DNA of 33,335 nt, from positions 1-33,335 of the forward strand of contig JAFAQY010000116.1 of the NCBI GenBank assembly GCA_019261985.1, in the 5' to 3' direction. This DNA is from Bryobacterales bacterium. GTDB taxonomy: Bacteria; Acidobacteriota; Terriglobia; Bryobacterales; Bryobacteraceae. The position numbers and the translations under genes were made by a program. Below are positions 1-33,335 of the stretch, piece after piece. Every line of letters starts with the position of its first letter. Position 1 is the first letter of the stretch. The notes below the pieces were generated by a model that was given only the letters and a program-made list of their open reading frames with translations, was not told the DNA's origin and did not search any database.

Positions 1-82
1 TGGGTGACTCCCGAAGGTCGGCTCGCGAAGTTTCTGGCTTCGCGGCTCTTCTGTTTTAACGCAGGATTTTCGGGGTCACCAA
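1..82. other. Structured segment of unknown role upstream of queC
   Basis: The segment can fold. GGTGAC near position 3 pairs with GTCACC near 80, extended by CCCGAA/TTCGGG with one bulge. Inside it CGCGAAG (24-30) pairs perfectly with CTTCGCG (38-44). It does not look like a tRNA because no T-loop consensus precedes the closing stem, and I see no preQ1 riboswitch signature. It may be a leader RNA for queC, a repeat, or the tail of something starting outside the window. Confidence 0.25.
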
Positions 83-140
83 ATGGCGAGGCAGTCAGAC
101 CTTCGTCAGTGCTCTTCGATTACGTGCATAATTTAGGTTT

Positions 141-173
141 GGCAACCCGCCGCAGGCTGGCAGCCTGCCCCAC
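141..173. repeat. Single hairpin-family repeat fragment before queC
   Basis: This 33-bp stretch nearly matches 11590-11622 in the same orientation, differing at two positions. The two differences lie on opposite arms of one stem: GCAGGCT-GGC-AGCCTGC here against GCAGGTT-GGC-AACCTGC there, so pairing is kept. It ends in CCTGCCCCAC (164-173), the reverse complement of GTGGGGCAGG, which begins each unit of the array at 11313. It ends 10 bp before the queC start codon. Confidence 0.75.
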
Positions 174-182
174 AACTCTTTC

Positions 183-866
183 ATGAAAGCCGTATGCTTG
201 CTTAGCGGAGGTCTTGATTCCTCGACGTGCCTCGGCGTGGCCATCCGAGGGGGTTACGACTGCTATGCGCTGTCGTTCGATTACGGCCAGCGGCACCGGG
301 TGGAACTGGATGCTTCGGCACGAATTGCACGCCATTTCAACGCCCGTGAGCATCGTATCGCGAAGATCGACTTGCGGGCATTTGGCGGTAGCGCGCTCAC
401 CGCGGATATCGAGGTGCCGAAGCACCGGGATACCGCCGACATGGAACGAGGAATTCCGATTACCTATGTTCCCGCCCGGAATACAATTTTCCTGGCGTAT
501 GCTCTGGCTTGGGCCGAGGTGCTCGAGTCGTCGGACATATTTATCGGAGTGAACGCAATCGATTATTCCGGTTACCCGGATTGCCGTCCCGAATACATCG
601 CGGCTTTCGAGCGCATGGCGAATTTAGCCACCCGCGCGGGAGTAGAGGGGCGCACGCATATGTGCATCCATACTCCGCTGGCAAACTTGAACAAGGCGGC
701 AATTGTGCGGTTGGGCGCGGAGGTCGGCGTGAATTTTGCTCTTACGCGTAGCTGCTACGATCCCGATCGGGAAGGGAATCCATGCGGGCAATGCGATTCG
801 TGCCTGCTCCGCCGCAAGGGCTTTGCGGAAGCGGGCATTGCCGATCCGCTCAGGTACTCGTCTTGA
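183..866 (+). CDS. queC: 7-cyano-7-deazaguanine (preQ0) synthase QueC
   Basis: QueC converts 7-carboxy-7-deazaguanine to preQ0 using ATP and ammonia, in the cytosolic pathway that supplies queuosine for tRNA wobble positions. The 227-residue protein has the usual family length. It starts with the PP-loop ATP site SGGLDSS at residues 8-14, and ends with the zinc-binding cysteine set C191, C201, C204 and C207 (CGQCDSC). The ATG at 183 puts the PP-loop at the expected distance from the N-terminus. Its stop overlaps the proposed TTG start of queE by four bases, so translation is probably coupled and the two genes catalyse consecutive steps. folE, queD and queF are not in this window. Identification is firm. 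Confidence 0.96.
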
Positions 867-1546
867 AGATTTCCGAGATTTTTCATTCTATTCAAGGAGA
901 GGGCATACTCGCGGGAGTGCCGAGCGTGTTTGTGCGCACCAGCGGTTGTAATCTGCGGTGCACGTGGTGCGATACGCCCTATACGTCGTGGAATCCCGAA
1001 GGGGCGGAGATGACTGTCGACGATATTGTTAGACGCGTCCGAAGTTACTCCTGCACGCACGTCGTGGTCACTGGGGGAGAGCCGATGATTGCTCCCGGAA
1101 TGGTTGATCTAACGCGCGCGCTCGACGAACTTGGACTTCATGTCACCGTTGAGACGGCCGGGACAGTTTACCAGCCGATCGCGTGCCACCTGATGAGCAT
1201 CAGCCCGAAGCTCGCGAATTCAACGCCAAAGGAACGCGAAGGCGGACGCTGGGCGGCTCAACACGACAGGCTCCGGTATCAGCCCGAAGTTCTGAGGCGG
1301 TTGATGGCTGAGTACGACCATCAATTCAAATTCGTCGTAACACATCCCGCCGATTTAGGCGAGATCGAAACCCTCCTGACGCAAACGGGAGCCGCCCGAA
1401 ACCGAGTCGTGCTAATGGCCGAAGGAACGTCTACAGATACAATCCGGCTCCGGGCGGCGTGGATCGCCGACGTTTGCAAACGTGAAGGCTTCCGCTATAG
1501 CCCGCGGCTGCATATCGATTTGTGGGGAAACGAACGCGGCAGATGA
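863..1546 (+). CDS. queE: 7-carboxy-7-deazaguanine synthase QueE (radical SAM)
   Basis: QueE is a radical S-adenosylmethionine enzyme that contracts the ring of 6-carboxy-tetrahydropterin to 7-carboxy-7-deazaguanine, the substrate of QueC. From a TTG start at 863 the protein is 227 residues. It opens [14 protein letters not shown], the normal QueE N-terminus, and carries the CxxxCxxC iron-sulfur motif as C29, C33 and C36, with TGGEP shortly after. An ATG lies 27 codons upstream at 782 in the same frame, but it falls deep inside queC and adds residues that do not resemble QueE. I therefore prefer the TTG, whose first base starts a TTGA overlap with the queC stop. Confidence 0.93.
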
Positions 1547-1559
1547 GCGCAACGCGAGT

Positions 1560-1574
1560 TGCTACGATGTAGCA
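1560..1574. promoter_or_regulatory. Perfect palindrome abutting antitoxin start, putative operator
   Basis: TGCTAC (1560-1565) and GTAGCA (1569-1574) are perfect inverted repeats separated by GAT. They end one base before the ATG at 1576 of a Phd-type antitoxin. Such antitoxins usually bind palindromes over their own promoters, so this is a plausible autoregulatory operator. It occupies the place of a Shine-Dalgarno sequence, and no GGAGG-like element is seen. Confidence 0.4.
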
Positions 1575-1575
1575 G

Positions 1576-1809
1576 ATGCGAAAAGCGTCCATCCGGGACC
1601 TGCATATACGAACCTCCGAGCTGGTGCGCGATGCGGCCGATGGCGCGGTGATCGTAATCGAGCGGCGTGGCGAGCCGTTGGCCGAGCTTCGTCCGTTGTC
1701 CAGAATGCGTCGCAAGATCGGCTTTCCCGACATGAGCCGCTTCTGGAATGAATTTCCGCAAGTGCCCAGCGACAGCACGCAGTTTATGGAAGAAGATCGC
1801 GAACGATAA
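1576..1809 (+). CDS. Phd/YefM-type antitoxin, apparently without a toxin
   Basis: This 77-residue protein has the layout of prevent-host-death antitoxins. The N-terminal part (roughly residues 1-48) reads as the DNA-binding fold, with SIRDLHIRTSELV and VIVIERRGEPLAELRPL. A charged tail (about residues 50-77) would normally wrap around a PIN-domain toxin. No such toxin follows: the 212 bases to the next gene hold no PIN reading frame, only an 11-codon fragment starting at 1809. The gene may be an orphan antitoxin or a remnant of a lost vapBC-like pair. It follows queE by 29 bases but probably has its own promoter, given the palindrome touching its start. Confidence 0.75.
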   Translation: MRKASIRDLHIRTSELVRDAADGAVIVIERRGEPLAELRPLSRMRRKIGFPDMSRFWNEFPQVPSDSTQFMEEDRER

Positions 1810-2002
1810 TGCGCTCATGTCGCGAAGCACTACGTGAATGAGCGATTCCGATGCCGTCTTCCGTGGTGTGATAAGCAGCGCCGTCGTTTCTCGAAGTGGT
1901 GTGTGCGATTTCCGCGGCCGGGTACTCGGACTGAGAAGCCGGCCGGCGTGATGCAACGCAGCCGCGGGACCTCTCAAATCCGATCGAGAGACCCCCGAGT
2001 GC

Positions 2003-2008
2003 TAGAAT
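2003..2008 (+). promoter_or_regulatory. Putative -10 element TAGAAT for the Rrf2-cysK pair
   Basis: TAGAAT lies 13 bases before the ATG of the Rrf2 gene, so a transcript would have a leader of only about 7 bases and no visible Shine-Dalgarno site. No good -35 box is seen. A weak 5-bp inverted repeat, CTCTC (1971-1975) and GAGAG (1986-1990), sits where an activator or repressor could bind. Confidence 0.3.
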
Positions 2009-2021
2009 CTCAATTTCCCCG

Positions 2022-2435
2022 ATGAATATTTCGGTGAAGAGCGAATATGCTCTGCAAGCGATTCTCGATCTCGCGATGCAACCACCGGGCGAGCCGGTTA
2101 AAATCGCCGACATTGCTCGGCGGCAACATATTCCGCAAAAATTCCTGGAATTAATTTTGGCGAGCCTTAAGCGCGGCGGGTTTGTGGAATCCCGGCGCGG
2201 CGCGGAAGGCGGATACCGGCTCGCAAGGCCCCCGGAACAGATTACAATCGGCGAAGCTCTGCGGTATCTCGAGGAGAACAGATCCACGCGCCGCGCGGGT
2301 CCGGATGTGTTTTCTGATCTGTGGAAGCGTGTCGATGCAGCGGTTGACGGCATTTTGGATCAAACTACATTCGCCGAGCTGGTGCGGCGCTGGAAGGAAT
2401 CGCAAACCCGCTACGTTCCCAATTGGGAAATCTGA
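2022..2435 (+). CDS. Rrf2-family regulator without cysteines (CymR-like)
   Basis: The protein (137 residues) has an Rrf2 winged helix: [16 protein letters not shown] at the start, a recognition region [19 protein letters not shown], and the wing [15 protein letters not shown]. It contains no cysteine at all, so it cannot hold the [2Fe-2S] cluster of IscR or NsrR. Cysteine-free Rrf2 members include CymR, which senses cysteine supply in partnership with CysK. Here cysK follows immediately, its ATG sharing a base with this stop codon (TGATG at 2433-2437). I infer a CymR-like role controlling sulfur assimilation. The family call is firm; the specific role is inferred from context. Confidence 0.88.
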
Positions 2436-3388
2436 TGCCCTACGATGACAATTCATTCAGCATCGGCCGGACGCCGCTTGTGCGGCTGCGCCGCATCACG
2501 GCCGGGTCGCACGCAACCGTACTTGCAAAGGTCGAAGGACGAAATCCGGCGTACTCCGTGAAGGACCGCATCGGCGCCGCCATGGTCTGGGAAGCGGAGC
2601 GGCAAGGCGTGCTCAAGCCGGGCAAGGAACTCATCGAGCCGACCAGCGGGAACACCGGCATCGCCCTGGCGTTCGTCGGCGCAGCCCGCGGATACAAAGT
2701 AACGCTGCTGATGCCGGAGACAATGTCGCTCGAGCGGCGCAAGGTGCTGAAAGCTCTGGGAGCGCAGATCATTCTCACCGATGGCTCCCTGGGTATGCAG
2801 GCCTCCATCGATCGCGCCGAGGAAATGGTGGCCGCCGACCCGAATCGATACGTGCTGCTACAGCAGTTTCAAAACCCTGCCAACCCGGAGATTCACTGTA
2901 AGACCACCGGCCCGGAGATCTGGCACGATACGAACGGGAAAGTGGATGTGTTGGTCGCGGGAATCGGCACCGGTGGCACGATAACCGGCATTTCGCGCTA
3001 TTTCAAGCTCGAAAAAAAACAGCGGTTGATTTCGATCGGCGTGGAGCCCGAAGGCAGCCCGGTGGTGTCGCAGACGCTTGCTCGCCAGCCGGTGCGGCCA
3101 GGACCTCACGGTATACAAGGTATCGGTGCGGGTTTCATCCCCGGAACGCTGGATCTAAAAATGGTCGATCGCATGGAACGCGTCAGCGATGAAGAATCCA
3201 TTGAGATGGCCCGCCGTTTGGCACGGGAGGAGGGCATGCTTTCCGGCATATCCGGCGGAGCCGCCGTTGCCGCCGCCCTGCGCGTTGCTCGCGAACCCGA
3301 AATGCGCGGTAAAACAATGGTGGTGATCTTGCCGGATTCCGGCGAGCGGTACTTGACCTCTGCGCTTTTCGACAACTTGTTGGATTAG
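2435..3388 (+). CDS. cysK: Cysteine synthase (O-acetylserine sulfhydrylase)
   Basis: This PLP-dependent enzyme makes L-cysteine from O-acetylserine and sulfide in the cytosol. The 317 residues are close to the usual CysK length. Key features are the PLP lysine K43 in [11 protein letters not shown], the substrate loop TSGNTG, the phosphate-binding GTGGTITG, the CysK-type segment [16 protein letters not shown], and [11 protein letters not shown] near the C-terminus. I chose ATG 2435 because it couples to the Rrf2 stop; ATG 2423, four codons upstream, is also possible. The [12 protein letters not shown] segment favours CysK over CysM. Downstream is a repeat-rich gap rather than a serine acetyltransferase gene. 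Confidence 0.94.
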
Positions 3389-3403
3389 ATTTAGTTAAAT
3401 GCG

Positions 3404-3580
3404 AGAAACAGCGTACAGCACTCGGCGCGAGAAAAAAGCACAAATATTTTTTAAAATCCCGGCCGCGCCGCGCTGCGTTGTGCGCGATGTCAGAAAACAG
3501 CGCACAGCGTTCGGCGCGAGAAAAAAGGACAAATATTTTGTAAATTCGCGGCCGCGGCCCGCTGCGTTGTGCGCGATGTC
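3404..3580. repeat. Two-copy tandem direct repeat, units of 88 and 89 bp
   Basis: Unit 1 covers 3404-3491 and unit 2 covers 3492-3580. They align over their full length with scattered substitutions. Both begin AGAAA(A)CAGCG, share CGGCGCGAGAAAAAA and ACAAATATTTT in the middle, and end CTGCGTTGTGCGCGATGTC. At the unit junction GCGTTGTGCGC (3475-3485) can pair with GCGCACAGCGT (3500-3510) across a 14-base loop, with one G-T pair. The AT-rich middle between GC-rich flanks is unlike neighbouring DNA. A 64-codon frame runs through both copies but has no protein-like character. Confidence 0.9.
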
Positions 3581-3591
3581 AGTAAAAGAGT

Positions 3592-3632
3592 AGCGGGCGC
3601 TTTATGGGTGAAAAGGGGTGAGAGCGCCCGCT
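3592..3632. repeat. Inverted repeat AGCGGGCGCT, shared with the region near 31.1 kb
   Basis: AGCGGGCGCT (3592-3601) pairs perfectly with AGCGCCCGCT (3623-3632) around a 21-base loop. AGAGCGCCCGC (3621-3631) recurs exactly at 31099-31109, where another GAGCGCCCG hairpin sits, so this looks like a dispersed repeat. No T-tract follows on either strand, which argues against a simple intrinsic terminator. It lies 47 bases before the proposed addB start. Confidence 0.6.
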
Positions 3633-3679
3633 GTCGTAACGGGGATTTAGTTATCTGTAATAACGACGGACGCGACGCC

Positions 3680-6600
3680 ATGGTTACTGATTCACGAAAG
3701 ATTTTTTCGCAGGCTGAATGTACCGTGATCAGGTCGCGGTCTAACGGCCGGTTGCTCCAAGCCGCTGCATCTTTTGTATCCCGCCACCCCGAGGTGCTGG
3801 CGATTGTTCCGGGGCGGCTTGCGGGCGAACGCCTGGAGCAGGCCGCTTCGGGCAGCCTGGGGCTACACCGCATCACGCTGATTCAATTGGCCGCTGCTCT
3901 GGCACGCCCGGCCATGGCCGAGCGCGGGCTGGCGCCTATCGGCATATTAGCGTTGGAGGCGGTCGCCGCGCGCGTCGCAAATGAAGCCCTTAAGGCGCGT
4001 GAACTCAAATATTTTGAGCCCGTGGCCGCTCTCCCGGGTTTTGCGCGCGCATTGGGAAAAACCTTGGGGGAGCTGCGGCTTGCGCGGATAACGCCCGAGG
4101 ATCTTTCATCCCGAGGGCCTGCCGCCGCGGATCTCGCCAAACTGTTGCTTCGATACCAGGATGAGCTGCACGCCCGTTCCCTCGCCGATTTGGCCACTGT
4201 TTTGGAGTTGGCCACCGAAATGGCAAATGCCGGCGAAAACCGGCTTATCGGTGTTCCGGTCCTCCTACTGGACGTGCCCCTCGAAAACGGCGCGCACCGC
4301 GAATTCTTTCAAGCCGTCGCCGCGAGGAGCAGGGAAGTCCTAGCCGCTATAGCGGGCGAGGATTCGGGGGAAAATTCCCCGGCGTCCACCTTGCGACATT
4401 TGCGGCGTTATCTATTCTCACAGTCGCCCGCTCGATCTCGCTCCAAAGCCGGATTCGAGATGTTCTCCGCGCCCGGCGAGGGTTTGGAAGCCGTGGAAAT
4501 CGCGCGCCGCATTTTGCGAATCGCAGCCGAGGGTGTCGCTCTGGATGAAATAGCAATTCTGTTACGATCTCCCGAACGGTACCAGCCGATGGTCGAGGAG
4601 GCTCTGCGCCGCGCGCGCATCCCGGCATGGTTCAGCCGCGGCACGGCGAGACCCGATCCCGCAGGGCGAGCGTTTCTTGCCTTACTCGCGTGCGCTTCGG
4701 AAAAATGCTCTGCTTCTCGATTCGCGGAGTACTTGTCATTAGGGCAAGTCCCGAGTGAAACCGAACAAATCCACGATTGGGTCCCGCCACAAGATGAGAT
4801 CCTGGCTGCCGCGGCCATAGGTGGGGCGGGCACCTCTGCCCGCGCGGGACCCCCAGGTCCCGCAATGCCCAGCCAGGATGCTCAGCCCGGGTCGGGCGAC
4901 CCGCCGCACCCGCCAACCCCGGCCGCCTGGGAAAAACTTCTCGTCGACGCCGCGGTGATAGGCGGCCGCGCACGTTGGGTCCGGCGTTTAAATGGCCTGG
5001 AACGGGAATTTGAGCTGAAGCTCGCGGTGGCGGAAAAAGACGAAACGCACCGCGAATATCTCGCCATGCAACTGGAGCGGCTTAGATCACTCCGCGGTTT
5101 TGCGCTTCCGCTGATCGAGCGCTTAGACAACCTGCCGGCGTCGGCGGTTTGGAGCGAGTGGATTGAACATCTCACGGACTTAGCGGAAGCCGCGCTGCGC
5201 AATCCGCAGGGAGTGCTCGCCGTACTTGCGGAACTCGAGCCAATGGGTGATGTGGGGCCGGTTTCGGTGGACGAGGTGGCGGAGGTCTTGAGCGAGCGCC
5301 TCCGTTTCCTGCGCGCGGAGCCTCCGCAGCGGCGCTGGGGACGCGTGTTCGTGGGATCGATCGATGAAGTGCGGGGGTGCGAGTTTCCTGTTGTGTTCTT
5401 ACCCGGACTCGCGGAGGGTTTATTTCCCCAGCGCGCGTTCGAAGATTCGCTCCTGCTGGACGATGTGCGGCGAGATCTGTCGGGCGATCTTCCCTTGCGT
5501 CAGGATCGGAGCACCGATGAGCGTGAGCGGCTTCACCTGGCCGTCGCCGCCGCGCGCGATCGCTTTATTGCATCGTATCCGCGAATGGACGTGGCGGAGG
5601 CGCGCCCTCGCGTTCCATCTTTTTATGCGCTAGAATTGCCGCGCGCGATCGAGGGGGCGCTGCCGAACCTTGCGGAATTCGAAGAGCGCGCCCGCAATGC
5701 TGCTCCGGCACGGCTGAACTGGCCCGCCCCGCCGCAAACAGAAGAGGCAATCGACGATGCCGAATTCGATCTAGCGACGCTGGGACAAAAGAAGCATGCG
5801 CGGTATCTGCTGGAGGCGAACCCTCACGTCGCGCGAAGTTTGCGCGCGCGCTGGGAGCGCTGGAACAGAACATGGAAGCCGTCCGATGGAATGGTTGTGC
5901 AGAATACGGCTGCGCTGGAGGCGCTCGGCGCGAATCGCCTCACCGCGCGCGCCTGGTCGCCGTCCTCGCTGGAACAATTCTCCGTGTGCCCATACAAGTT
6001 CGCGCTGCAGGGCATCTATCGCCTGCGCCCGCGTGAAGACACGGCCCCGTTAGAGCAACTCGATCCGCTTACGCGCGGGGGCTTGTTTCATGAAGTGCAG
6101 CGCCGCCTGCTGGCCGAATTGAAGGCCGGGCAACTGCTGCCGCTCGATCGCGAGCATCGCCCGGAAGGGCTAACGGCAGCTTTGGAGCGGTGCAACCATG
6201 TGCTCGATACAGTTGCCGCGGAATACAAGGAAATGTTCGCGCCCGCCATTGAGCGCGTGTGGAACTCCGAAATCGAGGATCTGCGAACCGATCTGCGAGG
6301 CTGGCTGCAGCACGCCGCGCAAAACGACAGCGACTGGGAACCCCTGCACTTCGAATTCTCGTTCGGTCTGGAAAACCGCGAAGGCCGCGATCCGGCCAGT
6401 GTTCCGGATCAAATCGAGCTTGCCGAAGGCGTCCACCTGCGGGGAGCGATCGACCTGGTGGAGCGCCATCGCGGCAGCGGCGTTTTGCGCGTTACCGACC
6501 ACAAGTCCGGCAAGGCGCCGGATCGCGTGCCGCTTTGCGTCAACGCAGGCCGCTCTCTTCAGCCAGTCTTGTACGGCTTGGCCGCCGAGAAAATTTTTGG

Positions 6601-6889
6601 CTCACGAGTGGAATACGGCCGCCTTTTTTATGCCACGCAACGCGGTGATTACCGCCACATGGCCATCGCGTTAAACGATCGTGCGCGCCTGGTGATAGCG
6701 CAGCTGCTTCAAAACATCGACGGTTCGATTTCTTCCGGCTTCCTGCCACCCGTTCCTGAAAAAGATGCTTGCTCCTACTGCGACTACCGCCTGGTTTGCG
6801 GGCCCTATGAAGACCGGCGGATTGCCCGGCATAAAAATCGGAACGATGAACGCCTGGAGGCGCTGAACGAGATCAGAGGAATGGGATGA
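3680..6889 (+). CDS. addB: AddB-type helicase-nuclease subunit
   Basis: AddB partners AddA in the helicase-nuclease that resects double-strand breaks for RecA-dependent repair. From ATG 3680 the protein has 1069 residues. The N-terminal half is a degenerate helicase fold with no GxGKT motif, as in many AddB proteins. The C-terminal PD-(D/E)XK nuclease carries D940 and K942 in TDHKSGK and the four cysteines of the AddB iron-sulfur staple: C770 (SVCPYKF) and C1031, C1034 and C1040 (CSYCDYRLVC). An open frame extends upstream to 3569, but those residues come from the repeat and hairpin DNA, so I reject that start. Residues about 381-414 are a Gly/Pro/Ala insert of repeat origin. The stop overlaps addA as ATGA. 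Confidence 0.9.
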   Translation: MVTDSRKIFSQAECTVIRSRSNGRLLQAAASFVSRHPEVLAIVPGRLAGERLEQAASGSLGLHRITLIQLAAALARPAMAERGLAPIGILALEAVAARVANEALKARELKYFEPVAALPGFARALGKTLGELRLARITPEDLSSRGPAAADLAKLLLRYQDELHARSLADLATVLELATEMANAGENRLIGVPVLLLDVPLENGAHREFFQAVAARSREVLAAIAGEDSGENSPASTLRHLRRYLFSQSPARSRSKAGFEMFSAPGEGLEAVEIARRILRIAAEGVALDEIAILLRSPERYQPMVEEALRRARIPAWFSRGTARPDPAGRAFLALLACASEKCSASRFAEYLSLGQVPSETEQIHDWVPPQDEILAAAAIGGAGTSARAGPPGPAMPSQDAQPGSGDPPHPPTPAAWEKLLVDAAVIGGRARWVRRLNGLEREFELKLAVAEKDETHREYLAMQLERLRSLRGFALPLIERLDNLPASAVWSEWIEHLTDLAEAALRNPQGVLAVLAELEPMGDVGPVSVDEVAEVLSERLRFLRAEPPQRRWGRVFVGSIDEVRGCEFPVVFLPGLAEGLFPQRAFEDSLLLDDVRRDLSGDLPLRQDRSTDERERLHLAVAAARDRFIASYPRMDVAEARPRVPSFYALELPRAIEGALPNLAEFEERARNAAPARLNWPAPPQTEEAIDDAEFDLATLGQKKHARYLLEANPHVARSLRARWERWNRTWKPSDGMVVQNTAALEALGANRLTARAWSPSSLEQFSVCPYKFALQGIYRLRPREDTAPLEQLDPLTRGGLFHEVQRRLLAELKAGQLLPLDREHRPEGLTAALERCNHVLDTVAAEYKEMFAPAIERVWNSEIEDLRTDLRGWLQHAAQNDSDWEPLHFEFSFGLENREGRDPASVPDQIELAEGVHLRGAIDLVERHRGSGVLRVTDHKSGKAPDRVPLCVNAGRSLQPVLYGLAAEKIFGSRVEYGRLFYATQRGDYRHMAIALNDRARLVIAQLLQNIDGSISSGFLPPVPEKDACSYCDYRLVCGPYEDRRIARHKNRNDERLEALNEIRGMG
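4821..4919. repeat. Hairpin-family repeat inserted in frame within addB
   Basis: The stretch starts GTGGGGCGGG, one base from the GTGGGGCAGG that opens the array at 11313. It forms consecutive hairpins: GCGGGCA/TGCCCGC (4826-4832 with 4837-4843, perfect) and GCGGGACC/GGTCCCGC (4844-4851 with 4856-4863, perfect), then CGGGTC-GGGC-GACCCG near 4894-4909. The translated product is a low-complexity Gly/Pro/Ala stretch. About 99 bp keeps the addB frame open. The exact right end is uncertain. Confidence 0.65.
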
Positions 6890-9800
6890 ATCCGGCGCCA
6901 CGGCCATCTTCCGATCTGGAAGCGCGCGAGCGCATACGCACGTCTCTTGACGAAAGCCTGATTGTTGAGGCTTCGGCGGGAACCGGCAAAACCACGCAAC
7001 TGGTCCGCAGGATTGTGGAAGTCCTGGCAACCGGCCGGGCTCAGATCCAGCAGGTTGCGGCCGTAACGTTCACGCACAAGGCAGCCGGCGAAATGAAGCT
7101 GCGGCTGCGCCAGGAGCTGGATGAGAGACGGCAGGATGCGGACCCGGCGCGCAAGCAGGCGCTCGAAGACGCGCTGGAGCGGCTGGAGGAAGCCGCGATC
7201 GGAACCATCCACAGCTTCTGCGCGCAAATTCTGCGCGAACGGCCGGTTGAGGCGAACATCGATCCCGCATTTGAGGAATTGCCGGAGCAGGAAGCGGCAC
7301 GAATCTATCAGAAAGCTTTCCGCTCCTGGTTGGAGCGCAGCTTGAATCAGGATTCGCCTGGCCTTCGCAGGGCGTTCGCACGCTTAGCTTGGCGCGACTC
7401 CTGGGACGATTCGTCGCCCTTCGAGCGGCTTCAATCCGCGGGGTGGAAATTGATCGAGTGGCGCGACTACCCGGCCGCTTGGCGCCGCGCACCTTTTGCT
7501 CGAAGCGAAGAGATCGATACTCTCATGCGTATGGTGCGGAATCTCGCTGATTTGAGCTCGCAGCCGCGAAGACGCAACGACAACCTATATCTCGATCTTC
7601 AGCCCGCGCGAGATCTGGCAGGGTGGATTGAAGTGAGTGAGGCCGCGGGGCCCCGCGATTACGATGCTCTGGAAAGCCGGCTGATAAAGCTCGGGCGCGA
7701 CTTGCGAAAATCCGGCCGCAAAGGATCGGGCGAGTATGGCGGAGGCGTTGATCGGGCCACCCTCATCTCCGATCGCGAGGAGCTGATCCGATGGATTGGC
7801 GAGTTCCGAACCCGCGCGGACGCTGAACTGGCATGGCTCCTTCGCGAGGAGATGACCGGGCTGGGGGAGGAGTACAGTGGCCGGAAGCGCAGACAGGGGA
7901 AGCTCGATTTTGTGGACCTGCTCTGTGGTGTCCGCAATCTCTTGAAAGATCAGAAGGATGTCCGGAAATATCTGCAAGACCGCTTTAAATATCTTTTTGT
8001 GGATGAGTTTCAGGACACGGACCCGCTACAAGCGGAAATCCTTCTTCTCCTGGGCGCTGACGACCCAAATGAATCCGATTGGATGAAGATTCGCCCATGC
8101 GCTGGGAAGCTCTTTCTGGTCGGCGATCCGAAGCAGTCGATTTACAAGTTCCGGCGTGCCGATCTGGTGCTCTATGGGGAGGTCCGGCGGCGCTTGGAGG
8201 AACACGGCGTAGGTTGTGTAACCCTAACGCGGAGTTTCCGTTCTGTTCCAAACATTCAACAATTCGTTAATGCGTCGTTTGAAACGGAAATGAGCGGCGA
8301 TGTCGAGGAGGGCCATGCCCCTTGGGCGCCTCTCGAGCGCGATCGTACCGAAAACCTGGGCCGCCCCAGCGTGATCGCGCTACCGGTTCCGAAGCCTTAT
8401 GGCAGACAGAGGCTTTCTAAGCAGGCCTTAGCCGATAGCTTGCCGGACGCGATCGGCGCGTTCGTGGATTGGCTGATAAACCACAGCGGCTGGGGATTTC
8501 GTGAGAGAGATGTCGCGGTGCTCTTTCGAAAACGGAACTATAGCGGCGTCGATCTGACGCGGGAAACCGTTCGCGCACTGGAGGCGCGTGGTGTTCCGCA
8601 TCTGCTGGCAGGCTCGAAATCGCTGCACCGCCGCGAGGAGGTCGAAACTCTGCGCGCGGCCCTGACAGCGATCGAGTGGCCCGACGACGAGCTCAGCGTC
8701 TTCGCCGCGCTGAAAGGATCGCTGTTTGCAATCGCCGACGAGACGCTGTTTTTATATCGCCACCACCACGGCCGGCTGCATCCGTTGTGGGGCGGGCTTC
8801 AGCCTGCGGCGGACTTCAGTCCGCCACCAGCGGTTGCGGGACAGAAGTCCGCAGCAGGCTCAAGGCCGCCCGTCGAAGAGGCGCTCTCGCTGTTAGCCGG
8901 CCTGCATCGGATGCGCAATCGTCGTCCGTTTGCGGCGACCGTGAACGCGCTGCTCGAAGCAACGCGCGCGCACGCCGGGTTCCTGCTGCGCCCGGGAGGC
9001 CGGCAGATCCTCGCAAACGTCGGCCGCGTCGCCGAGTTGGCGCGGACCTATGAGACCACCGGCGGAATCTCCTTCCGCGGGTTTGTCGAGGAATTGGCGG
9101 AAAAAGCAGAGAAAGAAGAAGCCGCCGAGGCTCCGGTGCTCGAAGAGGACTCGGATGGCGTTCGCCTGATGACGGTCCATAGCGCGAAGGGCTTAGAGTT
9201 TCCCGTAGTCATTTTGGCCGACCCGATGACCGCCCTGTCGCGGAAAGAACCCGAACACCACATCGATGGCCAGAACAAGCTGTGCGCGATAGAGCTGCTC
9301 GGCTGCGCGCCTTGGGAGCTGCGCGATCAAGCGCCGGTAGAAGCAAAACGCGAACGAGCGGAAGGCGTTCGCATCGCGTACGTCGCGGCCACCCGCGCCA
9401 GGGATCTGCTGGTGATCCCAGCCGTGGGCGACGAACCGTTCCCGCGTGATGGCTGGCTGAGTCCGCTGAATAAGGCTCTCTATCCGGATCGTGCAGTGTG
9501 GCGGAAGTCCGTGCCGGCGGAGGGTTGTCCGGCATTCGGGCAATCGAGTGTCGTCGAGCGGCCGCTCGAGTACGATCACGAGCCGGAAGGTTCCGTGAAA
9601 CCGGGGTTGATACAGCCCGAAGCCGGCACGCACCAGGTGGTTTGGTGGGATCCATTCAAACTAAGGCTGGGCGAAGAGCAGAACCAGAAGCAATGGCAAG
9701 ACCGCGTACTGAAGCGCACGCTTGAGGAAGACGGGGAATCCAGCCTGGCGGCCTACCGCGCTTGGCGAGAGGGCCGCGACCAACTGCTGGCCGCCGCGGC

Positions 9801-10332
9801 GAAACCCTCGGTCGAACTTTTTCTTGCTAGCCAGGCTGCTGAGGCGCCACCTGAGCTGTCGCCCATCGATTTTGTCCGATCGGCAACGGCGTCGCGGAGC
9901 GTGTCTGGCAGGCGATTCGGAGCTTTAGTGCACGCGATCTTACGGGATGTGCCGTTGGGCGCCGATCCCGCCGCGGTGAGCCGCTTCGCCGAACTGAACG
10001 CTCGAGTGTTAGGGGCGCCGCCCGAAGAAACAGAAGCCGCCAGGTCGGCGGCAGAAGCCGCTTTAGCTAATGAACTGCTGTCGCGTGCCCGAGCTGCCGC
10101 GCGTTTGCATCGCGAATACCCATTGTCTCTCCGGCTGCAAGACGGCCGCTGCGTGGAAGGCATCATCGATCTGGCGTTTCTGGAAAACGGCAAGTGGATT
10201 GTGGTGGATTTCAAAACCGATGCCGATTCGGCGCCGCGCCGCCAGCAATACGAAACGCAGCTTCAGTGGTACGTCTACGCGCTTTCAAAGCTCACCAACA
10301 CGCCTGCGCGCGGAGTGCTGCTGGGAGTCTAG
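6886..10332 (+). CDS. addA: AddA-type UvrD/Rep helicase-nuclease subunit
   Basis: This is the motor and second nuclease of the AddAB break-repair complex. The 1148 residues contain the superfamily 1A motifs in order: Walker A ASAGTGKTT (K35), motif Ia AVTFTHKAAGEMK, GTIHSFCAQILRERP, Walker B VDEFQDTDPLQ, motif III VGDPKQSIYKFRRAD, LTRSFRS, MTVHSAKGLEFPVV, and YVAATRARDLL. The C-terminus is a PD-(D/E)XK nuclease with D1095 in GIIDLAF and D1108/K1110 in VDFKT. The fused nuclease distinguishes AddA from plain UvrD or PcrA. It overlaps addB by ATGA at 6886-6889, with AGAGGA just upstream as ribosome binding site. Residues about 635-662 are a repeat-derived insert. It ends 6 bp from the convergent dehydrogenase gene. 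Confidence 0.94.
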   Translation: MNPAPRPSSDLEARERIRTSLDESLIVEASAGTGKTTQLVRRIVEVLATGRAQIQQVAAVTFTHKAAGEMKLRLRQELDERRQDADPARKQALEDALERLEEAAIGTIHSFCAQILRERPVEANIDPAFEELPEQEAARIYQKAFRSWLERSLNQDSPGLRRAFARLAWRDSWDDSSPFERLQSAGWKLIEWRDYPAAWRRAPFARSEEIDTLMRMVRNLADLSSQPRRRNDNLYLDLQPARDLAGWIEVSEAAGPRDYDALESRLIKLGRDLRKSGRKGSGEYGGGVDRATLISDREELIRWIGEFRTRADAELAWLLREEMTGLGEEYSGRKRRQGKLDFVDLLCGVRNLLKDQKDVRKYLQDRFKYLFVDEFQDTDPLQAEILLLLGADDPNESDWMKIRPCAGKLFLVGDPKQSIYKFRRADLVLYGEVRRRLEEHGVGCVTLTRSFRSVPNIQQFVNASFETEMSGDVEEGHAPWAPLERDRTENLGRPSVIALPVPKPYGRQRLSKQALADSLPDAIGAFVDWLINHSGWGFRERDVAVLFRKRNYSGVDLTRETVRALEARGVPHLLAGSKSLHRREEVETLRAALTAIEWPDDELSVFAALKGSLFAIADETLFLYRHHHGRLHPLWGGLQPAADFSPPPAVAGQKSAAGSRPPVEEALSLLAGLHRMRNRRPFAATVNALLEATRAHAGFLLRPGGRQILANVGRVAELARTYETTGGISFRGFVEELAEKAEKEEAAEAPVLEEDSDGVRLMTVHSAKGLEFPVVILADPMTALSRKEPEHHIDGQNKLCAIELLGCAPWELRDQAPVEAKRERAEGVRIAYVAATRARDLLVIPAVGDEPFPRDGWLSPLNKALYPDRAVWRKSVPAEGCPAFGQSSVVERPLEYDHEPEGSVKPGLIQPEAGTHQVVWWDPFKLRLGEEQNQKQWQDRVLKRTLEEDGESSLAAYRAWREGRDQLLAAAAKPSVELFLASQAAEAPPELSPIDFVRSATASRSVSGRRFGALVHAILRDVPLGADPAAVSRFAELNARVLGAPPEETEAARSAAEAALANELLSRARAAARLHREYPLSLRLQDGRCVEGIIDLAFLENGKWIVVDFKTDADSAPRRQQYETQLQWYVYALSKLTNTPARGVLLGV
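8787..8872. repeat. Hairpin-family repeat inserted in frame within addA
   Basis: The stretch starts GTGGGGCGGG, the same as the addB insert. It continues with an imperfect GCGGGCT/AGCCTGC stem and a perfect GGCGGACT/AGTCCGCC stem (8808-8815 with 8818-8825). A third element, GCGGGACAGAAGTCCGC, follows. It encodes a Gly/Pro/Ala/Ser-rich segment between well-conserved helicase regions. Right boundary approximate. Confidence 0.6.
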
Positions 10333-10338
10333 CAGCTC

Positions 10339-11298
10339 TTACTGAAGCAGAACCTTCAGGACGCCCTTCGTCGCCGCCTTTCTGAAAGCCTGGGGAGCCT
10401 GATCCAGCGTGAACCGATCCGAAATCAAGCGGTCTACCTTTACGCGCCCCGATGATAGCAGCCTTATCGCAGGCTCGAACCGGCCGCAGCGCGACCCGAC
10501 CAGAGTTATTTCGTTCACGATCGCCGGAGCCGTATCGATTTTCACCAGCCCGTGAACCGTTGATTTCATAATCACCGTGCCGCGCGGCTGGCAGAGCGCG
10601 ACGGCCGCGCGCAAGCCTTCGGCGGATCCGGTTGCATCCACCACCATCGGCCATGCCCGTTCCGGCAGCGCCTTTCCGATTACTTCCGTGCTGATGCCAT
10701 CGCCCTCAATCAGCCGCAATTTTTCCCGATGCCGGCCGTAAACGTGCACTCTCGCTCCACGCGCCCGGAGCACTTGCGCCACCAGCAGCCCGAGCTTGCC
10801 GTCTCCTAACACGGCGACCGGCGCTCCCGCCAAAACCCGGACCTGATCGAGAATCTCGCACGCGGCGGCAACCGGCTCGATGAACACCGCCTGCTCGTTC
10901 GAGATCGACGAAGGCACGATGTGCAGATTGCGCACGGGCAGTGTTAGGAACTCGCGGAAAGCGCCGGGATGCTTTACGATCCCAAGCACAGTCCGGTTCG
11001 GGCAGTGGCGGCCCAAATCGCGTGCGCACCATTCGCAGGCTCCGCACGCGAGATTGATTTCGCCCGCGACGCGCTTTCCGATCCAACCCGTATCTTCGGC
11101 CGCCGTCACCTCGCCCACAAATTCATGCCCGGGCGTACCGTGAAATCCGTAGTAGCCGCGCTGAAGTTCCAGATCCGTGGAACAAATGCCGGCGGAAAGC
11201 AGGCGAATGCGAGCAAAGCCGCGTGGCACGCGCGGCAAAGGTTCTCGGCGCACCTCCACCCGGCCATTTTCGAGATGAACAGCAAGCATGTAAGTCAT
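10339..11298 (-). CDS. Zinc-dependent medium-chain alcohol dehydrogenase
   Basis: This 319-residue member of the MDR superfamily probably oxidises a polyol or sugar alcohol with NAD(P). Catalytic zinc ligands are C39 in GICSTDLEL, H58/E59 in PGHEFVGEV and probably E141 in FIEPVAA. The structural zinc set is C85, C88, C91 and C99. The Rossmann nucleotide-binding loop is VLGDGKLGLLV, a GxGxxG variant. The N-terminus could equally start at the ATG at 11289 (MLAVHLENG), three codons in. Its length is slightly below the family norm of about 340. It is divergent from the AraD1-like gene, with the repeat array between them; together they hint at sugar-acid or polyol breakdown, but the substrate cannot be told from sequence. 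Confidence 0.86.
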   Translation of the reverse strand: MTYMLAVHLENGRVEVRREPLPRVPRGFARIRLLSAGICSTDLELQRGYYGFHGTPGHEFVGEVTAAEDTGWIGKRVAGEINLACGACEWCARDLGRHCPNRTVLGIVKHPGAFREFLTLPVRNLHIVPSSISNEQAVFIEPVAAACEILDQVRVLAGAPVAVLGDGKLGLLVAQVLRARGARVHVYGRHREKLRLIEGDGISTEVIGKALPERAWPMVVDATGSAEGLRAAVALCQPRGTVIMKSTVHGLVKIDTAPAIVNEITLVGSRCGRFEPAIRLLSSGRVKVDRLISDRFTLDQAPQAFRKAATKGVLKVLLQ

Positions 11299-11312
11299 AA
11301 CTTAACGCGGTA

Positions 11313-11622
11313 GTGGGGCAGGATGCCATCCTGCGCGCGGTTGCCAACCGCGCTGGGCGGGTTTGCACACACTCCAAACGCCGAAGGTTGGCAACGTGAC
11401 TTTACGCACGCTAGTGGGGCAGGATGCCATCCTGCGCGCGGTTGTTAACCGCGCTGTGCGGTCTTTGCACACACTCCAACCCACTGAAGGTTGGCAACCT
11501 GACTTAACCACGGTCGTGGCGCAGGATGCCGTCCTGCGCGCGGTTGCTAACCTCGTTGTGCGCTTTGCACACACCCGGCCAGGCGGGTTGGCAACCCGCC
11601 GCAGGTTGGCAACCTGCCCCAC
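11313..11622. repeat. Array of three ~101-bp hairpin-bearing tandem repeats with terminal inverted ends
   Basis: Units start at 11313, 11414 and 11516 with GTGGGGCAGG (GTGGCGCAGG in the third). Each carries a stem GCAGGAT/ATCCTGC (or a close variant) and a second stem GCGCGGTT/AACCGCGC. The three-base loop of the second stem differs between units (GCC and GTT), and in unit 3 the right arm has mutated. Units share TTTGCACACAC in the linker. Unit 3 ends with two more stems, GGCGGGTT/AACCCGCC and GCAGGTT/AACCTGC, and then CCTGCCCCAC (11613-11622), the exact inverse of the opening 10 bases. It fills the 349-bp gap between two divergent genes. Repeats lack the short uniform length and unique spacers of a CRISPR array. 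Confidence 0.92.
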
Positions 11623-11647
11623 GACAGGCTTGTTACGCTGAAAGCGA

Positions 11648-12478
11648 ATGTCCCGCCCCATCGCCACTCATCTGGTGCAGTTGACGCACCCGGACGAAGG
11701 GCGCCGTGCCGCGTTGGTGGATCGCAACGAACTGCATCTGCTGGCGACATATCGCTCCATTTTCGATTTCGCGATGGCGGCGGTCCAAACGCGCTGCAAG
11801 TTGCGCGATCTGCTCAGCATGGATTTGTCGGGCATTGTACTCGATTACCGCGAAGTCTATGCGCTCGAAACGCCGTGGCGGTTTTTGCCGGCCTTTGATC
11901 ATCCGCAGGAGCCAGGACGCTGTCTGGTGTCAGCAATCGCCGGCGGCAAATGGGGTTATCAAGGTTTGGGCGATAGCCTCGGCGGTCATGGCGAGCCGCT
12001 GCCGGTAGTGAATCTTCCAGCACGGATCGCTCTGCCCGAAATTGCTGCCGTCTACATCATCGGCGAAAGAGGCACGCCAAGGCGCGTGGGGTTGGCGGCG
12101 GGAATTCGCGGAGGGCGTCGAAACGCACTGGGCCCTGAGCTAGTGCTCGACGTGGATTTCCCTCAATTGGAGGGCGATGCGCGCCTTGTTGGTGAAGGAC
12201 GGGAAACCTGGTCCCGAAAAGTCTGCACTGGAGGCGTTTCGTTGCCGCTTGCGCTGGTCGCGGTTGAATCGGAGCACTTCCAAAACGCCGATCACCGCAG
12301 GCCGGGCGACACGCATGTTCACTTTTTCGGCGAAAAGCTGTTCGGCGCGGCGGATTGCCCGCCGGTGCATGAAAACGATGAAGTCACCGTGGAATTCAAC
12401 GGGTTCGGATGGCGGCTTATCGCAAAAGTTTTGGCCCAGCAGCTCGCGCCGGTGTTGGCGGGTGCGCTGCCGCTGTAG
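11648..12478 (+). CDS. Short AraD1/GguC-like member of the fumarylacetoacetate hydrolase superfamily
   Basis: The C-terminal half matches my memory of AraD1 (2-keto-3-deoxy-L-arabinonate dehydratase) and GguC proteins: PEIAAVYIIGERGTPRRVG, GPELVLDVDF, EHFQNADHRRPGDTHVHFFG. The N-terminus HLVQLTHPDEGRRAALVD also fits. At 276 residues it is about 50 shorter than usual. The middle lacks the segment containing the GNEFSDH-like metal ligands; instead the frame reads AAGIRGGRRNALGPEL, while the shifted frame at 12102-12131 reads EFAEGVETHW. It may be a catalytically altered paralog or a gene with compensating indels. It ends 4 bp from the convergent SNF2 gene. The substrate is unknown, possibly a sugar acid given the neighbouring dehydrogenase. 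Confidence 0.7.
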   Translation: MSRPIATHLVQLTHPDEGRRAALVDRNELHLLATYRSIFDFAMAAVQTRCKLRDLLSMDLSGIVLDYREVYALETPWRFLPAFDHPQEPGRCLVSAIAGGKWGYQGLGDSLGGHGEPLPVVNLPARIALPEIAAVYIIGERGTPRRVGLAAGIRGGRRNALGPELVLDVDFPQLEGDARLVGEGRETWSRKVCTGGVSLPLALVAVESEHFQNADHRRPGDTHVHFFGEKLFGAADCPPVHENDEVTVEFNGFGWRLIAKVLAQQLAPVLAGALPL

Positions 12479-12482
12479 AAGA

Positions 12483-15400
12483 TTAAGAGAGCAACAACTC
12501 CAAATCTTCGCGCCCCAAATTACGGATCAGGCTGTTATCCGCGCTGATGATTGCCGCCGCCAAGTCGCGCTTGGTCCTTTGTAGCTCCAGAACTTTTTCT
12601 TCCACCGTATCTTTCGCGATCAGCCGGTAGGCGAACACCTGCCGGGTCTGGCCGATGCGGTGAGCGCGATCGACCGCCTGCGCCTCCACCGCCGGATTCC
12701 ACCACGGATCCAGCAAAAAAACGTATTCGGCGGCCGTCAGGTTCAATCCCAGACCACCCGCCTTCAGGCTGACGAGGAACAAGCGGCAATCGGCGTCGTT
12801 TTGAAATCGCTCCACGCGGGCCTGGCGGTTGCGCGTCGCGCCGTCCAGGTATTCATAGACGATTTTTTCCTCATCCAGCCGGTCGCGAACGATCGCGAGC
12901 AAACTCGTGAACTGAGAAAATACCAGGGCTTTGTGCCCTTCATCCAGCACCTCGCGCAAGTGACTCAGCAGCGAATCCAATTTGGCGCTATTCTCGCTCG
13001 AACGCTTTTTATCGATCAGGCCTGGATGACAGGCAGCCTGGCGGAGGCGGAGCAGCGCCTCCAACACTTGGATTTTCGATTTTGCCAAGCCTTCCAGCTC
13101 GATCCGTTTCAGCAGCGCCCCGCGATAGTGGTCGCGCAGCTCGTTATACACCTTGCGCTGCTCGGGCTTCATTTCGCAGTAGATCGTCTGCTCGGTCTTG
13201 GGCGGAAGCTCGCGCGCCACCTGCTCTTTCGTGCGGCGAAGAATAAACGGCCGCACGGCGTGGGCCAGCAATCGACGGGTTTCCTCGTCGGGATTGCGCG
13301 CCGCCGGCCCGGCAAGCTTGAACACCTGCGCGGAACCCAGCATACCCGGATTCAGAAACTCGAACAGCGCCCATAGCTCGCCGAGATGGTTTTCGACGGG
13401 CGTGCCGCTCAATGCCAGCCGGTGGCGCGCGCGCAATAAACGGGCGGCCTTGGCGGATTCCGTGCTCGCGTTCTTCACGGCCTGCGCCTCATCCAGCACT
13501 ACGTAATCGAATTCGATGTCCTTGAGCACAACCGCGTCGCGCCGCAACGTTCCGTAGGTTGTCAGAATCAGGTCGTAGGCCGAGAAATCGCTAGCGCTGC
13601 GCTCCATGCCGGTGTGGTCGAGCACGCGCAACCGGGGAGTGAACCGCGCGGCTTCTTCCTTCCAGTTGAAAACCAGCGAGCGCGGCACGACAGCCAAAGA
13701 CGGAGGAACCTGCTGCCCGGCCTCCCGCATCTCGCGCCGCGTCTCCAGCATAGCCAGGACTTGCGCGGTTTTCCCGACTCCCATATCGTCCGCCAGGCAG
13801 CCGCCGAACGAAAACCGCCGCAGGAAATCCATCCAGCCCAAACCCTCGCGCTGGTACTCGCGCAGTTTACCCACGAAGCCGGCGGGTTGCTCCGCCGCGT
13901 TCACGCCTTGAAAGACGCGCAGCTCTTCCCGAATGCGAGCGAACGTTTCATCGCAGTGCGCCTCCGGTTGTGTCGCGATCAATGCGTCCAGCAAGCCGGC
14001 CTGGCTGCGGCCGAATTTGATATGTCCATTTTCCGCGGATCCCGCCCCGGCGACCATTCCGATCCGCCGCAGCCATTCCTCGGGCAAGAGGCCGTACGTG
14101 CCATCGTCCAGTTGGACCATCTTCTCGCCGCGCCGCAACGCTTCGAGCAACGCCGGCAGCTTGGCGCTGGTATTTCCGTAATCCACGCCCCCGTGCAACT
14201 CGAACCAATCCACGCCGCTCGAGACTTGCATGTGGAACGCGCCGGGACGCCTGAAAATCTTGCCATCGGCTTCAATGTGCCAGCTCGCCTCCACTAATTC
14301 GCGTACCGTGCGCGGCAACTTCGTGGGGGCGATTTCCCACCGCGGCTCCGGGGTCCAGTAATCGGGTGGGACGAACTTGGCTCCAAGCTTTTCGAGCACC
14401 GCGGCAGCAGCCTTCTCGGCTGGCAAATCCCGGCGAAAATACAGCCGCTTTTCCGGATCGAACACTCCCCGCGCCCGGTCCCAATCGAGTACACGCCGTC
14501 CCTCATATTCGAACGACAGCTCCGCGCGCAGCTTGCCGTTATCGTGGCGGCCGGATGCGTGGATTTTCAGCTCCGGCCGCGGCGTTGCGACCACTTCTTC
14601 GAAACGCAGTTCCTCGGGCACTTCGAGGGCCGGAAGATTGGGCGCATTCAACAGAGCGGCCGCCAGCTCGTCTCGCTCGTTTCCGGGCGCCTCGATTTTT
14701 CCGTTCTTACGAAGATAGGCGATCCATTCGAAGGGTGCGTCCTCGGCGAGCGGCGCGACGCGGTCGTTGGCGAAGATCAAACCCTGGGTGATCAATGCGG
14801 GAGTCGCGAGGTTCATGCGCTCCTCACCCCTCCGGAAAAACCCAATTGCCGCCCAACGGCCCTTGTCGCTCTGCGTAAGCTCCATCGCGAACCGCCACGC
14901 CCCGCCGTCATCCCACGCGAGCGTCTTCAGGTTGTCCCACTCCGTCGCGCTCATTCGCAGGAAGCAACGGCCAGTTGCCGCCGCCAAGGGCATAACGGTC
15001 GCGGTAAGAGGATGCGGGATTGCATAGGACGATTGCAGTTGGGCATCGACCACGCTTCCCCATCCCCAGTACTGAAGCCCGCCCGCGATGTACGAAAGAA
15101 CCTGCTGGTCTTCCTGCGGCAACTGCGCAAGTTGGTTTCGGCGCAAAGTTAAAGACTTCGGCCGGGTAAAATTGCCGTCGCCCTTGAGGTCGCGGCTGGC
15201 CGTAGCCACTACCAGGCATCCGGCGCTTTGGCTTGCATTCACTTCGACGATGTATAAGACCTGTCGTTTGGAAGGCCAGTTTTCCGATTGCCGCCTGACG
15301 GGCCCGTTGGATTGAGCTATGGCATCGATCTGAACTTTCCACGACGGCGGTTTCGGCGGAGGTTTCGGCGCCGGCGGGGCTTGAAATATGAATTCCTCAT

Positions 15401-15749
15401 CGTCCTCGTCCGCGTCTTGGTCCGGCCCGCCTTCGAACCAGAGTCCATCGTCAAGGATCGTGGTTCCATTCACCGCCGAAAGATAGCCGTGCGCTTCAGC
15501 CGCCAGAATTGTCGCCCAAAGATGCTTGCACCCCCCGTCCGTTTCGAAGTACGCGCAATCGCAGCGTGCTGTTAGCGCGTTGTCTTCAAGGAACAGTTCA
15601 ACATCGTACATTCGCGATCCGCGAACGCGCGCGCGCACCCGCTCCGCTGAACCGAAGCTGATCGAAACGCAGCGGCGCCAAAAGTAATCTTGGCCTCGGT
15701 TTCTAATATTCGAAGGAAAATCGCGAGCCAGCTTCTTCGAGAGCATCAT
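12483..15749 (-). CDS. SNF2-family DNA-dependent ATPase with SWIM zinc finger
   Basis: SNF2 proteins move along double-stranded DNA and remodel protein-DNA complexes; bacterial members resemble RapA/HepA-like helicases. This 1088-residue protein starts with a SWIM zinc finger, CDC...CKH, at about residues 63-75, used for nucleic-acid or protein binding. The middle half is a divergent accessory region. The ATPase core begins near residue 640: LADDMGVGKTAQVLAML (Walker A), VVLDEAQAVKN (DEAQ box), LSGTPVENHLGELWALFEFL, then the second lobe with LVFSQFTSLL, SLKAGGLGLNLTAA, and DPWWNPAVEAQAVDRAHRIGQ. The ATG at 15749 is one of two adjacent ATGs. A good promoter lies upstream at 15786-15813, overlapping the divergent ankyrin gene's start. 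Its cellular role is unknown. Confidence 0.93.
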   Translation of the reverse strand: MMLSKKLARDFPSNIRNRGQDYFWRRCVSISFGSAERVRARVRGSRMYDVELFLEDNALTARCDCAYFETDGGCKHLWATILAAEAHGYLSAVNGTTILDDGLWFEGGPDQDADEDDEEFIFQAPPAPKPPPKPPSWKVQIDAIAQSNGPVRRQSENWPSKRQVLYIVEVNASQSAGCLVVATASRDLKGDGNFTRPKSLTLRRNQLAQLPQEDQQVLSYIAGGLQYWGWGSVVDAQLQSSYAIPHPLTATVMPLAAATGRCFLRMSATEWDNLKTLAWDDGGAWRFAMELTQSDKGRWAAIGFFRRGEERMNLATPALITQGLIFANDRVAPLAEDAPFEWIAYLRKNGKIEAPGNERDELAAALLNAPNLPALEVPEELRFEEVVATPRPELKIHASGRHDNGKLRAELSFEYEGRRVLDWDRARGVFDPEKRLYFRRDLPAEKAAAAVLEKLGAKFVPPDYWTPEPRWEIAPTKLPRTVRELVEASWHIEADGKIFRRPGAFHMQVSSGVDWFELHGGVDYGNTSAKLPALLEALRRGEKMVQLDDGTYGLLPEEWLRRIGMVAGAGSAENGHIKFGRSQAGLLDALIATQPEAHCDETFARIREELRVFQGVNAAEQPAGFVGKLREYQREGLGWMDFLRRFSFGGCLADDMGVGKTAQVLAMLETRREMREAGQQVPPSLAVVPRSLVFNWKEEAARFTPRLRVLDHTGMERSASDFSAYDLILTTYGTLRRDAVVLKDIEFDYVVLDEAQAVKNASTESAKAARLLRARHRLALSGTPVENHLGELWALFEFLNPGMLGSAQVFKLAGPAARNPDEETRRLLAHAVRPFILRRTKEQVARELPPKTEQTIYCEMKPEQRKVYNELRDHYRGALLKRIELEGLAKSKIQVLEALLRLRQAACHPGLIDKKRSSENSAKLDSLLSHLREVLDEGHKALVFSQFTSLLAIVRDRLDEEKIVYEYLDGATRNRQARVERFQNDADCRLFLVSLKAGGLGLNLTAAEYVFLLDPWWNPAVEAQAVDRAHRIGQTRQVFAYRLIAKDTVEEKVLELQRTKRDLAAAIISADNSLIRNLGREDLELLLS

Positions 15750-15785
15750 CTAGGGGCGTGGTCTTCTTCGAGGGAGGCTGATACC

Positions 15786-15813
15786 ATTCTATACGTGCCA
15801 TCGCTATGGTCAA
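15786..15813 (-). promoter_or_regulatory. Sigma-70-type promoter for the SNF2 gene
   Basis: On the minus strand TTGACC (15808-15813) and TAGAAT (15786-15791) are separated by 16 bp, close to the TTGACA/TATAAT consensus. The predicted start of transcription is near 15779, giving a leader of about 30 bases before ATG 15749. The -35 box lies inside the first codons of the divergent ankyrin gene, so expression of the two may interfere. Confidence 0.5.
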
Positions 15814-17776
15814 AAAACTTCTATATCTTTGGATTGCGATAGGGGCGGCTTGTGCTCCGGCCGGCGCCCAGGAAGCGGCCCGGCCAATGACCGACAAGCT
15901 GTATGACGCGATCCGCGCAAACGACCTCAGTGGCCTGAAGGCTCTTCTGGATCAAAGCGTCAGCCCCAATACGCCGGATGGACGGCAGATCACGCCGCTC
16001 ATGTATGCGGCCGAGATCGGCTCTCTCGATGCAATGAAGATATTGGTCGAGCGCGGCGCGGATGTCAACGCGCAAAACGCCTTCGGCTCCACGGCGCTCA
16101 TGTGGTCCGTGTCCGATCCCCAGCGAGTCCGGCTCTTGCTTGACCACGGCGCGGATGTAAACAGAGTAGCCAAGAGCGGCCGGACGGCTCTGATCATCGC
16201 CGCATTCACGGATCCTTCCGTCGAGGTCGTGCGGATGCTCCTCGAAAAGGGCGCGAAGGTCGATGTAATGGATCGGCGCAACGTAACGCCTCTAAACGCG
16301 GCGACTTTCGGTGACGATACCGAAACCGTCCGTCTGTTGCTGAATGCCCGTGCGGATGTCACTACAGCGGACACGTTCATCGGATTGACGCCGCTGATTA
16401 ATGCCGCGGGTAATCGGAACGTCGAAGCGGTAAAGCTTCTACTCGCTCATGAAGCGAATGTGAACGCCGTGTCGAAGACCGAAGGCCTGCCTAAAATTCA
16501 AACCGGCACGGTCGAGTTCGGCGGTTGGACACCGCTGTTAATGGCCGCGCCGTTCGGCCCTCCGGAGCTTGTGAAGGTGCTGCTCGATGCGGGCGCAAAG
16601 GTAAATGTTCAGGACTATCGCGGCTTCACGCCGCTGATGCTGGCGGTTGGTACGGACCGCTACAGCCGCGAGACGGTCCGGATGTTGCTTGAGCATGGCG
16701 CAGACCTACGCCCGAAGACTCATTTCGGCGAGTCCGCGCTGGATTGGGCTTACAAATTCGGCGATGCGGAAGTGATCGGATCTTTGAACGGCAGTCCCAA
16801 GCCGCAAACACGAGTGGTTCTGAACGAAAAAACGCCTTCAGCCCTGGCCGCGGTCACGAAGAGCTTGGCGCTGCTGGATTCGACGACCTCGCAGTTTTTC
16901 ATGAAGAGCGGCTGCTTCGCCTGTCACGAGCAGCCTCCGGGAGAATTCGCCGCCTCCGCCGCGCGCTCGAACGGTATTCCGGTCGATGAAAAAGCTTCCC
17001 GCGAGCGCCGGTTGCAAATCACCTCCACGCTCGTCTCTTCCGGCCCCGTTCAGTTGGAGGGTGCCGCGGCGCTGGGCGGAGCGGATAACAATCTGTATTC
17101 CGTGGAAGCCTTGGTGCGCTCGGGATACGCGCCGGACCACATCACAGACTTTTTGGCCGCAAATCTTGCCGCATATCAGGGAAGCGATGGAGGATGGCAT
17201 CTTCCCGGGTACTCGCGTTCGCCGATTCAGGACAGCGATTTCTCGCGCACTGCGATGGCCATCCGCGCTTTGAAGAAATACGGCACGCCCGGCCGGGCGG
17301 CGGAGATAACCGGGCGGATCGAACGCGGAAAGCAGTTTCTGCTGCACGCCGAGCCGGTAATTCTGGAGGATTTGGATATGCGCCTAACCGGCATGGCCGC
17401 GGCGGGCGCAAGTCCGGCGGAATTGCGGAAGCTCGCTGGCCCAATCCTTTCACGCCAGCGCGCCGATGGCGGTTGGGCGCAGCGCGACGGGTTCGCGAGC
17501 GATGCCTACGCAACCGGGATGACTCTTTGGTCCTTGGCGGAGGCCGGTGTGCTCCGTCCCAGCGATGCTGCGTATCGAAAGGGAGTGGGATTCCTGCTCG
17601 GGACACAGAGCGCCGACGGCTCCTGGCACGTATCCAGTCGCGCGACCAAGTTTCAGCAGTATTTCGAGAGCGGCTTCCCCTACGGGCACGATCAGTGGAT
17701 TTCGACGATGGCGACGGGGTGGGCCATCAGCGCGCTGGCGCCCGCAACGAGTGAATCGACGGCACATGTTCGCTGA
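15806..17776 (+). CDS. Exported ankyrin-repeat protein with CxxCH site and alpha/alpha-barrel repeats
   Basis: The 656-residue protein opens with a signal peptide (KK, then LLYLWIAIGAACAPAGAQ, cleavage near residue 22), so it probably acts in the periplasm. Residues about 28-330 hold roughly eight ankyrin repeats, recognisable as TPLMYAAEIG, LLDHGADVN, LLEHGADL and similar. C370-C373-H374 (CFACH) is a c-type heme attachment motif. Residues about 430-645 contain QxxDGGW-like repeats (YQGSDGGW, QRADGGW, QSADGSW), typical of the squalene-cyclase/prenyltransferase alpha/alpha fold. No DxDD squalene-hopene cyclase acid motif is visible, so it is likely a binding scaffold, not an enzyme. Domain order is clear; the function of the fusion is unknown. 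Confidence 0.88.
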   Translation: MVKKLLYLWIAIGAACAPAGAQEAARPMTDKLYDAIRANDLSGLKALLDQSVSPNTPDGRQITPLMYAAEIGSLDAMKILVERGADVNAQNAFGSTALMWSVSDPQRVRLLLDHGADVNRVAKSGRTALIIAAFTDPSVEVVRMLLEKGAKVDVMDRRNVTPLNAATFGDDTETVRLLLNARADVTTADTFIGLTPLINAAGNRNVEAVKLLLAHEANVNAVSKTEGLPKIQTGTVEFGGWTPLLMAAPFGPPELVKVLLDAGAKVNVQDYRGFTPLMLAVGTDRYSRETVRMLLEHGADLRPKTHFGESALDWAYKFGDAEVIGSLNGSPKPQTRVVLNEKTPSALAAVTKSLALLDSTTSQFFMKSGCFACHEQPPGEFAASAARSNGIPVDEKASRERRLQITSTLVSSGPVQLEGAAALGGADNNLYSVEALVRSGYAPDHITDFLAANLAAYQGSDGGWHLPGYSRSPIQDSDFSRTAMAIRALKKYGTPGRAAEITGRIERGKQFLLHAEPVILEDLDMRLTGMAAAGASPAELRKLAGPILSRQRADGGWAQRDGFASDAYATGMTLWSLAEAGVLRPSDAAYRKGVGFLLGTQSADGSWHVSSRATKFQQYFESGFPYGHDQWISTMATGWAISALAPATSESTAHVR

Positions 17777-17826
17777 TTATCTCTAAGTCTTCTGGCTCCC
17801 GGTGCGATAATACTTGCAGGTTCCAC

Positions 17827-18438
17827 ATGGCTGTTGCGTATACGATCGGACACTCAAACCACTCTCTAGAGCGGTTTGTGGAACTCCTCCGGCAATTCGA
17901 GGTAGACGTCGTCGCCGACACCCGATCGCAGCCTCACTCGAGCTTTTGTCCGCATTTTAATCGCGAAAGCGTTAAGAGCTGGCTGGAGAAATCCGGTATT
18001 CGCTACGTGTACATGGGCAAAGAACTGGGCGGGCGGCCGGAGGGAAAACAGTTCTACGATCCCGAGGGCCACGTTTTTTACGGCAAGGTGGCGGACGCCG
18101 ACTTCTTCCTCCGGGGAATCGAACGGCTGGAGCGCGGTCTTAGCCGCTATCGAGGCATCGCTCTTCTTTGTAGCGAAGAAAACCCTTCGGTTTGCCATCG
18201 CCGTCTGCTGATCGCGCGGGTCCTTACGTCGCGCGGAATCCAGGTGCATCACATTCGCGGGGATGGCAGCCTGCAATCGGAACAGGAGTTACTCGCGGCG
18301 GAGGAAGCTGCTCAGCTTTCCCTCTTTGAAAGGGACGCATGGAAATCTATTCCATCGGTTTTACCAAAAAAACCGCGCGACAGTTCTTCGAAGCCATCCG
18401 AAACGCCGGTATTCGCCGCCTCATCGACGTCCGTCTGA
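17827..18438 (+). CDS. DUF488 family protein, first copy
   Basis: This 203-residue protein matches DUF488: it starts with YTIGHSNHSLERFVELL, then VVADTRSQPHSSFCPHFN, YMGKELGGRP, and the signature ALLCSEENPSVCHRRLL, whose CSE...CHR residues are the likely active or ligand site. The last 60 residues are a low-similarity tail that overlaps the next gene by 100 bases in another frame. A GATAAT element (17806-17811) sits 15 bases before the ATG, so the leader would be about 10 bases. Biochemistry of the family is not established as far as I know. A second DUF488 gene and an OB-domain-like gene follow immediately, so the three probably work together. Confidence 0.85.
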   Translation: MAVAYTIGHSNHSLERFVELLRQFEVDVVADTRSQPHSSFCPHFNRESVKSWLEKSGIRYVYMGKELGGRPEGKQFYDPEGHVFYGKVADADFFLRGIERLERGLSRYRGIALLCSEENPSVCHRRLLIARVLTSRGIQVHHIRGDGSLQSEQELLAAEEAAQLSLFERDAWKSIPSVLPKKPRDSSSKPSETPVFAASSTSV

Positions 18439-18776
18439 ACAATACATCTCAGTTGGCGGGTTTCGCAAAACGCGACGACCTCGAGTTTTTTCTGCGCGAA
18501 ATCTGCCGGGCGGACTACGTCCACGAACCTCTCTTAGCGCCCACGCAGGAGATGCTGGATAGCTATAAGAAGCAAAAAGGGAGTTGGGAAGAGTATGCGC
18601 GGCGGTTCCTAGATCTGATGAGGGAACGCGCGGTGCAACGCACGATGGACCGGTCTCTTTTTGCCGTTCCTTCTGTTCTCCTCTGTAGTGAGGAAACGTC
18701 GGAGCATTGCCACCGGCGGCTCGTAATTGAATACCTGAATGAGAATTGGGGTGAGATAAAAGCCGTTCATCTTTAA
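18339..18776 (+). CDS. DUF488 family protein, second copy
   Basis: A second, 145-residue DUF488 protein in a different frame overlaps the first by 100 bases (18339-18438). It opens MEIYSIGFTKKTARQFFEAI, followed by RLIDVRLNNTSQLAGFAKRD and VLLCSEETSEHCHRRLVIEYL, carrying the same CSE...CHR signature. The two copies are clearly diverged in sequence, not a recent duplication. AAGGGACGC lies just before the ATG as a weak ribosome binding site. The start is supported because the family signature IGxT lies at the same distance from the N-terminus as in the first copy. The next gene begins 11 bases after the stop. Confidence 0.87.
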   Translation: MEIYSIGFTKKTARQFFEAIRNAGIRRLIDVRLNNTSQLAGFAKRDDLEFFLREICRADYVHEPLLAPTQEMLDSYKKQKGSWEEYARRFLDLMRERAVQRTMDRSLFAVPSVLLCSEETSEHCHRRLVIEYLNENWGEIKAVHL

Positions 18777-18787
18777 CTATCTTTCTG

Positions 18788-19470
18788 GTGTTCGCGGATC
18801 TGATCTGCTTGGCACGATCGAATAAATATGGTGGATGGTGTGTCGCTGGTCTTCATACCAACACCGACGGCAGAGGGGAGTGGGTTCGTCCGGTCGCGGA
18901 TGGCGCGGACCACGGGCAGCTCTCATCGCGCACGATACGCTTGCAAGACGGGAGCCTGCCTCGACTCTTCGATCTGGTTCGTGTACCGCTTCGGGAACCC
19001 CGGCCAACTCCTTCCCAGCCGGAAAATTGGGTCATTTCCGGGATCCCTGGCAGTTGCGCCAACGTCCAGCGGCTCAGCATTGGCTCTCGTTATTAGAGAG
19101 GTCACTAGCTCCCGGACCCGAACTACTGGGAAATTCGAACGATCGGGTTCCCGAGCATATTTTCCTGGATCGCCCGAGTCTTGGCTCCCTGGCGCTGATT
19201 GTGCCGCAGGACCTGCGATGGTGGTCCGGCAAAGACTTTCACGGACGCCGGCAGTTCCGCGCCGTTTTTCGATTCAACGGGAATTTCTACGATCTTGCCA
19301 TCACGGATGGAGACTTTGTGAACCGGCTGCGGAACCTCCCGGAGGGTATACATCCTTTTAGCGCGGCGCAGATTCCGGCGGCGAGCCGGGTTTACCTCCT
19401 CATTAGCCTGGGCGAGCCCTTGAACGGATTATGCTACAAGCTGGTAGCCAGCATTATCGTCCAACCCTGA
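18788..19470 (+). pseudogene. Two-OB-domain-like gene broken by a one-base frameshift
   Basis: Two overlapping frames together make one coherent protein of about 227 residues. The first, from GTG 18788, reads LICLARSNKYGGWCVAG and GRGEWVRPVADGADHGQLS up to PENWVISG. The second continues DPWQLRQRPAAQHWLSLLE, then FLDRPSLGSLALIVPQDLRW, FRAVFRFNGNFYDLAITD and YLLISLGEPLNGLCYKLVA, to a stop at 19470. Adding one G to the GGG at 19040-19042 gives WVISGDPWQL and joins them. From memory this resembles a dual-OB-domain family found next to DUF488 genes; I cannot confirm that here. It may be a real mutation or an assembly error. It lies 11 bases after the second DUF488 gene. Confidence 0.7.
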
Positions 19471-19500
19471 TGCATGTTTACAACCATGTCAGAATGCTTA

Positions 19501-19680
19501 CTACCCTTTGCGCATTTCGAGCTTATCAAGGCGGCGCGCAGTTCGGGTCGAGCCGCGGGCCTGTGTATCGAAGCGGACCTCAATCCTTCCAAAACCAGCG
19601 CGCGCCCCGTTTTCAAGGCTGCGAATTTGATTTTCCAAGCCGTCCTTCAAATCGATTATCAGTTTTTCCAAATTTTCCAT
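19501..19680 (-). CDS. Small charged coiled-coil-like protein, 59 residues
   Basis: A minus-strand frame from ATG 19680 to TAG 19501 encodes 59 residues. It starts MENLEKLIIDLKDGLENQIR and continues GFGRIEVRFDTQ, then TRTARRLDKLEMRKG. The spacing of L, I and F with flanking charged residues suggests an amphipathic helix or coiled coil. The phrase pattern (RxxxRFDTQ, RRLDKLE) reminds me of short acidobacterial hypothetical proteins, often longer than this, so it may be truncated. It faces away from mutS, and no ribosome binding site is obvious. Function unknown. Confidence 0.5.
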   Translation of the reverse strand: MENLEKLIIDLKDGLENQIRSLENGARAGFGRIEVRFDTQARGSTRTARRLDKLEMRKG

Positions 19681-19750
19681 TTTCAGTTTATGTTAACAAC
19701 CGCAAGCATAAGGTGTGGGCAATGAACCGAGCGCGATAATAAAACTTCTC

Positions 19751-22318
19751 ATGTCCGTCGAGCCTTCCACGCCGCTGATGCGGCAGTATCACGGCATCAA
19801 GCAGCAGGTTCCGAACACGCTGCTGATGTTTCGCCTCGGCGACTTTTACGAGCTCTTCTACGACGATGCCGTCACCGCCGCCCGTGAGCTGGAAATCACG
19901 CTCACTTCGCGGAACAAAGAAAAAGACCAGCCGATTCCAATGTGTGGAGTGCCGTATCACTCGGCTGAAAATTACATCGCCCGCCTGATCCAGAAAGGCT
20001 ACCGCGTCGCCATCTGCGATCAGATGGAAGACCCCAGCGTAGCCAAGAAACTGGTCAAACGCGAAGTGACACGGATCGTCACGCCCGGCACGGCGATGAA
20101 CTCGCAGGTGCTCCGCTCGCACGAGAACAACTATCTCGCCGCGGTCATGCCGAACGGCACGCGGGCCGGGTTTGCATACGTGGACGTTTCCACCGGCGAA
20201 TTTCGCGCCACGGAAATCGAATTGGCCGACCTTACGGCCTCGCTGGAAACGCTTAGCGTTCGTGAGGCGGTCGCGCCGACAGGCACGCAACTGAAGCTGC
20301 CCTGCCTTCAGACGGATGTCGAGCCGTGGGTGTTCGCGCCCGACTACGCCACCCGCAGCGTAGCGGATCACTTCCGTTTACTGGCGCTGGATGGATGCGG
20401 CTTGGAAGGGCGTCCGCTGGCAACTGGCGCAGCCGCCGCGATTTTGCACTATCTGCGTGAGACGCAGCGGGCCGCGCTCGATCACCTGGAGCGCCCTTCG
20501 TTTTACGACCGCAGCGATGCTCTGGTACTGGACGCGACAACCGTGCGTAATCTGGAGTTGGTCGAGCCGCTGTTCGCCGGTGAATCGAAAGATGCAACGC
20601 TCCTCCATGTGCTGGATCGGACGCGCACCGGAATGGGCGGACGCCTGCTCCGCCGGCGGTTGCTGGCTCCTTCAGTAGATGCGGCCGAGATCGATGCACG
20701 GCTGGACGCGGTGGCAGAGTTACATGCCGCCGCCATTCTGCGATCCCAGCTTGGCGACGACCTCGCGCGAATTCTAGACCTCGAGCGGCTCCTTTCAAAA
20801 ATCAGCTTGTCATCCGCCGGTCCGCGCGATTTATTGGCGCTCGCCCGTTCTCTGGCGGTGATCCCGTCGCTGAAGCAGCGTCTCGAAAACGCGACATCGG
20901 CGCGCCTGCGGGAGATTGCGGCGGGCCTCGATGAGATCGCCGAGGTTCGGGATCGCGTGTTAGCAGGAATCGCCGATGAGCCCCCGGTAAATCTCGCCGA
21001 TGGCGGAGCCATTCGTCCGGGCTTCGACTCGCGCGTCGACGAGCTACGCGGGTTATCGCAAAACAGCCGCGCTTACCTCGCGCAAATTGAGGCTCGCGAG
21101 CGCGAGCGCACCGGAATCGGGTCCCTCAAGGTGCGCTTCAACAATGTTTTCGGATTCTATATCGAGATCTCGAAAGCCAACTTGCACCTTGCGCCGAAAG
21201 ACTATGACCGTAAGCAGACGCTGGTAAATGCCGAGCGCTTCACAACGCCTGAGTTGAAGGAGCTGGAGACCAAAATCCTGGAGGCGGACGATAGTATTCT
21301 GGCGTTGGAGCGTGAGATCTTCGAGGGACTTCGGTCGCTCGCCTCTTCGCACGCTGGTAGGATTAAGGCCACCGCGGCGGCCGTGGCTGAATTGGATTGC
21401 ACCGTAGCGCTGGCCGAAGTGGCGGCGCAAAACCGCTACACGCGTCCGCGCTTTTCAGAAAACGCGGAAACCAATGTCGTTGCCGCGCGCCATCCGGTGA
21501 TCGAAAAACTCGCGGAAAAAGACGCGCAACGTTTTATCCCCAACGATCTGTATTTCCACCCGGAATCGCAATTCATCGCCGTGATCACAGGGCCCAACAT
21601 GGGCGGCAAGTCCACGTATCTTCGACAGGCCGCGCTGCTTTCCATCCTGGCGCAGATGGGATCGTTCGTACCTGCCGATTCGGCGCTGCTTCCGATTGTG
21701 GACCGCGTCTTCACCCGTATCGGGGCCGCCGATAACCTGGCCCGCGGACGGTCGACATTCATGGTTGAAATGACGGAAACGGCCGTCATTTTGAACACCG
21801 CTACCGCCCGCAGCCTGATCGTGCTGGATGAAATCGGACGCGGCACAGCCACCTATGACGGCCTGGCGCTGGCGTGGGCCGTGATCGAACATATTCATCG
21901 CCATATTCGAGCCAAGACATTGTTCGCCACGCATTATCACGAGCTCACCGAGCTTGCGGCACAGCTCGAAGGCGTCCGGAATTTGCATGTTTCGGTCAAA
22001 GAATCCGGCGACCAAATCTTGTTTCTGCGGCGCGTTGAGCCGGGCGCCGCCGATCGCAGCTACGGCATTGAAGTGGCCCGCCTGGCCGCGCTGCCGGTGA
22101 CCGTTATCGAGCGTGCCCGTCAAATTCTGGCGCTGCACGAATCGGCGGAGCACACCGTCACCGAAGAGCTTGCTCCAAGGCCCGCGCCGATGCAGATTCA
22201 ACTCTTCGAGCCCGTGCACTATGAGATAGCCGAGCGCATCCGCAAGCTGAATCTGGACCAACTGCGTCCGATTGAGGCTTTGCAGTTACTGGCCGATTTA
22301 CAGAAAGAGCTCTCGTGA
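19751..22318 (+). CDS. mutS: DNA mismatch repair protein MutS
   Basis: MutS recognises base mismatches and small loops and recruits MutL. From ATG 19751 the protein has 855 residues, the usual length. The mismatch wedge is F32-Y33-E34 in LGDFYELF, and the connector and clamp domains occupy the middle. The ATPase has Walker A GPNMGGKST (K620), Walker B VLDEIGRGTATYDGLALAWA (the usual GTSTYDG has Ala here) and THYHELTEL. QIQLF from Q815 fits a beta-clamp-binding motif. A GTG at 19715 extends the frame by 12 codons, but those residues are not MutS-like. The stop overlaps anmK by GTGA. Mismatch repair and cell-wall recycling are unrelated, so the overlap is only transcriptional convenience. Confidence 0.97.
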   Translation: MSVEPSTPLMRQYHGIKQQVPNTLLMFRLGDFYELFYDDAVTAARELEITLTSRNKEKDQPIPMCGVPYHSAENYIARLIQKGYRVAICDQMEDPSVAKKLVKREVTRIVTPGTAMNSQVLRSHENNYLAAVMPNGTRAGFAYVDVSTGEFRATEIELADLTASLETLSVREAVAPTGTQLKLPCLQTDVEPWVFAPDYATRSVADHFRLLALDGCGLEGRPLATGAAAAILHYLRETQRAALDHLERPSFYDRSDALVLDATTVRNLELVEPLFAGESKDATLLHVLDRTRTGMGGRLLRRRLLAPSVDAAEIDARLDAVAELHAAAILRSQLGDDLARILDLERLLSKISLSSAGPRDLLALARSLAVIPSLKQRLENATSARLREIAAGLDEIAEVRDRVLAGIADEPPVNLADGGAIRPGFDSRVDELRGLSQNSRAYLAQIEARERERTGIGSLKVRFNNVFGFYIEISKANLHLAPKDYDRKQTLVNAERFTTPELKELETKILEADDSILALEREIFEGLRSLASSHAGRIKATAAAVAELDCTVALAEVAAQNRYTRPRFSENAETNVVAARHPVIEKLAEKDAQRFIPNDLYFHPESQFIAVITGPNMGGKSTYLRQAALLSILAQMGSFVPADSALLPIVDRVFTRIGAADNLARGRSTFMVEMTETAVILNTATARSLIVLDEIGRGTATYDGLALAWAVIEHIHRHIRAKTLFATHYHELTELAAQLEGVRNLHVSVKESGDQILFLRRVEPGAADRSYGIEVARLAALPVTVIERARQILALHESAEHTVTEELAPRPAPMQIQLFEPVHYEIAERIRKLNLDQLRPIEALQLLADLQKELS

Positions 22319-23442
22319 AGATCGCCGGAATCATGAGCGGCACCTCGCTCGATGGCATCGATGTGGCGATTGTTGAAATCGGGCGCGGCGGCAACGTCAA
22401 GCCGGTCGCTTTCCGCTCGTTCCCTTACCCGAACGCCGTGCGCGAGGCGCTGCTTGCGATATCGAATGCGAACACACACACCTCATCAATTTCGCGCTTG
22501 AATTTTTTATTGGGCGAGCTGTATGCGGAGGCGCTCATTGCCGCCGCGCGGCGCGCGAAAATTCCGCTGGAGGAAATCGCCGCGGTTGGCATGCACGGTC
22601 AAACGATTTTCCACGAAGGTACGCCCGTCAAGTATTTGGGCCGGTGCATCGCCAGCACATTGCAGATCGGCGAGGCCGCCGTGGTCGCGGAGCGCACCGG
22701 CGTCGAAGTAATTTCGAATTTCCGCGAGAGAGATATCGCCGCGGGCGGGGCGGGCGCGCCGCTGGTGCCGCTAGTGGATTATTTGCTTTTTCGACACCGC
22801 ACAATCTGCCGGGCTGTAGTCAACATCGGCGGAATTGCGAATGTCACGATTTTGCCGCGCAACCCCAGATCGGACCAGGTGATTGCATTCGACACGGGCC
22901 CAGGCAACATGGTCATTGACGCACTGGTCGCGCGCTATACTCACGGCGGCCAAACCTACGACCGCAACGGACGCATCGCCCGCTCCGCAAAAGTCAATGA
23001 CGGCTTGCGCGCCTCCTTGATGGACAGTCCGTATTTCGAGCGCAAGCCCCCGAAAACCGCGGGCCGCGAACAATTTGGCCGGGAATTCGTAGATCGACTG
23101 ATCGCAACGGAAATTCCGCTGCCGGATTTAATCGCCACGGCCACGGATCTGACAGCGGTCACAATCGGACGGGCCATCTTGCGCAACACAACGTATGACG
23201 ATGTTCAGATCATCGTATCCGGCGGCGGGGTCCACAATGGTTACCTCATGCAGCGGTTGAAATACTATGTGAGCCCCTGGACAGTCCGGAGCGCCTTAGA
23301 ATTCGGTATCGATCCGGATGCGAAAGAGGCGATCGCGTTCGCGGTGCTTGCCTACAGACGCCTGACCGGCAAGCCGGGAAATGTGCCGTCGGCAACCGGG
23401 GCGAGGCGGCCGGTGCGGCTAGGCAAAGCCACGCCGGCGTAA
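22315..23442 (+). CDS. anmK: Anhydro-N-acetylmuramic acid kinase
   Basis: AnmK phosphorylates and opens 1,6-anhydro-N-acetylmuramic acid released by lytic transglycosylases, feeding peptidoglycan recycling. The 375-residue protein begins KIAGIMSGTSLDGIDVAIV, with the family phosphate-binding GTSLDG at residues 9-14. It continues with GMHGQTIFHEG, VVNIGGIANVT, FDTGPGNMVIDAL and VSGGGVHNGYLM. Start GTG 22315 overlaps the mutS stop. The C-terminal tail, from about residue 358, is Pro/Gly/Arg-rich and variable. No murQ or nagZ is nearby. Confidence 0.95.
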   Translation: MKIAGIMSGTSLDGIDVAIVEIGRGGNVKPVAFRSFPYPNAVREALLAISNANTHTSSISRLNFLLGELYAEALIAAARRAKIPLEEIAAVGMHGQTIFHEGTPVKYLGRCIASTLQIGEAAVVAERTGVEVISNFRERDIAAGGAGAPLVPLVDYLLFRHRTICRAVVNIGGIANVTILPRNPRSDQVIAFDTGPGNMVIDALVARYTHGGQTYDRNGRIARSAKVNDGLRASLMDSPYFERKPPKTAGREQFGREFVDRLIATEIPLPDLIATATDLTAVTIGRAILRNTTYDDVQIIVSGGGVHNGYLMQRLKYYVSPWTVRSALEFGIDPDAKEAIAFAVLAYRRLTGKPGNVPSATGARRPVRLGKATPA

Positions 23443-23467
23443 GCGACGGCTAACGCGGGAAACGCAG

Positions 23468-23716
23468 TTATCCGCTTTCATCCCCCGGTAAAGGCGCCTT
23501 GCCTCTGCCGGCTCGTTTCAAGACACGCTTGGCCTGCGCGAGATCCGGTCGGGCGACGCGTTCGGCGAAGTAGTCCTGTGTTCTGAGGGCCGATAGTTTC
23601 TCAGCCACGGCGACGTTGATGAACTGGTTGAGCGCCACTCCTTCTCTCGCGGATACTCTTCGTGCCTCCTCTAACAGGGAGTTCTGCAGCCGCAGCGCTA
23701 CATTACTTCTCCTCAA
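23468..23716 (-). CDS. HicB/RHH-type small antitoxin-like protein
   Basis: From a TTG start at 23716 the 82-residue protein reads LRRSNVALRLQNSLLEEARR, then GVALNQFINVAVAEKLSALR and LAQAKRVLKRAGRGKAPLPG. That is the ribbon-helix-helix arrangement (beta strand NVALRL, then two helices) of HicB/CopG-type antitoxins with a C-terminal interaction tail. GGAAGGAG stands 10 bases upstream of the TTG, a good ribosome binding site that decides the start over the longer open frame to 23800. No toxin partner lies on either side: anmK is convergent and a deacetylase gene is upstream. It may regulate its own gene or be an orphan. Confidence 0.75.
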   Translation of the reverse strand: MRRSNVALRLQNSLLEEARRVSAREGVALNQFINVAVAEKLSALRTQDYFAERVARPDLAQAKRVLKRAGRGKAPLPGDESG

Positions 23717-23849
23717 GCGATTCGATCTCCTTCCAGGCTTCGGGCGGGGTGAGCGCTCGGACTCCGAACTCCGCCGCGGACTACACCCCCATTCCCTCAC
23801 AGATGCTACATATCACCTTCAATAGCACTCTCGACATCAGCGGCCCGAG

Positions 23850-24794
23850 CTACTTCGCTTCCGTCAGCGCCTTCACGTGCGCCGCCGCCGCTAATCCGAG
23901 GCCGTCCAGGTTGTACCCGCCCTCAAGCACCGACACCAGCCTTCCGCCCGCATATTTGTCCGCGATCTCGAGGGCGATTGCGGTAAGTTCCCCGAAGTCG
24001 GCGTCGGATAGAGTGAACCGTCCCAGGGGATCGGCGATGCGCGAGTCGAACCCCGCCGAGAGCATTACCAGGTCGGGCTTAAATCCATCGGCAGCGTCGG
24101 CCAGATTGCGGCGGTACACCGGAAGAATGTCCTCGCGACCGGTGCCCGCCGGAAATGGGCAGTTCATGGTGCATCCCTTGCCCTTGCCCTCGCCGGTTTC
24201 ACTGCGCGCGCCTGTGCCCGGATACCAGGGCGATTGATGTGTGCTGAAGAAAAAAACCGAACCGTCGGAATAAAAAATGTCCTGCGTGCCGTTGCCGTGA
24301 TGCACGTCCCAATCGGCGATAAGCACCCGCTCGACCCCGTGCGTTTTTTGAGCGTAACGCGCGGCTATGGCGATGCTGTTGAAGATGCAGAAGCCCATTC
24401 CCTGCTCGGGCCGCGCATGATGGCCCGGCGGCCGCACCGCGCAAAACGCATTCCTCGCGTGGCCGCTCATCACGGCGTCCACTGCGTTCAGCACTCCGCC
24501 CGTGGCCCTCAGCGCGACCTCATACGATTGCGAACTGACGGCGGTGTCTCCAGTGCTCAGCTCGCGAGCGCCGGATACAATTTCGCGGCGCACGTCGTGG
24601 ATATAATCGCGGCTGTGACAAAGCGCGATTTCATCTTCCGTCGCGGGGCGCGACTCGACTCGCGCAGGGGCGTCCAGGAAGCCGGCATGCGTCAGCGCGC
24701 GCACAACGGCGTCGAAGCGCTCGGGCCGTTCCGGATGACCCGGGCCGGTGTAGTGGCTTTTGTAAATTGGGTCCGCCAGCAGGACGGTGGACAC
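23850..24794 (-). CDS. Histone deacetylase-superfamily amidohydrolase (class II/AcuC-like)
   Basis: Zinc-dependent deacetylase of the HDAC superfamily, 314 residues; substrates in bacteria may be acetylated enzymes, polyamines or small molecules. Features: opening HPERPERFDAVVRAL, the charge-relay histidines in RPPGHHARP, the metal-binding DWDVHHGNGTQ, SAGFDSRIADPLG, and VLEGGYNLDGL near the end. The arrangement GHHA...DVHHGNGT is typical for class II-like HDACs. Its start lies 24 bp after the selB stop on the same strand, so the two are probably cotranscribed. No link between selenocysteine decoding and this enzyme is known to me. Confidence 0.92.
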   Translation of the reverse strand: MSTVLLADPIYKSHYTGPGHPERPERFDAVVRALTHAGFLDAPARVESRPATEDEIALCHSRDYIHDVRREIVSGARELSTGDTAVSSQSYEVALRATGGVLNAVDAVMSGHARNAFCAVRPPGHHARPEQGMGFCIFNSIAIAARYAQKTHGVERVLIADWDVHHGNGTQDIFYSDGSVFFFSTHQSPWYPGTGARSETGEGKGKGCTMNCPFPAGTGREDILPVYRRNLADAADGFKPDLVMLSAGFDSRIADPLGRFTLSDADFGELTAIALEIADKYAGGRLVSVLEGGYNLDGLGLAAAAHVKALTEAK

Positions 24795-24818
24795 TCTTAT
24801 GCTCCTTTGTTCTTCAGC

Positions 24819-26690
24819 TTACGACACGGTTCTTTTGTCGCCTTCGCGCCGCGTAACTCGCTCACGATCGAGAAATTCGAGCAGCGGGATCGCGTATTTT
24901 CGCGACACGCCGGTCCAATCTTTGAACTCGGCGACTGTGAAGGACGAGCCTTTGCGCGACGCGATATCGCGGCGCAGAGCGTCGATAGCCGAGGCGTGGC
25001 ACACCAGGTCCTCGCTCACGCGCACCAGTTTCTTTTCCCGGAGTAATATCTGCAACAGCGTTCGCGCCCGCGCGCTTTCGACGCCCGATTTGGCAAGGGC
25101 CTCGGAAACAGAGGGTACGGCCAGCCCTGCGTCCGCGAAGATTTTTTCAATATTCGCCACAGCCTGCTCTTCATCTTGCTTCAGGGCGACGCGATGCGAA
25201 GCGAGCCTGACAATTTCCTCCTCCGCCACGATGTCCTTCGCATGGCTCAAGACGGCGTCCAACAAAAATGCCGGCGCGCCCGGGAAAATGCGCGTGCGCA
25301 GCTCCTCCTTCGGCCATCCTCGTTGAAGCGCGTTTTTGGCATGGAAGTCCGCAAGGCTCGCGCGCAAGGTGGCGATTTTTCGGTCTAGCCAAGCCCGCGT
25401 AACCAGCCAGTCATGTGGGGGAGGCAGGTGGAGAATAGCCTTTGAATCCGCCGCGGCGCGTATTTCCGAAGGCAACTGGCCTGTACGCGCCATCAGGTCC
25501 GAAACGCTCATTCCATCCTGAGACTCCGCTACCAGCAGCGCAATGCGATCTGCTGAACCGGATTGCTCCAATTGCCGGAGCCGTCCGGCCAATGCGGCGC
25601 GGCGAAGCTTCGGCGGAGCACCGATATCCAGCACTACGCCGCCGCCGATCGTCAGGACCGGAGAGAACATGCGGATGATGAACCGGTCTCCGGGCAATAG
25701 CAGGAGCGGATCGCGAAGGCGGAAGCGTACGCGCGCTTTGGCTCCGGGTTGCACCGGGTCGAGCGAATCGATTAATCGCGCTTCGGCCTCTACCTCAGAC
25801 GTCCCGGCGTGAAAATGCACCGGTGCGCGGTGCTTCAGCGGGTGCGCCCCGGGCAATAAATCGAGCACGCAGTCGGCTTGGATAACAGACCGGAAGAGAC
25901 CGGGCGGCGTTAACGTCATGCCGCGCGAGGCTTCCGCTGAATCGATTCCGGCCAGATTGACGGCGGTCCGCTCCCCGGCGAACGCGCGCGTCACTGGCGC
26001 GCCATGCACCTGGAGTCCGCGCACTCGGACTCGCTTACCGGTCGGGTGTAGCTCGAGTTCATCCTCGGTTCGAATACTTCCTGAAATCAGAGTTCCGGTA
26101 ACCACCGCGCCATGCCCCCGCATGGAAAAGCTCCGGTCGACCGGCAGGCGCGCGTGACGGGATGCGTCTTTGGCCGCCACTGCTGTGGCCGCCTGCTCCA
26201 GCGCTTTTCTCAGATCGCCCAGTCCGGCGGCGGTGGCCGCGCTCACCGGCACTACCGTCGCGCCTTCCAGAAACGACCCAGCCACGAACTCCTCGACTTC
26301 AAGCCGCGCCAATTCGGCGATATCCGCATCCACGAGGTCGGTCTTCGTAAGCGCGATAATTCCATTGCGAATGCCCAGCAACCGGCAGATATCGAAGTGT
26401 TCGCGCGTCTGAGGTTTGATCGATTCGTCGGCGGCGACCACCAGCAAGACGAGATCGATGCCCGAAGCGCCGGCCAGCATGTTCTTAATAAACCGCTCAT
26501 GGCCGGGCACGTCGACGAAGCCCAGCCGGAGATTCGGATTCAGGTCCAGGTGGGCGAAGCCGAGGTCGATCGAAATTCCCCGGCGCTTCTCTTCTTCCAG
26601 GCGGTCTGTATCGATCCCAGTCAGCGCCTTGATTAGCGAAGTTTTGCCGTGATCGATATGGCCGGCGGTCCCAACGATGACGTGCCGCAT
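24819..26690 (-). CDS. selB: Selenocysteine-specific elongation factor SelB
   Basis: SelB delivers selenocysteyl-tRNA to UGA codons next to a SECIS hairpin. The 623 residues start [18 protein letters not shown], with a P-loop at about residues 9-17. They continue with the switch motif [13 protein letters not shown], guanine-binding TKTD, elongation-factor domains 2 and 3, and four predicted winged-helix domains at the C-terminus that bind SECIS RNA. An upstream frame to 26795 exists, but Met at 26690 is preferred because family members begin within a few residues of the P-loop and GGAAG precedes it. selA, selD and selC are not in this window, so Sec decoding in this organism is implied but not proven. 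Confidence 0.95.
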
Positions 26691-27264
26691 GGAGAACACT
26701 TCCATCTTGCCATTTGAAAGCAGTTTCCAAAACTGCGGCGGTTCTCCATCTACTGTCGAGTCCGGTTGTTGTGGCTTCTCCACACCTGTGGCCATTCATC
26801 AGAGGCAACGAAAGCCGGGTCTACACAACAGCTAATCTTGGTGAAGTATTTTGGCGAAATCCGTCGGCGAGAGATTTTGCGTGCCCGCCAATAAAGGTGC
26901 CACCGGGTATGGTTCCTTGTCTGAAATTCGGTCCGCCTATTTCATGATGCCTGCGGACCTGGAACGAACATATCCAAACAAGACGATGTATGCGGCCGTA
27001 AATATTAAAATGTTTCCGAAGATTGTTGTGAAATGGTTTGCGGTGCGTAATGCAGAACCAGTTTCCGGAAATGCTACCCTGACGGGCGGGCTGAACCTGA
27101 TAGTGGGCGTCGCCCGCGCCGATAAACTGCTCCCAGCTGCGGTGGCTGAAATGTGGCTGTTCCGTGGGCCTATTTTGATACTGAAACTTGAGACACGGCA
27201 CCCGTATTTACGCGGTTTGGCGCGACGTCTCCGGTTCCACACTTTGTGAAATTTGACCAAAGGT
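26691..27264. other. Unassigned gap, no convincing gene
   Basis: The 574-bp region is less GC-rich than its surroundings. Open frames exist on both strands (minus 26821-27201 and 26937-27317, plus 26851-27249), but none has a recognisable family. The minus frame 26937-27317 ends in a hydrophobic run resembling a membrane helix. It could be a decayed gene. I did not find a tRNA, including selC, here. Confidence 0.4.
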
Positions 27265-28194
27265 CTACGGCTCAAAAAACTCTTCATCGATTTTCTTGAT
27301 GTCAAGGGTATCTTCAATCCTGCACCCGATATTCTGTTGAACCATTAAAGCTGTTAGTTGATCGCCATCTATGAGAACAATGCGTTTGCTAAGAAACTCG
27401 GCGGTTTCCTTCGCAGAGGGGGAAAAGGTTGAGGTCGTGACGAATAAACCCTTGCTGGCCTTGTGTCTGTCCAAGCTGCCAAAAAAATCACGGATCGCGC
27501 CGGAGCCGATATTGTTGCCTGCGGCGTACCGCTTCGCCTGTATGTAAACGCGGTCAAGGCCAAGGGCGTCTTGATCGATCACTCCGTCAACGCCATCATC
27601 ACCGGAGCGGCCGAGGGTACGACCGGCTTTGTCAGCACGGGAACCGCCGTAGCCCATACTGATAAGCAAATTGACGATTAGGCGCTCGAAAAACTCAGGC
27701 GCGGCAGCGCGGACACGGTCAAGAAGCTCTTGGGCGAGCGCGGCATTGATCTGCTTATGGGCGCGGCGCATGATTTCATCGGGTGTTTCAGTCTGATTGT
27801 GAAGAATTTTCTCTTCCCGTTCGGCCTGAACGTCGGGGTTGGACTGCGATACTCGCGCACGTTCCTTGAACTGCTTGAACTCGTCGAACTGGCTCAGGAA
27901 TGCGTTATCAATGTGCGCGGGGTGAGAAGCAAGCGTCTGCTCTCCGCGAGGGGTGAGCGCAAAGTGGCCGCGCCTCGTGTTTTCGATCAGGCCCGCTTGC
28001 GCCAAGTAGGTCTTGGCCCAATGTACGCGGTTGCTGAAAACGGTCTGCTTACCAGACGGCAGCAACTCGCTACGCTCTTCTGGGCTGAGACCCAATTGAT
28101 CCGCGAGTTGTTCGACAACTGCACGGATCGGGACTTCTCCTTTGGAAGAAGCAACAAGAACGGGCAGCATCAATGATTGGTAGTCGGGGATGGG
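27265..28194 (-). CDS. mrr: Mrr-type restriction endonuclease, possibly with a damaged start
   Basis: Mrr proteins are type IV restriction enzymes that cut modified DNA. The N-terminal part is a winged helix (PVLVASSKGEVPIRAVVEQL, then LTPRGEQ). The C-terminal PD-(D/E)XK core has GRSGDDGVDGVIDQD followed by RVYIQAKRYAAGNNIGSGA and GLFVTTSTFS. The present initiator could be TTG 28173 or ATG 28169 (302 or fewer residues). Upstream codons 28194-28174 read PIPDYQS, the usual family N-terminus, but the ATG at 28196-28198 is separated from them by one extra base (28195), so it is out of frame. Either one base was inserted or it is a sequencing error. No methyltransferase is near, consistent with type IV. 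Confidence 0.85.
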   Translation of the reverse strand, partial: PIPDYQSLMLPVLVASSKGEVPIRAVVEQLADQLGLSPEERSELLPSGKQTVFSNRVHWAKTYLAQAGLIENTRRGHFALTPRGEQTLASHPAHIDNAFLSQFDEFKQFKERARVSQSNPDVQAEREEKILHNQTETPDEIMRRAHKQINAALAQELLDRVRAAAPEFFERLIVNLLISMGYGGSRADKAGRTLGRSGDDGVDGVIDQDALGLDRVYIQAKRYAAGNNIGSGAIRDFFGSLDRHKASKGLFVTTSTFSPSAKETAEFLSKRIVLIDGDQLTALMVQQNIGCRIEDTLDIKKIDEEFFEP

Positions 28195-28313
28195 TCATTC
28201 GCGTTGGTCGGCGCGTTTTCGCCAGCCAATAAGAACATTAGCAAGAAGCTGGGGGGCACGAAATACGAAAATCACCGTCTCAAGCTCTACCGTATTTGAC
28301 ACCAGTGCACGGC

Positions 28314-28610
28314 TCACTGATCAGGGCCGCTCGCTTGCGACGGCTTTTTTGGCGCCGGCGCTGGTTCTCTGCTGCTTTCCCGGATGTCATCAACATCGGC
28401 GAGGTCGCGGGGGCGGCCTGACGTCAGCTTGGACGTTATGAGGTTATCGCCGGATATGATCGCCTTCAGGCCTGTAGCCGCCTTGACGAAAAGGTCCGTG
28501 TCCTTCCTGAAGCGCGGCGGCGGATAAATCACCGCGTGGCTGCCATCACCGAGGTACTTAACGCCATGGGACTGGAAGGCGGATAAAAGGTCTTTGTAGT
28601 CTTGGTACAT
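28314..28610 (-). pseudogene. Nucleotidyltransferase-like gene with internal deletion
   Basis: The 98-residue product begins MYQDYKDLLSAFQSHGVKYL and keeps GDGSHAV and RFRKDTDLFVKA. These are the GS motif and the two-acid DxD motif of minimal pol-beta-fold nucleotidyltransferases. It then jumps straight to ATGLKAIISGDNLITSK and RPRDLADVDDIRE, which normally lie roughly 70 residues later. The third catalytic acid and most of the fold between them are missing, and the frame is kept. I therefore treat it as an inactive deletion derivative. Its start overlaps the small upstream gene by 53 bases. Family members resemble AbiEii/MNT-type proteins; the exact family is uncertain. Confidence 0.7.
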
Positions 28611-28773
28611 CAGGCTCGATTTTCCAGCCCTTGAGGGCATAGGCCATTTCGATCATTTCATCTACCGCGTCCAGCCGTTCATGCGCGGGCCGGCTTTGCC
28701 AATAGCGGTACTCGTCCCCCTTGATCTCATCGAAGTCCGTGTAATTGTGTATTGTAATTGGCGTGTCGTCCAT
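28558..28773 (-). CDS. Small partner protein of the nucleotidyltransferase gene
   Basis: A 71-residue acidic protein: MDDTPITIHNYTDFDEIKGD, then YRYWQSRPAHERLDAVDEM and the C-terminus LKGWKIEPDVPRLQRPFIRL. The pattern (YW..RPxxERLxAV, then a PRLQR tail) is one I associate with a small gene commonly placed just upstream of, and overlapping, such nucleotidyltransferases. The initiator ATG at 28773 is chosen over an upstream Met at 28815, because the intervening residues are Cys/Arg-rich and not family-like. The last 53 bases overlap the nucleotidyltransferase gene in another frame. Function unknown; an antitoxin-like role is conceivable but not shown. Confidence 0.6.
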   Translation of the reverse strand: MDDTPITIHNYTDFDEIKGDEYRYWQSRPAHERLDAVDEMIEMAYALKGWKIEPDVPRLQRPFIRLPVPWR

Positions 28774-28899
28774 GGCGTTCTGTCTAGCACAGGGGCAGGG
28801 CCGGGCAATGCTCAAAACCGCGTGGTCGAAGGGTTTTTAAACTGCTGCGGCGACTGTACAGAATTGGACCCTGTTAGAGATTTGATTGTAGGACACTAA

Positions 28900-29210
28900 T
28901 CATGGGCGCTGGTCGAGAATCCGCCGTATGTTCCGTTTTCCACGCAGGACGGCAACGATTTGAAGCGGGGCCGTTTCTGGCCGGTAAACAACGGTGTAGT
29001 TGGGATAGCGCCTCAATGTCCAGAAACGGAGTGAACGCGACGTGAGGTCGGCTCTGCTATGGCCGCGTAACGGGCCTTTCGCGAGGAACGCGCACGCGTC
29101 ATGGATCGCCTGTTCCACGCGCTCCGCGGCGGGTTCGTTATTTCCGCAATGTATGTCCAGATGTCGAAAACGTCGGCTTTCGCAGGAGGCGTGAGAACGT
29201 AGGCACTCAT
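28900..29210 (-). pseudogene. ParE/RelE-type toxin gene with single-base frameshift
   Basis: Joined, the reading frames give about 103 residues of a ParE-type toxin: MSAYVLTPPAKADVFDIWTY from 29210, then after a shift NNEPAAERVEQAIHDACAFL, LRFWTLRRYPNYTVVYRPET and VLRGKRNIRRIL. The first frame continues wrongly after YIAE; restoring one A to the TTT run at 29141-29143 (AAA on the minus strand) makes GCG GAA AAT AAC GAA and links the halves. As written, the toxin is not made. It overlaps the antitoxin stop by ATGA. If the indel is real, the antitoxin has lost its target. Confidence 0.8.
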
Positions 29211-29482
29211 TGTCGGGGCGCGTGCCCTTCACGCCATTTCTCTTTCATGGCCTCAATTTCGCAGCGGGCCTGTGTTCCCTCGATAAGATCCCCGCGCTCG
29301 GTTTGCTGATAACCTTCCTTGATGTGAGCCAATAATGCGCGGCGTTCGTCGTCGGTCCAGCTTTCCTCGGCGTCCAGAGCCTCAAGGGCATGGCGCAAGA
29401 CATCCTCGGCGTTCGTGTACGCGCCGCTGGAAAGTCGTTTATTAATCAGAGTCTCAAGGTCGGGCGGGAGGTTCAATTGCAT
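29207..29482 (-). CDS. ParD-type antitoxin
   Basis: 91 residues: MQLNLPPDLETLINKRLSSG, then AYTNAEDVLRHALEALDAEE, with a charged C-terminal tail (EKWREGHAPRQ). This is the short-strand plus helices pattern of ParD/CC2985 ribbon-helix-helix antitoxins, with the tail that grips the toxin. It precedes and overlaps the ParE-like gene by ATGA, which fixes the pair as one operon on the minus strand. Because the toxin is frameshifted, the antitoxin may now only be a self-repressor. A strong ribosome binding site is not obvious. Confidence 0.85.
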   Translation of the reverse strand: MQLNLPPDLETLINKRLSSGAYTNAEDVLRHALEALDAEESWTDDERRALLAHIKEGYQQTERGDLIEGTQARCEIEAMKEKWREGHAPRQ

Positions 29483-29558
29483 GGCCGATTCTCGCTTTCA
29501 TCGTAGCTTTTTTCCACGGTTCAGCGGCAGGCTTTGCATTTTGTCAAGAGTGCCTCAC

Positions 29559-30287
29559 CTACAGCGCCGCAACAATTATCGGCGTAGTTGTTGGGGCGCG
29601 CGATCCGGCTTGCGGCTCCACCGAAACCGCAACCGCGCCAAGCGAAGCAACGTCCATCGGACCATTCAGCAAGTGCATCGCCGACCCATCGCCCGCCGAC
29701 TGGAACAATCCCGCGGGCACCGGCGCTCCACCTTTCGGTATCACCCACATCTCATATGTTCTACCCGGCCCGAGTGGAGGAAGGTTGCCCGCAATCAGCA
29801 AGACTCCGAGTCTTGAGTTCACGAAAACATTGCCGCGCGGCGGCCGAGGCTGCGCGCTTCCAAAATTAACTTGCCGCGTGCCGGGCTGGTTGAAAAAATT
29901 AAACGCTTGCGCCAGCCGGTCACGCTCGGAGCTTACCTCTATCAGGTTCTGCCGGATCTCCGCTAATTCAGTTGTCCGGCGGCGTTCCTGAATGCTGAGC
30001 CAAACCGCAATCGCCGCCATACAAGCTGCCGCCAGCGCCCACAGCCATCCCCACCCCGCCTTACGGACTCCGAAGCCCTCGACAACTCGCCGTCTCAAAC
30101 GCCTTCGCGGACGCACGCTCGGCGCCGAAGCGAACATCGCCGCATTCAACGCCAGCGCGCCGCGCAGATTCTTTTGGCACGTATCGCATCCGCGCTCCAA
30201 GTGCGCGGCAATTTCGCTGCGCTCCTCAGCGTCGCAAAGGCCGAGCGAGTACAATTCGAACCCGTCCTTTAGATCCTCGCATGTCAT
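29559..30287 (-). CDS. RskA-like membrane anti-sigma factor
   Basis: 242 residues; membrane-anchored regulator of the ECF sigma factor next door. The N-terminus (about residues 1-45) contains the zinc anti-sigma motif HLERGCDTCQ (H-x4-C-x2-C-like). A transmembrane helix follows at about residues 80-97 (WLWALAAACMAAIAVWL), with a periplasmic RskA-type C-terminal domain, PGRTYEMWVIPKGGAPVPAG, after a coiled-coil stretch. Overlap ATGA with the sigma gene stop (30284-30287) implies coupled translation and the usual 1:1 sigma/anti-sigma ratio. The inducing signal is unknown. Confidence 0.88.
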   Translation of the reverse strand: MTCEDLKDGFELYSLGLCDAEERSEIAAHLERGCDTCQKNLRGALALNAAMFASAPSVRPRRRLRRRVVEGFGVRKAGWGWLWALAAACMAAIAVWLSIQERRRTTELAEIRQNLIEVSSERDRLAQAFNFFNQPGTRQVNFGSAQPRPPRGNVFVNSRLGVLLIAGNLPPLGPGRTYEMWVIPKGGAPVPAGLFQSAGDGSAMHLLNGPMDVASLGAVAVSVEPQAGSRAPTTTPIIVAAL

Positions 30288-30919
30288 GCGAGCATCGCCT
30301 CCGTAAGCTCCTCCCGCAGCGTCTTTAATGCCGTACGCACCCAGGTCTTAACGGTTCCTAGCGGTTGCTTCATCCGCTCCGCCATCTCCGTTTGAGAAAG
30401 GCCTTCATAGTAAGCCATCTCGATGACGGTTCTCTGTTGCGGCGTTAGTTTCTCGAACGCAGCCTTCAGCCGCCGAGCCCGATCAATCGAAAGAGCGCTG
30501 TCCTCCAGATCCGAGAATAGCTTCGGATTTTCCAACCTGTCCAACTCCAGCGCGCCGGACAGCATGCGGCCCTCGGCCGACCGCACGTGATCGATGGCCC
30601 GGTTGCGCGCGACCGTCAGAATCCACGGCCCTAAAGCTCCACGCTGCTCATCGAATGATTGCGCCCGGTTCCACACGCGCAAAAACGTCTCCTGGACCAG
30701 ATCTTCCGCCGTGGATGCATCGCGCACAACACGAAAGATCAACGAATATGCCAGCCGGCCGTAACGCTCATACAATGTGGACATCACATGCGGATCGCGA
30801 GCCTTCAGTCGCCGCGCCAAATCCGCATCGTCTTTGAACCGCAGCGCCACTTGCAGAAACGCGTAGGCGAATGTCGCCGGAACGAGCCTCAGAATCGCTT
30901 CTCTCTGATCTATACGCAT
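30284..30919 (-). CDS. ECF RNA polymerase sigma factor (SigK/RskA-type)
   Basis: 211 residues with both canonical modules: region 2 around LYERYGRLAYSLIFRVVRD, AEDLVQETFLRVW and PWILTVARNRAIDHVR, and region 4 around LTPQQRTVIEMAYYEGLSQT and LGTVKTWVRTALKTLREEL. Start ATG 30919 is preferred to the far upstream Met at 31483: the frame from 31483 runs through repeat DNA, the TATAAT box (30947-30952) lies 28 bases upstream, and residues 1-30 are plausible ECF leader sequence. It is cotranscribed with the RskA-like anti-sigma gene. Sigma factors of this type usually control envelope or oxidative-stress genes; the regulon here is not visible. Confidence 0.9.
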   Translation of the reverse strand: MRIDQREAILRLVPATFAYAFLQVALRFKDDADLARRLKARDPHVMSTLYERYGRLAYSLIFRVVRDASTAEDLVQETFLRVWNRAQSFDEQRGALGPWILTVARNRAIDHVRSAEGRMLSGALELDRLENPKLFSDLEDSALSIDRARRLKAAFEKLTPQQRTVIEMAYYEGLSQTEMAERMKQPLGTVKTWVRTALKTLREELTEAMLA

Positions 30920-30946
30920 CAGCGCGGGTGACCGGATCGAATACGG

Positions 30947-30952
30947 ATTATA
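30947..30952 (-). promoter_or_regulatory. Consensus TATAAT -10 box before the sigma gene
   Basis: On the minus strand a perfect TATAAT, with a weak CTGCGA 17 bases upstream as -35 candidate. Transcription would begin near 30940, about 20 bases before ATG 30919. The weak -35 leaves open that an activator or the sigma factor itself is needed. Confidence 0.45.
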
Positions 30953-30992
30953 GCCCAGCGCGTAGGTTGTCGCAGACCCCCGGTGTAAATCA

Positions 30993-31094
30993 GGTGGAGC
31001 GGGCTTTAGCCGGGCTTTAGCCCGCGACCGGTGCTTCAGCACTGGCCGCGCCGCGGCTGAAGCGGGCGGAGGCCGGCTGAAGCCCGGTTGCACC
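30993..31094. repeat. Palindromic repeat cluster between sigma and GAF genes
   Basis: About 102 bp with nested inverted repeats: GCGGGCTTTAGCC..GGGCTTTAGCCCGC at the left, GTGCTTCAGCAC in the middle, then GCTGAAGCGGGC and GGCTGAAGCCC. The outer ends GGTGGAGCGGGCTT and AAGCCCGGTTGCACC are imperfect inverses of each other. GTGGAGCGGG at 30994 is two bases from the GTGGGGCAGG motif of the array at 11313, so it may belong to the same family. It is followed by a different hairpin repeat at 31116. Confidence 0.7.
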
Positions 31095-31115
31095 CTAAAG
31101 AGCGCCCGCGGATGT

Positions 31116-31151
31116 GAGCGCCCGTTCTTTACGGACGGATTACGGGCGCTC
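31116..31151. repeat. Perfect inverted repeat GAGCGCCCGT
   Basis: GAGCGCCCGT (31116-31125) and ACGGGCGCTC (31142-31151) pair perfectly with a 16-base loop. The stretch just upstream, AGAGCGCCCGC (31099-31109), is identical to 3621-3631, so this belongs to the same dispersed family as the hairpin before addB. Confidence 0.7.
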
Positions 31152-31205
31152 CGCAGCCCGCAAACGCGTTTCTGCCCAATTGCGGAGGGCACGATTAAAG
31201 TACGG

Positions 31206-31211
31206 TAATAT
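31206..31211 (+). promoter_or_regulatory. Putative -10 element TAATAT for the GAF gene
   Basis: TAATAT ends 6 bases before GTG 31218, so the transcript would start at the initiation codon (leaderless). TTGCGG (31180-31185) is the best -35 candidate but the 20-bp spacing is too long. No ribosome binding site is seen before the GTG, which fits a leaderless message. Confidence 0.35.
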
Positions 31212-31217
31212 TCAAGC

Positions 31218-31805
31218 GTGGCACGTTTCAAGGAATTGGAATCACGCCTGGAGGGCACCGAGCACCAACTCCGCCTCGTCCAGCGCATCAGCCGTTTTAT
31301 GGCGCGCGAGGTAAACCTCGCCGACGCATTGCACGGCGTTGTTGGCCTGGTTGTCGAGTTCATGCAGTGCGATTCCTGCCTGCTGTATTTATTGCAGGAC
31401 AACGAGCTCGTGCTGTGCGCGAGCAATAATCCGCAGCCCGATACGATCGGTACGGTTCGTTTAAGATTGGGCGAAGGTCTCACCGGATGGGTGGCCCGCG
31501 AGCGCCGGTTGCTGTCAATCTCGCGCGAAGCCTATCTAGACCCGCGGTTCAAGTTTTTCACCGACCTTCCCGAAGACACCTATGACGCTTTCCTCTCCGC
31601 CCCGGTAATCGCTCGGAACTGCATCACAGGCGTGATTAATGTCCAGCATCGCGAGCCTCATTTCCACACCGGCGATGAAATGGAGCTGCTCACCACGGTG
31701 GGCGAGCAAGTAGGATCGCTGGTAGCCCTTTCGCTTGTGGACACCGCCATTCTTCAGACTTCGGCGGTTCTGGACCAGGTGATGGCTCTTGTCCGCCGGC
31801 ATTAA
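31218..31805 (+). CDS. GAF-domain protein
   Basis: 195 residues starting at GTG. Residues about 1-25 form a short charged helix (FKELESRLEGTEHQLRLVQ), likely a dimerising coiled coil. A single GAF domain (about 35-180) follows: ADALHGVVGLVVEFMQCDS, LYLLQDNELVLCASNN, RLGEGLTGWVARERRLLSI, and SAPVIARNCITGVINVQHRE. GAF domains bind small ligands such as cyclic nucleotides. No output module (kinase, GGDEF, sigma-54) is attached, so it is a stand-alone sensor or fragment. The next gene starts 2 bases after its stop. Ligand unknown. Confidence 0.85.
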   Translation: MARFKELESRLEGTEHQLRLVQRISRFMAREVNLADALHGVVGLVVEFMQCDSCLLYLLQDNELVLCASNNPQPDTIGTVRLRLGEGLTGWVARERRLLSISREAYLDPRFKFFTDLPEDTYDAFLSAPVIARNCITGVINVQHREPHFHTGDEMELLTTVGEQVGSLVALSLVDTAILQTSAVLDQVMALVRRH

Positions 31806-31807
31806 CC

Positions 31808-32932
31808 ATGCGCTGCTGGTTGTTATTAGCGATGGCCCCGGTTTTATCGGCGCAGCGCTGGACGCTCCAGTATTTTTTTGACGAAGCCAAAGCCAGGCTG
31901 ACGATCGCGGATCTTGCGTTTCCCAACGCGCAGCGGGGCATTGCGGTCGGCTGGACTGAAGAGGGCGAGCACAAGCCGAAACCAGTCGCGCTTGTGACCA
32001 GCGATGAAGGCGCGCATTGGACCGTGATTCCGCTTCAGGATCTGCCGCGGTCGGTTTTCTTTTTGAACGATTCCCAAGGCTGGATGGTCTCCGAAGACGG
32101 CATTTGGTTCACCGAAGAATCCGGAAGAAGCTGGCGCAAAATCAGCGAGCAACTCAAGCCAGATAAAAAGCTGAAGCCGTCGCCTCCCGGCGGTCTCATT
32201 TTGAAGGTTTGGTTCAACGACGCCCAGCACGGCTATGGAGTCGGATATCAAAAGACCGTCGTTCAAACTTCGGATGGAGGACACACCTGGACGCCGGTCC
32301 CCGATGCCGCCAAGCCAACGGGCAATCCCGTATTCACCGGATACTCGCAGATCGCGTTCGACGGTCCTTTGGGGATTATCGCCGGCGCTGCCATCCCTCC
32401 GCGCCGCGATCTCGGCCCATTGCCCACGTGGATGGACCCGGAACGAGCCACCAAAGCGCGTCAAGTTCCCACGCTTACGTTAACCCTTCAAACGCGCGAT
32501 GCCGGCGGGCACTGGACCCCCGACAACGCTCCTCTGATCGGCTTCGTTTCCGCGCTGCGCATCGCCGCGCCGGACGCGCTGTATGTGTTCAGCTATAACG
32601 CGTCTTTTCAATTTCCCTCCGAGGTTTTTCATAGCGACTTCAGGACCGGAGAAAGCACGTCCGCATTCCACCAGGCCGACCGTCGTGTTACCGACATTGC
32701 GCTGTTTCCAGGGCCCGTCGCATTTCTGGCCGCGGTGGAACCGCCCGGCAGGCTGAACACCGTCCCTATTCCCGGGAGAGTGAAGATGCTCACCAGCACG
32801 AATCTAAAGGAGTGGAAGGAAATGCCCGTCGATTATCGCGCGGAAGCTACCACGCTCACGCTCGCCGGGCCGGACCCGAAGCACGTGTGGGCGGCGACGG
32901 ACACAGGAATGATTCTTCATCTGACGGAATAG
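31808..32932 (+). CDS. Exported YCF48-like beta-propeller protein
   Basis: 374 residues with a short signal peptide (WLLLAMAPVLSA, cleavage about residue 15), so secreted or periplasmic. It then contains photosystem-assembly/YCF48-like repeats with Asp-box signatures: SDEGAHWTV, TEESGRSWRKI, SDGGHTWTPV, TRDAGGHWTP. These S/TxDxGxxW units build a beta-propeller. There is no sialidase active-site pattern, so it is likely a structural or binding protein. It follows the GAF gene by 2 bases, indicating cotranscription. Specific role unknown. Confidence 0.8.
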   Translation: MRCWLLLAMAPVLSAQRWTLQYFFDEAKARLTIADLAFPNAQRGIAVGWTEEGEHKPKPVALVTSDEGAHWTVIPLQDLPRSVFFLNDSQGWMVSEDGIWFTEESGRSWRKISEQLKPDKKLKPSPPGGLILKVWFNDAQHGYGVGYQKTVVQTSDGGHTWTPVPDAAKPTGNPVFTGYSQIAFDGPLGIIAGAAIPPRRDLGPLPTWMDPERATKARQVPTLTLTLQTRDAGGHWTPDNAPLIGFVSALRIAAPDALYVFSYNASFQFPSEVFHSDFRTGESTSAFHQADRRVTDIALFPGPVAFLAAVEPPGRLNTVPIPGRVKMLTSTNLKEWKEMPVDYRAEATTLTLAGPDPKHVWAATDTGMILHLTE

Positions 32933-32950
32933 ATCCCTGAAGCTCGTGCC

Positions 32951-32978
32951 TTGACTACTGTACATAGTGGTGTACAGT
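32951..32978 (+). promoter_or_regulatory. Promoter-operator of the Phd antitoxin
   Basis: TTGACT (32951-32956) and TACAGT (32973-32978) form -35 and -10 boxes with 16-bp spacing. Over them lies a perfect palindrome, ACTGTACA (32957-32964) and TGTACAGT (32971-32978), with a 6-base centre. An antitoxin dimer binding it would block polymerase, the normal autoregulation of such genes. Transcription would begin about at 32985, the GTG itself. Confidence 0.7.
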
Positions 32979-32984
32979 TAGAGC

Positions 32985-33227
32985 GTGGACCTAAACGCCA
33001 CTGAACTTCGTCGTCGAATCCTCACATTGCTGGACGATCTGCCTGAAGAGGGGATCGTTATCACCAAGCGAGGGCAGCCTCGGGCGCGGCTAGTGCCGGT
33101 AAAGCAGCGCCATAAAGGACGCTATGTCACGGCTCCTTTGATTCAGGGAAAGGGGGCGCCCGGACCACTCTGCCCGGACACGGAGAATCCGTATGACCTC
33201 CGGGCGCACGACAGAAAAATGATCTGA
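32985..33227 (+). CDS. Phd-type antitoxin, orphan
   Basis: 80 residues from GTG: LNATELRRRILTLLDDLPEE, VITKRGQPRARLVPVKQRHK, and a tail with APLIQGKGAPGPLCPDTENP. The N-terminal part resembles the Phd/YefM fold (ELRRRIL, then V.ITKRGQPRARLVP). No toxin gene follows within the window: 7 bases later a minus-strand transposase-like frame ends. The start GTG is favoured by the promoter ending 6 bases before it, which gives a leaderless message. It could protect against a toxin elsewhere or be a leftover. Confidence 0.8.
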   Translation: MDLNATELRRRILTLLDDLPEEGIVITKRGQPRARLVPVKQRHKGRYVTAPLIQGKGAPGPLCPDTENPYDLRAHDRKMI

Positions 33228-33234
33228 AAGCGGG

Positions 33235-33335
33235 TCACGCGGCCTTCCTGCGCTCCGAACGACGTTCCCAAAAATCCTGAAACCGACCACTGAGCCGACA
33301 GCAGCGTAGGGCAATGATCGAGTTGGCTCCGGCGG
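33235..33335 (-). CDS. C-terminal end of a transposase-like gene (partial)
   Basis: The minus strand from the window's right edge reads AGANSIIALRCCRLSGRFQD, then FWERRSERRKAA and TGA (stop bases 33235-33237). I associate the ...ANAIIALRC..L.GR..D.W pattern with the C-termini of ISKra4-like or similar transposases, but the 33 visible codons are too few to be sure. The gene continues beyond the window. If correct, an insertion sequence adjoins the orphan antitoxin. Confidence 0.45.
   Translation of the reverse strand, partial: AGANSIIALRCCRLSGRFQDFWERRSERRKAA

Follow-up and report, generated by a model that had tools for sequence, protein, structure and literature searches.

The window, the 33,335-nucleotide stretch analysed here, is contig C137 of a 6.49-Mb genome assembled in 138 contigs. 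It contains a tandem array that occupies nearly the whole gap (11299–11647) separating two divergent genes, one of which encodes a member of the zinc-type alcohol dehydrogenase family (Table 1). The three units of about 101 bp described in an earlier, sequence-only reading start at 11313, 11414 and 11516 (spacings of 101 and 102), although unit 3 opens with GTGGCGCAGG and not with the GTGGGGCAGG assigned to all three. The last ten bases of the array, CCTGCCCCAC (11613–11622), are indeed the exact inverse of the first ten, GTGGGGCAGG (from 11313). Each unit had also been said to carry two stems with 3-base loops, which describes the left arms of units 1 and 2, whereas unit 3 has two hairpins in each arm, its hairpin B being partly decayed. 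Between units 1 and 2, for which differing loops on conserved stems had been claimed, only the hairpin B loop differs (GCC versus GTT); both A loops are GCC.

Table 1 Features of the array and its surroundings in the window.
Feature	Position	Strand	Detail	Basis
Tandem array	11313..11622	+	three units of the dispersed element	repeat and sequence analysis
Unit 1	11313..11398	+	left arm intact (hairpin A 11318–11334, hairpin B 11335–11353), spacer, right-arm stub	
Unit 2	11414..11501	+	left arm intact (hairpin A 11419–11435, hairpin B 11436–11454), spacer, right-arm stub	
Unit 3	11516..11622	+	sole complete unit: A 11521–11537, B 11538–11556, B' 11582–11600, A' 11601–11617, CCCAC 11618–11622	
5' flank	11300..11312	+	recurs with variations at 11399–11413 and 11502–11515; belongs to the tandem period	
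Solitary right arm	136..173	+	B'-A'-CCCAC, same family as the array units; upstream of the gene at ~183	
Neighbour gene	10339..11298	-	zinc-type alcohol dehydrogenase family (ADH_N, ADH_zinc_N)	
Neighbour gene	11648..12478	+	276 aa, no Pfam match; homologues in 10 other genomes of the genus	

TRF reports a period of 102 with 2.7 copies over 11300–11574, so that about 13 bases of 5' flank are included in the repeat. Because the period takes in this flank, and because units 1 and 2 end in right-arm stubs, the array appears to have formed when one inserted copy, together with its 5' flank, was duplicated locally in tandem. Insertion would have come first and duplication later, with most of the right arm lost from two units. 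The solitary right arm near the start of the window is what a decayed copy would be expected to look like. Elsewhere, too, units form local pairs that span no more than a few hundred bases (L061, L194, L209, L201 and L241), with the units of L061 lying 191 bp apart and their flanks repeated. The window also holds, at 3406–3587, an 89-bp AT-rich/GC-rich mosaic repeat in two tandem copies, upstream of a large gene at 3569.

The dispersed element is about 108 bp long and reads GTGGG, hairpin A, hairpin B, spacer, hairpin B', hairpin A', CCCAC. Exact ends 80–110 nt apart occur at 55 places in the genome and at none for a reversed-pattern control, so the motif census proposed with the sequence-only reading comes out far above chance. 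We extracted 52 distinct copies, which keep exact ends and have unlike flanks. From 40 units (39 of these 52 plus window unit 3, itself matched at 106.1 bits) we built a covariance model, which finds at least 150 places in the genome at E ≤ 0.01 with 150 of 5,865 candidates scored. Across the 23 genomes of the genus, the exact pattern is present in four (55, 3, 1 and 1 places) and model matches in 11, with the proviso that outside the own genome both strands of one place can count. The elements lie mostly outside genes: 12 of 30 units fall inside crudely called open reading frames, against 1,306 of 1,500 random positions (87%). Among the ends of 84 further units, 108 of 168 begin GTGGGGC and 14 begin GTAGGGC.

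These copies bear on the original proposal that the whole 310 bp forms one element bounded by its ten-base inverted ends. The exact inversion of its termini speaks for it, but the dispersed form is about 108 bp, each of the 52 extracted copies has both inverted ends, the tandem period includes 5' flank, and a whole-array search gave no 310-bp copy among the matches listed (40 of 466 candidates scored). We regard a 310-bp element as almost certainly wrong. What survives of the proposal is a bounded, hairpin-bearing and probably mobile element, and it is the unit that is bounded.

Hairpin A has a 7-bp stem and hairpin B an 8-bp stem, each closed by a 3-nt loop; the spacer is variable. Pairing in the four local hairpins reaches 97.7% across the 40 units, with 40 both-side changes where shuffles have 8.7 (none of 500 shuffles reached as many), and sliding the partner by 1–3 columns lowers pairing to 30–42%. 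The local stems are kept by paired changes. The idea that stems are kept while loops vary, doubtful from units 1 and 2, is borne out over these 40 family members: the loops, mostly GCC or GCT, drift chiefly at the third base, and in both A hairpins they always start with G. Arm-to-arm pairing is 75.4% in the same units, with six both-side changes against 18.7 in shuffles, so the arms match each other less than by chance. Folding of single units, also suggested at the outset, gives local hairpins for units 1 and 2 and for the separate arms of a transposase element on contig C47 (see below), with unit 1 barely beating its shuffles (z −1.75). The lowest-energy DNA fold of complete units instead pairs arm to arm (L003, z −7.9; window unit 3, z −4.9). 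Some copies have enlarged hairpins in the hairpin A loops (for example L026, L027, L035, L039, L043 and L047), with repetition of a portion of the stem-loop (ATCCCGGATGCCATCC, GCCATGCC); this suggests slippage or template switching within the hairpin.

A search with PF01797 gives five matches in the genome, of which one has a stop; it also matches five of 14 control genomes. Four intact genes, divergent from each other, encode RAYTs (Y1/HUH tyrosine transposases). The C47 gene, for a protein of 185 aa, lies between exact GTGGGGCAGG and CCTGCCCCAC ends 661 bp apart, and a gene on C52 lies between the same exact ends at a distance of 657 bp. The third, also on C52, is enclosed by GTGGAGC/GCTCCAC ends 671 bp apart, and the fourth (C119) sits among GTAG REPs. 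Scores against NF047646 (REP_Tyr_transpos, cut-off 80 bits) are 89.1 for C119, 79.7–80 for C47 (79.9 for the protein, 80 with frame neighbours included), and 76.5 and 68.9 for the C52 proteins; the IS200 model NF033573 gives 27 and 22.1 bits against a cut-off of 55. Sequence comparison with the PDB matches the C47 protein to E. coli TnpA-REP alone (4er8, E 3.3e-6), with which, by our own count, it shares W94, Q95, H101, R104 and Y115 and aligns E100 to an aspartate; guide-reading (W/Q/R) and catalytic roles of TnpA-REP residues are described in PMC6006769. A model of the protein (mean pLDDT 86.6) has 4er8 as its first fold match (E 9.4e-9), followed by the ISDra2 and IS608 transposases. In a 23-row alignment NHVH, WQ and Y are invariant in at least 21 rows, and the N, second H, W, Q and Y in all 23. 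Judged from these alignments, the HUH motif, the catalytic tyrosine and the W/Q/R guide-reading residues are conserved. Among named organisms, Bryobacterales and further Acidobacteriota hold the closest relatives of this genome's RAYTs, so its host probably belongs there too.

Hairpin A of the units recurs in just one of these RAYT elements, that of C47. The B hairpins of the C47 element, of a GGCC type, differ from those of most units and are matched in one, L030; the C52 element with exact ends has hairpin sequences other than the units'. The C47 RAYT likely moves these copies, and given its different B hairpins a further RAYT, perhaps missing from the assembly, could be the real mover. At C52:8974–10852 (L023, L024), a gene separates two distinct RAYT elements, which have unlike end sequences and are about 1 kb from each other. 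The fifth Y1_Tnp match (L025, C47:106142–106303) has an in-frame stop and is without GTGGGGCAGG ends. An ordinary single-hairpin REP, GTAGGACAAGCTTCAGCTTGTCC, is also present in the genome in 90 exact copies, of which some neighbour the fourth RAYT (C119, L021), and several pairs of these copies lie about 30 bp apart in opposite orientation. They provide a useful internal contrast to the double-hairpin family within one genome.

We compared 84 RAYT loci, 80 from relatives and the four described above. Paired inverted ends made of GTRG plus a hairpin occur at 33 of them and in none of 420 shuffles. By end class, 10 loci are double, three one-arm, 20 single and 51 without such ends, a second hairpin pair arising in 0 of 660 shuffles; the scan places L024, L087 and L102 in the last class, and by eye their ends look double. 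In a quick tree of 57 rows, seven of the nine double rows fall in a 16-row branch (support 93, drawn open) that holds all Acidobacteriota and own-genome rows. Over the RAYT tree the double label is not significantly clustered (8 changes against 8.5 when shuffled), which does not establish a single origin of double-hairpin ends.

The copies are dispersed with exact ends and unlike flanks, their flanks carry no target-site duplication, and RAYT genes lie between matching ends. We interpret the units as REPIN-like non-autonomous elements moved by a resident RAYT, and the window array as a later local tandem duplication, a reading to which we assign a probability of roughly 85%. Each element would consist of two inverse REP arms, in which GTGG is followed by hairpins A and B in a row. 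A RAYT encoded elsewhere, between the same ends, would read GTGG and hairpin A on the folded single strand and cut beside the arm; the element would then pass to new, mostly non-coding sites, leaving the target unduplicated. The base before the left end is most often T, and hairpin B would tell left from right. Transposition of the units, by such a single-strand route, is what we infer from these observations.

Target-site duplications, which the sequence-only reading had put forward as a check, are absent from the 52 units at 3 nt or more. The 84 further units have two at 3 nt (1.5 expected), two at 4 nt (0.2 expected; a small excess of direct flank repeats) and none of 5 nt or longer. Orienting the units by hairpin B, with the GCGCG arm as left, shows a T immediately before GTGG at the GCGCG end of 60% of the 136 units, compared with 22% in the distal flank, and a TT there in 42 of them; beside the other end, T (43%) and A (36%) prevail. 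The T preference is a bias with no fixed site. Among 100 A/T and T/A units (named for the variable base of hairpin A), it tracks hairpin B rather than A, which means that the element has a left and a right end; a link of the flank preference to hairpin A was considered and rejected. E. coli TnpA-REP cuts at CT, according to PMC8266576. CT precedes just 17 of 136 left ends, so the cutting rule here is not simply that of the E. coli enzyme. A search for an orthologous empty site by way of the downstream gene showed that 10 of the 22 other genomes in the genus have a homologue of it, with the dehydrogenase neighbour at 0 of 14 non-own loci; neither an empty site nor a movement was seen.

Inverted ends with exact borders in many copies would also describe a MITE of a DDE cut-and-paste transposon, whose DDE transposase would cut the ends as ordinary double-stranded terminal inverted repeats. 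Such an element is very improbable here: target-site duplication is absent, the transposase between the same ends is Y1 and not DDE (the profile searched being Y1), and it is the local hairpins that covary, not the arm-to-arm pairing. IS200/IS605 elements such as IS608 and ISDra2 are closer, sharing the Y1/HUH fold, subterminal hairpins, lack of target duplication and a base preference beside the left end. IS608 ends are not known to be inverted, whereas those here are; the transposase gene is single-copy per end type, with four divergent intact genes and no near-identical copies, and the IS200 model stays below its cut-off.

The position of the array admits a further reading, in which it is a host-useful nucleic-acid element that selection keeps in place, whether as mRNA stabiliser, attenuator, divergent promoter region or protein-binding site, and whose mobile origin is of secondary importance. 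Nearly filling a divergent-gene gap, the array must lie in or beside both promoter regions; its hairpins are stable, and REPs are known for roles in mRNA stability and gyrase binding (mentioned in PMC3733652 and among the works cited by PMC8049555). However, a sigma-70 promoter and intrinsic terminator scan found no match, an Rfam search gave none above threshold (two hits far under their gathering scores, both to animal families), two units are without most of the right arm, and copies recur beside unlike sequences. We consider selection for a host function an improbable main explanation, if somewhat less so than a DDE-type origin.

Returning to the units as RAYT-moved elements, their two arms differ from each other in a systematic way. 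At the variable position of hairpin A (left/right), 32 of the 52 units have A/T, nine T/A, three T/T, two A/A and six another base. A second set, the 84 units fetched later, gives A/T 47, T/A 13, T/T 2, A/A 1 and 21 other or uncallable. Fisher tests give p 9e-6 and 1e-10, respectively, which are not true probabilities because the copies are related. The configurations interleave in core sequence, 11 of 22 T/A units being nearest to an A/T unit, and T/A units neighbour each other above chance (11 versus 4.6, p 0.011); two founder lineages can thus be retained only in part. In three sister genomes, 13 of 15 parsed units (19 loci, read by eye) pair a GCGCG- or GCGAC-type B arm with an [GA]GCGGG-type arm. 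Hairpin A is unlike in the units of one of these genomes (G017) and alike in those of another (G004) and in one unit of the third (G001), so a rule that hairpin A is always unlike fails. Since the B-arm pairing recurs while A can be alike, unlike B is the stable feature. Hairpin B probably distinguishes left from right, and the second hairpin may mark the two ends both here and in the sister genomes.

A tentative and rather doubtful extension is a division of labour, in which GTGG and hairpin A form the common RAYT handle and B marks left (GCGCG/GCGAC, T-rich flank) against right ([GA]GCGGG), the code persisting while A alleles and loops change. If so, a joint exchange of the two A alleles, from A/T to T/A, would be the trace left by a circular intermediate with a palindromic, invertible end-to-end junction. 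Unlike arms may then also shield the element from destruction as a perfect palindrome; such protection would bear on the excess of REP heterodimers that PMC3733652 notes as unexplained.

The kind of element is already known, namely REPIN plus RAYT. As REPINs are described by Bertels and Rainey (2011, PMC3116915), they share with the units a spacer enclosed by two inverted GTRG-tagged REP arms, numerous and chiefly extragenic copies, a cognate RAYT, decayed single arms and tandem clusters that take in flanking sequence, the last reported there for P. fluorescens. The corresponding features here are the 52 units with both ends and hairpins in both arms around a short spacer, GTGGG at the palindrome foot before hairpin A, the 150 or more mostly extragenic copies, and the REP-flanked C47 RAYT with the same tag and hairpin A and other B hairpins. 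REPINs in that account have one palindrome per REP and usually a GTAG tag; the units have two hairpins per arm, systematically unlike arms and usually GTGG, and on account of the two hairpins we call them a REPIN variant. REP-Sm of Stenotrophomonas maltophilia group 3, as presented in PMC8266576, has a perfect 8-bp stem and a GCT loop (mostly GCC or GCT here), and an essential first loop G with no enrichment at the third base, in line with the invariant first G of both A hairpins in our 40 units. It differs in having one hairpin and GTAG, against a 7-bp hairpin A placed one base past GTGG and followed by a second hairpin.

The REPtrons and 'double foot' REPs of TnpAY1 subclass 2.4, as outlined in PMC6006769, also have GT[AG]G and its complement at opposite ends, with NHVH, WQ and Y..NP motifs in RAYTs of about 180–190 residues. 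Their double foot is one long hairpin, whereas four to five stem-loops lie between the feet here, and the YIELNP of the C47 protein is the motif printed there for subclass 2.1. TIRtrons (TIRYT), compared through their text description in PMC3733652, likewise combine Y1 transposases with inverted ends; that account mentions double palindromic TIRs around related transposases, a sharply defined Acidobacteria transposase group, and Pseudomonas TIRs that join a degenerate GTAG unit to another stem-loop. It presents TIRtron TIRs as for the most part unrelated to GTAG REPs, while the units here have GTGG and folded REP-like arms. Our literature search found no description of a REPIN with two hairpins per arm, unlike arms and a GTGG tag.

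An array with 'inverted terminal ends' can, as this locus illustrates, be tandem copies of one small element. The family adds a large REP population with two hairpins per arm and unlike arms in an Acidobacteriota-type genome, and separates questions that are usually tangled: what serves as the transposase handle, what marks left and right, and what makes unlike REP pairs so common. Its at least 150 copies, each with four hairpins, amount to a natural mutagenesis experiment on the substrate of a single-strand transposase.
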